64,000 bases of DNA. It comes from Arthrobacter sp. QXT-31. Its GTDB lineage: Bacteria; Actinomycetota; Actinomycetes; Actinomycetales; Micrococcaceae. Numbering within the stretch: the stretch's first letter is position 1; every line of letters starts with the position of its first letter. The notes under the pieces are model-generated. The model made no database searches. It was not told the origin of the DNA and saw nothing but the letters and a program-made list of their open reading frames with translations. The stretch is taken from positions 1,984,001 through 2,048,000 of the forward strand of contig NZ_CP019304.1 in NCBI RefSeq assembly GCF_001969265.1. Reading direction: 5' to 3'. Shown here piece by piece: positions 1 to 64,000 of the stretch. Made by a program: the position numbers and the translations under genes.

Positions 1-125
1 CCAACGACATGGGCGCGGCCAGCGCCCTGGGAGTCATCCTGGTGGTGATCGGCCTGGTCCTGGCCCTCCTCCTGCAGCGGCTCGGCGGACGCAGCCGCAG
101 CGCAAGCCAACTTGAAGGAGCCTGA
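1..125 (+). CDS. Sugar ABC transporter permease, C-terminal end only (partial)
   Basis: The reading frame is open from the window edge to a TGA at 123-125. About 40 residues remain: a hydrophobic helix rich in Val, Ile and Leu followed by a basic tail ending QLEGA. This is the usual end of a MalF-type inner-membrane permease, and the next gene is its MalG-type partner, one base after the stop. The family call rests mainly on that neighbour and on the final membrane helix; substrate is unknown. Confidence 0.7.
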   Translation, partial: NDMGAASALGVILVVIGLVLALLLQRLGGRSRSASQLEGA

Positions 126-126
126 C

Positions 127-1026
127 ATGGCCTCAACCACCCAGCTCGCGGCTCCTCCTGCAGCCCCTGCCTCCCGGCGGCAGCCCGTGCCGCGCGGTAC
201 CAAGGGCGCGGGCAGCCGTCCCAATTTCCTCGGCTCGCTCGGCGGGTGGATCTGGCTTGCCGTGATCATCCTGCCCGTCTACTACGTCATCATCACCAGC
301 CTGAAGGACCAGGCTGGATTCTTCTCCACCAACCCGATGATGCCGCCGACAGAGCCAACGCTGGACAACTACAAGCTGGTCCTGGAGAAGGACTTTGCCA
401 TGTATTTCGCCAACAGCCTGATTGTCACCATCGGCAGTGTGATTCCCGCCCTGCTGGTGTCCTTCATGGCGGCATACGCCATCGTGCGTGGCAGCGGCTG
501 GTTCGTGAATTCCACTAACAAGCTCTTCCTGCTGGGCCTGGCTATCCCCCTGCACGCCACGATCATCCCCATCTACTGGATGATCACCCGCGCCCATATG
601 TACGACACCCTCCTGGCGCTGATCCTGCCTTCCATCGCCTTTGCCATACCGATCTCTGTTCTGATCCTGTCCAACTTCATGCGGGACGTGCCGAATGAGC
701 TGTTCGAGTCCATGCGGCTGGATGGATGCAGCGACTGGACCATGATGTGGCGGCTGGCACTGCCCCTCATGCGCCCCGCGGTGGTAACGGTCGGAATCTA
801 CAACGCCCTGCACGTGTGGAACGGCTTCCTGTTCCCGCTCATCCTGACGCAGAGCCCTTCCACCCGGGTGCTCCCGCTGTCCCTGTGGACGTTCCAGGAC
901 GAATTCACATCCAACATCCCCGCTGTGCTGGCCTCCGTGGTCCTGGCCACGCTGCCATTGCTGGTGCTCTACGTCATGGCCCGCCGCCAGCTGCTCAGCG
1001 GCCTGACCGCCGGTTTCAGCAAGTGA
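127..1026 (+). CDS. Carbohydrate ABC transporter permease (MalG/LacG type)
   Basis: Inner-membrane permease of 299 residues, one half of the channel of a CUT1-type sugar importer. It has a cytoplasmic Pro/Ala-rich N-terminus, about six membrane helices, and an EAA loop around residues 190-215 (ESMRLDGCSDWTMMWRLALP) that docks on the ATPase. ATG 127 is chosen over an in-frame TTG at 112 because GAAGGAG (114-120) lies at correct spacing. It follows the truncated partner permease by one base. The oxidoreductase, isomerase and ThuA-like genes downstream suggest an imported sugar or polyol that is oxidised at a ring or secondary hydroxyl. No ATPase is encoded nearby, so a shared MsmK/UgpC-type ATPase is likely. 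Confidence 0.9.
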   Translation: MASTTQLAAPPAAPASRRQPVPRGTKGAGSRPNFLGSLGGWIWLAVIILPVYYVIITSLKDQAGFFSTNPMMPPTEPTLDNYKLVLEKDFAMYFANSLIVTIGSVIPALLVSFMAAYAIVRGSGWFVNSTNKLFLLGLAIPLHATIIPIYWMITRAHMYDTLLALILPSIAFAIPISVLILSNFMRDVPNELFESMRLDGCSDWTMMWRLALPLMRPAVVTVGIYNALHVWNGFLFPLILTQSPSTRVLPLSLWTFQDEFTSNIPAVLASVVLATLPLLVLYVMARRQLLSGLTAGFSK

Positions 1027-1078
1027 GCCTCTGCCCAGGGTTACAGCAACTGGGCCAGAGGAAGAAAGGAACAAACCA

Positions 1079-2287
1079 ATGAGTGACCGTAGGCCCCTGC
1101 GCGTCGGGATGGTGGGATACGCCTTCATGGGCGCCGCCCACTCACATGCCTGGCGGACAGCCCCCCGGTTCTTCGACCTGCCCCTGCAGCCGCAGCTCAC
1201 CGCCGTCGCCGGCCGGAATGCCGACGGCGTGAGGGCGGCCGCCGACAAGCTCGGCTGGGAGTCGGTCGAGACGGACTGGCGGCGCCTGATCGAACGCGAC
1301 GACATCGACCTGATCGATATCTGTACGCCTGGTAACACCCATACTGAGATCGCTATCGCCGCCCTGGAGGCCGGCAAGCATGTCCTGTGCGAAAAGCCGC
1401 TGGCCAACTCGGTCGAGGAGGCGGAGCGGATGACCGTTGTGGCCGAAGCGGCCGCCAAGCGCGGCGTGTTTGCGATGTGCGGCTTCAGCTACCGCCGGAC
1501 GCCTGCCCTGGCCTTGGCCAAGCGGATGGTGGACGGGGGCCGGCTGGGGACCATCCGGCATGTGCGCGCGCAGTACCTGCAGGACTGGCTATCCGACGAG
1601 AACGCCCCCATGACCTGGCGGCTGGACCGGAGCAAGTCCGGGTCCGGATCGCTGGGAGACATCGGCGCCCACAGCATCGACGCAGCCCAGTGGATCACCG
1701 GACAGAAAATCAGCGGCGTTTCCGCACTGCTGGAAACATTCGTCCGCGAGCGTCCCCTGGCCGGGGACCTGGTGGGGTTGGGCGGGCACGGCGACGTCGG
1801 CCGGGATGCCCCGCGCGGGGCCGTCACCGTTGATGATGCGGCCATTTTCAGCGCCCGTTTTGAAGCCAACAGGTCCGACGGCGGTGCGGCCGGCGCGGGC
1901 GCCGTCGGCGTTTTCGAGGCAACGCGCTACGCACTGGGACGGAAGAACGCGATGCGTCTGGAACTGAACGGCACCAAGGCGTCCCTTGCCTTCGACTTCG
2001 AGGACATGAATGCCCTGTCCTTTTACGATGCCGCCGAATCCCCCGACGCCGGTTTCCGCCGGATCTTCGTCACCGAGCCGGAACACCCTTATGTGGGCAA
2101 CTGGTGGCCCACCGGCCATGGCCTTGGATACGAGCACGGCTTCACCCACCAGGTGGTGGACCTGGTCACCGCGATAGCGCAGGGCACGCAGCCGGAGCCG
2201 TCCTTCGCGGACGCCCTGCAGGTCCAGCGCGTACTGGCCGCGGTGGAGGCGAGCGCCGCCAACTCCAGCCAATGGCAGAAAGTCTGA
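1079..2287 (+). CDS. Gfo/Idh/MocA family NAD(P)-dependent oxidoreductase (first copy)
   Basis: Predicted cytoplasmic dehydrogenase of 402 residues. The N-terminal Rossmann fold starts [18 protein letters not shown], a variant of the GxGxxG loop, and the family signature CEKPLA with its catalytic-type Lys lies near residue 105. The C-terminal half is the alpha/beta substrate domain. Members oxidise inositols, glucose-type sugars or glucosides, and the substrate cannot be read here. AGAAAGGAAC precedes ATG 1079. It lies 52 bp after the permease and 26 bp before the isomerase start, so it is probably in the same operon. A second, distinct family member sits three genes on. Confidence 0.9.
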
Positions 2288-2313
2288 GAAGCATGAGCGC
2301 AGAAGGAACCCGG

Positions 2314-3318
2314 ATGACACGACCCATTACGCTCTTCACCGGCCAGTGGGCGGACCTGCCGTTCGAGGAGGTGGCCCGGCTCGCGGGCGAGTGGGGCTTT
2401 GACGGCCTGGAGATCGCCTGCTGGGGCGATCACTTCGATCCGCGCCGCGCCGCAGAGGACGATTCCTACCTCCAGGGCCGGCTGGAGATCCTGGAGAAAA
2501 ACAACCTGAAGGTCTTCGCCATCGCCAACCACCTCACCGGCCAGGCCGTGTGCGACGATCCCATCGACGAGCGCCACCGGGGCATCCTGCCCCCCGAAAT
2601 CTGGGGCGACGGCGATCCCGAGGGCGTCCGTGCCCGGGCAGCAAGATCGATGATGGATACCGCCCGCGCGGCTGCCAGGCTGGGCGTCAAGACCGTGACC
2701 GGCTTTACCGGCTCGTCGATCTGGAAGGCCGTGGCCATGTTCCCGCCCGCTCCGGAGTCAATGATCGACGGCGGATACAGGGACTTCGCTGACCGGTGGA
2801 ACCCGATCCTGGACGTTTTTGACGAGGTCGGGGTCCGCTTCGCCCTCGAAGTGCACCCCTCCGAAATCGCGTACGACTACTGGACCACCAAGCGGACCCT
2901 GGAAGCCATCGGCCACCGGCCGGCCTTCGGCCTGAACTTCGACCCGTCCCACTTCATCTGGCAGGACCTTGATCCGGTCATGTTCCTGCAGGACTTCGCT
3001 GAGCACATCCTGCACGTGCATGTGAAGGAATCGGTGCGCCAGCTGGACGGGCGCAACGGCAGGCTCGGCTCGCACCTGGCGTGGGCCGATCCGCGCCGCG
3101 GCTGGGACTTTGTCACCGCAGGGCACGGCGACGTGCAGTGGAACAGGATCTTCCGCACGCTGAACGCGATCGGCTACACCGGACCCACCAGCATCGAATG
3201 GGAAGACGCCGGGATGGACCGGCTGACCGGTGCCCCGCAGGCGCTCGAACTGGTCAAGGGCCTTGCGGCGATTGCCCCGCCGGTCGCGGCTTTCGATGCC
3301 GCCTTCGCCACCCGCTGA
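2314..3318 (+). CDS. Sugar phosphate isomerase/epimerase family protein (xylose isomerase-like TIM barrel)
   Basis: Protein of 334 residues with the AP_endonuc_2/xylose-isomerase-like TIM barrel. Likely metal and catalytic positions are visible in [25 protein letters not shown] and SIEWED, giving the Glu-Asp-His-Glu set of metal-dependent epimerases such as IolE, IolI and 3-keto-sugar processing enzymes. ATG 2314 is preferred because AGAAGGA lies six bases upstream; an in-frame ATG at 2293 lacks a site. It sits between the first oxidoreductase and the ThuA-like gene. A keto-sugar isomerase or lyase role after oxidation by a neighbouring dehydrogenase is plausible inference. Confidence 0.88.
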
Positions 3319-3364
3319 ACCCCACTTCAACCAGCCATCGGCTGCAAGCAAAAGGAACTCCGTT

Positions 3365-4063
3365 ATGACAGAACCTAAATCCGCCCTGGTGGTGCGGGGC
3401 GGCTGGGACGGCCACCAGCCCTTTGAAGCCACCGAACTTTTCATTCCGTACCTCAAGGACAACGGGTACGAAGTCATGGTCGAGGAATCGCCAAAGGTCT
3501 ATGCAGACGCCGGCTACATGGCAGGCGTCGATCTGATCATGCAGTGCATGACCATGACCACCATCGAAAAGGAGGAGTTCGCCGGACTGCGTGCCGCCGT
3601 CGAAAACGGCACCGGCCTGGCCGGCTGGCACGGCGGGATCGCCGACTCCTACCGGAACAACTCGGACTACCTGCACCTGATCGGCGGCCAGTTCGCCTGC
3701 CACCCGGGCAAGCACCCTGATGAGTGCACTGGTGAGCAGTCGGACAACTATGTCCCCTACACGGTCAATATGCTCCCCGAAGCCGCCAACCACCCGATCA
3801 CCGAAGGCATCGGCGACTTCGACCTCGTCACGGAGCAGTACTGGGTCCTGGCCGACGACTACATCGACGTCCTCGCCACCACCACCCAGAAGGTCCGCGA
3901 GTGGGACCCGTGGCACCGCGAAGTCACGTCCCCGGCCATCTGGACGCGCCAGTGGGGCAAGGGCCGGATTTTCGTGGCCACCCCCGGCCACCGCGTCGAC
4001 ATCCTCCAGGACACGAACGTCCGCACCATCATTGAAAGGGGCCTGCTGTGGGCAAGCCGGTAG
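3365..4063 (+). CDS. ThuA-like domain protein
   Basis: Protein of 232 residues with the ThuA (trehalose utilisation) fold, related to class I glutamine amidotransferase folds but without their catalytic triad. Typical landmarks are ALVVRGGWDGHQP at the N-terminus and NGTGLAGWHGGIADSYR near residues 83-99. ThuA/ThuB pairs act in metabolism of trehalose and related disaccharides through 3-keto intermediates; here a Gfo/Idh/MocA protein (ThuB-type fold) follows directly. ATG 3365 follows AAAAGGAAC. The last 16 bases overlap the next start, suggesting translational coupling. Confidence 0.88.
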   Translation: MTEPKSALVVRGGWDGHQPFEATELFIPYLKDNGYEVMVEESPKVYADAGYMAGVDLIMQCMTMTTIEKEEFAGLRAAVENGTGLAGWHGGIADSYRNNSDYLHLIGGQFACHPGKHPDECTGEQSDNYVPYTVNMLPEAANHPITEGIGDFDLVTEQYWVLADDYIDVLATTTQKVREWDPWHREVTSPAIWTRQWGKGRIFVATPGHRVDILQDTNVRTIIERGLLWASR

Positions 4064-5178
4064 AAGCTGCTGAACCGTTGAAAGTGGGCATCATTGGCTG
4101 CGGAGCCATCATTGCCCAATATCTGACGAACTTCCGCCGGCTGGACCAGATCGAACTGGTGGCTGTGGCGGACCTGGACCCCGTGCGCGCCCAGGCCGTG
4201 GCGGACGACTACGACGGCGTCCGTGCGGTTTCCGTCGACGAGCTTCTGGCGGCGGACGACGTCGATCTCGTCCTGAACCTGACCATTCCGGCCGCCCATG
4301 CGGACGTTGCACTGAAGGCTATTGCTGCCGGGAAGAGCGTCTACGGGGAAAAGCCGCTCGCGGCGACCACTGCCGAGGCGCAGCAGGTCCTGGCGGCGGC
4401 ACGGGAGGCGGGGGTCGTCGTCGGCTGCGCCCCGGACACGGTGCTCGGCACCGGGATCCAGACGGCCCGCAAGGCGATCGACGACGGCCTGATCGGCGCG
4501 CCGATCAGCGCAACGGCCACCATGGTGACACCCGGCCACGAGCGCTGGCACCCGAATCCGGACTTTTACTACCAGCCCGGCGGCGGCCCCCTGCTGGACA
4601 TGGGCCCGTACTACGTCAGCGCGCTGGTCACATTGCTCGGCCCGGTGGTTTCGGTGATCGGCGCCGCGAGCCATACCCGGAACGAGCGCACCATCGGCTC
4701 CGGGCCGCGCGTCGGCGAGACGGTGCCGGTGAATATTGATTCCCACGTCACCGGGGTGCTGGTGCACGCGTCCGGCGCCCTGTCGACGCTGTTCATGAGC
4801 TTCGACGCCGTGAAGTCCAAGTCGCCGAACCTCGAAATCCACGGTGAATGCGGTTCGCTGGTGGTGCCGGATCCGAACCATTTCGACGGCGACGTCCAGC
4901 TCTTCGCGTTGGGCGCCGAGGACTGGCAGACCCTTCCCGTCTCGGCCGGCTACGTGGATTCCGGCCGGGGCTTCGGGATCGCCGACCTCGCCGCCACTCC
5001 CCCGGGTTCCGAGCCGCGCGCCGGGGGGCAACTTGCTTACCACGCCCTCGAGGTAATGGAGTCCGTGCTCGCCTCGGCAAACAGCGGCTCCGCGGTGCAG
5101 ATCCAGAGCACGGCGGCCCGTCCGGAGGCCGTGGAACTGACGACCCTGGCAGCCCAGATCGCGGAGGTCAGCTCGTAG
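4048..5178 (+). CDS. Gfo/Idh/MocA family NAD(P)-dependent oxidoreductase (second copy)
   Basis: Dehydrogenase of 376 residues. The Rossmann loop is VGIIGCGAIIAQYL, the EKP motif is YGEKPLA, and a GGPLLDMGPYYVSALV segment lies in the substrate domain. GTG 4048 overlaps the ThuA-like gene by 16 bp and is preceded by GAAAGGGG at 4034-4041. Pairing with ThuA parallels thuAB operons, where the ThuB-type protein oxidises a disaccharide, but the disaccharide is not known here. It is clearly divergent from the first oxidoreductase (402 residues), so the two probably act at different steps. It is the last gene of the operon; a GC-rich hairpin follows. Confidence 0.9.
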   Translation: MGKPVEAAEPLKVGIIGCGAIIAQYLTNFRRLDQIELVAVADLDPVRAQAVADDYDGVRAVSVDELLAADDVDLVLNLTIPAAHADVALKAIAAGKSVYGEKPLAATTAEAQQVLAAAREAGVVVGCAPDTVLGTGIQTARKAIDDGLIGAPISATATMVTPGHERWHPNPDFYYQPGGGPLLDMGPYYVSALVTLLGPVVSVIGAASHTRNERTIGSGPRVGETVPVNIDSHVTGVLVHASGALSTLFMSFDAVKSKSPNLEIHGECGSLVVPDPNHFDGDVQLFALGAEDWQTLPVSAGYVDSGRGFGIADLAATPPGSEPRAGGQLAYHALEVMESVLASANSGSAVQIQSTAARPEAVELTTLAAQIAEVSS

Positions 5179-5206
5179 GGCTGGCCCTGGTTACGCCCGA
5201 TTCCCA

Positions 5207-5233
5207 GGCGGCGGCGGTGTTACCGCCGCCGCC
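5207..5233. terminator. GC-rich hairpin between convergent genes
   Basis: Perfect 12-bp stem GGCGGCGGCGGT / ACCGCCGCCGCC with a 3-nt loop. It lies between the oxidoreductase stop (+) and the HNH endonuclease stop (-), so it can serve both directions. There is no T-tract. Confidence 0.6.
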
Positions 5234-5252
5234 GTGCTCGTTGCATGGTGGC

Positions 5253-6992
5253 TTACTCGTCGTGGGGCGGGCCCTGGCCACTTCGTTGACCGTTTTCGGG
5301 CAGGCAGGCGGCGGGCCGGTTCGTTCCCGGTAGCAGCGGTGCAGTTGAGCGGTAAGTGTGGCCGGTTGGAGTGGTGATTTCGTAGGTGTGGCGGGGTCCT
5401 GGTCTGCGTTGGGCTTTCCAGCCGGGGAGTTCTTTGGTGTGGTTGCAGGCTTCGCAGAGTCCGGCGCCGTTTTCGAGGCTTGTTGGGCCGTCGTCGTGCC
5501 AGGGGACGATGTGGTCGTGGTGGCTGATGGGTGCGTCGCAGTAAGGGGTGCGGCAGGTGACGTCCCTTACCTGGATGAAGCGGCGCAGCGGTGGCGGGAA
5601 GAGCCGCCGCTTCGAGTCCATGGCGACCAGGTCGCCGGTGTCAGGGGCTGTGTAGAGCCGACGGAGCCAGACCTTGAGTTCCTGCACTGCGTCCTTGTGG
5701 CCGGCTGTGTGTGCATCGCCCGTGGTTGACCGGCCGCGCCTCTTGTGTCCCTTGTCCGGGTTGAGGAGTTCGCGTGCCCATGCTGCGGGGACGGTGCCGT
5801 AGCCGGTGAGGCGCGCGGGTTCGCTGTCGCCTTGGAGGAGGGTGCGGTCGGTCATGACGAGGTTGATGTCGATGCCGCTGATCCCGCCGGGGGTGCCGGT
5901 GACGGATTCGACGAGGGTGTCGGCCATGGCCTGGTTTTTGGAGCGGGGGTCTCCGGCGGAGCGGAGGGCATCGGCGTGGGCACTGAGCGCTTTGTAGGCG
6001 GCGACGCCCTCGTGGGCGGGCAACAGGGCTGTGAGGTAGGTCATGCAGTCCGGGGCCGGGCGCAGGCTCACGCCCCGCTCGGTGGCGGCGTGGCTGGCCC
6101 GCTGGGTGACCGAGCGCGGATCCCGTCGGATCGCAGCGGCTTTGACCGCGGCGATGACGCCGCGGGTCCCGACCCCGTCGAAGGTCCCGGTATCGGCGGC
6201 GAGTTCCTCGTCGACCGCGGCCCGGTCTTCGACGGTCAGGACGGCCGTTTCCTTCACCACATGCATGCCCTTTTCTTCGCTCAGCCGGCCGGTATCCAGA
6301 GCGGTGAGGGTGTGGGGCATTTCAATGACAAGGGCTTTGGCCATGCCGAGCAGCCGGCCGCCGCGGTGCGGGGACTCACCCCGGGCCAGGGCGATCTGCT
6401 CAGCCACACCCAGGCCCGTTTCCTTGTGTCGCTTCCTGCCCAGATCCTCAGCCGACAGGTTGCCGGGACTGCTCTGCGCCGGGCTGCTCGCGGCGTCGAG
6501 TTTGGCTTGTTCCTGGCGCTGTCTCGCTTCGAACTCGACGGCCAGCCTGGCCTGCTGCCCGGTGGCCCAGCGTTTGAATTTCTCCAGAACCGCGGTCTGG
6601 TCGATCAACCCGGGACCGTCGGCTGTCAGGTCGGGCTTCAAGAAACCCTGTGCCCCCGCCAGCCTGCCGTCGAGACTCAGCCTCTGTGCAGGAGCTATAT
6701 GGGCGTCGAAGGCGTCCGCGAACACGTAGTCCCTAGAACGAAGCTCGAGAAACGGGTTATCAAGAAGCTCGGGAAACGGGTCCTCCGGGAAAACGCCGTC
6801 CGGATACTCCCCACCGGGGAAAGGGTCCTCCGGAACCACCTCGTCGAGGTAATCGTCATACACGAACCCGCCAGCCGCGAATTCATCATCGAAAACTGCG
6901 TATGGGAAAAGGGCGTCCGGAACCGGGGCAGCATGCGGGGCGTTGCCGTTCGGCGTCCCTGCCTTCACTGCTGAATTCCCGGGAACCTCCAT
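5253..6992 (-). CDS. DUF222 domain / HNH endonuclease (13E12 family)
   Basis: Protein of 579 residues. The N-terminal and central parts are the alpha-helical DUF222 domain common in Actinobacteria. Near the C-terminus is an HNH core with the pattern CRTPYCD...HHDHIVPWHDDG...N...CEACNHTKE, which supplies the zinc Cys pairs and the His-Asn-His metal site. The family occurs in many copies in Mycobacterium and Arthrobacter; biological role is unresolved (nuclease, possibly of a selfish element). The first 120 residues form an unusually acidic Pro/Asp/Glu/Phe-rich tail. Start is uncertain: GTG 6998 or ATG 6992, neither with a clear ribosome site. No transposase or direct repeats flank it. Confidence 0.88.
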   Translation of the reverse strand: MEVPGNSAVKAGTPNGNAPHAAPVPDALFPYAVFDDEFAAGGFVYDDYLDEVVPEDPFPGGEYPDGVFPEDPFPELLDNPFLELRSRDYVFADAFDAHIAPAQRLSLDGRLAGAQGFLKPDLTADGPGLIDQTAVLEKFKRWATGQQARLAVEFEARQRQEQAKLDAASSPAQSSPGNLSAEDLGRKRHKETGLGVAEQIALARGESPHRGGRLLGMAKALVIEMPHTLTALDTGRLSEEKGMHVVKETAVLTVEDRAAVDEELAADTGTFDGVGTRGVIAAVKAAAIRRDPRSVTQRASHAATERGVSLRPAPDCMTYLTALLPAHEGVAAYKALSAHADALRSAGDPRSKNQAMADTLVESVTGTPGGISGIDINLVMTDRTLLQGDSEPARLTGYGTVPAAWARELLNPDKGHKRRGRSTTGDAHTAGHKDAVQELKVWLRRLYTAPDTGDLVAMDSKRRLFPPPLRRFIQVRDVTCRTPYCDAPISHHDHIVPWHDDGPTSLENGAGLCEACNHTKELPGWKAQRRPGPRHTYEITTPTGHTYRSTAPLLPGTNRPAACLPENGQRSGQGPPHDE

Positions 6993-7101
6993 GAACACAG
7001 TCTGCCGAGGGGCACTGACATTAAAGGGCCGTTTCGAGCCCAGACGGAGACGGATCTGAAAAACTTTTTTGGCTCCGTCCTGGGACGAATCCTATGGGCC
7101 G

Positions 7102-7137
7102 GATCAGGGCGCTCCCAGATGTGAAAACGCCCTGATC
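7102..7137. terminator. Hairpin downstream of xylB
   Basis: Inverted repeat GATCAGGGCG / CGCCCTGATC with a 16-nt loop, just beyond the xylB stop on the minus strand. A second inverted pair, GACGGAG / CTCCGTC (7043-7079), lies next to it toward the HNH gene. No strong T-tract, so intrinsic termination is only plausible. Confidence 0.45.
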
Positions 7138-7166
7138 GGCTACCCAGTTGGTCGCGCCGGGACGGC

Positions 7167-8678
7167 TCAACCAGCGGCTTGGGCCACCTTGCGCTGTTCC
7201 GCCCTGTACTGCTCCGCGATGGCGGGCCGGAAGTCCGGCTCGGGAGTGCTGTCCAGCGCTACCTCCCACTGCGGCCTCTCCCCGGAGAGCGCCCACGCGG
7301 CCTGGACGGCGGCTCCCCGGGCCACGTACTCGCCGGGGCTGGGAATCAGGACGGGCAGGTCGAAGACCTGGGCCGCGATCCGCTGGACGGCAGGGTTCTG
7401 CACGGCGCCACCGATCAGGAGCAGCCGCTCGGCCGGATGACCGAGCGCACGGAGCGCGTCCAGTCCCCCTGCCAGCCCGCACAGCATTCCTTCGACGGCG
7501 GCCCGCGCGAAGTTGCTGCGCGTGGTCGACGCGATGCTGAGCCCGGAGAAGCTCGCCGTGGCATGTGGCAGGTTGGGCGTCCGCTCCCCCTCGAAGTAAG
7601 GAACCAGCACCACGCCGCCCGCCCCGGGTTCCGCCTCCAGCGCCAGCCGGGACAGCTCGTCGAAGTCCACTCCGAGCAGCCCGGCAATGGACGTCAGCAC
7701 GCGCGCCGCGTTGAGGGTCACGGTAATGGGAAGGAACAGCCCGCTCGCGTCCGCGAAACCCGCCACGGTGCCGCTCGGGTCGCCGATCGGAGTGTCGGAG
7801 ACGGCGAACACTGTCCCGCTGGTGCCCACCGATACGACGACGTCCCCAGGCCGGGCGCCCAGGCCCAATGCCGCTGCAGCGTTGTCCCCCGCTCCGGCGC
7901 CCACTTGGACAGCCTGCCCCGGCAGGATGGACTCCCCCGCGATGGACGGGTGGACGGAACCGGGTGAAGCGCCGGGTTCCAGCACACGCGGCAGGATCAC
8001 CTCACCGCCGGCGTTACCGGCTCCGTCCGAAGCCTCAACAGCCTCCCGGCCAAAAGCCAGGCGGAACAGCTCCAGGTCGTATTCGCCGGTGGCGGGGTTC
8101 CAGTAGCCCGTGCCGCTGACATCGGAGCGGTCCGTGGTGAGCTGCTCCAGCTCAGGCCCGAGAGGGCTGGTGTCCGCGGGGCCGTAGCCCCGCAGCCGCC
8201 ACGTCAGCCAGTCATGCGGAAGCACGACGGCGGCCACCCGGCTGGCGATGTCCGGCTCGTTGTCGCGGACCCACCGGATTTTGGTGACAGTGAAAGAGGC
8301 CACCGGAACCAGGCCAGTCCGCTTGGCGTAATCCGAAGCGCCCACCTCTTCGGTGAGTGCTGCGGCGGCTTGTGCCGAGCGGGTGTCGTTCCAGAGCAGC
8401 GCGGGCCGCAGCACGTTGCCGTCCGCGTCCAGCAGCACCATGCCGTGCTGCTGGCCTCCCACGGAAACCGCACTGACCCCGGAGAGCCCGCCGGCGTCGT
8501 CGAACGCTGCGGACAGCGCCCGCCACCAGTGGTCCGGGTGGACTTCGGTACCTTCGGGATGGCCGGCACGGCCCTCCCGGACCAGGGCACCGGTAGCCGC
8601 ATCGAGAACCACCACCTTGCAGCTTTGGGTCGAGGAGTCGACCCCGGCAACCAACGACACAGGAAAAGCCGTTGACAT
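7167..8678 (-). CDS. xylB: Xylulokinase
   Basis: FGGY carbohydrate kinase of 503 residues that phosphorylates D-xylulose to D-xylulose 5-phosphate for the pentose phosphate pathway. It starts with the phosphate-1 motif [14 protein letters not shown]. Other landmarks are the substrate-side [11 protein letters not shown], the phosphate-2/adenosine region [11 protein letters not shown] and the C-terminal [17 protein letters not shown] 8678 is chosen with GGCGG upstream; GTG 8693 would add five residues. It lies just downstream of xylA with a very short gap, so xylA-xylB form one operon. Confidence 0.95.
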
Positions 8679-8697
8679 CGGAACAGCCGCCACGGGA

Positions 8698-9888
8698 TCA
8701 GCGCGCGCCGAGCAGGTGTTCGATGAACAGCTGCTGGAGCTTTACAAAACCGAAGCCCTTGCCGCCAAAGTAGGCATCGGCGTCGAAATCCTCGTAGGAG
8801 GAGCGGTCCGCGAGAAGCTGCTCGTAGCCTTCGCCCGGGTTGAGGGTGGGAACGTTGATCTCGGAAACCCGCGACGCCTCCAGGGCAGCCTGCACCTCGG
8901 GGTCGGCGCGGAAGGCCTTGGCCCGCTCCTTGAGCAGCAGGTAGGTCTGCATGTTGGCTGCTGCAGAATCCCAGACACCATTGATGTCCTCGGTGCGGCT
9001 CGGCTTGTAGTCGAAGTGGCGGGGGCCATCGTAGGCAGGCCCGCCCTGGGGACCGCCGTTCTCCAGCAGGTCCACGAGGGAGAAGGCGTTCTGCAGATCA
9101 CCGTGGCCGAAGACGAGGTCCTGGTCGAACTTGATGCTGCGCTGGCCGTTGAGGTCGATGTGAAAGAGCTTGCCCTGGTATAGGGCCTGGGCGATGCCGT
9201 GGGTGAAGTTCAGCCCGGCCATCTGCTCGTGCCCGGTCTCCGGGTTGATACCGACCAACTCCGGCCGCTCCAGCGTCTCGATGAACGCCAGGGCGTGGCC
9301 CAGGGTGGGCAGCAGGATGTCGCCGCGTGGCTCGTTGGGCTTGGGTTCGATGGCGAAGCGGATGTTGTAGCCCTTGTCCGTCACGTAGTCGCCCAGCAGG
9401 TTCACGGCCTCGCGGTAGCGCTCGAGGGCGCCGCGGATGTCCTTGGCGGCATCGTACTCACTGCCTTCACGCCCGCCCCACATCACGAAGGTTTCCGCGC
9501 CGAGTTCTGCTGCCAGGTCGATGTTCTCCAGGACCTTGCGCAGGGCGAACCGGCGTACGCCGCGGTCATTGCTGGTGAAGCCGCCGTCCTTGAAGACCGG
9601 GTGGCTGAACAGGTTGGTGGTGATCATGGGCACCACCATGCCGGTGGCCTTCAGCGCGCCGGTCAGCCGGTCGATCTCCCGCTGCCGGTCAGCGGCGGAG
9701 CAGCCGAACGGGAAAAGGTCGTTGTCGTGGAAGGTGATGCCGTAAGCGCCCAGGTCACTGAGGCGGTTGATGGCCTCCACCGTGTCCAGCGGCGGCCGGG
9801 TGGCGGACCCGAACTGGTCCTGCGCCTCCCAGCCGATGGTCCAAAGGCCGAAGGAAAACTTGTCTTCACGCGTGGGCTGAATCGCCAT
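8698..9888 (-). CDS. xylA: Xylose isomerase
   Basis: Class I-type xylose isomerase of 396 residues converting D-xylose to D-xylulose in the cytoplasm. Visible signatures are FHDND with the catalytic His, [12 protein letters not shown], and [11 protein letters not shown] carrying metal-binding Glu and active-site Lys. The size matches actinobacterial enzymes (about 390). ATG 9888 has GGGAG at proper spacing; an upstream in-frame start at 9936 would read through the promoter. A strong promoter lies directly upstream. It is first gene of xylAB, divergent from the alditol oxidase. Confidence 0.97.
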
Positions 9889-9920
9889 TGAGTGCTCCCG
9901 GTTGGTGTGGAGGGGAAATG

Positions 9921-9959
9921 TTCCACAAACAAACATATTCGAATCCGCGTGGCTGTCAA
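9921..9959 (-). promoter_or_regulatory. xylA promoter with candidate ROK-repressor site
   Basis: On the minus strand a -35 TTGACA (9954-9959) and a -10 TATGTT (9932-9937) are separated by 16 bp. The start region just downstream reads GTTTGTTTGTGGAAC. Its TTTGTTTG core recalls half-sites of ROK-type XylR operators and would overlap the transcription start. Operator identity is inference. Confidence 0.65.
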
Positions 9960-10013
9960 GGTTTTTTCCGGGACTTCATGGACGCTCGGGGGAGCAAAAC
10001 ACGCTATCTTCTG

Positions 10014-10028
10014 ACACCCGATCGGTGT
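10014..10028. repeat. Inverted repeat at the alditol oxidase promoter
   Basis: ACACC-CGATC-GGTGT inverted repeat lying just after a possible -10 TATCTT (10005-10010) for the plus-strand gene. The predicted transcription start falls inside the repeat, so it could be an operator. Confidence 0.4.
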
Positions 10029-10065
10029 TATGTTCTCGGAAACACCAAAAAACGAAGGGCTGGCC

Positions 10066-11355
10066 ATGGTTAGCGAAGCAGGAACCAAGCTGCACACCGA
10101 GCAGTACAACTGGGCCGGCAATCTCAGGTATGCCGCCGCCGAGCTCCGGGAGCCGGCAACCGTTGCCGATCTCCAGGACCTGGTTGCCGCTGCACCAAAG
10201 CTCCGCGCCCTCGGTTCCCGGCACTCTTTCAACCGCATTGCAGACACCCCGGGCGTCCTGGTGTCGCTGGAGCACCTCGCACCCGCTATCGACGTTGACC
10301 CGGCCTCCATGACAGTAACCGTGAGCGGCGGCACCAGGTACGGAACCCTCGCCGCGGAGCTGCAGCGGCAGGGCTACGCCCTGCACAACCTCGCTTCCCT
10401 CCCCCACATCTCGGTGGCGGGCGCCGTCGCCACCGCAACCCACGGATCAGGTGACCGCAACGGGAACCTGGCCACCGCCGTCGCCGGGCTTGAAATTGTC
10501 ACGGCCGACGGCGGGATACTCACCGCCCGCCGCGGCGACGCCGGCTTTGACGGCATGGTGGTGAACCTGGGCGCCCTGGGCGTGGTCAGCAGCCTGACGC
10601 TGGACATCGAACCCACGTTCGCCGTGTCCCAGACGGTGTTCGAGGACCTGGACTGGGACCGGGTGCTGGAAAATTTCGACGACGTGACCTCCTCGGCGTA
10701 CAGCGTCAGCCTCTTCACCGACTGGAGCGGGGACAGGATTGCCCAGGCGTGGCTGAAGTCCCGGGCGGCGGCGGACCCGGAAGCGGAGCCGAAGCAGACG
10801 GCATTCTTTGGGGGCAGCCCTGCCACCGAACCCAGGCACCCGATCGCCGGCGTCCCCGGAACAACCTGCACGCAGCAGTTTGGCGTACCCGGCCCGTGGT
10901 CCGACCGGCTGGCCCACTTCCGGATGGAATTCACCCCCAGCAAGGGCGATGAACTCCAGAGCGAGTACCTGGTCCCCCGTGAACATGCCGTAGACGCCAT
11001 CCAGGCAATGCGCCGGCTGTCCCATCTGGTGACGCCGCTGCTGCTGGTTTCGGAAGTCCGCACCATGGCGGCGGACAGCCTCTGGCTGAGCCCGAACTAT
11101 CACACCGACGGCATTGGCCTGCACCTCACCTGGCGGCAGGACCAGCCCGCCGTCGAGGCCGTACTTCCCGTGATCGAGGCCGAACTGGCGCCGTTCGGCG
11201 CCCGCCCCCACTGGGGCAAACTGTTCGACGGCGACGCCGCCAGCCTCGCGCCCCTGTACCCGCGCTTTGCCGACTTTAAGGCCCTCGCAGAGCGGCTCGA
11301 TCCTGAGGGGAAGTTCCGCAACAGCTTCCTGGACCGGGCAGTTTTCGGCAGCTGA
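10066..11355 (+). CDS. FAD-dependent alditol (xylitol-type) oxidase
   Basis: Vanillyl-alcohol-oxidase-family flavoprotein of 429 residues, resembling the whole length of Streptomyces alditol oxidase AldO, which oxidises xylitol and sorbitol at C1 with O2, giving H2O2. The PP-loop LGSRHSFNRIAD carries the His expected to bind FAD covalently. Further shared landmarks are NLASLPHISVAGAVATATHGSG, of which the HISVAG core is typical, QFGVPGPWSDRL, LQSEYLVPREHA and PHWGKLF near the C-terminus. ATG 10066 has GAAGGGC upstream; ATG 10030 lies only about 12 nt from the predicted transcription start. Placement opposite xylA suggests pentitol use feeding xylose catabolism. No catalase is adjacent. Confidence 0.85.
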   Translation: MVSEAGTKLHTEQYNWAGNLRYAAAELREPATVADLQDLVAAAPKLRALGSRHSFNRIADTPGVLVSLEHLAPAIDVDPASMTVTVSGGTRYGTLAAELQRQGYALHNLASLPHISVAGAVATATHGSGDRNGNLATAVAGLEIVTADGGILTARRGDAGFDGMVVNLGALGVVSSLTLDIEPTFAVSQTVFEDLDWDRVLENFDDVTSSAYSVSLFTDWSGDRIAQAWLKSRAAADPEAEPKQTAFFGGSPATEPRHPIAGVPGTTCTQQFGVPGPWSDRLAHFRMEFTPSKGDELQSEYLVPREHAVDAIQAMRRLSHLVTPLLLVSEVRTMAADSLWLSPNYHTDGIGLHLTWRQDQPAVEAVLPVIEAELAPFGARPHWGKLFDGDAASLAPLYPRFADFKALAERLDPEGKFRNSFLDRAVFGS

Positions 11356-11365
11356 TAGTGTTCCG

Positions 11366-12577
11366 ATGATGCCTTCCCCTCGCCAACGGGCTGCCCCGAC
11401 CGCCGCGCCCAGCGAGCTCGACCCCTCCCGCCGGAACAACCTGGCCCTGATCACGTCCCTGGTCCACCATCACCGCGTCCTCAGCAGGGCGCAGCTGACG
11501 CGAAGGACCGGTCTGAACAGGTCCACCGTGGGAACGCTGATCGGCCAGCTGGCCACCCTCGGCCTGGTGTACGAGACGGCGCCAACGGGTGAAGCCCAGG
11601 TGGGCCGGCCGAGCCCCGAGGTGCGCCCCAGCCCGTCCATTGCGGCCCTGGCCGTCTACCCGGAGATCGACGCCGTTACCATCGGACTGGTCAACCTCGG
11701 CGGCATCGTCCAGAAAAAAATCCGGTTCGCCACCGAACGGATCCCCAGCGCCCGGGAAGCGGTCAACATCGCCGCAGCCGTGATCGAGGGGATGCGCACA
11801 GAGCTGGACCACTCGTACCGGATCACGGGCATCGGCATAGCGGTGCCCGGCCTCGTGAACGCCGACGACGGGACGGTCCGCCATGCGCCGCACCTTGGCT
11901 GGCGGGACGAGCCCGTGGCGCGGATGCTGGCCGAGGCCACCGGCTACGCGTGCCAGGCCGCGAACGACGCCTCGCTCGCCGCCGAAGCTGAACTGATCTT
12001 TGGAGCAGGCGCCGGACGGGACAACCTCGTGTACCTGAACGGCGGGCCCAGCGGCATCGGCGGCGGGATCATTTCCGGCGGCAGGCTCCTGAGCGGCACC
12101 TCCGGTTACGCCGGGGAACTGGGCCATACCTTCGTCCGCACCGACGGCGCCGAGTGCCACTGCGGCGCCACCGGCTGCCTGGAAACCGAGGTCTCCCAGG
12201 GGCGGCTCTTCGAACTGCTGGACCTTCCCGGCGGCGACACGTCCCAGCTGGAACAGGCACTCCATGCATCAAGCAGCCCCGCCGTGACAGAAGAGATAAT
12301 CCGCCAGCTGGGCTACCTGGCCATCACGCTGCGGAATACCGTCAACACCTTCAATCCGGAGGTGATCATCCTGGACGGCTTCCTGGGCGTGCTCTACGAA
12401 CTGGCACCGTCCAGGCTCGATGAGCTGCTGCAATCGCAGGCTCTGGACGGTCCCGCCGGCCAGGCCAAGGTCCATCCTGCGGCGCTCGGCTCCAACCTGA
12501 TGATGATCGGTGCGGCGGAACTCGGGTTCGCCCGGTTCCTCGCTGACCCCGCCGGGCTGGCTTCCGCCGCGGGATAG
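11366..12577 (+). CDS. ROK family transcriptional repressor, probably of the xylose genes
   Basis: Protein of about 403 residues. The N-terminal winged HTH includes SRAQLTRRTGLNRSTVGTLI and is followed by a ROK sugar-kinase-like domain with GELGHTF and the zinc motif CHCGATGCLE. Such NagC/XylR proteins bind DNA until a sugar binds. The gene begins 11 bp after the alditol oxidase stop. There is no ribosome site, but TAGTGT (11356-11361) lies seven bases before ATG 11369, so an independent leaderless transcript starting at 11369 is possible. XylR role is inferred from the xylAB neighbourhood. Confidence 0.85.
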   Translation: MMPSPRQRAAPTAAPSELDPSRRNNLALITSLVHHHRVLSRAQLTRRTGLNRSTVGTLIGQLATLGLVYETAPTGEAQVGRPSPEVRPSPSIAALAVYPEIDAVTIGLVNLGGIVQKKIRFATERIPSAREAVNIAAAVIEGMRTELDHSYRITGIGIAVPGLVNADDGTVRHAPHLGWRDEPVARMLAEATGYACQAANDASLAAEAELIFGAGAGRDNLVYLNGGPSGIGGGIISGGRLLSGTSGYAGELGHTFVRTDGAECHCGATGCLETEVSQGRLFELLDLPGGDTSQLEQALHASSSPAVTEEIIRQLGYLAITLRNTVNTFNPEVIILDGFLGVLYELAPSRLDELLQSQALDGPAGQAKVHPAALGSNLMMIGAAELGFARFLADPAGLASAAG

Positions 12578-12619
12578 AGGCGGCGGAATTTGGTCCGGCG
12601 ACAGCGCGTGGGACTTTCG

Positions 12620-12632
12620 TTGATAAAGTCAA
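12620..12632. promoter_or_regulatory. Palindrome upstream of MarR gene
   Basis: TTGA-TAAAG-TCAA inverted repeat about 37 bp before the MarR start, in an AT-rich patch. It is a candidate autoregulatory site because MarR proteins commonly bind palindromes in their own promoter. Confidence 0.4.
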
Positions 12633-12668
12633 TGATTGTTTTTCACCACTAGTGGAGCTGGCAGGGCT

Positions 12669-13130
12669 ATGCAGGAGATTAAAGTCGGTGCGTCGCGGCT
12701 GGGGGCCGCCAGGATCGGCAACGACGTCGGGCTGCTGCTGGCCAAACTGCACACGGCGGGCTCTCCGCTGAACAACCGGGCCCTCGGGGATTTCGGGTTG
12801 CGGGAACGCTCCTTCTGGGTACTGACGCTCGCCTGCAGCGGCCAGGAGCCGACCCAGCGGGAATTGGCCATGTTCCTGGGCCTCGACCCCAGCCAGGTGG
12901 TCAGCCTCGTGGACGACCTGGAGCGCCGGGGACTCGTGGAACGCTCTACCGGCAAGCAGGACAGGCGTGCCAGGATCATCGTCTCAACCGCGGAGGGCCG
13001 CCGCATCCACGCCAAGGCCCGGGCGGCGCTGGAAGCCTGCGAGCATGAACAGCTCACAGCGCTTTCGGAGTACGAAGCCGGACAGTTGAAAATGCTGCTG
13101 CGCAAGGCCCTGTGGGGCGGAGCGGACTGA
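12669..13130 (+). CDS. MarR family transcriptional regulator
   Basis: Winged-helix dimeric regulator of 153 residues. The DNA-binding core runs TQRELAMFLGLDPSQVVSLV followed by the beta-wing VERSTGKQDRRARIIV, with the DRR-type wing tip typical of MarR. ATG 12669 is the plausible start; an upstream TTG at 12636 lies within the promoter region. It stands alone, without an adjacent co-oriented target, so the target is unknown. A 15-bp hairpin separates it from ilvD. Confidence 0.88.
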   Translation: MQEIKVGASRLGAARIGNDVGLLLAKLHTAGSPLNNRALGDFGLRERSFWVLTLACSGQEPTQRELAMFLGLDPSQVVSLVDDLERRGLVERSTGKQDRRARIIVSTAEGRRIHAKARAALEACEHEQLTALSEYEAGQLKMLLRKALWGGAD

Positions 13131-13153
13131 GTCCCGCCCCGGGGATTCAACAC

Positions 13154-13201
13154 AAAGAGGCCAGGTCCCGTCCGCTTGAGCGAACAGGACCTGGCCTCTT
13201 T
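13154..13201. terminator. Bidirectional terminator between marR-like gene and ilvD
   Basis: Perfect 15-bp stem AAAGAGGCCAGGTCC / GGACCTGGCCTCTTT with an 18-nt loop. The A-rich and T-rich ends give a short U-tract in both directions, matching the convergent stops at 13130 and 13217. Confidence 0.85.
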
Positions 13202-13216
13202 CGCAACCTTTGCCGG

Positions 13217-15076
13217 TCAGTTTTCCAGGAGGGAAACGTCGCGGACGGCGCCCTTGTCCGCGGACAGGGCCATGGCTGCATAGGCGCGCAGTGCTGCCGA
13301 GACCTGGCGGTCCCGGTCCTTGGGCTTGTAACCGCCGTTGACCAACAGCTTTTCGCGGCGTTCGGCGAGGATCTCATCGGAGACCTCCAGCTGCATGGAG
13401 CGCTGGCTAATGTCGATGCTGATGATGTCGCCGTCCTCCACCAGGGCGATGGTGCCGCCGGAGGCGGCCTCCGGGGAGATGTGCCCGATTGACAGGCCGG
13501 AGGTGCCGCCGGAGAAGCGGCCGTCCGTGATGAGGGCGCACTTCTTGCCGAGGCCGCGGCCCTTGAGGAACGACGTCGGGTAGAGCATCTCCTGCATGCC
13601 CGGACCGCCCCTGGGGCCCTCGTAGCGGATGACCACCACGTCGCCTTCCTTGACGGTCTTGTTCAGGATCTTTTCCACGGCTTCGTCCTGGGACTCGCAC
13701 ACAACGGCCGGGCCCGAGAAGGTCCAGATGGACTCGTCCACGCCGGCGGTCTTCACCACAGCGCCGTCCACGGCCACGTTGCCGCGGAGCACGGCCAGCC
13801 CGCCGTCCTTGGAGTAGGCGTGCTCCACGGAGCGGATGCAGCCGCCCTCGGCGTCGGTGTCCAGGGAAGTCCACTCGTTCGACTGGGAGAACGCCGTGGA
13901 GGAGCGGACACCGCCGGGAGCGGCGCGCCACAGGGCCTTGGCTTCCTCGGTGGCCTTGCCGCCGCGGATGTCCCAGTCATCCAGCCAGCCGTCCAGGTCG
14001 GCGGAGTGCACGGAGTGGACATCCTTGTGCAGGAGGCCGCCGCGGTTCAGCTCGCCCAGCAGTGCGGGGATGCCGCCGGCGCGGTGCACGTCCTCCATGT
14101 AGTAGGTCTTGTCCTTGGCGACGTTCGGGGCCACCTTGGCCAGGCAGGGCACCTGGCGGGACTTGGCGTCCATCTCGGCCAGGCCGTAGTCCACGCCCGC
14201 CTCCTGGGCCGCGGCCAGCAGGTGCAGGATGGTGTTGGTGGAGCCGCCCATGGAAATGTCCAGGGCCATGGCGTTGTCGAAGGCCTTGGCGGTGGCGATG
14301 GAGCGGGGCAGCACGGAGTCGTCGTCGCCGTCGTAATAGCGCTTCACCAGGTCGACGACGGTGGCACCGGCCTTCTCGTACAGCGCCTTGCGCGCGGTGT
14401 GAGTGGCGAGCACGGAGCCGTTGCCCGGCAGGGAGAGTCCGATGGCCTCGGTGAGGCAGTTCATGGAGTTGGCGGTGAACATGCCGGAGCAGGAACCGCA
14501 GGTGGGGCAGGCGTTCTCCTCGATGAGGTTGATGTCAGCGTCGGAGATGGACTCGTCCACGGCGTCGGCGATCGCGTTCACCAGGTCAAGGGAACGCACG
14601 GAGCCGTCAGTCAAGGTCACCCGGCCGGCCTCCATGGGGCCGCCGGAGACGAACACGACGGGGATGTTCAGGCGCAGCGCGGCCATGAGCATGCCGGGGG
14701 TGATCTTGTCGCAGTTGGAGATGCAGACCAGGGCGTCGGCGCAGTGGGCGTTGACCATGTACTCCACGGAGTCGGCGATCAGGTCACGGGACGGCAGCGA
14801 GTAGAGCATGCCGGAGTGGCCCATGGCGATGCCATCGTCGACGGCGATGGTGTTGAACTCGCGCGGCACGGCGCCGGCAGCGAGGATCGCGTCGGAGACG
14901 ATCCGGCCCACGGGGGCGAGGTGGGTGTGGCCGGGAACGAATTCGGTGAAGGAGTTAGCCACGGCGATGATGGGCTTGCCGATGTCTGAGTTGGCGACGC
15001 CGGAAGCGCGCAGCAGGGCGCGGGCTCCGGCCATGTTGCGGCCGTGGGTGACTGTTTTAGAGCGTAGTGCAGGCAT
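13217..15076 (-). CDS. ilvD: Dihydroxy-acid dehydratase
   Basis: Enzyme of 619 residues catalysing the third step of valine, isoleucine and leucine synthesis, dehydrating 2,3-dihydroxy-3-methyl acids. Cluster-binding cysteines are visible in [10 protein letters not shown] and [17 protein letters not shown], and [19 protein letters not shown] is the C-terminal signature. Length equals the E. coli type (616). The start at 15076 gives [12 protein letters not shown], the usual family N-terminus; ATG 15085 is also possible. The longer open frame to 15424 runs through the promoter and the divergent XRE gene and is not coding. Other ilv genes are absent. Confidence 0.97.
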
Positions 15077-15122
15077 GCCTACCATCCTGCATGGCCCTCC
15101 CGGCGACTGGAAGACGGTCCTG

Positions 15123-15155
15123 ATACTAGTAGTGGGAGTACCAGAGTAATAGTAT
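15123..15155. promoter_or_regulatory. Mirrored divergent promoters of ilvD and the XRE regulator
   Basis: An inverted repeat ATACTA (15123-15128) / TAGTAT (15150-15155) places a TAGTAT -10 box for ilvD on the minus strand and an identical one for the XRE gene on the plus strand. The plus-strand box ends six bases before GTG 15162. One -35 region therefore overlaps the other promoter's -10. A repressor binding here would act on both genes. Confidence 0.55.
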
Positions 15156-15161
15156 TTGGGG

Positions 15162-16013
15162 GTGCAGGGTACTGGAGCGCAGGGTTCGGAGAGACGCAAG
15201 GAACTGGGACTCTTCCTCAGAGCCCGGCGTGACCAGGCAGTGCGGGCCGAGTACGGCCTGCCGCCGATAGCCCGCAAGCGCGAACGCGGCCTGCGCCGGG
15301 AAGAGATCGCGTTCCTTTCCGGGGTGAGCGTCACCTGGTACACGTGGCTGGAGCAGGGCAGGGACATCAGTCCGTCCCGGCAGGTGCTGGAGTCCGTCTG
15401 CCGCTCCCTGCACCTTTCGGACACCGGCCTCGCGTATGTCCTGTCGCTCGGGGGCTACGCAACAGCGGCGCCGTCCAGCCCTGCTGCCGCCACGGCGCCG
15501 GCCCATGTTCAGCGGCTGATGGATGCGCTGGATCCCAATCCGGCGTTCGCGCTCTTTCCCGACTGGGGGGTTGCGGGGTGGAACACGGCCTATGCCGCGC
15601 TCTATCCAAATATCGCCAAGGTTCCTGCGCCGGACCGCAATCTTCTGTGGCTGGTCTTCACGGACCCCTATGTCCGCGACCTGCTTCCCGACTGGGACGT
15701 CACGAGCAAGCGCTTCCTGGCAGAATTCCGGGCCGAAACCGGACAGCGCCTGGGTGATCCCGACATCAAGTACCAGGTGGAACGGCTCCAGGAGGCCAGC
15801 CCCGAATTCCGGGCAGCATGGGACCGGTACGACATCCTGGGCTTTGAATCCCGTGAGCGGCTGTTCCACCATCCGGCGGTGGGAGTCCTCCAGCTGGAGC
15901 ATCACCAGCTTTCCCCCTCCGACCGGCCCGATCTCCACATTGTGGTGTACACCCCGGCTCCGGGAAGCGAGGCCAGCAACCAGATGCAGCGCCTCATGTC
16001 AGGCCCAGGGTAG
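15162..16013 (+). CDS. XRE-type helix-turn-helix regulator with MmyB ligand-binding-like domain
   Basis: Protein of 283 residues. The N-terminal HTH is preceded by [20 protein letters not shown] and followed by [15 protein letters not shown], a pattern characteristic of MmyB-like regulators. The C-terminal half is the MmyB ligand-binding domain, including [16 protein letters not shown] and the tail [12 protein letters not shown]. Such proteins often control a neighbouring oxidoreductase; here the divergent neighbour is ilvD. Start GTG 15162 is preferred over TTG 15156, because TAGTAT lies exactly six bases upstream and no ribosome site exists, fitting a leaderless transcript. Confidence 0.88.
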
Positions 16014-16065
16014 CCAACAACACGCTGATTTGCCTTGCCGCGCGGGCAACTTGGGAGAATAATAC

Positions 16066-16091
16066 TTAGCAATGCTAATTAGCTGAGCTAA
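16066..16091. promoter_or_regulatory. Tandem palindromic operator of the MarR-MFS operon
   Basis: Two abutting 13-bp palindromes of the same form, TTAGC-AAT-GCTAA (16066-16078) and TTAGC-TGA-GCTAA (16079-16091). They directly follow a possible -10 TAATAC (16060-16065) and end 22 bp before ATG 16114, where they would cover the transcription start. The MarR protein encoded next is the obvious candidate to bind. Confidence 0.75.
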
Positions 16092-16113
16092 CCACATCCT
16101 GAGGAGGCGTCAG

Positions 16114-16575
16114 ATGCCACCATCCCAAGCGGCAGACGCAGAAGCTCCCGCTTCCATCAGTCCGGATACCCTGGCGATCGACCTGCGGACCGCGGTCATG
16201 AGGACCTCCCGTCGACTGCGGGTCGAGGCCACGGGCGATGTCATCACCCCGGGCCAGTACACCGTCCTGGCCCAGCTCGACAGCCACGGCCCACACACGC
16301 CACGGGAGCTGGCTGACCGGGAGCACGTGCAGGCACCGTCGATGACGCGGATCGTGAACGCCCTCGCGGAACTGGGCTTTGTGTCGCGGTCAGCCCACCC
16401 GCAGGACGGCCGGCAGATCCAGGTCAGCATCACCCCCGCCGGGGAGGCTGCGCTGGAAGAAGCACGCGACCAGCGGACGGCCTGGCTGGCCCAGCGCGTC
16501 GACACCTTAAGCCCGGAGGACCGGCTTACCCTGAGCCGCGCGGCGCACATCCTCCAGGAGATGATTTCCCGATGA
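16114..16575 (+). CDS. MarR family transcriptional regulator (of the adjacent MFS exporter)
   Basis: Regulator of 153 residues with the winged helix TPRELADREHVQAPSMTRIV and wing FVSRSAHPQDGRQIQVSIT. A strong GAGGAGG precedes ATG 16114. The stop overlaps the MFS start by four bases (ATGA), so the two are translated together. Two perfect palindromes upstream are the likely operator, giving an autoregulated efflux cassette induced by a toxic or signalling molecule. The inducer is unknown. Confidence 0.92.
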   Translation: MPPSQAADAEAPASISPDTLAIDLRTAVMRTSRRLRVEATGDVITPGQYTVLAQLDSHGPHTPRELADREHVQAPSMTRIVNALAELGFVSRSAHPQDGRQIQVSITPAGEAALEEARDQRTAWLAQRVDTLSPEDRLTLSRAAHILQEMISR

Positions 16576-17858
16576 GTGCCACCTTCCGGGCGCTGCGGAA
16601 CCCCAACTACCGGCTGTGGGCAGGCGGCGCCCTGGTCTCCAACATCGGCACCTGGATGCAGCGGGTGGCGCAGGACTGGCTGGTCCTGACAGTCCTCACG
16701 GATCATTCCGGCACCGCCGTCGGCATCACCACGGCCCTGCAGTTCCTTCCGATGCTGCTGCTCGGGCCGTACGCCGGCGTTCTGGCGGACCGGCACTCCA
16801 AGCGTGCGATCCTGTTGTGGACGCAGACGGCGATGGGCCTGTGCGGGCTGGTCGTCGGGCTCCTGGTGGTGACCGGTTCTGCGCAGCTGTGGCAGGTCTA
16901 CGCTGCCGCCTTGTTCCTCGGGATCGCCAGCGCCATTGACGGGCCGGCCCGACAGGCCTTCGTCTCCGAACTTGTTGGACAGGACGACATCGCCAACGCC
17001 GTGTCCCTCAACTCCGCGTCCTTCAACACCGCCAGGCTTACCGGCCCTGCACTCGCAGGAATCCTGATCGCGTGGGCCGGCACCGGCCCCGTGTTCCTGC
17101 TCAACGCAGCCAGTTTCATCGCCGTGATCATCTCGCTGGCCCGCATCCGCAGATCAGAGTTGGCACCGGCCACACCGGCAGTCCGCGGCAAGCATCAGGT
17201 TGCGGAGGGCCTTGGCTACGTGCGCAGGCGCCCGGACCTGGTGCTCATCCTGGTCCTGGTGGCCATCCTCGGCGCCTTCGGCATGAACTTCCCCATCATC
17301 AACGCGCTGATGTCCACGGCGGAATTCGGCATGGGGCCGGGCGAATTCGGACTACTGGGCTCCATTATGGCCGTCGGAACCCTGTCCGGTGCGCTGCTTG
17401 CCGCCCGCAGGGCGCGGCCCCGCCTGCGCTACCTGCTGGGTGGTGCGCTGGGACTGGGCTTTTTCACACTGATCGCCAGCGTCTCGCCGTCGTTCTGGCT
17501 GTACGCCGCCGTCCTGGTCCCGGTGGGACTGGCCTCCCTGACCTTCCTGAACAGCTGCAACACAAGCATCCAGCTGTCAGTGGAGCCACAGTTCCGGGGA
17601 CGGGTGCTTGCCCTCTACTTGGCAACGCTGCAGGGCGGCACCGCGCTGGGGGCCCCGCTCATGGGCTGGCTTGGCACCGCTTTCGGCGCCCGCTGGTCGG
17701 TGGCTGCCGGCGGCGCGGTGGTGCTGCTGGCCGGCTTGCTCGCAGTCGCCGTCGTGCTCCGGAACAGCCCCCTGTCCTGGCAGCAGCAGCTGTCCGCTTC
17801 CTTCCGGAGAAAGCGCGCGCCGCGCGGGCCCGGCGAGCCGGTCAGCCCTTCGCCGTGA
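16572..17858 (+). CDS. MFS transporter, probable drug/metabolite exporter
   Basis: Integral membrane protein of 428 residues with about 12 helices, of the MFS_3 / EntS-like group. The N-terminus FRALRNPNYRLWAGGALVSN and the loop GVLADRHSKRAIL between helices 2 and 3 (the MFS motif A region) are typical. ATG 16572 overlaps the MarR stop. The MarR partner argues for efflux rather than uptake. The last 17 bases overlap the convergent GNAT gene. Confidence 0.9.
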   Translation: MSATFRALRNPNYRLWAGGALVSNIGTWMQRVAQDWLVLTVLTDHSGTAVGITTALQFLPMLLLGPYAGVLADRHSKRAILLWTQTAMGLCGLVVGLLVVTGSAQLWQVYAAALFLGIASAIDGPARQAFVSELVGQDDIANAVSLNSASFNTARLTGPALAGILIAWAGTGPVFLLNAASFIAVIISLARIRRSELAPATPAVRGKHQVAEGLGYVRRRPDLVLILVLVAILGAFGMNFPIINALMSTAEFGMGPGEFGLLGSIMAVGTLSGALLAARRARPRLRYLLGGALGLGFFTLIASVSPSFWLYAAVLVPVGLASLTFLNSCNTSIQLSVEPQFRGRVLALYLATLQGGTALGAPLMGWLGTAFGARWSVAAGGAVVLLAGLLAVAVVLRNSPLSWQQQLSASFRRKRAPRGPGEPVSPSP

Positions 17859-18375
17859 GGGCGTACTCCAGAATGAAGTCGTTTTCCACTGAATCGCCCA
17901 GGGTGAATGACTTGGTCCCGACCTTGGTAAAGCCGGACTTCTCATAGAAGCGGATGGCCTTGGCGTTCTGGCTGTTAACGCCCAGCCAGACGCTGGCCGC
18001 TCCCTGGTCAGCAGCCCAGTCCAATGAGGCCTGCATGAGCATGGAGGCTGCGCCCCGTCCGTGATGGTCCGGGTGAACGTAGCACTTGCTCAGCTCTACG
18101 GACCGCTTTGCGGCCAGGGCGCGGAGCACGTCCGGGTCCGTTGCCTGCCGGTCGACGAGCAGGGTGTACCCGTCAAGCCGGCTGCCTTCCTCGAGCACCA
18201 GGATGGCGATCCTGCTGTCCGCGAGGTATTCCGCAAATTTCTCCTCGCTGAGCGTCCGCTTAAGGTGGAGCGCGATGTCTTCCGGCGAGGAGCCGGGCGG
18301 GCAGGCGAGCGGGAAAGTGAGCGCCGCCAGTTCAGCCAGGGCGGCAGCGTCGCTGGCCATGGCCTTGCGGATCAT
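17842..18375 (-). CDS. GNAT family N-acetyltransferase
   Basis: Protein of 177 residues with the GNAT fold. The acetyl-CoA-binding segment is visible as ELSKCYVHPDHHGRGAASML (motif A, with HGRGAA as the pyrophosphate loop), followed by WLGVNSQNAKAIRFYEKSGF (motif B). The similar layout in bacterial Rim-like and small-molecule acetyltransferases does not identify a substrate. ATG 18375 has GGAG six bases upstream, and the longer frame to 18411 is not needed. Its stop overlaps the MFS gene on the opposite strand by 17 bp. Confidence 0.88.
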   Translation of the reverse strand: MIRKAMASDAAALAELAALTFPLACPPGSSPEDIALHLKRTLSEEKFAEYLADSRIAILVLEEGSRLDGYTLLVDRQATDPDVLRALAAKRSVELSKCYVHPDHHGRGAASMLMQASLDWAADQGAASVWLGVNSQNAKAIRFYEKSGFTKVGTKSFTLGDSVENDFILEYALTAKG

Positions 18376-18472
18376 TGAAACTCCAAAGTGCTCGAACGGG
18401 CAGAAAACCAACGGAACGATTCTACGCCCGGCTCGGCTGGAGCCGCTTCCGCTGAGCCGTTCAGCTACCAGG

Positions 18473-18670
18473 TCAGCGGCCTTCGGTCACCTTGGGCTCG
18501 ACCGCCCAGGCGAGGCGGTGCAAGAAACTGGCGGTCCGGCCCCTGAACCTGTTCCACGCTGCGGAGCGCGACTTCGCTTCCTCAACGACAGTCGGGGCCC
18601 CGGGCAGGGCGCTGGTGGCCAGGCTGTCAGAGCGGGACAGAAAGAGGGCCATCATGCCGGCGCTTTGCAT
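18473..18670 (-). CDS. Hypothetical small protein, 65 residues (uncertain)
   Basis: Open frame starting MQSAGMMALFLSRSD and ending AVEPKVTEGR. GGAG lies five bases before ATG 18670 and a TTGACA hexamer lies further upstream (18685-18690). It has no recognisable domain and is mildly basic. The surrounding region has no convincing gene on either strand. It could be a genuine small protein or chance; a short overlapping plus-strand frame is judged less likely because it lacks a ribosome site. Confidence 0.35.
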   Translation of the reverse strand: MQSAGMMALFLSRSDSLATSALPGAPTVVEEAKSRSAAWNRFRGRTASFLHRLAWAVEPKVTEGR

Positions 18671-19112
18671 ATTTACTCCAGAGCGATGTCAAAAGGTTTG
18701 TTCTTGGGGGGAAGTCGAAGGGGTCCGGCGGAAGGCTTACGACGCCGTCTGTTCAGCGCGTCTGTTGCGTCGCCTTGGGGCCGTGCCCGGCTTTGCCGGA
18801 CATTCGATCCCTTCCATTATTCCTGAGCGGTCAACCGGTTGACGAATCGAGACGTAGGTCACTAGGAACTTCGGCGGACCAGTGGGCGCCAAGTAGAGCC
18901 GGCGATAGAGCCGGCAGGCCAAGGGTTGCTGCGTCGGGTTGCAGGAATCAGCGGTGACCACCGCGTCCACGGAGGGCCCGTCGCCGGCCCTGCCACCGCC
19001 ACCCCAAAGGATAGTCAGGACCGTCAGAAAACGGCGTTACCCCCGCCCCCTCGTTTCGAAATGATGAATAGCAACAGAAAGGTCCACATCGTTTGAATTG
19101 AGAGGGAAGATC
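18671..19112. other. 442-bp stretch without a supported gene
   Basis: Short frames on both strands lack ribosome sites and family resemblance. The stretch holds a perfect 14-bp palindrome GTCAACCGGTTGAC at 18830-18843. A possible plus-strand promoter, TTGACG (18839-18844), N18, TAGGAA, has no evident gene immediately after it. The last 40 bases are AT-rich and form the leader of the small protein gene at 19113. Confidence 0.5.
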
Positions 19113-19256
19113 ATGACCCGGGAAGAAGCTTACGCAAGGTGCCCCCAAGACTCCTATGTCGAGTTCTATGGCGGCCGGTGGCTGGTTGTTCCGTTCGAGC
19201 CGGTTGAGCAGCCGCAGTTTTTCGTTTGCGCTCCGGGAAGTCTCCGGAGTTTTTAG
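19113..19256 (+). CDS. Small protein, 47 residues, paralogue A of a convergent pair
   Basis: Complete small gene with GAGGGAAG seven bases before ATG 19113 and TAG at 19254-19256. The product begins MTREEAYARC, has the core DSYVEFYGGRWLVVPF and ends FFVCAPGSLRSF. It is 36/47 identical to the 48-residue product encoded at 19361-19507 on the other strand. Conservation of the core and of the ribosome site argues that both are real genes. It is soluble and aromatic-rich with two Cys; no known family is recognised. A hairpin follows the stop. Confidence 0.7.
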   Translation: MTREEAYARCPQDSYVEFYGGRWLVVPFEPVEQPQFFVCAPGSLRSF

Positions 19257-19267
19257 CCCCGCCAATA

Positions 19268-19292
19268 TTGCGCAGGGAAATTGACTGCGCAA
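19268..19292. terminator. Hairpin between the convergent small genes
   Basis: Perfect 8-bp stem TTGCGCAG / CTGCGCAA with a 9-nt loop, starting 12 bp after the stop of the plus-strand small gene. It lies beyond the stop of the minus-strand one as well, so it may end both transcripts. Confidence 0.55.
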
Positions 19293-19360
19293 AGTAATTA
19301 CCAGGCAATATGTGCCAAATGGGATTATTTACTTCGCTGCCACAGTCCTTCAATTCCAGG

Positions 19361-19507
19361 TTAATGGCTGCTGCGGACGGTTGCGGGGGAGCAGACAAAG
19401 AAGGCCGGCTGTTCCACCTGCGCGAACGGCACTACGAGCCAGCGGCCGCCATAGAACTCGACATACGAGTCCGAGGTGCATCGTGCGAAGGCTTCCTCGC
19501 GTGTCAT
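19361..19507 (-). CDS. Small protein, 48 residues, paralogue B of a convergent pair
   Basis: ATG 19507 is preceded by GGAGGAAG at good spacing; TAA lies at 19361-19363. The product begins MTREEAFARC, shares the core DSYVEFYGGRWLVVPF with paralogue A and ends FFVCSPATVRSSH. Differences cluster in the Pro/Gln-rich linker and the tail. The pair is arranged tail to tail, as expected from an inverted duplication. Function is unknown. It is not an obvious toxin-antitoxin set, because the members are alike and not in one operon. Confidence 0.7.
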   Translation of the reverse strand: MTREEAFARCTSDSYVEFYGGRWLVVPFAQVEQPAFFVCSPATVRSSH

Positions 19508-19700
19508 TGTCTTCCTCCATCAAGCCTTGGGGTACCGGGACGGCCACTGGAGTCAGAACAGCCCTGCGTGGAGTTCCGCTGAACCGGTGACCGTCACCTG
19601 CATTTCTTTCCTGTAGTAAAAGTACGCCAGCCAATTCCTTTAGGGGAGGGCTTTTCGCAAACTTCCATGAGAAATTCAGCGGCCCTTTTTGCCATTGCAA

Positions 19701-19741
19701 TTAACATGCCTGAAACATGGAGTTAACATGCTGGAAACATG
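19701..19741. repeat. Two 19-bp direct repeats beyond the EamA stop
   Basis: TTAACATGCCTGAAACATG (19701-19719) and TTAACATGCTGGAAACATG (19723-19741) differ at two positions and have a 22-bp period. They sit in the 246-bp AT-richer gap between the EamA transporter stop and the small gene at 19507. Two copies of ACATG per unit could give four half-sites. No gene with a promoter here is evident. Confidence 0.6.
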
Positions 19742-19753
19742 ACTGCTGGTTTG

Positions 19754-20671
19754 CTAGGCGGGCTGGCGGGGAGTCAGGACGAAGAGACTCGCCAGCACCA
19801 TGGCTATGCCAAGCCAGCCGAGAAGAGGCAGCCGTTCCCCCACGACGACGACGGCCAGTACGGCGGCGACAACAGTTTCCATAAGCGAAAGGCCGGTTGC
19901 GGTACTCGCGCGCACGCGCGCCAGTCCCCAACCGAAGAGGACGTAACCGGCAAACATGGGGACAAGCGCCATGTAGGCGCCCACGGAGAAGTTGCCCCAC
20001 GACTCCAGGAGCGGCTGGCCGGTCATTGCGAGCACCGGCATCAGGAGCAGGCCGCCCAGGCCGAACACCGCACCCATGGCTGCCCGGGACGGCACTCCCC
20101 CGCTGATCAGGCGGTGGGCAGCCCACGAATACAGCGCGTAGGTGGTGCCGGCAACCAGCCCCAGCACAATTCCCGCCGGCACGGCCCAGGCTTCGGCAAG
20201 GACACCCGGCCGTTCTGCCGCCTCGCCGGCAAAGCACAGCAGTCCGGCCCCTGCCACCCCGATCAGCGCGCCGAGCATCCAGCGGCGGGTCAGCTCCTTC
20301 CGGTCTGCCACCCGCTCAATTACCGCCGACGCCAAAGGGGCCGAACCGATCGAGATGACTGTTCCAAGCGCGACGCCGGAAAGGTGCATGGAGCTGTAGA
20401 ACGCAAGCGGGTACACCGCCACCGCCGCGGCCCCGAGGGAGACAAGGAGCCTTCGGTCCCGGAGTCTGGCCCAGTGGCCCGCGATTGGCCGGGCTGCGTA
20501 CAGCGCCTGCAGCAGCCCGCCCACGCCCATCGCCACCGCACCGATCGCCAGTGGACTCACCGACGGCGCGAACGTGGCAACAGTTCCCGTGGTGCCCCAA
20601 AGGGTGGAGGCTCCGACGACGAAAACGGCGCCCAGGAGCGCGCCGTTCACCCGGCCAAGCGCCGCCCTCAC
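19754..20671 (-). CDS. EamA/DMT superfamily transporter (probable metabolite exporter)
   Basis: Membrane protein of 305 residues with about ten helices in two EamA repeats. The first runs from VGASTLWGTTGTVATF and the second from VLGLVAGTTYALYSW; the end is LGWLGIAMVLASLFVLTP. GTG 20671 overlaps the TetR stop by four bases (GTGA) and has GGAGGC upstream, so start at 20719 is rejected. It is coupled to and probably repressed by the TetR protein. RhtA-like amino acid export is one possibility; the substrate is not known. Confidence 0.88.
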   Translation of the reverse strand: MRAALGRVNGALLGAVFVVGASTLWGTTGTVATFAPSVSPLAIGAVAMGVGGLLQALYAARPIAGHWARLRDRRLLVSLGAAAVAVYPLAFYSSMHLSGVALGTVISIGSAPLASAVIERVADRKELTRRWMLGALIGVAGAGLLCFAGEAAERPGVLAEAWAVPAGIVLGLVAGTTYALYSWAAHRLISGGVPSRAAMGAVFGLGGLLLMPVLAMTGQPLLESWGNFSVGAYMALVPMFAGYVLFGWGLARVRASTATGLSLMETVVAAVLAVVVVGERLPLLGWLGIAMVLASLFVLTPRQPA

Positions 20672-21264
20672 AGCGCCTCCAGCATTCGGACGGCGATCAG
20701 CCGGGCCTCGCGCAGGCAACGGTCTTCGCCTTCAAGGCCGGCCCTGGCCATTGACCCCTCGAGCAGGAACGCCAGGTGCCGGGCCACCCTGCCGGCCTCA
20801 GCATCCTGCCGCGGCAGCAGCTCCGCCACATGCCGGCGCAGGAGGCCCTCGACCTCCTCCTTGTGTTGCCGCACGGCCTGCCTTCCGGGAGCGCCGGCAG
20901 GCAGTTCGGCGGCAGCATTGAGCAGGCCGCAGCCCCTGAATCCGTGCTCATACGCAAAGTTGGCGTGGTCGATGTAGGCGTCGAACACGGCGAGGACCCG
21001 GTCCTGCGGCGTCCCAGCCGCAGCAACCCGTTCACGGTACAGGGCGAGCCATTCCTCATGCCGGGCGGCCAGATAGGCCGCCACCAGGTCCGCCTTGGAG
21101 GCGAAGTTGTTGTAGAGGCTTTTCTTGGCCACGCCGGCGGCAGCCGTAATGGAGTCGATGCCGGTGGCCGCGACGCCGTCGGAGTAGAAGAGGCGGGCCG
21201 CAGCCTCAAGGAGCGATGCACGGGCAGGCCGCTTGGATGTTGATCGGTCTTCAGGTGAGGCCAC
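20668..21264 (-). CDS. TetR family transcriptional regulator
   Basis: Regulator of 198 residues. The N-terminal HTH covers LLEAAARLFYSDGVAATGID and ITAAAGVAKKSLYNNFASKA; the rest is the all-helical ligand and dimer domain. GTG 21264 has GGAGGAA six bases upstream. A 22-bp near-perfect operator lies about 25-45 bp before the start. It is the first gene of an operon with the EamA exporter, so induction by the exported compound is likely. Confidence 0.92.
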   Translation of the reverse strand: MASPEDRSTSKRPARASLLEAAARLFYSDGVAATGIDSITAAAGVAKKSLYNNFASKADLVAAYLAARHEEWLALYRERVAAAGTPQDRVLAVFDAYIDHANFAYEHGFRGCGLLNAAAELPAGAPGRQAVRQHKEEVEGLLRRHVAELLPRQDAEAGRVARHLAFLLEGSMARAGLEGEDRCLREARLIAVRMLEAL

Positions 21265-21288
21265 GGCTATTCCTCCGGCAGTTTGGCA

Positions 21289-21310
21289 GTAGGTAGACCA
21301 GTCTACCTAC
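21289..21310. promoter_or_regulatory. TetR-type operator
   Basis: Arms GTAGGTAGAC (21289-21298) and GTCTACCTAC (21301-21310) are exact reverse complements around a 2-bp centre. Position just upstream of the TetR start and symmetry are classic for TetR autoregulation. It may also control the plus-strand oxidoreductase 150 bp away. Confidence 0.8.
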
Positions 21311-21463
21311 CGACTAAGTCTACCGAAGGCTGCAGCCGTGCCCGGTACGCGGTCCCCTGTTGACGACCGGCCAGTGTCCGGTGAAACGCTGGAGGGTGGC
21401 CCGGATGCAGGAGTTGCAGAACACAGCCAACAGGCGGGGCAGGTTGGAGAGAAGGAGAGTTGA

Positions 21464-22456
21464 ATGAGCGAGAAATTGCGTTGGGGCATTCTGGGCAGCG
21501 CCCGCATTGTCCGCAAGACAATTCCGGCGTTGCAGGAAACAAAAAACGGTGAGGTTGTAGGCATTGCTTCGCGAACCGAGGAGAAGGCCCGGGAGTACGC
21601 CGGCAAGCACGGCATCCCGCAGGCTTTTGGCTCCTATGAGGCACTGCTCGCCTCCCCGGACATCGACGCCGTCTACATTCCGCTGCCGAACACACTGCAC
21701 CTTGAGTGGATCCTGAAATCTCTGGACGCAGGCAAGCACGTCCTCTGCGAAAAACCTCTGGCGATGAGCGCCGCCGAGGTCGAGCAGATAGCCCGCAAGG
21801 CCGAGCAGACCGGCCTCAAGGTCCTGGAAGGCTTCATGTACCGCTTTCACCCCCGTTTCGAGAAGCTCCAGGAGCTGCTCGCTGCCGGCGCGGTGGGAAA
21901 ACTGACATTTGTCCACGTCGCCCACTCCTTCGACGCGGGCGACGGGGACAACATCCGGTGGTACAGCAGTCTTGGCGGCGGGGCACTTTTCGATACGGGG
22001 TGCTACTGCGTCAACGTAAGCCGGATGGTCACGGGCCAGGAGCCGGCCGAGTCCGCCGCCTTCGGCAACTACCGCGACGCCAATGACGGAGGCCAGATCG
22101 ACACCAGCATTGCGGGCATGCTGCGCTTTCCCGGCGGCGCAACCGTGCTTTTTGATACCGGAGTAAACCTTGAGCGCCGCAACTTTCTGGAGCTGACGGG
22201 CACTGAGGGCCGCCTCTACCTCGACAATCCTTTTGGGCTCCTGGAGGAGGATTCAGTCCTGGAGGAGCACCATTTCGGCCAGAACACCGTATTTCACCAG
22301 GTCAAGGGCGAAAACCACTTCGTACGGATGGGCGAACACTTCGCCGACAGCGTCCTCAACGGCACTCCGCTCCGCTACGGTCTCGCGGACGCGGCGAACA
22401 ATGCACGGGTGCTGGAAGAGCTCGACAGGGCGGCGCGGAAACAGGCTGGCACCTAA
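21464..22456 (+). CDS. Gfo/Idh/MocA family oxidoreductase (dimeric dihydrodiol dehydrogenase-like)
   Basis: Dehydrogenase of 330 residues. The N-terminal Rossmann segment LRWGILGSARIVRKTIPAL resembles the glucose-fructose oxidoreductase / dihydrodiol dehydrogenase subgroup. The signature CEKPLA follows AGKHVL near residue 95, and the substrate domain has GGGALFDTGCYCVNVSRM. Strong GAAGGAGAG precedes ATG 21464. It is a single gene without obvious partners. It faces the TetR gene, so shared regulation through the palindrome at 21289 is possible. Confidence 0.9.
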   Translation: MSEKLRWGILGSARIVRKTIPALQETKNGEVVGIASRTEEKAREYAGKHGIPQAFGSYEALLASPDIDAVYIPLPNTLHLEWILKSLDAGKHVLCEKPLAMSAAEVEQIARKAEQTGLKVLEGFMYRFHPRFEKLQELLAAGAVGKLTFVHVAHSFDAGDGDNIRWYSSLGGGALFDTGCYCVNVSRMVTGQEPAESAAFGNYRDANDGGQIDTSIAGMLRFPGGATVLFDTGVNLERRNFLELTGTEGRLYLDNPFGLLEEDSVLEEHHFGQNTVFHQVKGENHFVRMGEHFADSVLNGTPLRYGLADAANNARVLEELDRAARKQAGT

Positions 22457-22458
22457 AG

Positions 22459-22657
22459 CTACGGCGGACCGCCCCGGTAGCTCTTAAAGCCCCCAGGGCA
22501 TCTCGTTGGCCAGGACCAGGTGGGAGTCGACCCACACGGTACCCGCATCCAGCCGGGAGGCGACGTCGTGGCCGAGCTGCGGGTTGAGGGTCCAGGCCGA
22601 CGCTGCCAGGCCGTACGGCACCTCGTTGGCCCGGGCCATGGCTTCTTCTTCGTCGCC
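22459..22657 (-). pseudogene. Aldehyde dehydrogenase C-terminal remnant, truncated and frameshifted
   Basis: A 57-residue piece matches the end of NAD-dependent aldehyde dehydrogenases: DEEEAMARANEVPYGLAASA, then LDAGTVWVDSHLVLANEMPW. The family continues PWGGFK; here the frame reads PWGL and stops at 22484. Adding one G to the run of five restores GGFK, so a single-base deletion is indicated. Even the restored frame ends at 22459. The upstream part with the NAD site and catalytic Cys is missing. It is a decayed gene. Confidence 0.75.
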
Positions 22658-22738
22658 GGACCTCCTGGATCCTATGACGATGGCGCTCGGTCTCGGCGTG
22701 GCGCTCCTCTCGACCGCTGCCCAGGAGCCGCACACGAC

Positions 22739-23632
22739 TTACCGCTGAGCACTGTTGTCAGTTTCCGCCGGACCGCCCCTGGTAGTGCTACGGCGGGAGA
22801 TGAGTACGGGCCCGTGGGCGTGGTGCAGGACGGCATGCGCGGTCGATCCTATGGTGCCCCTGATGAGTCCCTGACCTTTGGTTCCCACCACTGTTATTCC
22901 GGCGCCTTTGGAGGCGTTGAGGATCGCACGCGGGATTGAAGTGTCTGTGAGTACCCTTCCTTCGACGGCGATGGCTGGCGCGAGGGCGCGTGCAGCCTCG
23001 ATGGCGGTGTTGACGACTTCGTATGCTGCAGCTTCGGCGTCCACTGGATCACGGAGTTGCCGGTACCCGGCTGGCGTGTGCCTGACGTGGATGATGGTGA
23101 GGCTGCTCTGGCTTGTGCTGGCCATGGTGCAGGCGTCTTCAAGAGCTGCGGAAGAACCGGTCCCGTTCACAGCCACAACGACTGGTCCTTTGGGGTGATC
23201 GTCGGAACGGATCACGGCCACGGGACAGGCTGCTGTGGCAGCCATCTCCAAGGAGACGGAGCCGATCAGCAATCCCATGAACCCGCCGATGCCGCGGCTG
23301 CCCACAACGAGCAGGTCTTTACCTGCGGAGATTTTCACCAGATGTTCGGCGGGCCATCCGTAAACAAGTTTGGTTTCTATGTCCAGCTCAGGTTCACCGT
23401 GGCGGGCATGAGAAAGTCCCTCTTCAAGCGTTATTTGGGCGGAACGCTCCAGTCCGCTGTCGGCCACTCCGGGCACCGGGCCGAGCTTGTCCGTTAGCAG
23501 CGGCCACAGTGAGCAATGGACCAGAAGGAGCTGGCAATGACGCGCCGACGCTTGCCGTGCCGCCCATCGGACTGCTTGGGCCGCTTCGACTGAGCCGTCA
23601 TACCCGACGACGACGGTTCTGGAATCATTCAC
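22739..23632 (-). CDS. Universal stress protein, two UspA domains
   Basis: Tandem UspA protein of 297 residues. Domain 1 starts TVVVGYDGSVEAAQAVRWAA and contains the ATP-binding loop VVGSRGIGGFMGLLIGSVS. Domain 2 starts VVVAVNGTGSSAALEDA and has VVGTKGQGLIRGTIGSTA. Both loops fit the G-2x-G-9x-G(S/T) nucleotide motif. GTG 23632 overlaps the preceding usp gene by eight bases and has AGGAG upstream, so the two are cotranscribed. Likely cytoplasmic and induced by starvation or low oxygen, as in other Actinobacteria. Confidence 0.92.
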   Translation of the reverse strand: MNDSRTVVVGYDGSVEAAQAVRWAARQASARHCQLLLVHCSLWPLLTDKLGPVPGVADSGLERSAQITLEEGLSHARHGEPELDIETKLVYGWPAEHLVKISAGKDLLVVGSRGIGGFMGLLIGSVSLEMAATAACPVAVIRSDDHPKGPVVVAVNGTGSSAALEDACTMASTSQSSLTIIHVRHTPAGYRQLRDPVDAEAAAYEVVNTAIEAARALAPAIAVEGRVLTDTSIPRAILNASKGAGITVVGTKGQGLIRGTIGSTAHAVLHHAHGPVLISRRSTTRGGPAETDNSAQR

Positions 23633-24128
23633 GGCGCGTCTCCTTGTTGGCCGGTTGTACGGGGGCAGCCGCCGCTGCAGGCATGAGCGCGGCGGGAAGT
23701 TCGGTTCCGTGGGCGATCAGGACCGGGCATTTCGCTTGCTGGGCGGCCAGCGTACTGACCGAACCCATGAGCAGCTCCTTCATGTGGCCGTGATCGCTGC
23801 TGCCAAGGATCAGCAGCTGCGCGGTCAGGGACTCATCCATGAGGACTTTGGCGGGGGCGCCACGGCGGATCACCTGGTTCACTGGCGCTGGTGCGGTGGT
23901 TCCATATGCCCGTTCCACCGCAAGGGAGCAGGTGCGTTCCGCCGCACGGTCGGGGTTGGGCGCGGCAGGCGCCATCAGGGGGAACGGGACATCGAAGTCC
24001 CACGCGATCACAGCCCTGATCTCTGCGTTCATCAACGGTGCGATCACGCCCGCCCAGCGCAGGGCGAGGATTGAAGCCTTACTGCCGTCCACTCCGACGA
24101 CAATACTGGGCATTGGTTCTGCATTCAT
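23625..24128 (-). CDS. Universal stress protein, single UspA domain
   Basis: UspA protein of 167 residues starting MNAEPMPSIVVGVDGSKAS. The loop LILGSSDHGHMKELLMGSVS is the nucleotide-binding region, although the first Gly spacing is changed by DH. The C-terminus is an Ala/Pro-rich tail. ATG 24128 has GAAGGA upstream; the longer frame to 24188 lacks support. It lies ten bases after the PPOX-like gene and overlaps the next usp gene, so a three-gene stress operon is likely. Confidence 0.9.
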   Translation of the reverse strand: MNAEPMPSIVVGVDGSKASILALRWAGVIAPLMNAEIRAVIAWDFDVPFPLMAPAAPNPDRAAERTCSLAVERAYGTTAPAPVNQVIRRGAPAKVLMDESLTAQLLILGSSDHGHMKELLMGSVSTLAAQQAKCPVLIAHGTELPAALMPAAAAAPVQPANKETRRE

Positions 24129-24138
24129 GACCCGTCCT

Positions 24139-24600
24139 TCAGTTGCCGGGTCGGGGCTCCCTTGCCGGCCACCACCGCTTGGAATCATCGACGACGAAAC
24201 TGCGGCCCGTGACCTCTGTGGGCGAAATACGGAACACGTAGTCCTTCTGGCCCGGCTCCCAGGGCGAGAGTGCCTGCTCCGCCGTCGCCTGACCCGGATC
24301 GTTCTCCCCGACGGGTTCCGGCCGGCCCTTCACCACCACACTCCAGGCGATGGTGCCGTAGGAATTGAGCCCATCTGCCTCAAGGACAACCACATTGCCC
24401 TCGAGCAGCGCATTCATCTTGGTTCCGGCCCCCGTCCGGAAAATCAGCGTGCCATCCTCCGGCAAATAATTGACAGGAAAAATCTCCGGCCCTGCGCCGC
24501 CGGTAAAGGCCAAGCGGCCGACCGATGAGGACCGCAGGTGCCTCCAGCACTCATGGACACTCAAAACCTCTGACCTCGGGGATTCCTCCACGTTGCTCAT
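24139..24600 (-). CDS. Pyridoxamine 5'-phosphate oxidase family protein (flavin-binding split barrel)
   Basis: Protein of 153 residues of the Pyridox_ox_2 group: ECWRHLRSSSVGRLAFTGG, then EIFPVNYLPEDGTLIFRTGA and KMNALLEGNVVVLEAD. Such proteins bind FMN or F420/haem-type cofactors; the activity is not predictable here. No ribosome site is seen. A TATGCT -10-like box (24607-24612) ends six bases before ATG 24600, which suggests a leaderless transcript. It heads the operon with two usp genes, a combination also found in hypoxia-type regulons of mycobacteria. Confidence 0.85.
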   Translation of the reverse strand: MSNVEESPRSEVLSVHECWRHLRSSSVGRLAFTGGAGPEIFPVNYLPEDGTLIFRTGAGTKMNALLEGNVVVLEADGLNSYGTIAWSVVVKGRPEPVGENDPGQATAEQALSPWEPGQKDYVFRISPTEVTGRSFVVDDSKRWWPAREPRPGN

Positions 24601-24663
24601 GGGCAGAGCATACCTAGCCCGCAGGGTGCTGCAGTAGAGGAACGGAAATAAGGTTGTCAGCTG

Positions 24664-24870
24664 TTATTCGGAACTGTCCGCGGTATCAGCCTCGGGCGAC
24701 AACGGCAGCCCCATGAATTCATAAAGCTCCCGCCATGCGTTATCCAAACGCATCTCGGCCAGGACGATTTCTTCTTTGCCGGCATCATCACCGCGCTGCC
24801 GCAATTCATAGAGATCGTTGTACAACTCGTCAACTTGGTTCAAGCGCCTCTTGAATTCCATGTCAGCCAT
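24664..24870 (-). CDS. Small hypothetical protein, 68 residues, helical
   Basis: The product starts MADMEFKRRLNQVDELYNDL and is rich in Leu, Glu, Arg and Asp with heptad-like spacing, indicating a helical or coiled-coil protein ending in an acidic tail. No family is recognised. A TAGTCT -10-like box (24877-24882) lies exactly six bases before ATG 24870 and no ribosome site is visible, so the mRNA may be leaderless. It precedes the PPOX-usp genes on the same strand by 63 bp and may belong to the same stress group. Confidence 0.65.
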   Translation of the reverse strand: MADMEFKRRLNQVDELYNDLYELRQRGDDAGKEEIVLAEMRLDNAWRELYEFMGLPLSPEADTADSSE

Positions 24871-24948
24871 CGCAAAAGACTAATCCAACAGCAGTGAATG
24901 GGACAGGGTTCACATCCAAACCCTTATCTTGACGGGCCGACAGAGGTA

Positions 24949-25031
24949 TTGAACGCTTGTTCAACCTCCACTACTGTCCTCCGTATGTGCTTGATCAAGT
25001 CCTGCACTGAACAAGTCATGCACCGAACAAG
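24949..25031. promoter_or_regulatory. Cluster of palindromes and direct repeats upstream of the acid phosphatase
   Basis: Three elements sit together: a perfect palindrome TTGAAC-GCTT-GTTCAA (24949-24964), a second palindrome CTTGATCAAG (24990-24999), and a direct repeat TGCACTGAACAAG / TGCACCGAACAAG (25003-25015 and 25019-25031). The last copy runs into the ribosome site. A regulatory role, perhaps phosphate response, is inference. Confidence 0.45.
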
Positions 25032-25041
25032 GAGGTTCACA

Positions 25042-25839
25042 TTGAAGAGATCCACGAGCATTGCCTGCACGAGTATCGCCATCGTGTCCATGCTGGCCGC
25101 GCCCGGCTGCGCCGCCACCGACCAGGCCGGCGCGGCGCCGGCGGAGAGCCCTAACCCCGGGAACTGCGCGGTACAGGAGCACGCCATGGGTTTGCGCTGG
25201 CAGCAGCAAAGCGCGGAGGCACAGGCACTGCAGTCCCAGACCTACCGGATCGCAGGCGAGAACCTTGAGGAGAAGATCAAGCAAGCCAAATCCGAAAACC
25301 TCGCGATTATCACCGATCTGGACGAGACCGCAATCGACAACACCGAACTGCTGGCCCGCGATGTGGCCGCCTGCCACGACTACAGCACCTGGGACACCTG
25401 GGACCAGTGGGAGCTGAAGGGGTCACCGTCCGCGATCCCGGGCGCCGTCGAGTTCTTCCAAAAGGCCGATGAGCTGGGCGTCTCGATCTACTACCTCTCC
25501 GACCGGACCGAGGAGAACCTCGATGCCACCATCGCCTCGCTGAAGCGCCTGGACTTCCCCCAAGTATCGAAGGACCAGGTGATTCTGTTGGGCCCGTCGA
25601 AGGAGGAGCGGCGCACCAAGATTCAAGAGAAACACAAGGTCGTCATGCAACTGGGCGACACGCTGCATGACTTCGCCGGGCACTACGCTAAAGCCGATCT
25701 AGGCCAGCAGCGGCAGCTCGTCGAAAAAGACTCTGGGCACTTCGGCGATGACTGGTTCATCCTCCCCAACCCCACCTACGGCTCCTGGGAGGATGCCGAG
25801 CTCGACGAGTGGGACGCTGAGCTGGAAGTTAATCCCTGA
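25042..25839 (+). CDS. Secreted HAD acid phosphatase (5'-nucleotidase e(P4)-like, class B/C)
   Basis: Protein of 265 residues. A signal peptide (KRST, then a hydrophobic stretch to MLAAPGC) ends in a possible but imperfect lipobox. The HAD IIIB core follows: ITDLDETAIDN with nucleophile and acid Asp, YYLSDRTEEN as motif II, and QLGDTLHDFAG as motif IV. It probably releases phosphate from nucleotides or other esters at the cell surface. TTG 25042 is chosen because AAGGAGG lies six bases upstream; ATG 25018 and the earlier in-frame start at 24898 have none. The C-terminus is very acidic. It stands alone, followed by a strong hairpin. Confidence 0.88.
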   Translation: MKRSTSIACTSIAIVSMLAAPGCAATDQAGAAPAESPNPGNCAVQEHAMGLRWQQQSAEAQALQSQTYRIAGENLEEKIKQAKSENLAIITDLDETAIDNTELLARDVAACHDYSTWDTWDQWELKGSPSAIPGAVEFFQKADELGVSIYYLSDRTEENLDATIASLKRLDFPQVSKDQVILLGPSKEERRTKIQEKHKVVMQLGDTLHDFAGHYAKADLGQQRQLVEKDSGHFGDDWFILPNPTYGSWEDAELDEWDAELEVNP

Positions 25840-25843
25840 TCGG

Positions 25844-25880
25844 AGCGCGGGTACCAGCGCCAGAGCGTGGTACCCGCGCT
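25844..25880 (+). terminator. Hairpin after the acid phosphatase
   Basis: Perfect 13-bp stem AGCGCGGGTACCA / TGGTACCCGCGCT with an 11-nt loop, five bases after the stop. No U-tract follows. Confidence 0.7.
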
Positions 25881-25926
25881 GCCGGATATCCGCACAAAGA
25901 CCACCGAACTGTCACCAATCTGTGTC

Positions 25927-25979
25927 TTGCTTCACAGCATCGGCAACGATAATATTGTCCATAATTGTTAGCGCTAACA
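25927..25979 (+). promoter_or_regulatory. Promoter and LacI-type operator of the sugar ABC importer
   Basis: A -35 TTGCTT (25927-25932) and -10 TAATAT (25950-25955) are spaced by 17 bp. A perfect 14-bp palindrome TGTTAGCGCTAACA (25966-25979) follows at about +5, an ideal repression site for a LacI-family protein. The leader to GTG 26153 is then about 190 nt. Confidence 0.85.
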
Positions 25980-26152
25980 GAAATGTTGGGGCAAGCCGGA
26001 CTTAGAACTCCGGCGATGACAGCCTCCGGTGCCGCTCCTGTGGAACGGCCTCGGTACGCCGGACACAAATGGCCGGCCTCGGCGGAAAGTACATACGCTT
26101 TCCGCTCAAGCACCGATTCGTGGCCCTCCCGGGCCGCGGAAGGAGAATAAAC

Positions 26153-27277
26153 GTGAGAATCAAAAAGCTCCTGGGCGCCGTCGCCGTCGTCCTGGCCGTT
26201 ACGGTGGGGGCCACCGGCTGCGGAAGCCGTCCCGGCGCCGCGTCCAGCACCAGCAGCGCCGACGCTGCCGGCGCCCTGGTGGGGATCTCCATGCCGACGC
26301 AGACGTCGGAACGGTGGATCGCCGACGGCAAGAACGTCTCGGAGTCCCTGGCCAAGCTCGGCTACAAGACGGACCTGCAGTACGCCAATGACGACATCCC
26401 CACGCAGGTTTCCCAGATCGAGAACATGCTGACCAAGGGGGCGAAGTCCCTGATCATCGCCGCGATCGACGGCACCACGCTGACCGATGTCCTGGCCAAA
26501 GCCAAGGAGCAGAACGTCAAGGTCATCGCCTATGACCGGCTGATCAACGGCACCCCGAACGTGGATTTCTACACCACCTTCGACAACTATGAGGTGGGCG
26601 TCCAGCAGGCCACGTCCCTGCTGACCGGCCTCGGCCTGGTGGATGCGTCCGGCAAGAAGGTCGAGGGCAAGGGCCCGTTCAACGTGGAGCTCTTTGCCGG
26701 CAGCCCGGACGACAACAACGCGAATTTCTTCTGGACCGGCGCCATGGACACCCTGAAGCCGTACCTGGATGCCGGCACCCTGAAGGTCCCCAGCGGCCAG
26801 ACCAAGTTTGAGCAGGCAGCCATCCTCCGCTGGCAGGCCGCCACCGCCCAGAAGCGGATGGAGGACATCCTCACCGCCGCCTACGGTTCGGGCAAAAAGC
26901 TCGACGGCGTGCTGTCACCCTATGACGGCCTCTCCATCGGCATCATCTCGGCGCTGACCAGCACCGGCGGCTACTCCAAGGGCGCGCTGCCGGTGGTCAC
27001 CGGCCAGGATGCGGAAAAGGGCTCGGTGAAGTCCATCGTCGCGGGCGAGCAGTACTCCACGATCTTCAAGGACACCCGCAAGCTCGGCGAGCAGGCCGTG
27101 AAGATGGTGGACGCTGTCCTGAAGGGCCAGGAGCCAGAGACCAATGACACCGAAACCTACAACAACAAGGTCAAGGTGGTTCCCGCCTTCCTGCTGAAGT
27201 CCGTAATCGTCACCAAAGACAACTACAAGCAGGAACTGATCGACTCCGGTTACTACACCGACGCCGACATCAAGTAA
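26153..27277 (+). CDS. chvE: Multiple-monosaccharide ABC transporter substrate-binding lipoprotein (ChvE-like)
   Basis: Periplasmic-binding-type protein of 374 residues, membrane-anchored. The signal peptide ends in the lipobox VGATGC. The mature part is a type I sugar-binding fold with [25 protein letters not shown] and [14 protein letters not shown], as in ChvE/XylF proteins that bind L-arabinose, D-xylose, glucose and galactose. GTG 26153 has GGAAGGAG seven bases upstream. The adjacent ATPase and permease complete the importer, and the facing araBDA operon makes L-arabinose the likely substrate. Controlled by the LacI operator at 25966. Confidence 0.92.
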
Positions 27278-27292
27278 TCCGGCAGCACGACG

Positions 27293-27320
27293 GCGGGGCG
27301 CCTGCACGCGGGCGCCCCGC
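27293..27320 (+). terminator. Intercistronic hairpin after the binding-protein gene
   Basis: Perfect 10-bp stem GCGGGGCGCC / GGCGCCCCGC with an 8-nt loop, placed between chvE and the ATPase gene. Such hairpins often stabilise the binding-protein mRNA or cause partial termination, so that the binding protein is made in excess. Confidence 0.6.
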
Positions 27321-27375
27321 CCCCTTAAAACCGCCCCAATAAGACAGATCAGAACAGATCAGCGGGAATTGACCA

Positions 27376-28905
27376 ATGAACGTACCCATTCTTCAGATGC
27401 GCGGGATCACCAAGACCTTCCCCGGCGTCAAAGCCCTCCAGGATGTCACCCTGGATGTGAACCGCGGTGAGGTCCACGCGATCTGCGGCGAAAACGGGGC
27501 AGGCAAGTCCACCCTGATGAAGGTGCTCTCCGGCGTCTACGCCCACAACACCTTCGAGGGGGACATCCTCTTCGAGAACGAGCCGTGCGACTTCGCGTCC
27601 ATCAGCGACAGCGAAAAGCGCGGCATCGTAATCATCCACCAGGAGCTGGCCCTGAGCCCGTACCTGTCCATCGCAGAGAACATCTTCCTGGGCAACGAAA
27701 TGGCTTCCCGCGGCTGGGTTGACTGGCGCAAAACCAACCTGGAGGCAGCCAAGCTGCTGGCCAGGGTGGGTCTGGATGAAAACCCCGTCACGCCCATCCA
27801 GCACATCAGCGTCGGCAAGCAGCAGCTCGTCGAAATCGCCAAGGCCCTGTCCAAGGAAGTGAAACTGCTGATCCTGGACGAACCCACCGCGGCCCTGAAC
27901 GATGAGGACTCAGACCACCTGCTGGACCTGATCCTGCACCTTAAGGGCCAGGGCGTCACCAGCATCATCATCAGCCATAAACTCAACGAAATCCGCAAGG
28001 TGGCGGACGCCGTCACCATCATCCGCGATGGAAGGTCCATCGAGACCCTGCGCGTGGACCAGGGCCAGATCACCCAGGAACGCATCATCCGCGGCATGGT
28101 GGGCCGCGACCTGGACAGCCTCTACCCCGAGCGTGAACCGCAGATCGGCGAGGAAGTCCTGCGCATCGAGGACTGGACGGTCCAGCACCCGCAGGACCAC
28201 ACCCGCACCGTGGTCCACAATGCCAGCCTCAACGTCCGCAAGGGCGAAGTGGTGGGGCTCGCCGGACTCATGGGAGCCGGCCGCACCGAACTGGCTATGA
28301 GCGTCTTCGGCCGCACCTACGGCCGGGCGGTCTCCGGAAAGGTGTTCAAGTACGGCAAGGAAATCAACACCTCCACCGTTCCCGAGGCCATCCGCAATGG
28401 CATCGCCTACGCCACCGAGGACCGCAAGCACTACGGCCTGAACCTCATCGAGGACATCAAGCGGAACATCTCCATGGCTGCCCTGCCCAAGCTCGCCAAG
28501 CGCGGCTGGGTGGACAAGAACAAGGAAACCACGGTGGCCAACAGCTACCGGAAGAGCATGAACATCAAGGCCCCCTCCGTCGCGGCCATCACCGGTAAAC
28601 TCTCCGGCGGCAACCAGCAGAAGGTGGTCCTGAGCAAATGGATGTTCTCGGACCCCGACGTGCTGATTCTGGACGAGCCCACCCGCGGCATCGACGTCGG
28701 CGCCAAGTTCGAGATCTATACGATCATCGCCGAGCTCGCCGCGCAGGGAAAGGCCGTCATCGTGATCTCCTCAGAGCTGCCCGAACTCCTGGGCATCTGC
28801 GACCGGATCTACACCCTGTCCGCCGGCCACGTCACCGGTGAAGTCCCCATCGCCGAGGCCTCCCAGGAGACCCTCATGCACTACATGACCCAAGAGAAGG
28901 AATAA
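27376..28905 (+). CDS. mmsA: Sugar ABC transporter ATP-binding protein (MmsA/GguA/XylG type)
   Basis: Duplicated ABC ATPase of 509 residues. The N-terminal half has Walker [10 protein letters not shown], signature [15 protein letters not shown] and Walker [12 protein letters not shown]. The C-terminal half has the degenerate Walker [10 protein letters not shown], signature [15 protein letters not shown] and Walker [15 protein letters not shown]. The degenerate second site is normal for the carbohydrate uptake 2 family. It powers uptake of sugar delivered by the ChvE-like protein, at the inner membrane face. ATG 27376 follows the intercistronic hairpin. The next start is six bases after its stop. 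Confidence 0.95.
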
Positions 28906-28911
28906 CGAACC

Positions 28912-30210
28912 ATGTCCGCCTTACGCGAATCCCTCGGCTTCCTTGCAAGCCGCCTCCGCCAGGTCGGCATCTTCGTCGCCCTGATCCTGATCGTCCTGCT
29001 GTTCCAGGTCCTCACCGACGGAATCCTGCTGCAGCCACAGAACGTCACCAACCTCGTCGTCCAGAACAGCTATATCCTCATCCTGGCCATCGGCATGGTC
29101 ATGGTCATCATCGCCGGCCACATTGACCTCTCCGTCGGCTCCATTGCCGGGTTCATCGGCGCCGTCGCCGGCGTGATGATCGTGCACTGGGGCTGGGCCT
29201 GGTGGGCGGCCATCCCGGCCTGCCTCCTGGTCGGGGCGCTCGTCGGCGCGTGGCAGGGGTACTGGATCGCGTACGTCGGCATCCCCGCGTTCATCGTCAC
29301 CCTGGCGGGCATGCTCATCTTCCGCGGCCTGACCCTGATCACTCTCAAGAACCAGCAGATCACCCCGTTCCCGGACGAGCTCCGCGCCCTGGGCGGCGGT
29401 TTCCTGCCCGACATCTCCGGCGGTACGTCGGTGCTTGAATGGCTCACCGTGATCCTCGGCGTCGGCGGCACCGCAGCCCTGCTGTTCCAGGCCATCAAGG
29501 AACGCCGCATCCGCCGGAAGTTCAACCTCGAGAACGAACCCATGGCCTGGTTCGCCACCAAGACCGCCTTCATCGCCCTGCTGATGCTCGTCATCACGTT
29601 CCTCCTGGCCAGCTACCGCGGCACCCCGATCGTGCTGATCGTCCTCGCCGGCCTGGTCATCGCCTACTCCGCGCTGATGAACAACAGCATCTTCGGCCGC
29701 CACACCTACGCCATCGGCGGCAACCTGCACGCCGCCGAGCTCTCCGGCATCAAGACCAAGGCCGTGACCTTCAGGCTCTTCGTGAACATGGGCGTCCTCG
29801 CCGCGCTGGCCGGCCTGATCTTCACGGCCCGGCTGAACTCCGCCCAGCCCGCGGGCGGCACCGGCTTCGAACTGGACTCTATCGCCGCCGCGTTCATCGG
29901 CGGAGCAGCGGTCCAGGGCGGCATCGGCACCGTGGCCGGGGCGATGATCGGCGGCCTCATCATGGGCGTCCTCAACAACGGCATGTCCATCCTGGGCCTC
30001 GGCACCGACTACCAGCAGCTGATCAAGGGCCTGGTGCTCCTGCTCGCCGTCGGCTTCGACATCTTCAACAAGAACCGCGCCGGCGGCGGATCCTCCATCG
30101 CCAAGCGCTTCAAACTGAAGACCACACCGCCCGCCGCCGAGGAGACCAGGGCAGCGGCCGAAACGCCGGCACCGGTGGGCGCCAGCGCCCGGGAATCGAG
30201 CAACGCCTAG
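28912..30210 (+). CDS. mmsB: Sugar ABC transporter permease (MmsB/GguB type)
   Basis: Membrane protein of 432 residues, BPD_transp_2 family. Characteristic segments are LAIGMVMVIIAGHIDLSVGS, WIAYVGIPAFIVTLAGMLIF, and GRHTYAIGGNLHAAELSGIK with a conserved cytoplasmic loop. A charged tail of about 45 residues ends the protein. The ribosome site AGAAGGA lies in the end of the ATPase gene, so translation is coupled. It is the third and last gene of the importer; a 24-bp perfect hairpin follows. Confidence 0.94.
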   Translation: MSALRESLGFLASRLRQVGIFVALILIVLLFQVLTDGILLQPQNVTNLVVQNSYILILAIGMVMVIIAGHIDLSVGSIAGFIGAVAGVMIVHWGWAWWAAIPACLLVGALVGAWQGYWIAYVGIPAFIVTLAGMLIFRGLTLITLKNQQITPFPDELRALGGGFLPDISGGTSVLEWLTVILGVGGTAALLFQAIKERRIRRKFNLENEPMAWFATKTAFIALLMLVITFLLASYRGTPIVLIVLAGLVIAYSALMNNSIFGRHTYAIGGNLHAAELSGIKTKAVTFRLFVNMGVLAALAGLIFTARLNSAQPAGGTGFELDSIAAAFIGGAAVQGGIGTVAGAMIGGLIMGVLNNGMSILGLGTDYQQLIKGLVLLLAVGFDIFNKNRAGGGSSIAKRFKLKTTPPAAEETRAAAETPAPVGASARESSNA

Positions 30211-30226
30211 GCGGCAGCACAGTTAA

Positions 30227-30280
30227 AGTACGACGACGGTCCCGCACCTTTGCGAAAAGGTGCGGGACCGTCGTCGTACT
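30227..30280. terminator. 24-bp perfect hairpin between convergent importer and ara operons
   Basis: Left arm 30227-30250 (begins AGTACGACGACGGTCC), loop TGCGAA, right arm 30257-30280 exactly complementary. It lies between the mmsB stop and the lacI stop on opposite strands, so it can end both. It lacks a T-tract and is unusually long. Confidence 0.8.
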
Positions 30281-30313
30281 GGCTGCGAAGAACTACCGGG
30301 GCGCCAGCCAGAT

Positions 30314-31327
30314 CTACCTGGGCGCCGCCGTCGAGCCCCGCACCACGAGCCTTGGGTTGAGGACCGATGCCGCGCCCGAGGGGCCGTTTTCCAGATCGGA
30401 CAGGAGCATGCTGATGCAGCGGGCGCCGAGCTCAGTGAAGCCCTGGTTCACGGTGGTCAGGGGCGGGACGAAATATCCGGCCTCCGGCTGGTCGTCGAAG
30501 CCCACCACGCTGATGTCCTCCGGGACGCGCAGCCCGGCCTCCCTGAAAGCGCGCAGCGCGCCCAGGGCCATCTGGTCATTAGCCGCAAAGACGGCCGTCA
30601 TGTTCGGGACGGCGGACAGTTCCAGCCCGGCACGGTAGCCGCTCCCGGCGCTCCAGTCCCCCGGAATCAGCACGCCTTCCGGCAGGCCGGCCTGCTCAAG
30701 GGCACGGCGCCAGCCCTCGGTCCGGGCCGCGGCGTCCATCCAGTCCTGCGGACCTGAGATGTGGGCGATTGCGATGTGGCCAAGGTTCACGAGGTGCTGC
30801 ACGGCGAGGGCTGCGCCGGCACGCTGGTTCACGGCCGCGACCGTCAGGCGTTCATCCGCCCCGAAGCCCACGGCCACCAGCGGGACGGACACGGTGATGG
30901 CGCGCAGCGAGGCAAGCATGGTTTCGTGCGGAACGATCACCACGATCCCGTCCACGGACTGCAGCAGGAAGTGCTCGAGGGCAGCGCGGATGGCGGCAGG
31001 TGTCACCTCGCTGAGGCTGGCCATGCTGACGGCATAGCCCTCGTTCCGGGCAGCGTGCTGGACGCCAAGAAGCGTGTTGGCGGGGCCGTAGTGTGCGGTG
31101 CCGGCGGCCAGGACCCCGATGGCCTGGGAGCGCCGGGTGACCAGGCTGCGGGCCGCGGTGTTGCGGCGGTAGCCCAGCTCGGCGATGGCACGTTCCACGC
31201 GCTTACGGGTCCGGGCGCTGACATTTGGGTGCATATTCAGCACCCGCGACACCGTCTGATGGGACACGCCAGCGAGGCGCGCCACGTCCTCCATGACGGG
31301 AGGACGTGGCGCGGGGCTGGCTGTCAA
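30314..31327 (-). CDS. LacI family transcriptional regulator (copy 1, end of the ara operon)
   Basis: Regulator of 337 residues. The HTH is MEDVARLAGVSHQTVSRVLN, followed by the hinge region with SLVTRRSQAIGVL, then a periplasmic-binding-like effector domain including SVDGIVVIVP and VPEDISVVGFDDQPEAGYF. The recognition segment SHQTVSRV is identical to the second LacI protein at 36386, so both may read the same operators. The start is uncertain: TTG 31327 or ATG 31294, neither with a ribosome site. It follows the mutarotase gene closely and probably shares its transcript. Confidence 0.9.
   Translation of the reverse strand: MTASPAPRPPVMEDVARLAGVSHQTVSRVLNMHPNVSARTRKRVERAIAELGYRRNTAARSLVTRRSQAIGVLAAGTAHYGPANTLLGVQHAARNEGYAVSMASLSEVTPAAIRAALEHFLLQSVDGIVVIVPHETMLASLRAITVSVPLVAVGFGADERLTVAAVNQRAGAALAVQHLVNLGHIAIAHISGPQDWMDAAARTEGWRRALEQAGLPEGVLIPGDWSAGSGYRAGLELSAVPNMTAVFAANDQMALGALRAFREAGLRVPEDISVVGFDDQPEAGYFVPPLTTVNQGFTELGARCISMLLSDLENGPSGAASVLNPRLVVRGSTAAPR
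31282..31309. repeat. 11-bp perfect hairpin over the lacI copy 1 start
   Basis: CCACGTCCTCC (31282-31292) and GGAGGACGTGG (31299-31309) are exact complements with a 6-nt loop. On the minus-strand mRNA the ATG at 31294 begins inside this loop. If TTG 31327 is the true start, the hairpin lies within codons 7-16. Confidence 0.6.
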
Positions 31328-31343
31328 TGTGTTGGATTGGCTG

Positions 31344-32258
31344 TCACGTGGCGAAAATTCTCCAGGATGCCGAGTGCATGGCTCCCGGCTCCAGCCGGAT
31401 GAGGTCCACGCCGCTGTTGAAGGCGTCCGGCGGGCAGGTCATCGGCTCCACGGCCAAGCCCAGCCGGTTCGGGAACGGGGGCTGTTTGTCCGCCGTGTGG
31501 ATCTGCAGCCATTGGCAGGTCCGGTCCCAGGCCATTCCGACGCCGGTGCCGCCGGGATCCCGGACCAGCACGCGGGCCTGCCCGCCGCCGTCGAACGCTA
31601 TGTCCGTGAAGGCGTGGTCGATCTCCGTGCCGCCGATGGCGCGCGGCGCCCGGAAATCAAATTCGTGGCCGTCGACGCTGCGCATTTCCTTCGGCAGCAG
31701 GCGGTCCGGGGTGACCTCAAGGAACGTTCCGGCCGGGATTTCGAGGACCCACTCATTGAGAGGAGACGGGCCCGCCACGAGGTACGGGTGCGGGCAGACC
31801 CCGTACGGCGCCGCGGTACCGCCGAGATTCTCCGCCGTGACTGCGCTGTGCAGGCCGTCCTCCGCCAGCCGGTATTCGACGGCGACGCGCAGCTCGTGCG
31901 GGTAGCCCGCCGTCGGCTCCGGGGAGCAGGACAGCGTCACGGAGGATTCATCAAGCGACTCGAGCGTCCAGTCCAGCGGAAACACCAGGCCGTGCAATGC
32001 ACAGCCGCGGTCGGTCTCGTTGACGGGAACCTCGTACTCGGCGCCGTCGAACGTGTACCGGCCGTCGGCGATCCGGTTGGGCCAGGGCGCAGCGACGATG
32101 CCCCGATAGTCAGGGATGGGGCCGCCCTCCGGGAACGGCACGATGAGGTCCCGTTCCCGGTGGCGCAGCTCCCGCAGGGCACCCGCGTGCGCCGCGATGG
32201 TGGCGGTGTACTCCCCCGCCCGGATTTTGTATTCAGTCACAGCCCTATTCTGGGTCAC
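31344..32258 (-). CDS. Aldose 1-epimerase family protein (mutarotase)
   Basis: Protein of 304 residues with the GalM-like beta-sandwich. Key positions are [27 protein letters not shown] with a catalytic-type His, [13 protein letters not shown] with the second His, and [14 protein letters not shown] with the catalytic Glu. It would interconvert alpha and beta anomers of the imported sugar, so that arabinose isomerase gets its preferred form. GTG 32258 overlaps the araA stop by four bases (GTGA), so it is coupled to araA. Confidence 0.9.
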
Positions 32259-33775
32259 AGCCTGCCGGCCAGCCGGTAGTAGGCGGCATTCCAGGCGAGT
32301 TCCTTCTTGAACTGCTTGATGGTGGTTCCTTCGTCGATGGTGAGCAGTTCGGTCTGGGCGATCTCGGCGAAGTCCTCGAACACATCCACGCCGACCTGGG
32401 TGGAGAGGACGGTGTGGTGCGCGGCGCCGGCGGTCAGCCAGGCGGCGGCGGAGGTGGCGAAGTCAGGCTTCGGCTCCCAGAGGGCGCGGGCCACCGGAAG
32501 GTTGGGCAGCGGCTCGTCGAGGTCGACGACGTCCACGGCGTTCGCCACGAGGCGGAACCGGTCGCGCATGTCGGACAGCGCGACGACCACGCCGGGACCG
32601 GCGTCGGTGTCGAACACCATGCGGACCGGGTCCTCCTTGCCGCCGATGCCCAGCGGGTGGATCTCGACCCGCGGCTTCTTCGCGGTCAGCGAGGGGCAGA
32701 CCTCCAGCATGTGTGCGCCCAGGATCTTCTCCTGGCCCGGCGCGAGGTGGTAGGTGTAGTCCTCCATGAGCGAGGCGCCGCCGGGCAGTCCGGCCCCCAT
32801 CACCTTGGCGGCGCGGATCAGGATGGCCGTCTTCCAGTCGCCCTCGGCGCCGAAGCCGTAGCCGTCGGCCATGAGCCGCTGCACGGCCATGCCCGGCAGC
32901 TGCCGCAGCTCGCCGAGGTCCTCGAAGGAAGTGGTGAAGGCGGCGGATCCATTGGCTTCGAGGAAGCTGCGCAGGCCCAGTTCGATCCGGGCGCTGTAGC
33001 GGAGGGAGTCGTGGCGGGCTCCGCCCGCTTTGAGTTCCGGTGCCACGTCGTAGAGCCGCTCGTACTCGGCCACCAAGGTGTCGACGTCGGACTCTTCTGC
33101 GCTGTGGACGGCGTCGGCGAGTTCGTTGACGGACCAGGTGTTGACCGAGACGCCGAAGCGGAGCTCGGCCTCGGTCTTGTCGCCTTCGGTGACGGCGACG
33201 TTGCGCATGTTGTCGCCGAAGCGGGTCAGCTTCAGGTTCCGGACGGCGGCCCAGCCGGCGGCGGCGCGCTGCCAGACGCCCACCTGGCGGGCCACCTCCG
33301 GGTTGGAGACGTGGCCCACCACCGTCTTGCGCGGTACGCCCAGCCGCGACTGGATGTAACCGAACTCGCGGTCGCCGTGCGCGGCCTGGTTCAGGTTCAT
33401 GAAGTCGAAGTCGATGTCCGCCCAGGGCAGGTCCACGTTGGCCTGGGTGTGCAGGTGCAGGAGCGGTTTACGGAGCAGGTCCAGGCCCTGGATCCACATC
33501 TTGGCCGGGGAGAAGGTGTGCATCCACGCCGTCACACCGATCACCGAGTCGTCCGAGTTGGCCTCCAGCGCGGTGCGGCGGATCGCGTCGGAGTCCGTCA
33601 GCACGGGCTTCCAGACCAGCCTGACCGGGACCTCGGAAGACTCGTTAAGGGCCGCCGCGATCTCCTGGGACTGGGCGGCCACCTGCTTCAGGACGTCCTC
33701 GCCGTAGAGGTGCTGGCTGCCGGTGAGGAACCAGACCTCGTAGTGCTCGAGGGAAGTGCTGTTGGCGTTGGACAT
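32255..33775 (-). CDS. araA: L-arabinose isomerase
   Basis: Enzyme of 506 residues converting L-arabinose to L-ribulose, Mn-dependent and cytoplasmic. Family landmarks include [46 protein letters not shown], and the metal-site region [19 protein letters not shown] plus [12 protein letters not shown]. Length matches E. coli AraA (500). AAGGAGA precedes ATG 33775. Gene order araB-araD-araA follows other Actinobacteria. Confidence 0.97.
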
Positions 33776-33814
33776 GGTGTCTCCTTGGAAAGGCTTAGGT
33801 GTAAGGGTCCGGAC

Positions 33815-34525
33815 CTAGCGTCCGTAAACGTTCTGGTAGCGGTCGTAGAGCGACTCGATCTTGGCCGGGTCGATGGCCAGCGGTTCGCCGAGCTGGCGGG
33901 AGACGTGGACCGTGCGGGCCACTTCCTCGCACATCACGGCGGCCTTGACCGCGGAACGGGCGTCCTTGCCGATGGTGAACGGCCCGTGGTTCTGCATCAG
34001 CACGGCGGGCGAGTTGGAGCCCCGCAGGGTCTCCACGATGCCGCGGCCGATCGAGTCGTCGCCGATCAGCGCGAACGGGCCCACCGGGATGGGGCCGCCG
34101 AACTCGTCGCCCATCATCGTCAGCACGCACGGGATCTCCTCGCCCCGGGCGGCCCAGGCCGTGGCGTAGGTGGAGTGGGTGTGGACCACGCCGCCGACGT
34201 CGGGCATGTTCCGGTACACGTAGGCGTGCGCAGCGGTGTCCGACGACGGCGTGAGGTCCGGGTTCTCCCACTGGGCCGGAACGCCGCTGGCGTCCGCGCT
34301 CAGGCTGCTGACCGGTGTCCCGTAGAGGTCCGTGACCACCATCGCCTCGGGAGTCAGGGCATCGTAGGAGACGCCCGAGGGCTTGATGACCATGAGGTCA
34401 TAGCCGGGGATCCGGCCGGACACGTTCCCGGCAGTCCACACCACGAGGTCGTAGCGGGTCAGCTCGGCATGCAGGTCGCAGACCTCGCGGCGGACACGGG
34501 CAATGGATTCCAGCAGAGCGCTCAT
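33815..34525 (-). CDS. araD: L-ribulose-5-phosphate 4-epimerase
   Basis: Class II aldolase-fold enzyme of 236 residues that converts L-ribulose 5-phosphate to D-xylulose 5-phosphate. Zinc and active-site residues are seen in GGVVHTHSTYATAWAARG (His-x-His) and AVLMQNHGPFTIG. SGRIPGYDLMVIKPSGVSYD binds phosphate. ATG 34525 overlaps the araB stop by four bases with GAGGAGG upstream. It precedes araA by 39 bp. Confidence 0.96.
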   Translation of the reverse strand: MSALLESIARVRREVCDLHAELTRYDLVVWTAGNVSGRIPGYDLMVIKPSGVSYDALTPEAMVVTDLYGTPVSSLSADASGVPAQWENPDLTPSSDTAAHAYVYRNMPDVGGVVHTHSTYATAWAARGEEIPCVLTMMGDEFGGPIPVGPFALIGDDSIGRGIVETLRGSNSPAVLMQNHGPFTIGKDARSAVKAAVMCEEVARTVHVSRQLGEPLAIDPAKIESLYDRYQNVYGR

Positions 34526-36276
34526 GCCGAAACCTCCTCGGCAGTCAGGGGTTCAACATGCAGGGATTCGGCGGGCAGTGACTGGGTACTGCTGCGCTGG
34601 ATGGCCTTGAGCCGGTGCATGACCTCGTTGGTTCCCCTGCCGAAGTAGTCGTGCAGGGTGCGGTATTCGCGGAACAGCGCATCGTAGGCTGCCACGTTTT
34701 CGGGGATGGGTGTGTAGACGGCGCCGGGTGCGGCGCCCATCGCCTCGGAGGCGGCCCTGACATCGGCGTACTTTCCGGCGGCGACGGCGGCGTGGATGGC
34801 TGATCCAAGGGCTGGACCCTGTGCGGAGCCGATGGTGGAAAGCTGCAGGCCGGTCACATCCGAGTAGATCTGCATGAGGAGCCGGTTCTTCAGCAGGCCG
34901 CCGGCCACGATGAACTCCTTCACCGGCACGCCGGAGTCCCGGAAGGCCTCGACGATGGTGCGGGTGCCGAAGGCCGTGGCTTCGAGGAGCGCCCGGTAGA
35001 TGTCCTCCGGCCGGGTGGCCAGCGTCTGGCCGACCACGATGCCGGAAAGCTCGTGGTCCACCAGCACGGAGCGGTTTCCCGAATGCCAGTCGAGCGCGAT
35101 GAGGCCGTGCTGGCCGATCGCCTGCCCGGATGCCAGCTCCGTCAGGTATTCGTGGATGCCCTTCCCCGCCTCGGCAGCGGCCTGGTGGTATTCCGGCGGA
35201 ACGCCGTACTTGGTGAACCAGCCGAAGATGTCTCCCACGCCGGACTGGCCGGCCTCATAGCCCCAGAGCCCCGCCATGATCCCGCCGTCCACCACGCCGC
35301 ACATGCCCGGCACTTCACGGAGCTCGGCCCCGTTCATGACGTGGCAGGTGGAGGTGCCCATGATGGCCACGAGCTGGCCGGGTTCCACCGCCTTGGCCGC
35401 GGGGGCGGTGACGTGCGCGTCCACGTTGCCGACGGCGACAGCGATTCCCTCCGGCAGCCCTGTCCAGGCCGCGGCCTCGGGGGTCAGGTAGCCGGCGGCG
35501 TCGCCGAGGCGGCCGATGGCGTGGTCGAGCTTAGCGCTAACAAAATCCTTGAACTGCGGGTTCAGCGCGGCGAGGAAATCATCGGACGGGTAGCGCCCGT
35601 CCTGGTAGATGCCCTTGTATCCGGCGGTGCAGGCGTTGCGGACGTAGTTGCCGCAGAGCTGCCAGACGATCCAGTCGGCGGCTTCCACCCAGTGGTCCAT
35701 TTCGGCGTAGGCCCCGGGGTCCTCCTCCAGCAGCTGCAGCCCCTTAGCGAACTCCCACTCAGAGGAGATCAGCCCGCCGTACCGCGGCAGCCAGGATTCG
35801 CCCAGCTCAGCGGCCAGCGCGTTGATGCGATCGGCCTGGCCCTGCGCGGCGTGGTGGCGCCACAGCTTCACATACGCGTGGGGGCGGTTCGCGAAACCCG
35901 GCACCTCGTTCAGCGGGGTCCCGTCCGCCTTGACGGGCACCATGGTGCAAGCCGTGAAGTCCGTCGCGATTCCGACGACGGCGGCAGGGTCGATTCCGGC
36001 GTCAGCGATGGCCGCGGGAACAGCGTGCCGGAGCACGTCACGGTAGTCGTTGGGCACCTGGAGCGCCCACTCCCCTGGAAGCCGGGCGGCTGTTCCGCCC
36101 GCTGCGCCGGCCACGTCCGCCGGAAGTGCCTCCGTGATGACCGCGTGGGGGTAGTCGAACACGCCGCTGCCAAGTTCCCTGCCGTCCCGGACCCGCACAA
36201 CCACGGCCCGGCCGGACAGGGTGCCGTAGTCCACCCCGATGACATAGTTTTCGCTGCCGTCTGCTGTGACGTCCAT
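34522..36276 (-). CDS. araB: L-ribulokinase
   Basis: FGGY kinase of 584 residues phosphorylating L-ribulose. It begins VIGVDYGTLSGRAVVV, the araB-type phosphate-1 loop. Further motifs are TDFTACTMVPV, VAIMGTSTCHVMNG (phosphate 2) and EFIVAGGLLKNRLLMQIYSD near the C-terminus. GGAGG precedes ATG 36276. It is the first gene of araB-araD-araA-mutarotase-lacI. A LacI-type operator lies at the promoter and another partial one inside this gene near codon 245. Confidence 0.97.
   Translation of the reverse strand: MDVTADGSENYVIGVDYGTLSGRAVVVRVRDGRELGSGVFDYPHAVITEALPADVAGAAGGTAARLPGEWALQVPNDYRDVLRHAVPAAIADAGIDPAAVVGIATDFTACTMVPVKADGTPLNEVPGFANRPHAYVKLWRHHAAQGQADRINALAAELGESWLPRYGGLISSEWEFAKGLQLLEEDPGAYAEMDHWVEAADWIVWQLCGNYVRNACTAGYKGIYQDGRYPSDDFLAALNPQFKDFVSAKLDHAIGRLGDAAGYLTPEAAAWTGLPEGIAVAVGNVDAHVTAPAAKAVEPGQLVAIMGTSTCHVMNGAELREVPGMCGVVDGGIMAGLWGYEAGQSGVGDIFGWFTKYGVPPEYHQAAAEAGKGIHEYLTELASGQAIGQHGLIALDWHSGNRSVLVDHELSGIVVGQTLATRPEDIYRALLEATAFGTRTIVEAFRDSGVPVKEFIVAGGLLKNRLLMQIYSDVTGLQLSTIGSAQGPALGSAIHAAVAAGKYADVRAASEAMGAAPGAVYTPIPENVAAYDALFREYRTLHDYFGRGTNEVMHRLKAIQRSSTQSLPAESLHVEPLTAEEVSA
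35529..35542 (-). promoter_or_regulatory. Intragenic LacI-type site inside araB
   Basis: On the minus strand the sequence is TGTTAGCGCTAAGC, matching 12 of 14 positions of the perfect palindrome at the importer promoter. It is about 790 bp from the araB promoter operator. The central TTAGCGCTAA is fully symmetric. An auxiliary site for repressor looping is plausible. Confidence 0.55.
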
Positions 36277-36321
36277 GAATCCTCCAGATCAACCGCCCGC
36301 CTGATGCATCGGGCTGAAACT

Positions 36322-36351
36322 ATTGTGAGCGCTAACAACTTTGCCCGTCAA
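36322..36351 (-). promoter_or_regulatory. araB promoter with LacI-type operator
   Basis: Minus-strand -35 TTGACG (36346-36351) and -10 CACAAT (36322-36327), 18 bp apart. The operator TGTTAGCGCTCACA (36324-36337) fills the spacer and -10 and differs by one base from the importer operator. Bound repressor would block polymerase. Confidence 0.8.
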
Positions 36352-36385
36352 GTGCTGGCGGTCACTGATTTGGGGACGTGCGCGG

Positions 36386-37396
36386 TCAGGCGGGTGCGGA
36401 CGTGCTGCGCCGCACCACGAGCTCGGGCTCCACCACGGTGGTGCTCACCGTGTCACCGTTCGCGATGGCGTTCAGCATCAGGTCCATGCAGCGCCTGCCC
36501 AGCTCCTCGAAGTCCTGGCGCACGGTGGTAAGCGGCGGGGTGAAGTAGCCCGACTCCGGCTGGTCATCGAAGCCCACCACGGAGACGTCCTCGGGAACCC
36601 TGACGCCGGCCTCGTTGAAGGCCCGGAGCAGGCCCAGGGACATCTGGTCGTTGCCCACGAACAGTGCGGTGGCGGCCCGCTCGGCGGCAAGCTTCCGGCC
36701 GATCTCATAGCCGCTGCCCGCGCTCCAGTCCCCCTCGACCACCAGGCTGTCGTCCAGTCCCGCCGAGCGCAGCGCAGCACTCCAGCCCTCGGCGCGCGCC
36801 ACCGCATCGATCCAGTCCTGCGGGCCGGCTATGTGCCCGATCCGCCGGTGCCCCTGTTCGATCAGGTGCCCGACGGCGAGCTCGGCTCCCCGCTTCTGGT
36901 CCACCATGGCACCGCTTACCGCCTCACTGCCCAGGGAACCCACAGCCACCACGGGAACGCCCGGGTTCAGCTCGGCCAGGGCCAGGAGTGTCTCCGAATG
37001 CGGCACGATCACCACGATGCCATCCACGGACTGGTCGAGGAAGTGCCGGATGGCGTCGAAGATCGCTTCCCGGTTCACCGAGCGGAGGGCTGCGATGCTG
37101 ACGAAGTAGCCGGCGTCGCGCGCGGCCTGCTCAACCCCCAGCAGCGTGTTGGCGGGACCGTACTGCGACAGCTCGCTGCCGAGCACTCCGATGGTCTGCG
37201 ACTTGCGGGTGACCAGGCTCCGGGCTGCGGTGTTGCGGCGGTAGCCCAGCTCGGCAATGGCGGCCTCCACGCGCTCGCGCGTGGCCTTGCTGACATTGGG
37301 GTGGTTGTTGATCACCCGGGAGACGGTCTGGTGCGAGACTCCCGCGCGTTCCGCCACATCCTCAAGCCGGGGCATCCGGCCGCTGCTTTTTGCCAT
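36386..37396 (-). CDS. LacI family transcriptional regulator (copy 2, upstream of araB)
   Basis: Regulator of 336 residues starting MAKSSGRMPRLEDVAERAGV, with recognition helix SHQTVSRVINNHPNVSKATR and hinge RSLVTRKSQTIGVLGS. The effector domain has SVDGIVVIVPHSETLL and VPEDVSVVGFDDQPESGYF. It is closely similar to copy 1 throughout and is probably the local arabinose repressor. The longer frame to 37609 enters the divergent gene and is rejected. ATG 37396 lacks a ribosome site; CACAAT lies six bases upstream, so a leaderless transcript is possible. araB starts 110 bp downstream. Confidence 0.92.
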   Translation of the reverse strand: MAKSSGRMPRLEDVAERAGVSHQTVSRVINNHPNVSKATRERVEAAIAELGYRRNTAARSLVTRKSQTIGVLGSELSQYGPANTLLGVEQAARDAGYFVSIAALRSVNREAIFDAIRHFLDQSVDGIVVIVPHSETLLALAELNPGVPVVAVGSLGSEAVSGAMVDQKRGAELAVGHLIEQGHRRIGHIAGPQDWIDAVARAEGWSAALRSAGLDDSLVVEGDWSAGSGYEIGRKLAAERAATALFVGNDQMSLGLLRAFNEAGVRVPEDVSVVGFDDQPESGYFTPPLTTVRQDFEELGRRCMDLMLNAIANGDTVSTTVVEPELVVRRSTSAPA

Positions 37397-37494
37397 GGGG
37401 TAATTGTGCGTGACCCGCAGCCATCTGCACGAATGGACCCGGCGCCAACCGACGCGGCCGGACGTAAACTGATGGGAGCAAAGGAGCGCTGGCG

Positions 37495-39108
37495 ATGGAC
37501 GGCAAAGTTCATCATTCGGGGGGCGGATCATCCGCACGGCACATGCTGACGGGCCTGCTGCTTCTGCTCGCTCTTTTCGCCGGCTATCTGACAGGGGCAG
37601 CCCCGGCACGCGCTGTATCGCTCAACGGCCACGATATCTCCTGGCCCCAATGCCCGACGGCGGTGGGCGGCTTTGGCCTGCCGCTGCCGCCGGCGTCGTC
37701 CCAGTTCGTGATTATCGGACTGACGAAGGGGTTGCCCTTCACCGAGAACCCGTGCCTGGCCAGCCAGGTTGCATGGGCGGCCAACAACCGCAAGCCGGCG
37801 CAGGCGTACACCATGGCCGCCTTCCCTACCGCCGCGCAGCTCACCACCTACCGGGCCCAAGGGCCGTGGTCCGCAGCCACCCGGGCGGGGCAGCTGTCCA
37901 ATGTCGGCTATGCGGAAGCCAAGTTCGCCGCGGCGAGCCTGGCGCGGGTCGGGTTCGCACCGCGCGTGGTGTGGATCGACGTCGAGCCCCGCCCCGCCCA
38001 GCCGTGGCCAACCGCGAGCGCGGCCCAGCAGCGCGAAAACCGGTACATCATCGAGGGCCTGATGCGCGGGCTGCGCGATTCCGGCTACTCGTACGGCCTG
38101 TACTCGTTCGCTTCGGGCTGGGCCAGCATCACCGGTTCCTGGCGGCTCTCCGGCGTCCCGGTATGGGCCACCGCCGGCCGGCTGGATTTCCCCGGCGAAG
38201 CCCAGAACCTTTGCCGCACGGCCAGCTTCTCCGGTGGCCGCGTGTACATTTCCCAGTGGTACGACGACGTCCGCGACTACGACCTGACCTGCGACCCCTA
38301 CGCCTTCACTCCCCTGCCCGTTCCGGCATCCACCCTGTCCCGCTCGACGGCCGACTTCAACGGCGACTGGAACACCGACATCCTGGCCCGCGTAACGGCG
38401 ACCGCCGAGCTGCGGCTGTACCCGGGGAACGGCCGCGGAGGCAGGCTGCCAGGCGTGCGCATCGGCACCGGCTGGAACGGGTTCAGCGCCCTTGAAACGC
38501 CCGGCGACTTCAACGGCGACGGCCCCCAGGACGTCTTCGCCCGGGAGTCCGCCACCGGCCAGCTGTGGATGTACCGCGGCAACGGCACCGGCGGGTTCCT
38601 CCCCCGGATCCGGATCGGCACCGGCTGGAACAGCTTCAGCGCAATCATCGGCCCCGGTGATTTCAGCGGCGACCAGCGCGTGGACATCCTCGCCCGCGAG
38701 TCTGCCACCGGCGTCCTCTGGCTCTACCGCGGCAACGGCACCGGCGGGTTCCTGCCGCGGGTCCGCGTCGGTTCCGGCTGGAACGCCTTCAACGCCCTGG
38801 TGGGACCGGCCGACATGAACGGCGACGGGGCCGCCGATGTGCTGGCGCGGGAGGCGGCCACCGGCGTCCTGTGGCTTTACCGCGGCAGCGGCACGGGCGG
38901 GTGGCTCCCCCGCATCCGGGTGGGCGCGGGCTGGAACGCGATGACCGCCGTCGTAAGCTCCGGTGACTTCAACGGCGACCGCAACCCGGACCTGCTGGCA
39001 CGGGACACCGCCGGTGTCCTGTGGCTTTACCCCGGGCTCGGGACGGGGCAGTTCGCCTCCCGGGTGCGCATCAGTGCCGGCTGGAACGGGCTCGCCCCGC
39101 TCTTCTAG
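37495..39108 (+). CDS. Secreted protein: GH25-like/DUF1906-type domain plus five FG-GAP repeats
   Basis: Extracellular protein of 537 residues. A signal peptide (MLTGLLLLLALFAGYLTG, cleavage near APARA) leads to a barrel-like domain with GHDISWPQCP, RVVWIDVEPRP, YGLYSFASGWASI and VYISQWYDD, resembling GH25-type cell-wall lytic folds in which Asp/Glu are catalytic. Residues 283-537 hold five units of about 51 residues, each with a calcium-type loop such as DFNGDGPQDV and ending RIGTGWN. A beta-propeller-like adhesion or carbohydrate-binding module is likely. AAAGGAG precedes ATG 37495. The lytic activity is inference. Confidence 0.82.
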   Translation: MDGKVHHSGGGSSARHMLTGLLLLLALFAGYLTGAAPARAVSLNGHDISWPQCPTAVGGFGLPLPPASSQFVIIGLTKGLPFTENPCLASQVAWAANNRKPAQAYTMAAFPTAAQLTTYRAQGPWSAATRAGQLSNVGYAEAKFAAASLARVGFAPRVVWIDVEPRPAQPWPTASAAQQRENRYIIEGLMRGLRDSGYSYGLYSFASGWASITGSWRLSGVPVWATAGRLDFPGEAQNLCRTASFSGGRVYISQWYDDVRDYDLTCDPYAFTPLPVPASTLSRSTADFNGDWNTDILARVTATAELRLYPGNGRGGRLPGVRIGTGWNGFSALETPGDFNGDGPQDVFARESATGQLWMYRGNGTGGFLPRIRIGTGWNSFSAIIGPGDFSGDQRVDILARESATGVLWLYRGNGTGGFLPRVRVGSGWNAFNALVGPADMNGDGAADVLAREAATGVLWLYRGSGTGGWLPRIRVGAGWNAMTAVVSSGDFNGDRNPDLLARDTAGVLWLYPGLGTGQFASRVRISAGWNGLAPLF

Positions 39109-39245
39109 CCCGGTTTCGCCCCTTGCCACCATCTCAATGAGGGGGCGTGCGCCTAAAACACCCAACGTTTTTCCAAGCCACCGCCCCCACTGTAGTTGCG
39201 CGGGGCAACAACAAGAGCAGACCGCCCCGAAGGAGGCGAAGACCC

Positions 39246-41453
39246 ATGCCAGAACAATCGGGAAGCAGGAACAACGTGTCCCGCCGCACCCTGTTGCGGC
39301 TCGGCGCGGCCGGAGGTGCCGGCGCGGCCGTCGTCGCCGCCGAGGGCTGGGCCGGTCCGCTGCTCGCGCAGAAGGGACTCCTTTCGCCCGACGGCGCGTT
39401 CGCCGCCTCGTCCACCGCCCTGGGCGACCTGCTGTTCTACATCGAGGCATTCCCCACGAGCCCGCTGATCCTGTCGCCGTTCAAGGACCAGTTGCCCGTC
39501 CCCAGGGCCCTGGCCCCGGTGCCGGCCGTAGGTGACGGCATCACCAAGGGCTACACCGAGTGGAATGATCCTCCGGGCCCGGGGCAGGGACAGCAGAGTT
39601 CCTTCAAGAATGAGCAGCACCAGATCTGGCCTTCCAAGCTGAACTACCCGGACCCGCTTGTCTACAAAATCGACCTGCTCCTGCGGCAGCATGCGTTCAC
39701 CACCTCGCAGGTCCTGCCGATCGACGCGAACGGCAGGCCCACGATCTCGTTCGACGAGAAGCGCAAGACGTACCCGGCCGGCACCAGGCGCACGCTGCCG
39801 CTCAGCACGATCTACGGGTTCAACGGCACCTTTCCCGGCCCGATGATCAACGCCGAGTACGGCAAGCCCGTCCTGGTGCGGTTGGAGAACCGCCTCGACG
39901 AGAACCCGCTGAACCTGGACCGCCAGGACTTCGGCTCGCCGGACTGGTCCTTCCTGACCCACCTGCATAACGGCCACACCGCACCGGAAAGCGACGGCAA
40001 CCCGCACTACTCCATGGTGAACGGCCCCAAGTACGAGGGGTACCTGCCAAAGACCTTCTGCGACAACCTGTACCTGAACTGGCCCGCCGGGAACGATGAC
40101 CGTGAAAAGCAAAGCTTCTTCTGGTTCCACGACCACCGGATGGACCACACCGGCTCGAACGTCTACAAGGGCATGGTGGGCCTGTACCCGATCTACGATC
40201 CCAAGAACGGCCTGGACATGGGCAACGAGCGCCAGGGCCTGCGGCTGCCAGGGGTCCGGAAGGACAACCCGGACGGGTCCTTCGACGTGGACTACGACAT
40301 CCCGCTGGCGATCTTCGACTGCCGGCTCGACGACGGCGTCACCATGCACCAGGACATCCACGACGTGCAGAAGGAGTTCCCGGACGCCAAGAATCCGGCC
40401 AAGCACCCGGAGTGGTGGGGCAAGACCTTCTACAAGCACTTTCCCAACCACGGGTTCGTGGGCGACATCTTCACGGTGAACGGCACGGCCTTCCCGGTGC
40501 TGGAGGTGAAGCGGCGCAAGTACCGCTTCCGGTTCCTGGACGCCTCAGTGGCGCGCATCTACGAGTTCAAGCTGATGAGCTCCACGAAGGGCCCCAGGAC
40601 GTCGGCGTCACTGGGCTACAAGGGTGATGAGCTCGAGGGGCAGTACCGCATCCCGGACGCGCAGCAGTGCATGCAGTTCACCCAGATCGCGTCCGACGGC
40701 GGGTTGCTGCCGTTCCCGATCGAGCGCGATTCCTTTGAGCTGTGGCCCGCCAAGAGACGCGAAGTGGTGGTCGACTTCAGCCGTTACCAGGACGGCACCC
40801 CCACCACTAAAGGTGACGTCATCTACCTCACCAACGTGATGAAGATGCCCAACGGGCGGATGTGGTCCAACTCGTCCCGCTTCTCTCCGGACCCGAACTA
40901 CAAGGTGCCGGTCCTGAAGATCGTGATCGGCGACGACGCCCCCGACAACAGCCAGATCCCGGTGAAGATGCGCGACCTGCCGCCGCTGCCGGGCAACTGG
41001 CAGACCCTGCTGGACAACCGGCTGATCTTCGAGGTTGAGCGCGGCTCGGGCGGCGGCGAAACGGAATGGCTCATCAACGGCAAGCCCTTCGTGCCGGACA
41101 CGGTGGCGACAAGTTTGAAGAACCGGGCCGGCCGCTCCCCTCTGGCGCAGCAGCGGAAGGGCAGTTTCAACCTCTGGGAGATCCGCAACGGCGGCGGCGG
41201 CTGGGTCCATCCCTTCCACCTGCACATGGAGGAGCACCGCACCGTCATGCGGAACGGCCGGGACGTGACCAGGGGCGGCGACAAGGCCCATCCGGACGAT
41301 GTCTCCCGTGAGGACCTGGTGGCCCTGGATCCCGGCGAGTCGGTGATCATCTACCGCGGCTTCCGGGACTTCGTGGGCCCGTATGTGGCCCACTGCCACA
41401 ACCTTGCCCACGAGGACCACGCCATGATGTTCGGCTGGGAGATCACGCCATGA
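39246..41453 (+). CDS. TAT-exported multicopper oxidase (CotA/phenoxazinone synthase/bilirubin oxidase-like)
   Basis: Protein of 735 residues. The twin-arginine signal is SRRTLLRLGAAGG. Four copper motifs are intact: HLHNGH near residue 239, WFHDHRMDH near 293, HPFHLHMEEH near 655 and HCHNLAHEDHAMM near 716 (type 1 Cys, His and Met). It is longer than typical CotA (about 510), with an N-terminal extension and inserts. Likely activity is oxidation of phenols, bilirubin-type compounds or Cu/Mn at the cell surface with O2. AAGGAGG precedes ATG 39246. The stop overlaps the next membrane protein gene by four bases. Confidence 0.93.
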   Translation: MPEQSGSRNNVSRRTLLRLGAAGGAGAAVVAAEGWAGPLLAQKGLLSPDGAFAASSTALGDLLFYIEAFPTSPLILSPFKDQLPVPRALAPVPAVGDGITKGYTEWNDPPGPGQGQQSSFKNEQHQIWPSKLNYPDPLVYKIDLLLRQHAFTTSQVLPIDANGRPTISFDEKRKTYPAGTRRTLPLSTIYGFNGTFPGPMINAEYGKPVLVRLENRLDENPLNLDRQDFGSPDWSFLTHLHNGHTAPESDGNPHYSMVNGPKYEGYLPKTFCDNLYLNWPAGNDDREKQSFFWFHDHRMDHTGSNVYKGMVGLYPIYDPKNGLDMGNERQGLRLPGVRKDNPDGSFDVDYDIPLAIFDCRLDDGVTMHQDIHDVQKEFPDAKNPAKHPEWWGKTFYKHFPNHGFVGDIFTVNGTAFPVLEVKRRKYRFRFLDASVARIYEFKLMSSTKGPRTSASLGYKGDELEGQYRIPDAQQCMQFTQIASDGGLLPFPIERDSFELWPAKRREVVVDFSRYQDGTPTTKGDVIYLTNVMKMPNGRMWSNSSRFSPDPNYKVPVLKIVIGDDAPDNSQIPVKMRDLPPLPGNWQTLLDNRLIFEVERGSGGGETEWLINGKPFVPDTVATSLKNRAGRSPLAQQRKGSFNLWEIRNGGGGWVHPFHLHMEEHRTVMRNGRDVTRGGDKAHPDDVSREDLVALDPGESVIIYRGFRDFVGPYVAHCHNLAHEDHAMMFGWEITP

Positions 41454-42538
41454 CGGCGGTCCCGTGGCGAACGGTCATCCCGCTGGCGGCGATGATGGCC
41501 TACGCCGACGGGTTCTGGATCGTCTCACTCAGGGGCGCCGTGGGGGCCATCGAACGCACCCAGGAGCCCTTTGTGAGCTGGCTCCGGGAGTCAACCGCGC
41601 TGCTCCCGGTGTTTGTCCTGGCGGTCATCGCGGCCCTGACGCTGGCGCTGCGCTGGTTCGGGCCGGTGTTGTCGGGCAGGAAGGCCTTCTGCACGGCTGC
41701 GTTGCTGGTTGCCGCGGCCGGCACCCTGGCCGGAACGCTCACGCTGGCTGCAAGTGAAGCCTGGGACTACGCCCTGCAGCACGAGCTGATGGGCACCATG
41801 CACCATGCGGGCTCCGGACAGTCTGTGGAACAGCTAAACCAGGCGTCGCTGGGACTGCAGCTGGCCGCTCTGGGCTATGGCGCCGGCCTGCTCCTGGCCA
41901 CCAACCTCGTGGTCACCGGCTGGACGGTGGCGATCCTGGGCGGGCGGCTGGACGTCAGCCGCCCGCCGAAGGCGGCCCCTCACCGCACCCGCCTTGCGCG
42001 GATCGCAGGCATGGACCTCAGGCAGACGCTGGCGGCGGTGGCACTGTTTGGCTGTGCTGCCATCCACCTCGCGGTCATCCCGGGCCACCTCGACCACTGG
42101 GTGGTCGCCAGTGCTTTCTTCCTCGCCCTGGCGCTGGCGGAGGTAGTGGGCGGCGTCCTGCTCCTCGGCCGGCCCGGCCGGAACGTCCTGGTTGCTGTCG
42201 CCGCCGCCTGCGTGGTTCCGCTCGCGCTGTGGCTGTGGTCCCGGACCTCGGGGCTGCCGGTCGGGCCCAACCCCGGCACGGCGGAACCCGTGGGCCTGGC
42301 TGACGTGGCCGCGGGACTCCTGGAACTTGGCACCCTGGTGATCGCCGTCGTCCTGTTTCGCAGCAGGCACCGGGGAACAGCCGGGACGGAGAGGCGGACA
42401 GCGGCGTCGGCCCACGTCCGTGCACTCGCAGTGGTGGGCGCCGTCGCCATCGGATCCCTGGGCGTAGCCGGTGCCGTTCCCGGGTGGCTTGGCGACGTTG
42501 GCACCCCGGGGAACACCACGCACGGCATCCCCCATTAG
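41450..42538 (+). CDS. Membrane protein of unknown function coupled to the multicopper oxidase
   Basis: Protein of 362 residues with about eight to nine hydrophobic helices and no recognised family. His and Met residues cluster in a loop near residues 113-120 (HELMGTMHH) and at the C-terminus (HGIPH), which might bind copper. It starts at ATG 41450 overlapping the oxidase stop, so the two are made together. It could anchor the oxidase, carry electrons or handle copper; this is inference from position only. Confidence 0.75.
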   Translation: MTAVPWRTVIPLAAMMAYADGFWIVSLRGAVGAIERTQEPFVSWLRESTALLPVFVLAVIAALTLALRWFGPVLSGRKAFCTAALLVAAAGTLAGTLTLAASEAWDYALQHELMGTMHHAGSGQSVEQLNQASLGLQLAALGYGAGLLLATNLVVTGWTVAILGGRLDVSRPPKAAPHRTRLARIAGMDLRQTLAAVALFGCAAIHLAVIPGHLDHWVVASAFFLALALAEVVGGVLLLGRPGRNVLVAVAAACVVPLALWLWSRTSGLPVGPNPGTAEPVGLADVAAGLLELGTLVIAVVLFRSRHRGTAGTERRTAASAHVRALAVVGAVAIGSLGVAGAVPGWLGDVGTPGNTTHGIPH

Positions 42539-42561
42539 GGCTATTTCACTGCACAGCTGAC

Positions 42562-42602
42562 ACGGCGACGGCGGTCCTTTTCCGGGGGGTCGCCGTCGCC
42601 GT
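42562..42602 (+). terminator. Hairpin after the multicopper oxidase operon
   Basis: Perfect 12-bp stem ACGGCGACGGCG / CGCCGTCGCCGT with a 17-nt loop, 24 bp after the stop. No clear U-tract. Confidence 0.65.
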
Positions 42603-42608
42603 TGTGGC

Positions 42609-42646
42609 GAGAAATTCTGGTAACAGGCAATTTACATTCCTGAAAC
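42609..42646 (+). promoter_or_regulatory. GlnR-like box upstream of amt
   Basis: Four pentamers are spaced by six bases: GAGAA, GTAAC, TTTAC, GAAAC. This follows the a1-b1-a2-b2 layout of actinobacterial GlnR sites (GTnAC / GAAAC); the last is perfect and the first is weak. It lies about 100 bp before an ammonium transporter, a classic GlnR target. Confidence 0.5.
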
Positions 42647-42742
42647 CTAAGGCTGTTTCCGGAGTCCTATGTTGTGGAGACTAACGGCATTCGTCAGGTC
42701 TCAGCAAAATGCCACCCACCGATTTTTTGAGTGGAGTTCGAA

Positions 42743-44032
42743 ATGAACGCTGGAGATGTTGCCTGGATCCTCGCAAGTTCTGCACTGGTGTGCATGATGA
42801 TTCCCGCCCTGGCCCTCTTCTATGGAGGCATGGTGGGTTCGCGCCGGATCCTGAACATGATGATGATGTGCTTCGGCGGGGCCAGCCTGGTGGCCGTGCT
42901 GTGGGCACTGTTCGGTTACTCGCTGGCCTTTGGCAATTCCGTGAACGGACTGGGCCTGATCGGGGACATCACGCAGTACGCGGGCCTGGAGCCAATGCTG
43001 AAGGACAATCCCGACGCCGCCCTGCCGGCGGCGCTGTTTACGGCCTTCCAGCTGTTTTTCGCGTGCGTCACCACCGCGCTGGTGGCCGGGGCGGCCGCCG
43101 GCCGGATGAAGTTTGGTGCCTGGATGGTGTTCGCAGGGGTGTGGGCCACACTGGTGTACTTCCCCATCGCCCACTGGGTCTTCGCGTTTAGCTCCGCGGA
43201 CGGCTCGGTGGCGGGCGGCTGGATCGCCAGCGGTATTAAGGCCATCGACTTCGCCGGCGGAACCGCCGTGCACATGAACGCGGGCGCCGCCGCCCTCGCC
43301 CTCGCGCTGGTGCTCGGCCGCAGCTCCGGCTGGCCGAAGATGGAGCATACCAAGCCGCACAGCCGGCCCCTGGTGCTGGTGGGCGCCGGCCTGCTCTGGG
43401 TCGGCTGGTTCGGGTTCAACGCCGGATCCGCACTGACCGCGGGCCACTCGGCGTCGGTGGTGTTCCTCAACACGGCCGTGGCTGCAGCCGCCGGCCTGCT
43501 CGCCTGGGCACTCGTGGAACGGATCCGGCACGGCGCCACCACCAGCATGGGTGCGGCCTCAGGCCTCGTCTCCGCCCTCGTGGCCATCACCCCCGCCTGC
43601 GGCGCGGTCAGCCCGCTTGGCGCCGTGGCCATCGGCGCCATCGCCGGCGCTGTCTGCTCGCTGGCTATCGAGTGGAAGTTCCGCCTGGGCTTCGACGACT
43701 CACTCGACGTGGTGGGCGTGCACCTGGTGGGCGGCATCATCGGCACGCTCCTGATCGGCATCTTCGCCACCAGCAGCGCCCCGAACGGGGTCAGCGGCCT
43801 GCTGTACGGCGGCGGGCTGCAGCAGTTGGGCATCCAGTCACTCGCGACCGTTGCCGTGCTGGCCTACTCCTTCGGCCTGACCTGGGTGATCGCCAAGGTG
43901 GTTGACATGGCCATGGGCCTGCGCATCCACGAAGCCGACGAACTCCGCGGCATCGACATCGCGGCCCACTCCGAATTGGCCTACCTCACAGATGAGGACC
44001 CCGTAAACCTCGGTTCCTCACCCCGGACCTGA
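42743..44032 (+). CDS. amt: Ammonium transporter (Amt/MEP family)
   Basis: Membrane protein of 429 residues with 11 helices. It begins NAGDVAWILASSALVCMMIP and contains ALFYGGMVGSRR, DFAGGTAVHMNAGAAALAL with the first channel His, and GVHLVGGIIGTLLIG with the second. It conducts ammonium or ammonia into the cell. ATG 42743 has GGAG seven bases upstream; GTG 42731 is less likely. No glnK follows, unlike many amtB loci. The last 52 bases overlap the end of the convergent FAD-GNAT gene. Confidence 0.95.
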   Translation: MNAGDVAWILASSALVCMMIPALALFYGGMVGSRRILNMMMMCFGGASLVAVLWALFGYSLAFGNSVNGLGLIGDITQYAGLEPMLKDNPDAALPAALFTAFQLFFACVTTALVAGAAAGRMKFGAWMVFAGVWATLVYFPIAHWVFAFSSADGSVAGGWIASGIKAIDFAGGTAVHMNAGAAALALALVLGRSSGWPKMEHTKPHSRPLVLVGAGLLWVGWFGFNAGSALTAGHSASVVFLNTAVAAAAGLLAWALVERIRHGATTSMGAASGLVSALVAITPACGAVSPLGAVAIGAIAGAVCSLAIEWKFRLGFDDSLDVVGVHLVGGIIGTLLIGIFATSSAPNGVSGLLYGGGLQQLGIQSLATVAVLAYSFGLTWVIAKVVDMAMGLRIHEADELRGIDIAAHSELAYLTDEDPVNLGSSPRT

Positions 44033-46446
44033 ACCAGATCCTTCACGACCACCAGATCCTTCGTGAACGCCAGCGGCCCGATGGTCTCGGGGGCGGCGGC
44101 AAGGTCGAACTGCGCCGTGTACCCGGTGTTCAGGTACAGGTGCTTGGCCTCCGGCTGGCGCGGGCCCGTGGTGAGGTAGACGCTGCCGTACCCGCGCTCC
44201 GCTGCCAGCCGCTCCAGCTCCGCCAGCACCCGCCGGGCCAGGCCCCGCCGCCGGTGCGCCGAGTGCGTCCAGATCCGCTTGAACTCGGCGGTATCCGCGT
44301 CATACCGGCGGAAGGCCCCGCCGGCCACGGACTCGCCGTCCTCCTGGATGATCAGCAGGGCGCCGTGCGGCGCCTCGAATTCCTCGGCCGGGTACCTGTT
44401 CAGTTCCTCCGCTGCCCCGTCCCGGCCGAACAGGTCCCCGTAGCGGGAGTCGTATTCGACGGCGAGCTCATCCAGGAGCGGACGGACCCGCGGATCGTGC
44501 ATGGGCACTTCGAGGACGGTGAGCGGAGAGCATGACACTGCTGTGAGGATCCTTCGGGCCAGGGCGTCGTTCTCCCGGAACGGCGCGGCGTTGGTGTTGG
44601 GCCGGGCGAACGCGCCCGCTCCCCAGCCGGAGGTGCCGGGGCCGATGCCGAACAGGCGGCTCCGCGGTTCTCCCCCACGGCCCACGATCCGGTGGCCCGA
44701 GGTGATCAGGAGCCTGCCGGTGGAGTGCGGGCCGTCGGACGTGAGCAGGTGCTGCTCGGCCCCCAGGCCGGTGCCGTGCAGCGAGCGCAGCAGCGGATTC
44801 GCGGAGCGCGCCACAGCGGGACCGGGAAGCCGGGCCTCGATGAAGGCCCTGGCCCGCACGCTCACCGGTGACTGCGCCGACCTCGCCACGAACTCGCCGG
44901 TGGCATCGTCTGCGGCAACCGCCAGTCCCGGTCCCAGGAACTGCAGCAGCCCGGCGCGGTGGAGGGCCAGCATTTCACGGAGGCGGCGGGGCGGCGGACC
45001 GGAATCCACGAAGCTGAAGAACCCGTGCCACCAACCGTGCACTTCCTCCTGCGAACGGGCGTTCAGCCGTTCGGGCGGGACGATCCTGCCCAACTCCATG
45101 TACACCTTCAGCAGGGCCATGAACAGCGCCAGCGTTTCGGGATGGTCGGGCCCTGTCCGCAGTTCGAGGTCATGCTCGATGTAGCCGGCCACCGCTGCCT
45201 GGACCTCATCGTGGCCGGCAAAGAGCTGCCCGCCGAACGGCTTGTCCAGCCGTTCCAGGTCCAGGTGCAGCGCCGGGTCCGGAACCGCCGCGGCAACCAG
45301 CTCCTGGCGGGCACTGCTGTACCAGTCCAGCGCGGCGAACCGCGCGGCAAAATCGTCCCAGCCCAGCGCCACCCGCTCCGGGCTGCCGGTGAACAATTCC
45401 CGGTAGTAGCCGTAGCCGGCGTCCTTTGCGATCAGGGGCCAGAGGTGGCTGCGGAAGTCCAGTTCGGCATGCTCCGCCAGTAGCGCGCCCACGGCGTCGG
45501 CCGTAAAGAACCTGGGCGCCGCCACCGGTTCGCCGCGCAGGGCCACGGAGATCTTGGAGTGGAACGGCACGCCCCGGCGCGACCCGGCCCACAGCCGGGG
45601 TTCGGCTCCGGACGGAAGGTAGCGCAGCCCGCCGTCGGACGTCTCCTCGAAACGGCCGCCGCGGCCTTCGGTGAGCAGCACCAGCAAATCCACAAACGCC
45701 AGCCCCATGCCGGCGATGATGACGTTCTGGCCGGCGGCGATCGGGGAATAGTCGACGTCGGTGGTGTAGCTGGGTGCCGCATGGAACCCGCCGTGTGTGG
45801 CCGCGAACGCGGACCAGGCGGCCGAGCGGGCATCCGGCTCGGCGTCGGTGTGCCCCAGCGCCGTGATCACGACGTCGGCGTGCAGGGCGGCGCCGCCGGC
45901 CAGCCGCACGCTGTACCCCCCGCCGTCGGAAATTCCAGCGTTGTCTGGTTCTGCGCTGATGGGTTCGACGTTGACGGCGGTGTCGCGGTGGACGGTGACA
46001 CGGACGTCGCTGCCCAGGGCGCGGACAGCACGCCGGAAGAACCACTCCAGGTACTTGCTCTGCAGTTGCCGGGTAGGGAAGGTGGCGCCCGTCAGCGAGT
46101 GCAGCTGTTCCCTCAGGTGCGGCGGCAGGGCCGGCACGTCGGTGATGGATCCGTCCAGGATGCCGGCAGCCCAGGCCGCGAGCCCCGGGCCGTCGATGGC
46201 CGGCCCCTCGCAGACCACGGAGGAGTCGGTGAACATGGTGACGTCGGCCGCCGTGGAATTCAGCATCAGGCCGGGGTTCTGGTCGTAGCGCCAGATCCTG
46301 CCGGAACCCGGCTCGTGCGGCTCCACGATATGGATGTGCAGGGGACCTGCCGCCAATTCCGGCCTGTTGGCCGCGAGCCGTTCGAGGATGCCGGCCGTGC
46401 GCGGACCGCCGCCGATGAAGACCACGGATGGGTGCTGCGCTGGCAT
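43981..46446 (-). CDS. FAD/NAD(P)-binding protein fused to a GNAT N-acetyltransferase domain
   Basis: Protein of 821 residues. Residues 1 to about 640 are an FAD/NAD(P)-binding protein: VVFIGGGPRTAGILERL at the N-terminus (dinucleotide loop), MLNSTAADVTMFTDSS, and NVIIAGMGLAFVDLLVLL as second Rossmann motif. From about residue 650 the chain is a GNAT fold, with WTHSAHRRRGLARRVLAELE as the acetyl-CoA loop and YLTTGPRQPEAKHLYLNTGY as motif B. The fusion is in one uninterrupted frame. GGAG precedes ATG 46446. It is divergent from an amino acid importer and monooxygenases, suggesting N-acetylation and oxidation in the same pathway. Confidence 0.88.
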   Translation of the reverse strand: MPAQHPSVVFIGGGPRTAGILERLAANRPELAAGPLHIHIVEPHEPGSGRIWRYDQNPGLMLNSTAADVTMFTDSSVVCEGPAIDGPGLAAWAAGILDGSITDVPALPPHLREQLHSLTGATFPTRQLQSKYLEWFFRRAVRALGSDVRVTVHRDTAVNVEPISAEPDNAGISDGGGYSVRLAGGAALHADVVITALGHTDAEPDARSAAWSAFAATHGGFHAAPSYTTDVDYSPIAAGQNVIIAGMGLAFVDLLVLLTEGRGGRFEETSDGGLRYLPSGAEPRLWAGSRRGVPFHSKISVALRGEPVAAPRFFTADAVGALLAEHAELDFRSHLWPLIAKDAGYGYYRELFTGSPERVALGWDDFAARFAALDWYSSARQELVAAAVPDPALHLDLERLDKPFGGQLFAGHDEVQAAVAGYIEHDLELRTGPDHPETLALFMALLKVYMELGRIVPPERLNARSQEEVHGWWHGFFSFVDSGPPPRRLREMLALHRAGLLQFLGPGLAVAADDATGEFVARSAQSPVSVRARAFIEARLPGPAVARSANPLLRSLHGTGLGAEQHLLTSDGPHSTGRLLITSGHRIVGRGGEPRSRLFGIGPGTSGWGAGAFARPNTNAAPFRENDALARRILTAVSCSPLTVLEVPMHDPRVRPLLDELAVEYDSRYGDLFGRDGAAEELNRYPAEEFEAPHGALLIIQEDGESVAGGAFRRYDADTAEFKRIWTHSAHRRRGLARRVLAELERLAAERGYGSVYLTTGPRQPEAKHLYLNTGYTAQFDLAAAPETIGPLAFTKDLVVVKDLVQVRGEEPRFTGSSSVR

Positions 46447-46481
46447 CGGAAACTCCTGGTTGTAAGGGGCCGGGAGCCCTC

Positions 46482-46645
46482 AATCTAGGGTCTGGAGAAA
46501 CCCCCGGTCGAGGGCCCTGTCACGGCCGTTCACCCCGCGTCATTGGGCGTAAATGAGAGCAAGAAATCGTCTTGTGACGCCCCGCTAAGCGGCGTGAACG
46601 AATGCAACGGAGCGCTTTGCCGGACCTTCCGGGCCGACCTAGATT
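46482..46645. promoter_or_regulatory. Divergent promoter region of the FAD-GNAT gene and the ABC-monooxygenase operon
   Basis: Plus promoter: TTGCCG (46617-46622), N17, TAGATT (46640-46645). Minus promoter: TAGATT on the minus strand (46482-46487) with TCGACC 18 bp away. Between them lie inverted sites GTTCACCCCGC (46528-46538) and GCGGCGTGAAC (46589-46599), matching at 10 of 11 positions. One regulator could control both genes. No SAM or T-box signature was seen. Confidence 0.6.
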
Positions 46646-46692
46646 TGCAGCCAACTACCCCCGAAGACCACCCGGAAGAAGCGAGATGGCGC

Positions 46693-47748
46693 ATGAGTTC
46701 AGCAGCAACCAGGACGTCCCAGTCCTCCACGGAGACACCGGCCGCACCTGAGCCGCCGGCCGTCTCCGAAACCCCGGCTGCCGTCGCTTCGGGCTCTGCG
46801 GGAGAACCGCCTGCCCCCGAAACCCGCGCCGTCGTGGACTATGCCGACTACCGCCTGGTCCCCGCCCGCCGCCCATGGCGCTGGGTGGGCACCGCGGTGG
46901 TGGCACTCGGCGTGGCCGCCGTGGTGTGGTCGCTGGCCACGAACCCGCGCTGGGAGTGGGGCGTGGTGGCCCAGTGGTTTACCGCCCAGTCCGTGGTAAA
47001 CGGCCTGGTGGAAACCCTCAAGCTCACTGCCATCTCCGGCGCGCTGGGCTTTATTCTCGGCTTCATCCTCGCCCTCATGCGGCTGTCCGCATCGCCGCTG
47101 CTGGTCTCCGTGTCCTGGACGTTCTCGTGGATCTTCCGGTCCACGCCGCTCCTGGTCCAGATGCTCCTCTGGTACAACCTGGGCTACCTCTACGAGAAGA
47201 TCAGCCTGGGCATCCCGTTCACGGACATCCGCTTCTTCGAGGTGCAGACCACCACCCTGATCAGCCAGTTCGCGGCGGCCGTGCTTGGCCTGACGCTGAA
47301 CCAGGCTGCGTACTCGGCGGAGATCATCCGCGGCGGCATCCTGTCCGTGGACCAGGGCCAGCTCGAGGCTGCCGCGGCCCTCGGCATTCCCGCCTGGCGC
47401 CGCTCCACCCGGATTGTGCTGCCCCAGGCCATGCGCGCCATCCTGCCCACGGCCTTCAACGAGATCATCGGCTTGGTCAAGGGCACGTCAATCGTCTACG
47501 TCCTGGCTTACTCGGAGCTCTTCTACACGGTCCAGGTCATCTACAACCGCACGCAGCAGGTCCTGCCGCTGCTGCTGGTGGCCACGCTCTGGTACGTGGT
47601 GATCACCTCCGTGCTCAGCGTCTTCCAGTACTACATCGAACGCCACTACTCCAAGGGAGCCGTGCGCACCCTGCCCCTCACGCCGCTGCAGAAGGCCCGA
47701 AAGTTCTTCGCCACCCACGCACCGGTCAACACCGCCGGAAGGAAATGA
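46693..47748 (+). CDS. Polar amino acid ABC transporter permease (HisM/TcyL type)
   Basis: Protein of 351 residues. A Thr/Ala/Pro-rich cytoplasmic N-terminus of about 50 residues is followed by five or so helices. Conserved parts are TLKLTAISGALGFILGFILA, WIFRSTPLLVQMLLWYN and the EAA loop EAAAALGIPAWRRSTRIVLP. ATG 46693 is the likely start; the frame upstream runs through the promoter. It forms the channel of an importer with the ATPase and binding protein that follow. Transporters of this type accept cystine, glutamate or arginine-like substrates. Confidence 0.9.
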   Translation: MSSAATRTSQSSTETPAAPEPPAVSETPAAVASGSAGEPPAPETRAVVDYADYRLVPARRPWRWVGTAVVALGVAAVVWSLATNPRWEWGVVAQWFTAQSVVNGLVETLKLTAISGALGFILGFILALMRLSASPLLVSVSWTFSWIFRSTPLLVQMLLWYNLGYLYEKISLGIPFTDIRFFEVQTTTLISQFAAAVLGLTLNQAAYSAEIIRGGILSVDQGQLEAAAALGIPAWRRSTRIVLPQAMRAILPTAFNEIIGLVKGTSIVYVLAYSELFYTVQVIYNRTQQVLPLLLVATLWYVVITSVLSVFQYYIERHYSKGAVRTLPLTPLQKARKFFATHAPVNTAGRK

Positions 47749-47753
47749 TCCCG

Positions 47754-48578
47754 ATGAGCACAACTCTTGAGGCCCCCGCGGCCACCCGCGGACTGGTGGA
47801 GATCACCAAGGTCAGGAAGTCCTTCGGCGCCACCGAGGTGCTGAAGGGCATTTCCCTCACGGTGGAGCCGGGCGGCGTGGCCGTCATCGTGGGACCTTCC
47901 GGTTCCGGGAAGTCCACCCTGCTGCGGACCATCAACCACCTCGAAAAGGTCGATGCCGGCTTCATCGCCATCGACGGCCAGCTGGTGGGCTACCGGGTCA
48001 AGGGCAACAAACTGCACGAGCTACCCGAGAAGGAGATCCTGAAGCAGCGCACCGAGATCGGCATGGTGTTCCAGAACTTCAACCTGTTCCCGCACCTCAC
48101 GGCACTGGAGAACGTTGCCGAGGCGCCCGTCGTCGCACCGCGTCCCGGAAAAGCCGGCCGCTCACAGGCGGAGGCCCGCGAGCGCGGCCTCGAACTCCTG
48201 GACCGCGTGGGCCTGCGGGACCGTGCCGGCGCGTATCCGCGCCAGCTCTCTGGCGGCCAGCAGCAGCGCGTCGCCATTGCCCGCGCACTGGCCCTGGACC
48301 CGAAAATCCTGCTCTTCGACGAGCCCACCTCGGCCCTCGACCCCGAACTGGTCAACGAGGTCCTGGACGTGATCCGCGAGCTGGCAAAGTCCGGCACCAC
48401 CCTGGTCATCGTCACGCACGAGATGGGCTTTGCCCGCGACGTGGCGGACACCGTGGTGTTCATGGACCAGGGCCAGATCGTCGAACAGGGCAAACCCCAG
48501 GAAATTTTCACCAACCCGCAGGAAGAACGCACCCGGAGTTTCTTCTCCAAGGTGATCGAGCCCGCCTTCAACATCTAA
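47754..48578 (+). CDS. Polar amino acid ABC transporter ATP-binding protein
   Basis: ATPase of 274 residues. Walker A is GPSGSGKST, the Q-loop is [11 protein letters not shown], the signature is [15 protein letters not shown], and Walker B is [13 protein letters not shown], with switch His in [11 protein letters not shown]. This pattern is that of GlnQ/HisP/TcyN. A small insert [17 protein letters not shown] after strand 3 is typical of the HisP-like branch. ATG 47754 has AAGGAA upstream; ATG 47745 overlaps the permease stop but is too close to the site. Confidence 0.93.
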
Positions 48579-48587
48579 GGAACTCCC

Positions 48588-49598
48588 ATGGCACTCTTCT
48601 CTTCACGTCCGCTGCCCGCCGTCGTCCTTCTCGGCACTCTGCTGGGCACCGCGGCACTGTCCGCCTGCTCCGATCCCGGCGCCGCCGCCTCCGGCGGTTC
48701 CGCGGCAGGTGCGGCGACGACGGCGGCCCGCAACGGCGTCGTCTACAACACCTCCCCCGACCAACAGCGGATCCGCGCCGAAAAGGACGCGGCACTGGCG
48801 GCCAAGGTGCCTGCACTGATCGGCAACGACGGCAAGCTCACGGTGGCCACCACGGCCGGCTCCATCCCGCTGTCCTTCCACGCCACGGACGACAAGACGC
48901 CCATTGGCTCCGAGATTGACCTTGCGCAGCTGGTGGCCGACAAGCTGGGACTGGAGCTGGACATCCAGGTCACCTCGTGGGAGAACTGGCCCCTGAAAAC
49001 CCAGTCCGGCGACTTCGAGGCCGTGTTCTCCAACGTGGGCATCAACAAGGAACGGGTGAAGCTGTTCGACTTCGCCACCTACCGCGCCGCCTACATGGGC
49101 TTCGAAGCGAAGAAGTCCTCGTCCCACAACATCCAGGGCGCGGACGACATCTCCGGCCTGAAGGTCTCCGTGGGCTCCGGCACCAACCAGGAGAAGATCC
49201 TGCTGGCGTGGAACAAGGAGCTCGAGGCCAAGGGCAAGGAACCCGCCAGCCTGCAGTACTACTCCTCCGACGCCGACACCATCCTGGCCCTGTCGTCCGG
49301 CCGGACGGACCTGAATATCGCGCCCTACCCCTCCACGGTCTACCGGGAAAACACGCGCGACGACCTCAAGGTGGTGGGCAAGGTCAACGCCGGCTGGCCG
49401 TCCGAGACCGTGGTGGCCGCCACCACGCTCAAGGGCAACGGCCTGGCACCGGCGGTCACCGAGGCGCTGAACTCCGTCATCAAGGACGGCTCCTACGCCA
49501 AAGTGCTGGACCGCTGGGGGCTGTCCGAGGAAGCCCTGCCGGAGTCCAAGACCGTAACCGAGGCCAACTTTGCGGGCACCCAGGGGACTTCCAAGTGA
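48588..49598 (+). CDS. Polar amino acid ABC transporter substrate-binding lipoprotein
   Basis: Secreted binding protein of 336 residues, SBP_bac_3 family. The signal ends in the lipobox TAALSAC, so it is a lipoprotein. Mature landmarks are KLTVATTAGSIPLSF, IGSEIDLAQLVADKLGLEL, and DISGLKVSVGSGTNQEKILL. Residues that would define the ligand (usually Arg/Asp binding alpha-amino and carboxyl groups) cannot be assigned securely. AAGGAA precedes ATG 48588. The stop overlaps the next monooxygenase start (GTGA), linking import to oxidation. Confidence 0.9.
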   Translation: MALFSSRPLPAVVLLGTLLGTAALSACSDPGAAASGGSAAGAATTAARNGVVYNTSPDQQRIRAEKDAALAAKVPALIGNDGKLTVATTAGSIPLSFHATDDKTPIGSEIDLAQLVADKLGLELDIQVTSWENWPLKTQSGDFEAVFSNVGINKERVKLFDFATYRAAYMGFEAKKSSSHNIQGADDISGLKVSVGSGTNQEKILLAWNKELEAKGKEPASLQYYSSDADTILALSSGRTDLNIAPYPSTVYRENTRDDLKVVGKVNAGWPSETVVAATTLKGNGLAPAVTEALNSVIKDGSYAKVLDRWGLSEEALPESKTVTEANFAGTQGTSK

Positions 49599-50761
49599 AG
49601 TTCCAGGTCCTCGACATCATTCCGCACCTGAAGAATCCGGTCACCGGGGAAATCGTTTCCACCGCCGACCGGCTGAACCAGGTGGTGCAGACTGCACAGC
49701 GCGCCGAGGAGCTCGGGTATGACAGCTTCTCCGTGGGCGAGCGCCATGCCGGCGAGTTCATCTCGTCCTCCCCCACCACGGTGCTCGCCGCCATCGCGGC
49801 GGTCACGTCCCGGATCCGGCTGCAGACCGGCGTCACTGTCCTGTCCGTCCTGGATCCGGTGCGCGTCGCGGAGGATTACGCCACGATTGACCAGCTCAGC
49901 CGCGGCCGGCTGGAACTGGTGATCGGCAAGGGCAACGAGGTGCTGCAGTACCCGCTCTTCGGCCTGGACCTGGCGGACCAGTGGGACCTGCTGGAGGAGA
50001 AGTACGCCCTGCTGCGCCGGCTCTGGCGCGAGGAGGACGTGACCTGGTCCGGCCGATTCCGTCCCGCGCTCACCGACCCGACCACCACTACTCCCCGCCC
50101 CTTCGGGGGGTCCCCCCGGATTTGGCACGGGTCTGCTACAACCAGGACCTCGGCGGCGCTGGCTGCACGCTGGGGCGATCCGCTGTTCACCGCCAACGCC
50201 ATCCAGCCGCGGGAAAACTACAAGGTGCTCATCGACCACTACGTGGAGGAGTATGAGCGCCACGGCCACGACCCGCGGCACCGCTACCTGGGCTCGGGCA
50301 GCGGAGCCGGCGGCGTGTTTATCGCCGACACCACGCAGGAGGCCAAGCGCCAGTACGGCCCGGTATACGAGGGCCTCACGGCTGCGCGCAACGTGCCGGG
50401 GAACAACTCGCCGTTCCGGGACATCGACCAGGCGGTGGCGGAGGGCCCGGCCCTGGTCGGCAGCCCGGAACAAGTGATCGACAAGATCCTCAGCTACCAC
50501 GAGCTGTACGGGCACGACCTGCAGTCCGTCTCGCTGCCCACCACGCTGCCCTTCGAACAGCAGCTGGAGATCCTGGAGCGGTTCGCGCTCGAGGTGATCC
50601 CGGCCGTCCGCGAATCAGCCCCCACCACCCTCTGGGAATCCGCGGATCCCTTCGGCGGCCGGCCCGGTTTCGCGGGAGCCACCGAACCGGACGCAGCCGC
50701 CGCCGTCAGCACTGACCACGACAACCACAGGAGCCATGATGCCCACGTCTACGCACACTGA
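49595..50761 (+). CDS. LLM class flavin-dependent oxidoreductase (first of three)
   Basis: Bacterial-luciferase-like monooxygenase of 388 residues that would use reduced FMN and O2 supplied by a flavin reductase. Fold landmarks are ELGYDSFSVGERHAGEFISS, RIRLQTGVTVLSVLDPVRVA, LSRGRLELVIGKG, and VGSPEQVIDKILSYHELYG. GTG 49595 overlaps the binding-protein stop by four bases. The C-terminal 40 residues are an irregular tail, and its last 23 bases overlap the DUF1684 gene. Located with importer genes, its substrate is probably an imported sulfur- or amine-containing amino acid derivative. Confidence 0.9.
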   Translation: MKFQVLDIIPHLKNPVTGEIVSTADRLNQVVQTAQRAEELGYDSFSVGERHAGEFISSSPTTVLAAIAAVTSRIRLQTGVTVLSVLDPVRVAEDYATIDQLSRGRLELVIGKGNEVLQYPLFGLDLADQWDLLEEKYALLRRLWREEDVTWSGRFRPALTDPTTTTPRPFGGSPRIWHGSATTRTSAALAARWGDPLFTANAIQPRENYKVLIDHYVEEYERHGHDPRHRYLGSGSGAGGVFIADTTQEAKRQYGPVYEGLTAARNVPGNNSPFRDIDQAVAEGPALVGSPEQVIDKILSYHELYGHDLQSVSLPTTLPFEQQLEILERFALEVIPAVRESAPTTLWESADPFGGRPGFAGATEPDAAAAVSTDHDNHRSHDAHVYAH

Positions 50762-51602
50762 ATCGGATTCCAGCACAGCAGTCTTCGCCGCCGAATGGGA
50801 ACAGTGGCACGCCGCCCATGAGCGCCGCCGCGCCGATCCCCACGGCTTCCTCGCCGTCACCCACCTGCACTGGCTCGGAGCCGAACCCTCCCGGCTCGAA
50901 GGCGTTCCCGGCATCTGGAGCGTGAAGGACGACGCCGTCACGGTGGTTCTGGAGGCGGGCGAAAGCCTGCTGCGGGCCGGCAAGGAACTGAACAGCGGCG
51001 CGCCGAACGCTGAGGGCGGGATCGCCGTCGTCTTCGATCCGATCGCCGAACGTGAGGGAATCAACCTCACGGCGGGTCCCGCCGTCGTCGAACTCGCCAA
51101 GCGCGGCGGTGAGTACATCGTGCGGCCCCGGCACCCGGAGAACCCGCTGCTCAACGAGTACCGCGGCACGCCGGCCTACGCGCCGGACGCACGCTTCGCC
51201 GTCGAGGGTACGTACGTGCAGTTCGAGGAGCCCCGGCCCACCACCGTGGGGGCCGCCGTCGAGGGCATCGTGCACGTGTACGAAGCGCCCGGCGAGATCC
51301 GTTTCGAACTGGATGGCCAGGACCTCACGCTTACGGCCTTCAACGGCCACGGGCCGGGCACGCTGTCCGTGCTGTTCACCGACGCCACGTCCGGCAAGAC
51401 CACCTACGGGGCGAACCGTTCGCTCACGGTGGGTGCACCCGACGCGGACGGCCGCGTGATCCTGGATTTCAACCGCGCGGTGAACCTGCCGTGCGCCTAC
51501 ACCGACCTCGCCACCTGCCCGCTGCCGCCGTCCGAAAACCGCCTTGAGGTGGCCATCGAAGCAGGCGAACAGATCCCCCACGAAAGGCAGGCCGGCCAGT
51601 GA
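50739..51602 (+). CDS. DUF1684 family protein
   Basis: Protein of 287 residues matching the DUF1684 pattern. Diagnostic parts are GFLAVTHLHWLGAEPSRLEG, NPLLNEYRGTPAYAPD, and the C-terminal DFNRAVNLPCAYTDLATCPL followed by PPSENRL. The two Cys and invariant Asn-Arg are typical. Function is unknown; members occur with monooxygenases and sulfur genes in some Actinobacteria. ATG 50739 has AGGAG five bases upstream; ATG 50736 is too close. It overlaps both neighbours, which binds it into the operon. Confidence 0.88.
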   Translation: MPTSTHTESDSSTAVFAAEWEQWHAAHERRRADPHGFLAVTHLHWLGAEPSRLEGVPGIWSVKDDAVTVVLEAGESLLRAGKELNSGAPNAEGGIAVVFDPIAEREGINLTAGPAVVELAKRGGEYIVRPRHPENPLLNEYRGTPAYAPDARFAVEGTYVQFEEPRPTTVGAAVEGIVHVYEAPGEIRFELDGQDLTLTAFNGHGPGTLSVLFTDATSGKTTYGANRSLTVGAPDADGRVILDFNRAVNLPCAYTDLATCPLPPSENRLEVAIEAGEQIPHERQAGQ

Positions 51603-52786
51603 ACACGACTTCTACCAACGCACCCCGGCAGGGCTTCCTCGCCCTGGAACTCGACGGCGACGGCGCCCACCCCGCCGCCTGGCGCAAGGCCCGGCACACT
51701 CCCGCCGAACTCCTCGACGGGACCCGGGTCCGCGCCACGGTACTGGCCGCCGAGTCGGCCGGGTTCCACGTGGCGACATTCGCTGACGGATCACTGCCGG
51801 CCGCCTCTTCCGACGCCGGTGGCCGCGACATCCCCGGGCGGCTGAACGCCCTGCAGCGGGCCGCCTTCGCCGGGCCCGTCACCGGCTCCATCGTGCTGGT
51901 CCCCGAGGTGGACACCGTCTACACGGAGCCGTTCCACATCTCGACGCAGCTGGCCAGCCTGGACTACGTCTCCGGCGGCCGGGCGGGCTGGCTGGTGGCG
52001 GCATCGGACAAGGTTGCGGATGCTGCCGCTGTTGGACGGTCCCATGTTTCCGGCGAGGGGCTGGGCCGGGAGGCTGCCGACTCCGTCGAGGTCAGCCGCC
52101 GGCTCTGGGACTCCTGGGAGGACGACGCCGTGATCCGGGACGTCGCCACCGGGCGGTACATCGACGTCGACCAGCTGCACTATGTTGACTTCGAAAGCAC
52201 CGTTGACTTCGAGAGTGCGGCCGGCGCCGGCTACTCGGTCAAGGGCCCGTCCATCATTCCCCGGCCACTGCAGGGCCAGCTGCCGGTCCTGGTGCCGGCC
52301 GGCCTGCTGAATGCGGACCAGCTGTCAGCCGGGGCAGCTGATGCCCTCCTTGTTTCCGCGCCCACCCCAGAGCTGCTGGCCGGGGAGGCTGCCGAGGCCC
52401 GTGCCGCCGCTCCCGGGGCAGCCATCATCGCGGAGCTCGACGTCGTCCTCGACTCCCGCGGGCAGAGCGCCGCCGGGCGGCTCGCCGAGCTGGATGCGTA
52501 CACCCCGTGGCAGAGCAGCCGTGCACGGTTCGTCGGCAGCGCAGCGGAACTCACCGGGCTGCTGGCATCCGTTCTGGAGACTGCCGACGGCGTGCGTCTG
52601 CACCCTGCGGTGCTGGACGTGGACCTGGAGGAGCTGGCCCAGCTGGTGCTTCCCGCCCTCCGCCGCCGGGGCCTGCTGGCAACCCCGCAGCCCGGCTCCA
52701 CGTTCCGCGACCTGTTGGGCCTGCAGCGCCCTGCCAGCCGGTATGCCGCTGCCACCATATCCGCTAGCTCCGCGGCCGATCACTAG
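51599..52786 (+). CDS. LLM class flavin-dependent oxidoreductase (second of three)
   Basis: Luciferase-like monooxygenase of 395 residues. N-terminal GFLALELDGDGAHPAAWR is followed by GPVTGSIVLVPEVDTVYTEP and YVSGGRAGWLVAAS, then SRRLWDSWEDDAVIRDVATG, a layout close to the NtaA/SnaA/DszA group. The C-terminal third (about 250-395) diverges, being Ala/Leu-rich with a short barrel remainder. GTG 51599 overlaps the DUF1684 stop (GTGA). It may pair with the third monooxygenase or act on a different oxidation step. Confidence 0.85.
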   Translation: MNTTSTNAPRQGFLALELDGDGAHPAAWRKARHTPAELLDGTRVRATVLAAESAGFHVATFADGSLPAASSDAGGRDIPGRLNALQRAAFAGPVTGSIVLVPEVDTVYTEPFHISTQLASLDYVSGGRAGWLVAASDKVADAAAVGRSHVSGEGLGREAADSVEVSRRLWDSWEDDAVIRDVATGRYIDVDQLHYVDFESTVDFESAAGAGYSVKGPSIIPRPLQGQLPVLVPAGLLNADQLSAGAADALLVSAPTPELLAGEAAEARAAAPGAAIIAELDVVLDSRGQSAAGRLAELDAYTPWQSSRARFVGSAAELTGLLASVLETADGVRLHPAVLDVDLEELAQLVLPALRRRGLLATPQPGSTFRDLLGLQRPASRYAAATISASSAADH

Positions 52787-52796
52787 GGAGAAACCC

Positions 52797-54197
52797 ATGA
52801 CAGACACACACATCGGCAACGGCTTCGTGCCCTCCGGCCAGCTGCAGCTGGGCGTTTTCTTCCAGGGCGTTAATTCAGGCACCGTCTGGAAGTCGGCCGA
52901 ATCGGGATCACAGACGGACTTCGAATCCTTCCGCCGCATCGCCCAGACCGCGGAGCGGGGCCTGTTCGCCGCGTTCTTCCTCGGCGAGGGACTGCGGCTG
53001 CGGGAGCACCTCGGCCGCCCGCACGCCCTGGACGTCGCCGGCCGGCCGGACGCACAGACCATGCTGGCCGCACTGGCTTCCGTGACCAGCAGCATCGGGC
53101 TGGTGGCCACGCAGAACACCACCTACAACGACCCCGCGGATCTCGCCCACCGGCTCGCCTCGCTGGATCTGCTCTCCGGCGGCCGTGCGGCGTGGAATGT
53201 GGTCACCACGGACAACGCCTGGACCGGCGCGAACTTCCGCCGCGGCGGCTACCTGGACCACGCCGACCGGTACGTCCACGCCGAAGCGTTCGTCACCACG
53301 GCCAAGCGGATCTGGGACTCCTGGGCGGACGGCGCCATCGCTTCGAGCCCTGCCGCTGCCGCCTGGGCCGCGCCGGGTTCGGCCCGGCCCGTGCACCACG
53401 AGGGCAAGCACTACACGGTGGACTACGTTCCCCGGCTGCCGCGCAGCGCCCAGTACCGTCCGGTGCTGTTCCAGGCCGGCGACTCGCCAGAAGGCCGCGA
53501 CTTCGCGGCCCGGCAGGCCGACGTCATCTTCTCTGCGCACCCGAAGCTCGACGACGCCCTGGGCTTCCGCCGCGACATCGTCCAGCGCACGGTCAATGCC
53601 GGCCGCGGTGCAAACGACGTCAAGATCATGCCCGCGAGCGAGTTCATCCTTGCGGCCACGCCGGAGGAGGCACTCGAGAAGAAGAACTGGGTGCGGAGCC
53701 TGCAGATCGGGCCCGAACAGGCCGTCGCCTACCTCGAACAGTTCTGGGGCCGCGAGCTGCAGGAATTCGATCCGGACGGCCCGCTGCCGGAGATCGATCC
53801 CGTGGTGGAGGAGACCTCCGAGACCCGCGGCAGCGGTTTCCACGGCGCCAAGGCGAAGCAACTGGCGGACCAGTGGCGGGCTGAAGCCAAGGACAAGGGC
53901 CTCAGCATCCGGCAGTTCGTCTCCGCACGGACCAGCCGCGGGGACTCCAGCTTCACGGGATCCTATACAGAGGTGGCGGACCGCCTGGCGGAGTATGCCC
54001 GCACAGGTGCGGTGGACGGCTTCAACATCTCGCCATGGCTGATCCCCACCGGCCTGGACGACATCGTCAACCACCTCGTCCCGGAGCTGCAGGAGCGCGG
54101 CGTCTACCCCACCGGGTACGCCGGGTCTACGCTGCGCGAGAACCTCGGGCTGGCGACGCCGGTCCGGCAGCCGGACTCCGTCGGCGTGGAAGTCTAG
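52797..54197 (+). CDS. NtaA/SnaA/DszA family FMN-dependent monooxygenase (third of three)
   Basis: Monooxygenase of 466 residues, the typical NtaA/DszA length. Key parts are LQLGVFFQGVNSGTVWK, GLFAAFFLGEGLRLREH, SIGLVATQNTTYNDPADLAH, LDLLSGGRAAWNVVTTDNAW, and near the end DGFNISPWLIPTGLDDIVNH. These bind reduced FMN from a separate reductase and cleave C-S or C-N bonds. In Bacillus ytnJ and yxeK-type pathways related enzymes act on S-alkyl-cysteines. GGGAGAA precedes ATG 52797. No flavin reductase gene is nearby, so a reductase encoded elsewhere must serve. Confidence 0.92.
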   Translation: MTDTHIGNGFVPSGQLQLGVFFQGVNSGTVWKSAESGSQTDFESFRRIAQTAERGLFAAFFLGEGLRLREHLGRPHALDVAGRPDAQTMLAALASVTSSIGLVATQNTTYNDPADLAHRLASLDLLSGGRAAWNVVTTDNAWTGANFRRGGYLDHADRYVHAEAFVTTAKRIWDSWADGAIASSPAAAAWAAPGSARPVHHEGKHYTVDYVPRLPRSAQYRPVLFQAGDSPEGRDFAARQADVIFSAHPKLDDALGFRRDIVQRTVNAGRGANDVKIMPASEFILAATPEEALEKKNWVRSLQIGPEQAVAYLEQFWGRELQEFDPDGPLPEIDPVVEETSETRGSGFHGAKAKQLADQWRAEAKDKGLSIRQFVSARTSRGDSSFTGSYTEVADRLAEYARTGAVDGFNISPWLIPTGLDDIVNHLVPELQERGVYPTGYAGSTLRENLGLATPVRQPDSVGVEV

Positions 54198-54201
54198 GCA
54201 C

Positions 54202-54336
54202 ATGGGCAGCGTCTCCGGCGGCGAGGACCGCAGCACCCCCGAGCGGAACACCCGCGGGCCCTATGCGCTCGGCCACGACGACGACGCCGCCGACACCATC
54301 CGGCTCCAGCTGACCGTCCGGGAACTGCTCCTGTAA
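54202..54336 (+). CDS. Hypothetical 44-residue protein (uncertain)
   Basis: Short frame starting four bases after the monooxygenase stop: MGSVSGGEDRSTPERN, then GPYALGHDDDAADT and a hydrophobic end LTVRELLL. The codons fit the local GC-rich third-position style and it lies before the operon hairpin, so it may be a genuine last cistron. No good ribosome site or family is visible. It may also be the relic of a longer gene. Confidence 0.35.
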   Translation: MGSVSGGEDRSTPERNTRGPYALGHDDDAADTIRLQLTVRELLL

Positions 54337-54343
54337 CAACCCC

Positions 54344-54403
54344 ATCGATTGCTCCATAGGTGCCCTTTTCGAACCTCATAACGGCACCTGTGGAGCAGTC
54401 GAT
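54344..54403. terminator. Imperfect 21-bp hairpin ending the monooxygenase operon
   Basis: Arms 54344-54364 (begins ATCGATTGCTCC) and 54383-54403 pair over 21 positions with two mismatches. A second possible stem pairs AACCTC (54372-54377) with GAGGTT (54405-54410). It lies between convergent stops at 54336 and 54435. Confidence 0.7.
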
Positions 54404-54434
54404 TGAGGTTTAAACTCAGGGGGACCCGGCTTCG

Positions 54435-55217
54435 TCAGGTGGCCACGAGTGACAGGAAATCCTCAATCCATGTCTGCACTCGGCCGTCGTCCAGGTGCAG
54501 TCCGTGCCTGCCGCCGTCGACCTTTATCAGCTGCGCGCCCGGAATCCGTTCCGCCATCGCGACGGCGTTCGCAGCAGGCGCCAGGGCATCCTCGCTGCCG
54601 TGGATGATCAGGGTCGGGGCCTGGATTTGCGCAAGAACATCCCACGCATCATGCAGCCGGCTTGCCCTGAAGTGCCTGCTTTTGACCGCAGCGGAGGCCT
54701 GCACCCGAAAGAACGCGGCTACAACCCCGGGATTTCGCTCCACAAAGGCGGGGCTGAAGAACAGCGGCACCATGCGTGCCGGGTCACCGCTGGTGAGTGC
54801 GGCAGTGGCGGCAGCGCTCCGGCCTGGTCCCCTGGCGTCGCCGGCACTTGTTGCGGCCAGGACGAGCGACGCCACCCGGGAGGGGAAGTCCACTGCCATC
54901 CACTGCGCAGCGCGGCCACCCATCGAGTGCCCATAGACGTGGGCCCTGTGGACGCCGACCGCATCCAGAACGGCAACCGCGTCCGCCGCAAAGGCACGCG
55001 TGGTGTAGTTTTCCGCGCTGCCTTCCGAGCTGGCGCCGATTCCACGGTGGTCGAAACGGATGACCCGGAACGAACGGGCCAGACCAGGCACCACCGGGTC
55101 CCAGCCGGCCATTCCCGTCGCCTGCCCCGCCACAAGCAGCAGCGGTTCGCCGCGGCCTTCCTCCGTCCAGGCAAGCTCCGCCCCGTCGGGGGTCACGGCC
55201 TTTTTCAACGGGGTCAC
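54435..55217 (-). CDS. Alpha/beta hydrolase
   Basis: Hydrolase of 260 residues. Oxyanion region LLLVAGQATGMAGWDPVV, then FRVIRFDHRGIGASS, nucleophile elbow VYGHSMGGRAAQ (Ser), the acid in IIHGSEDALAPAANA (Asp) and the His in DGGRHGLHLDD complete a catalytic triad. Substrate is unknown; esterases and 3-oxoadipate lactonase-like enzymes are similar. Start GTG 55217 is chosen, with TACATT ending six bases upstream and no ribosome site, so a leaderless mRNA is likely. The longer frame to 55934 crosses the terminator of the next operon and is rejected. Confidence 0.88.
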   Translation of the reverse strand: MTPLKKAVTPDGAELAWTEEGRGEPLLLVAGQATGMAGWDPVVPGLARSFRVIRFDHRGIGASSEGSAENYTTRAFAADAVAVLDAVGVHRAHVYGHSMGGRAAQWMAVDFPSRVASLVLAATSAGDARGPGRSAAATAALTSGDPARMVPLFFSPAFVERNPGVVAAFFRVQASAAVKSRHFRASRLHDAWDVLAQIQAPTLIIHGSEDALAPAANAVAMAERIPGAQLIKVDGGRHGLHLDDGRVQTWIEDFLSLVAT

Positions 55218-55279
55218 CTGTTCAATGTACCCGCAGGGCGTTGGCCCGAGGATAGGGCAGTGAACGATTGGACCGCCAA

Positions 55280-55345
55280 AGCGCGAACGTACACTTGTGG
55301 CCCCATTTCGCCGCGGAAATGGGGCCACAAGTGTACGTTCGCGCT
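55280..55345. terminator. 30-bp perfect hairpin at the end of the cycA-purU-metF-like operon
   Basis: Left arm 55280-55309 (begins AGCGCGAACGTACACTTG), loop GCCGCG, right arm 55316-55345 exactly complementary. It starts 15 bp beyond the metF-like stop on the minus strand. Without a U-tract and with a 30-bp perfect stem it resembles a REP-like genomic element acting as a terminator or mRNA end. Confidence 0.75.
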
Positions 55346-55360
55346 GTTGGAGTGCTTGGT

Positions 55361-56182
55361 TCAGGAGGCGTTGGCGCCTGCCGGAGTGCTCCAGTCCGTC
55401 GCGGGCTGGGCTTCGACGTTGTTGAAGGTGTAGAGGTGGATGCCCGCGAGTGCAGGTTCCGTGGCGGCCAGTTCCGAGACCAGGGACGTGGATGAGTAGC
55501 TGCCGGCGTTCAGGAGCCGGCGCGCGAGCGGTCCCTTGCGGTTCAGGAACTTCAGCGACGGACCAACCCCGATCTTCGTGGCCAGCGAGATCAGCTTGGC
55601 CTTGGGGACGGCCCCGGCCACTCCCGCCCAGATGGGAAGGCCGACACCCTCGCGGCGGAGCAGTTCGGCGTACCAGCCGATCCGGGTGGCCGAGAAGCAC
55701 ATCTGGGTGACCACGCTCGAGGCCAGATGCTGCTTCTCCAAGAGTGCATCGAGCATGTCCAGCTCGTTGCGCTTCGGATGGCCTTCCGGATATCCGGCCA
55801 CGCCGATGGCCATGCTTCCGCCGGTCAGTTCGGCAATGTCCTCCATGAGCCGGAGGCTGTTGCCATAGGGACCGGCGGCTTCCACGGCATCGCCACCGAT
55901 CGCGAAAACCTCGGTGATGCCCGCGGCCTCGCACTCGCGTAGCAGGCCCGCCAGCTGGGTCCGGCTGCTGAGGCCCCGAGCGGCCAGGTGGGGAATCACG
56001 TTGTAGCCGAGCCCGCCCAGCTGCACGGCGGCCCGCACGGTGGCCTCCGGCCCGTGGTGCGGCAAACAGGTCACCGTCAGCGTGGATCCGGCAGGAACGT
56101 GCGCCTGGACGTCGCGGATGATGCCGTCCGTGGGAATGATCTCCAGACGCACCGGCAAGTGGTTGAATCGCACGTTTGTCAC
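55361..56182 (-). CDS. Methylenetetrahydrofolate reductase family protein (short, divergent)
   Basis: Protein of 273 residues with the MTHFR TIM barrel. Recognisable parts are LPVRLEIIPTDGI at the N-terminus, LTVTCLPHHGPEATV, YNVIPHLAARGL with the folate-side His, VFAIGGDAVEAAG in the FAD/NADH loop, and VGVAGYPEGHPK-like IGVAGYPEGHPKRNELD. It would reduce CH2-THF to CH3-THF, but is shorter and less canonical than E. coli MetF (296), recalling non-canonical actinobacterial MTHFRs. GTG 56182 overlaps the purU stop (GTGA). It is the last gene before the 30-bp hairpin. Activity is inferred. Confidence 0.82.
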   Translation of the reverse strand: MTNVRFNHLPVRLEIIPTDGIIRDVQAHVPAGSTLTVTCLPHHGPEATVRAAVQLGGLGYNVIPHLAARGLSSRTQLAGLLRECEAAGITEVFAIGGDAVEAAGPYGNSLRLMEDIAELTGGSMAIGVAGYPEGHPKRNELDMLDALLEKQHLASSVVTQMCFSATRIGWYAELLRREGVGLPIWAGVAGAVPKAKLISLATKIGVGPSLKFLNRKGPLARRLLNAGSYSSTSLVSELAATEPALAGIHLYTFNNVEAQPATDWSTPAGANAS

Positions 56183-57123
56183 CGCAGGATGACCGTCCGG
56201 TTCCCGGACAGGATGATTCTTCCTTCGGCGTGCCAACGCACAGCGTTCGTCAGGGCCTTGCACTCCGCGTCCTTGCCCACGGACGCCAGGTCCGCGGGGG
56301 TGTAGGTGTGGTCGACCTCGATCACCTGCTGCGCGATAATCGGGCCCTCATCAAGCTCTGAATTGACGTAGTGCGCCGTGGCGCCGACCGTCTTCACCCC
56401 GCGCTCATGCGCCTGGTGGTAGGGCTTTGCGCCCTTGAAGCTGGGCAGGAACGAGTGGTGGATGTTGATGGCCCTGCCGGCGAGCCGGGCGGTGGCCGAG
56501 TCACTGAGGACCTGCATGTAGCGGGCCAGGACCACCAGTTCGACGTCGAGCGCCTCCACGAGTTCCAGCAGGGCGCCTTCCGCTTCGGGCTTGGTGGCCG
56601 CTGTCACGGGGATGTGATGGAACGGGATTCCGTGCCAGGCCGCGAGCCCCGCCAGGTCCGGGTGGTTGGACACCACCGCTGCAATCTCCACAGGAAGTTC
56701 GCCGCTGCGGGCGCGGGCCAGCAGGTCGTTGAGGCAGTGGTCGTACTTGGACACCATCACCAGGATGCGCTGCTTGCGGTCGTGCCGCTCCAGGCGCCAG
56801 TCCATGCCCCATTCCCCGGCCAGCGGCGCGAAGCTTTCGCGGAGCTGTTCGACGGCGGTGGTGTCGCCGGCGGCAGTGTCACCCGGGGCGGCGGTTGAGG
56901 CGAAGTGCACCCGCATGTAGAAGTGCCCCGCGCTCCGGTCACCAAACTGCTTGAGGTCCACGATGTAGCACTCCTGCTTGAGGAGGAAATCCGCAACCGA
57001 CTGGACGATCCCGAGCGAATCCGGGCAGGAGAAGGTGAGCACAAACTCCCCGGTTCCGGGCCCGCGGGACTGGGCCGCCGCCGTCGGGCCCGCCGCCGTC
57101 CGCTTTTCCTCGGTGCCGATCAT
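56179..57123 (-). CDS. purU: Formyltetrahydrofolate deformylase
   Basis: Enzyme of 314 residues hydrolysing 10-formyl-THF to formate and THF. The N-terminal ACT domain begins FVLTFSCPDSLGIVQSVADF. The C-terminal formyltransferase-like domain has VSNHPDLAGLAAWHGIPFHH and the catalytic NIHHSFLPSFKGAKPYHQAH plus ATAHYVNSELDEGPII. ATG 57123 overlaps the permease stop (ATGA). It balances C1-folate pools, and here probably recycles THF when glycine cleavage loads it with C1 units. Confidence 0.96.
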   Translation of the reverse strand: MIGTEEKRTAAGPTAAAQSRGPGTGEFVLTFSCPDSLGIVQSVADFLLKQECYIVDLKQFGDRSAGHFYMRVHFASTAAPGDTAAGDTTAVEQLRESFAPLAGEWGMDWRLERHDRKQRILVMVSKYDHCLNDLLARARSGELPVEIAAVVSNHPDLAGLAAWHGIPFHHIPVTAATKPEAEGALLELVEALDVELVVLARYMQVLSDSATARLAGRAINIHHSFLPSFKGAKPYHQAHERGVKTVGATAHYVNSELDEGPIIAQQVIEVDHTYTPADLASVGKDAECKALTNAVRWHAEGRIILSGNRTVILR

Positions 57124-58610
57124 CCCTGGACGCTCTCTTTCTCCTGCTGCCGGCTGTCCGCAACCTCGCGGACGGCGTTTTCCTCGGCGCGCAGCTCGTC
57201 CTGGAAGGCCTCGTAGCGGGCAATGTGGGCAGGCCGGCGGCGCAGCACCAGCCAGGCAGCACCGAGGAGGACGAACCAGACCGGTGTGACCAGCAGGGCG
57301 GCCAGCGTGTCGGGTTGAGTGGTGAGGGTCCACAGCACAAAGCCGAAGAACGCGAAGACCGCCCACACCATGGGAATGCCGCCAGGCATCTTGAACTTGG
57401 AGGCGGTGTGCAGATGCGGGCGCCGGCGGCGGAAGGCGATGTAGCTGGCGAGGATGATCGACCAGACGAAGACGAAGCAGACGGCAGAGACGGTGGTAAC
57501 CATGTCGAACGCCTTGCCCACGTCCTGCCCGGCGTACATGAGCACCACGCCGGAGAGCAGCAGCACGCAGGACAGGAACAGGGCGTTGTTGGGTACCTTC
57601 CGGCGGGACAGGCTGCTGAAGACGGCTGGCGCATCCCCTTCCTCGGCCAGGCCGTAGACCATGCGCGAGGTGGAGTAGATGCCGGAGTTGGCCGACGACA
57701 TCGCCGAGGACAGGACCACGAGGTTGACCACCGTGGCAGCCGCCCCGAGACCGGCCAGCGAGAACATGGCGATGAACGGGCTGTGGCCGGCGGCGAACTG
57801 GGTCCAGGGCGTGACGGACATCAGGATAATGAGGGCGCCCACGTAGAAGAGCAGCACGCGCACCGGAATGGAGTTGATCGCCTTGGGCAGGTTCCTCTCC
57901 GGGTTCTTGGCCTCGGCGGCGGTGGTGCCCACCAGTTCGATGCCCACGAACGCGAACACGGCGATCTGGAAGCCGGCCACGAAGCCCATGAATTCATTGG
58001 GGAAGAAGCCGCCGTGGCTCCACAGGTTGGTGAAGCTGGCCTGCCCGGAGTCGCTCTGGAAACCGGTGAAGATCATGAACATGCCCACGATGATCAGGGC
58101 AGCGATGGCGATGATTTTGATGAGGGCGAACCAGAATTCGGTTTCGCCGAAGGCCTTGACGGTGGTGAGGTTCAGCAGCAGCAGGATGGCCACGGTGGCC
58201 AGGCCGGGGATCCAGAGCGGCAGTCCCGGCCAGAGTTCACGGGAGTATCCGGCGATCGCGATGACGTCCGCAATTCCTGTGATCACCCAGCAGAACCAGT
58301 AGGTCCAGCCGGTGAAAAAGCCCGCCCAGGGGCCCAGCAGGTCGGCGGCGAAATCGCTGAAGGACTTGTAGTTGAGGTTGCTCAGCAGCAGTTCGCCCAT
58401 GGCCCGCATGACGAAGAACAGCATGAAGCCGATGATCATGTACACGAAGATCACCGACGGCCCGGCCGCGGAAATGGTTTTGCCCGAACCCATGAACAGG
58501 CCGGTGCCGATGGCGCCGCCAATGGCAATCAGCTGGATATGGCGGTTGCTCAGCTGCCGCTCAAGGCGCGGAGCTTCCCCGGCCGGGGATGCAGGAGGGT
58601 GAATCGTCAT
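57120..58610 (-). CDS. cycA: Amino acid permease (CycA-like; glycine/D-serine/D-alanine type)
   Basis: APC-family transporter of 496 residues with 12 helices. The N-terminus ERQLSNRHIQLIAIGGAIGT and LFMGSGKTISAAGPSVIFVY, then NLNYKSFSDFAADLLGPWAG and YWFCWVITGIADVIAIAGYS, closely resemble E. coli CycA, a proton symporter for glycine, D-alanine, D-serine and L-alanine. ATG 58610 has GGAG six bases upstream (ATG 58622 is less likely). A tandem glycine riboswitch occupies the leader, which supports glycine as substrate. Alternative: related family members carry other small neutral amino acids. Confidence 0.9.
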   Translation of the reverse strand: MTIHPPASPAGEAPRLERQLSNRHIQLIAIGGAIGTGLFMGSGKTISAAGPSVIFVYMIIGFMLFFVMRAMGELLLSNLNYKSFSDFAADLLGPWAGFFTGWTYWFCWVITGIADVIAIAGYSRELWPGLPLWIPGLATVAILLLLNLTTVKAFGETEFWFALIKIIAIAALIIVGMFMIFTGFQSDSGQASFTNLWSHGGFFPNEFMGFVAGFQIAVFAFVGIELVGTTAAEAKNPERNLPKAINSIPVRVLLFYVGALIILMSVTPWTQFAAGHSPFIAMFSLAGLGAAATVVNLVVLSSAMSSANSGIYSTSRMVYGLAEEGDAPAVFSSLSRRKVPNNALFLSCVLLLSGVVLMYAGQDVGKAFDMVTTVSAVCFVFVWSIILASYIAFRRRRPHLHTASKFKMPGGIPMVWAVFAFFGFVLWTLTTQPDTLAALLVTPVWFVLLGAAWLVLRRRPAHIARYEAFQDELRAEENAVREVADSRQQEKESVQG

Positions 58611-58639
58611 AAGGAACTCCATTGTTCAAGTGGCGCCAA

Positions 58640-58848
58640 TGGCCACACTGACAGGGTTCCTCCCCGCTCTGTACTGGACCTGAGAGATTCCGCGGACATG
58701 GTTGACCGCTTTGCACCTTCGGTGAGCCCGGGCACGCCAGGCTGCTTTTCAGAGTTGCCTCGCCGCGGCGGTACGTGGGCCTGAGAGTTTCCTGGGGAGG
58801 GTTTGCTCCTACGGCGCCCGCTGATGTACCGGCAGGGCTCTCCCGCCG
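58640..58848 (-). ncRNA. Tandem glycine riboswitch upstream of cycA
   Basis: On the minus strand two aptamers follow each other. The first opens with GGGAGAG (complement of 58838-58844) and closes with CTCTCAGG (complement of 58780-58787). The second carries the diagnostic core ACCGAAGGTGCAA (complement of 58711-58723) and closes with CTCTCAGG (complement of 58679-58686). The short linker between the two includes GCGGCGAGGC. Between the second aptamer and the ribosome site a GTGGC/GCCAC hairpin can form near 58632-58648, perhaps the expression platform. Glycine-on control is typical. Confidence 0.93.
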
Positions 58849-58857
58849 CAGATCGTA

Positions 58858-58878
58858 AGCGTTTTCAATTATGAAAGC
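58858..58878. repeat. Near-palindrome in the cycA promoter region
   Basis: GCGTTTTCA / TGAAAGCG inverted repeat centred on AATTAT, just before the minus-strand riboswitch. TTACGATC lies inside or next to it and may be the -10 (TACGAT). It could be a regulator site or part of the promoter. Confidence 0.35.
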
Positions 58879-59035
58879 GAGGGCCGCGGTCCTGCCCTGG
58901 AAGCCCGGTCCGTGCCGGTCAGCCCAGTCCCGCTAGCCACCGGGTTCAGTGTGGTCTCGGTCACGAAGAATTGTCAAACCCCGGCTCCCCGAGGCCTTCA
59001 CGATCCTCGCCGCGGAGGCTTGGCCCGACCGCGTT

Positions 59036-59064
59036 TTGGCATTCGCCGCCCAGTGCTGTACTGT
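59036..59064 (+). promoter_or_regulatory. Promoter of the gcv operon
   Basis: -35 TTGGCA (59036-59041), 17-bp spacer and -10 TACTGT (59059-59064). The transcript would begin about 59071, some 35 nt before the glycine riboswitch. Confidence 0.7.
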
Positions 59065-59103
59065 GTGAGCCGAATCACCCACATCTTCATAGCCTTTCGA
59101 ACC

Positions 59104-59302
59104 GTGGCGGGAGAGTCCTCCCAGTCATGCACCGGGCAGGCGCCGTAGGAGCAAATCCTCCCCAGGAATCTCTCAGGCCCCAGTACCGCCGCGGCGAGGC
59201 AACTCTGGAAAGCAGCCAAGCATTGTTTGGCTCACCGACGGTGCAAGCGGACACCCGTGTCCGCGGAATCTCTCAGGTCCAATACAGAGCGGGGAGGAAC
59301 CC
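59104..59302 (+). ncRNA. Tandem glycine riboswitch upstream of gcvP
   Basis: Aptamer 1 opens GGCGGGAGAG (near 59106-59115), has GGAGCAAAT and closes CTCTCAGG (59170-59177). Aptamer 2 has the core ACCGACGGTGCAA (59234-59246) and closes CTCTCAGG (59270-59277). A linker of about 12-20 nt containing GCGGCGAGGCAACTCTG joins them. Long blocks are identical to the oppositely oriented riboswitch at 58640. Placed before gcvP-gcvT-gcvH, a classic glycine-on arrangement. Confidence 0.95.
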
Positions 59303-59348
59303 AAATCCATGCCGTGCCACCCCTGGCCGGCCAGACCTGGAGTTCCTC

Positions 59349-62201
<2,853 letters not shown>

Positions 62202-62210
62202 GGACCTCCC

Positions 62211-63344
62211 ATGACCGAGAACTACACCGCCCTCTACGACCAGCACAAGAAAGCCGGCGCATCCTTCACCGACTTCGGCGGCTGGCAGATGCCGCTGAAG
62301 TACGAATCGGAACTTGCCGAGCACCATGCAGTCCGCAATGCCGCCGGCCTGTTCGACCTCTCCCACATGGGCGAAGTCTGGGTCACAGGCCCGGACGCCG
62401 CGGCCTTCCTGGACTATGCCCTCGCCGGCAAGCTGTCCGCCATCACGGTGGGCAAGGCCAAATACTCGCTGATCTGCGACGCCGACGGCGGGATCATCGA
62501 CGACCTGATCTCTTACCGCCGAGCTGAGGACAAGTACCTCGTGGTGCCCAATGCGGGCAACGCAGCCAAAGTGGCCGCCGCCCTCGCCGAGCGCGCAGCG
62601 AACTTCGACGTCACCGTCGAGGACGCCTCCTCGGAGACTTCGCTGATCGCGGTCCAGGGTCCCAACGCGGAGGCGATCCTGCTGCAGCTCGTCCCGGCCG
62701 AACAGCACTCCCTGGTAACTGACCTGAAGTACTACGCGGCCGTTGAGGTCGGGATTGCCGTCGGCGGCGCCGTCCAGGATCTCCTGCTGGCCCGCACCGG
62801 CTACACCGGCGAGGACGGCTTCGAGATTTACGTGCCCAATGACGATGCAGCCCGTCTCTGGGAATCGCTGCTCGCGGCCGGCGAAGGGCACGGGCTGGTC
62901 CCCGCCGGCCTCGCCGCCCGCGACTCGCTGCGCCTGGAGGCCGGCATGCCGCTTTACGGCAACGAGCTCTCCCTCCGGGTCAACGCCTACGCGGCCGGAC
63001 TCGGTCCGGTGGTTTCCCTGGCCAAGGAAAGCGACTTCGTGGGCAAGGCGGCGCTGGCCGACCTCAAGGCAGCCGGCGTCGGTTCCACCATCGGGCAGAA
63101 GCTCGTGGGCCTCAAGGGCACCGGCCGCCGCGCCGCGCGCGGCCACTACCCGGTCCTCAAAGACGGCACCCTGATCGGTGAGGTCACGTCGGGCCAGCCC
63201 TCCCCCACCCTCGGCTACCCGGTGGCCATGGCCTACGTCGACGTCGAGCACTCCGAGGTCGGCACGCTGGTGGACGTCGACCTCCGCGGCAAGCCCGAGC
63301 GCTTCGAAGTCGTCGAACTGCCGTTCTATAAGCGCCAAAAGTAA
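62211..63344 (+). CDS. gcvT: Aminomethyltransferase, T protein
   Basis: T protein of 377 residues, transferring the methylene from aminomethyl-lipoyl-H protein to THF and releasing ammonia. It starts with YTALYDQHKKAGASFTDFGG, with folate-binding segments GLFDLSHMGEVWVTG and YLVVPNAGNAAK, then RTGYTGEDGFEIYVP and GLAARDSLRLEAGMPLYGNE. AAGGAC precedes ATG 62211, nine bases after gcvP. CH2-THF made here is the substrate for the MetF-like protein encoded in the divergent operon. Confidence 0.97.
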   Translation: MTENYTALYDQHKKAGASFTDFGGWQMPLKYESELAEHHAVRNAAGLFDLSHMGEVWVTGPDAAAFLDYALAGKLSAITVGKAKYSLICDADGGIIDDLISYRRAEDKYLVVPNAGNAAKVAAALAERAANFDVTVEDASSETSLIAVQGPNAEAILLQLVPAEQHSLVTDLKYYAAVEVGIAVGGAVQDLLLARTGYTGEDGFEIYVPNDDAARLWESLLAAGEGHGLVPAGLAARDSLRLEAGMPLYGNELSLRVNAYAAGLGPVVSLAKESDFVGKAALADLKAAGVGSTIGQKLVGLKGTGRRAARGHYPVLKDGTLIGEVTSGQPSPTLGYPVAMAYVDVEHSEVGTLVDVDLRGKPERFEVVELPFYKRQK

Positions 63345-63410
63345 CGCGCTACGGGCCCGACCGGCCCTCCCCCCGACCACAACAAGTTTCAAAACGTAAA
63401 GGACATACAC

Positions 63411-63794
63411 ATGGCAAAGGTTGTTGCTGAACTGAAGTACTCCGCCGAGCACGAATGGGTTGCCGTTGACGGATCCGGGCCTGTGGGCATCGGGATCTCC
63501 GCCGTGGCCGCCGATGCCCTGGGCGATATCGTGTACGTGGACCTGCCTGAGGTGGGCGCTACCGTCACGGCCGGCGAAACGTGCGGCGAGGTGGAGTCCA
63601 CAAAGTCCGTCTCGGACCTGTACGCCCCGGTCACCGGCGAGGTCACCGAGATCAACGACGGCGTCGTCGCGGACCCGGCTCTCATCAACAGCGACCCCTA
63701 CGGTGCCGGCTGGCTGTTCAAGGTGGCCGTCACCGACGAGGGCCCGCTGATGTCGGCCGAGGAATACGCCGCAGCAAACGGCGGCGAACTCTAG
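63411..63794 (+). CDS. gcvH: Glycine cleavage system H protein
   Basis: Lipoyl carrier of 127 residues. The lipoyl attachment site is [20 protein letters not shown] with Lys at about residue 65, in a biotinyl-lipoyl-like fold. [20 protein letters not shown] is the N-terminal strand pair. It shuttles the aminomethyl group among P, T and L proteins. AAAGGAC precedes ATG 63411. The 66-bp gap after gcvT holds no gene. Confidence 0.97.
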
Positions 63795-63860
63795 CGCCTG
63801 CTCCTCCGCTTAACCTCCCCAGCCCGAACCGATCACAACTATCCCAGTTAGGAACCGACC

Positions 63861-64000
63861 ATGGCTGTTGGCGTCTTTGACCTGTTTTCCATTGGAATTG
63901 GCCCCTCGAGTTCGCACACGGTTGGCCCGATGCGGGCTGCCGCCGTTTTCGCGGAGGAGCTGAAGGCTGCCGGGACGCTGGCGGACGTGGCGTCGCTGCG
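63861..64000 (+). CDS. sdaA: L-serine ammonia-lyase, N-terminal part (cut by window edge)
   Basis: Forty-six codons are present: [20 protein letters not shown] then [18 protein letters not shown]. This is the beta-domain start of iron-sulfur L-serine dehydratase (SdaA type), which deaminates serine to pyruvate. AGGAACC precedes ATG 63861. It lies 66 bp after gcvH, consistent with the glycine-serine route: glycine plus CH2-THF gives serine through GlyA, and SdaA drains it. The catalytic region is beyond the window. Confidence 0.9.

Follow-up and report, generated by a model that had tools for sequence, protein, structure and literature searches.

Why would a bacterium keep two similar glycine sensors back to back, and do both respond to glycine in the same sense? 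The question is raised by a locus of Arthrobacter sp. QXT-31, which we take to be a soil bacterium, and we analysed it in a window, a stretch of 64,000 nucleotides of the genome. A first-pass annotation had proposed two divergent tandem glycine riboswitches here, a kind of switch known before gcv operons and transporters. This arrangement holds, with one riboswitch before a gcv operon and the other before a transporter gene.

Two homologous glycine leaders between cycA and gcvP

The sequence landmarks named by the annotation are present on both strands: GGGAGAG at 59109-59115 (+) and 58838-58844 (-), GGAGCAAA at 59148-59155 (+) and 58802-58809 (-), two occurrences of CTCTCAGG per strand, and ACCGACGG on the plus strand with ACCGAAGG on the minus strand. 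Its three long blocks are identical between the two leaders. A covariance search with RF00504 (cmsearch) failed neither leader, all four aptamers exceeding the 32-bit gathering threshold (E 1e-11 to 8e-9). On the cycA side (minus strand), aptamer 1 lies at 58759-58855 (60.3 bits) and aptamer 2 at 58659-58762 (49.3 bits); on the gcvP side (plus strand), the aptamers lie at 59098-59198 (60.2 bits) and 59195-59297 (50.4 bits), the positions being genome coordinates minus 1984000. Aptamer 1 scores higher than aptamer 2 in both leaders, and cmscan listed the first aptamer of each leader only, leaving out two overlapping same-clan matches with lower scores. Each leader consists of two adjoining aptamers, whose model ends overlap by 4 bases, with one start codon downstream. 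These matches place both leaders in RF00504, and both are predicted to bind glycine.

The leaders are 79.6% similar over 274 columns (58600-58859 against 59094-59359). This is further than the annotation had followed the similarity, which covers the ribosome site, the start codon and the first codons as well; TGGAGTTCCT[T/C]ATGACGATTCA is part of this inverted similarity (pair I4). By the limits of the alignment, a spacer of 234 bp (58860-59093) separates the leaders and is expected to hold the promoters of both operons; no sigma-70-like promoter was found in it.

The minus-strand leader precedes cycA, a D-serine/D-alanine/glycine transporter (permease) gene (57120-58610; NF008272, 733 bits, cut-off 732), which is followed by purU, encoding formyltetrahydrofolate deformylase (56179-57072; TIGR00655, 316 bits), and a metF-like gene related to methylenetetrahydrofolate reductase (55361-56263; TIGR00676, 68.8 bits, below the cut-off of 293.7). 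The starts of purU and the metF-like gene are approximate, and the metF-like open frame overlaps the end of purU. By CycA, the closest named relatives are Arthrobacter globiformis and A. ipis, at 94% each. On the plus strand, gcvP, encoding glycine dehydrogenase (P protein; 59349-62201, within a longer open frame 58971-62201; TIGR00461, 1327.6 bits), is followed by the aminomethyltransferase gene gcvT (62211-63344; TIGR00528, 365.9 bits) and by gcvH for the glycine cleavage H protein (63411-63794; TIGR00527, 144.7 bits). The products of purU and the metF-like gene would presumably dispose of one-carbon units, so that the minus-strand genes would combine import with one-carbon disposal and the plus-strand genes would carry out cleavage. 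A second copy of gcvP lies elsewhere in this genome (L007) and is preceded by a third tandem glycine riboswitch.

Tandem RF00504 riboswitches of the ON type are known before gcv genes, as in B. subtilis gcvT, Streptomyces griseus gcvP and gcvTH and Neisseria gonorrhoeae gcvT. The leaders of the window share with these the two aptamers, the single platform, the glycine cleavage genes and the tracts of the P5 pairing described below; unlike them, the window has another complete copy, set back to back with the first, ahead of a glycine permease gene. Quadruplet glycine aptamers also place four aptamers in one intergenic region, but there two tandem riboswitches are assembled in series (PMC9481103, accessible part), whereas those of the window point apart and serve different operons. 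We found no account of back-to-back glycine riboswitches in a literature search that included the accessible parts of PMC6944388, PMC12452182, PMC2258182, PMC9481103 and PMC13104608.

Predicted overlapping pairings in the expression platforms

In glycine riboswitches, a C-tract in P3b can pair with a G-tract after aptamer 2. According to the accessible part of PMC13104608, which credits this P5 pairing to Torgerson 2020, it occurs in 66% of aminomethyltransferase glycine riboswitches and is frequent in ON versions and absent from OFF versions; we thus rejected P5 as a new discovery. Both leaders of the window carry its strands. On the cycA side (-), CCUCCCC in the P3b loop of aptamer 1 (58794-58800) would be the C-strand and GGGGAGG directly after P1 of aptamer 2 (58659-58665) the G-strand; on the gcvP side (+), the same two strands lie at 59157-59163 and 59291-59297. 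This CCTCCCC/GGGGAGG complementarity agrees with the ON type as described in the available text of PMC13104608, and from that description, together with the covariation in relatives given below, we infer P5 pairing in the leaders of the window.

A second strand, GAGGAAC, is predicted to cover the ribosome site in both leaders (58656-58662, minus strand; 59294-59300, plus strand). Its complement is GUUCCUC at 59342-59348 on the gcvP side and GUUCCUU at 58617-58611 on the cycA side. In GGAGUUCCUCAUG (59339-59351, +), the Shine-Dalgarno sequence is followed by the spacer predicted to be blocked (59342-59348) and the gcvP start codon; GGAGUUCCUUA (58610-58620, -) comprises the Shine-Dalgarno sequence GGAG, the corresponding spacer and the first base of the cycA start codon. 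The 3' part of both leaders is predicted to fold into this hairpin, at -29.0 kcal/mol on the gcvP side (z -2.55; 1 of 200 shuffles equally stable) and at -22.5 kcal/mol on the cycA side, where the fold is not unusual against shuffles (z -1.47; 16 of 200 equally stable). The P5 and ribosome-site strands overlap at 58659-58662 on the cycA side and at 59294-59297 on the gcvP side, and since these four bases are common to both helices the two pairings are mutually exclusive. No terminator-like site was found in 58550-59400, which favours translational control; the predicted pairing of the ribosome site with the switching strand, with no intrinsic terminator in that interval, is the pattern of a translational riboswitch.

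The same elements recur across the genus. GGGGAGG follows P1 of aptamer 2 in all 65 aligned genus leaders, CCTCCCC is present in 64 of the 65 (CCTCTCC in L035) and GGAGTTCC likewise in 64, the deviating leader being L032; a variable hairpin lies between GGGGAGG and GGAGTTCC. Loop and tail can form a run of at least 5 pairs in all 28 extracted cycA leaders, and one of at least 5 consecutive Watson-Crick pairs in 191 of the 197 leaders of an earlier sampling, shares that are biased upwards because the extraction required a G-run after ACAG (7 loci were left out).

A proposed shared ON switch for import and cleavage

Taken with the covariation in relatives, the aptamers, the genes and the mutually exclusive complementarities lead us to favour, with somewhat better than even confidence, two homologous translational ON switches that would drive a divergent glycine-use unit and co-induce uptake and cleavage by strand exchange. 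Without glycine, GAGGAAC, 3' of aptamer 2, would pair with GUUCCU(C/U), which separates the Shine-Dalgarno sequence from the start codon, and this helix would block the ribosome. With glycine, the folded aptamers would let GGGGAGG pair with CCUCCCC of the P3b loop of aptamer 1, and formation of P5 would open the ribosome site, by the same scheme in both leaders. The window differs from ON-type gcv riboswitches in that the P5 G-strand overlaps the predicted ribosome-blocking strand; in N. gonorrhoeae gcvT, the blocking strand has been proposed to come from aptamer 2 (PMC13104608, accessible part). We found no earlier mention of this overlap, or of an ON-type cycA leader in a back-to-back pair, in the accessible parts of the papers searched, Torgerson 2020 itself lying outside the search, and we regard this as weak evidence of novelty.

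As both leaders look like ON switches, glycine should raise CycA along with GcvPTH. Co-induced import would be unusual, because glycine switches of transporter genes are typically OFF: OFF versions typically control sodium-alanine symporters (PMC13104608, accessible part), and a transporter-linked case is that of Streptococcus pyogenes (PMC5829553, also accessible in part). By that precedent the cycA leader could be an OFF switch, through which glycine would repress import while inducing cleavage. We consider this unlikely, since the cycA leader has a platform of the gcvP type, with the P5 strands, the strand overlap, the ribosome site and the start codon, whereas P5 is absent from OFF versions as described in the accessible text. 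Like OFF-type riboswitches, the cycA leaders place a glycine sensor before an amino-acid transporter gene; unlike them, they have the ON-typical P5 strands. The leaders of two DUF5058 transporter-like genes of the family (L055 and L060), which are without CCUCCCC/GGGGAGG, also speak against an OFF-type cycA leader, but they are not a clean comparison: L055 keeps CCCGC/GCGGG (5 pairs) and L060 GCCC/GGGC (4 pairs), and we dropped them as OFF comparators because of these loop/tail runs. Under the preferred ON reading, the cycA leader is a candidate counter-example to the rule that a transporter means OFF.

The G-strand after aptamer 2 may also be a shared switching strand of Actinomycetota in general, in either P5 or the ribosome-site helix, which would explain glycine-ON translation there. 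In Arthrobacter-like bacteria, cycA and the metF-like and lipA-like genes would then have acquired a spreading cassette of aptamers, platform, ribosome site and start codon, by which glycine would induce its own import along with its breakdown. We hold this broader proposal tentatively, at close to even chances. For translational glycine ON switches of this phylum, it provides a strand-exchange model that can be tested.

Covariation of the two helices in relatives

In a swap test, the pairing of each leader's own strands was compared with that of strands exchanged between leaders, with one random leader per genus or family. For the tail and the ribosome site, own strands outdid swapped ones both among the 72-73 leaders of the genus-level draws (three draws; 0 of 20000 shuffles) and among the 32-33 leaders drawn by family, where P was 0.033, 0.002 and 0.002 by energy and 0.0006, 0 and 0 by the longest Watson-Crick run. 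A control of the tail against the 22 nt that lie further upstream was as positive, probably owing to extension of the tail into the same hairpin, and the test therefore does not isolate the Shine-Dalgarno helix. A control with the pre-tail gave a weak signal for genera (energy P 0.009 and 0.035) and none for families (energy P 0.23 and 0.48). The tail/Shine-Dalgarno runs are short in some leaders of family f22 (3 in L153, 4 in L155).

These results bear on another reading of the platform, in which the P3b loop hides GGGGAGG as a standby or decoy ribosome site and no strands are exchanged. The strand does resemble a Shine-Dalgarno sequence, and the ribosome-site swap test is confounded by its own upstream control. 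Distant relatives with different sequences, however, keep the tail/ribosome-site complementarity, as GGAGGCC/GGCCUCC in L109, GGGAGCAC/GUGCUCCC in L118 and GAGGAUGG/CCAUCCUC in L110. We therefore regard a decoy site as rather improbable and retain the strand exchange between P5 and the ribosome-site helix.

For the loop and the tail, the strands of P5, the swap test gave energy P of 0.0002-0.0014 at genus level (80 leaders) and of 0.096, 0.125 and 0.023 at family level (35 leaders), with 0.013-0.039 in further draws. By Watson-Crick run, P was 0.018-0.047 at genus level and 0.61, 0.45 and 0.027 at family level, and further draws gave 0.18 and 0.21 for genera and 0.048 and 0.021 for families. 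The controls were mostly negative, with P 0.045 by run for the loop against the pre-tail in one draw and P 0.046 by energy for the loop against the Shine-Dalgarno sequence in one of six draws. Since both strands are nearly invariant, this test is underpowered; we dropped it as sole proof of P5 and sought variable pairs in families f22 and f62.

The f22 sample comprised 55 loci, of which two gave no extraction; after repeats were dropped, 50 leaders were left. Their loop/tail helix of 7 bp has standard pairs in 348 of 350 cells. One pair varies, being C-G in 26 leaders, U-G in 14 and U-A in 10 and never C-A (Fisher P 1.9e-4, a value that counts sequences, not events). On a tree of GcvP fragments with 48 rows, the tail base shows 5 changes, 4 of them forced by supported branches, and the loop base shows 9. 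Across independent pairs, loop and tail never change in opposite directions, with mostly 2-3 informative pairs and thus no power. A compensating change at a different position is seen in family f62, where loop CCUCCCU faces tail AGGGAGG (L334). At the level of sequence, this covariation supports the P5 pseudoknot; the ribosome-site helix is supported less cleanly.

Why the two leaders are alike

The annotation had read the locus as an inverted duplication of a complete sensor whose copies stay similar by gene conversion or selection. Selection is the reading that we favour; conversion of the whole pair is not supported. Over 21 genomes, the distance between cycA and gcvP leaders is 0.249 within a genome and 0.251 between genomes (permutation P 0.196), so that over the whole leader same-genome copies are no more alike than others, as they would be under concerted evolution. 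A tree of 65 leaders groups them by gene, not by genome: the divergent gcvP leaders form a clade of their own (100/99), and the cycA leaders lie elsewhere. The equal distances and the grouping by gene suggest a pair that predates these species and has been kept mainly by selection, the copies resembling each other chiefly through a constraint common to the glycine leaders of the genus.

The long shared blocks had been taken as a sign of recent duplication, and two of the three are simply widespread in the genus: GGCGCCGTAGGAGCAAA is exact in 65 of 67 genus leaders and CAGAGCGGGGAGGAACCC in 44. The third, GCCGCGGCGAGGCAACTCTG, is less common: 13 of the 67 have it exactly (48 with at most two mismatches). 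Among the 21 divergent genomes, both copies are exact for GGCGCCGTAGGAGCAAA in 20, for CAGAGCGGGGAGGAACCC in 9 and for GCCGCGGCGAGGCAACTCTG in 2, namely that of the window and L015, and a short local conversion tract at GCCGCGGCGAGGCAACTCTG is possible.

That gene conversion between the inverted copies is the main source of their likeness is nonetheless very unlikely in our judgement, given the equal distances and the sorting by gene. We rejected conversion between the divergent leaders because the whole-leader permutation test was without signal. Besides the restriction of GCCGCGGCGAGGCAACTCTG to two genomes, the window's included, what speaks for conversion is that the gcvP coding sequences of this genome seem to convert, that the metF and gcvP leaders of one relative (G009) group together with support, and that P was 0.03-0.1 for 5 of the 17 overlapping segments; we take these five segments as noise. 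The pair offers a case of paralogous riboswitches whose likeness appears to rest largely on selection, in a genome whose gcvP coding genes carry signs of conversion.

An origin by inverted duplication of the neighbouring sensor, as the annotation had it, is no more than a candidate. The cycA leaders are nearer to leaders before gcvP, metF or lipA elsewhere than to the gcvP leaders opposite them; support for this is modest (93/77; 86), and capture from another copy is therefore as likely as inverted duplication. Nor did we find the inversion of the spacer that inverted arms could bring about. With arms of ~260 bp, inverted and 234 bp apart, the leaders might act as DNA, inverting the promoter spacer and so swapping the promoters of the two operons. 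Among 27 spacers, three of them from the same place in G002, all 728 spacer-spacer hits have the same orientation and none is inverted relative to the genes; this comparison, which is one between genomes, speaks against inversion. We find a role of the arms in DNA inversion scarcely credible, and selection on two long-established leaders remains the preferred reading.

The two gcvP genes of this genome (59349-62201 in the window; 417-3287 in L007) form a mosaic. They are 96.1% identical over nt 290-780 and 96.7% over nt 1390-1600, with 77% over nt 0-280 and 73% over nt 800-1380. Over nt 290-780, the identity of the L007 copy to ten further gcvP-alone copies from the genus reaches only 84-89%, and the pattern points to gene conversion within the coding sequence.

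Distribution of the pair and other glycine leaders

RF00504 matches occur in at least 60 of 61 genus genomes, and cycA and gcvP leaders stand back to back in at least 21 of the 61, the window's included, on the evidence of 40 genus regions chosen among the matches listed. The arrangement, which the annotation had proposed to look for in relatives, thus recurs. About twenty such natural pairs are at hand, and in each of them a single metabolite and a single platform would serve both import and breakdown within one cell. Of 583 relatives by CycA, 80 named loci were kept: 12 have both leaders, 10 the cycA leader alone, 5 a divergent gcvP with its leader and none seen before cycA, and 53 neither, leaders being detected by motif patterns and some contigs stopping near cycA. 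The pair is also present in Intrasporangium calvum (L276) and in a genome of another family (L092); both are on long branches, and the arrangement may have had a single or a double origin. In wider draws, which overlap one another, genomes with any RF00504 match numbered 36 of 41 (family), 23 of 39 (order), 29 of 40 and 90 of 118 (class) and 26 of 100 (phylum).

In genomes G009 and G035, a metF leader matches its own genome's gcvP leader at 97-98% identity over 281-298 bp; for G009, the two also cluster with support. Such near-identity indicates that leader copying happens and that the copied cassette includes the ribosome site and the start codon.

Four genus genomes have an extra leader before the metF-like gene of the cycA cluster (L019, L026, L087 and L107); in L019 and L026 this leader shares 97-98% identity with that of gcvP and lies inverted to it, ~3 kb off, around cycA-purU. 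On the minus strand of L032 (G005), a glycine leader of the same type precedes a lipA-like gene (LIAS_N, 35.9 bits, cut-off 27); the lipA product makes the lipoyl group needed by GcvH. Leader-like DNA also occurs on five records of a plasmid collection (NZ_AP024648.1, NZ_AP024649.1, NZ_CP053546.1, NZ_AP024656.1 and NZ_CP096037.1; hosts Arthrobacter, Paenarthrobacter and Rhodococcus), with 83-92% identity over 10-34% of the query. In L119 (G145), a resolvase-domain gene (PF00239) follows a glycine riboswitch, possibly through insertion of a mobile element between the switch and its gene. Finally, in L088 (G135, C1:1010972-1019768) two glycine riboswitches face each other across ~8 kb, one before gcvT-gcvH-gcvP and the other at the far end before another gene.
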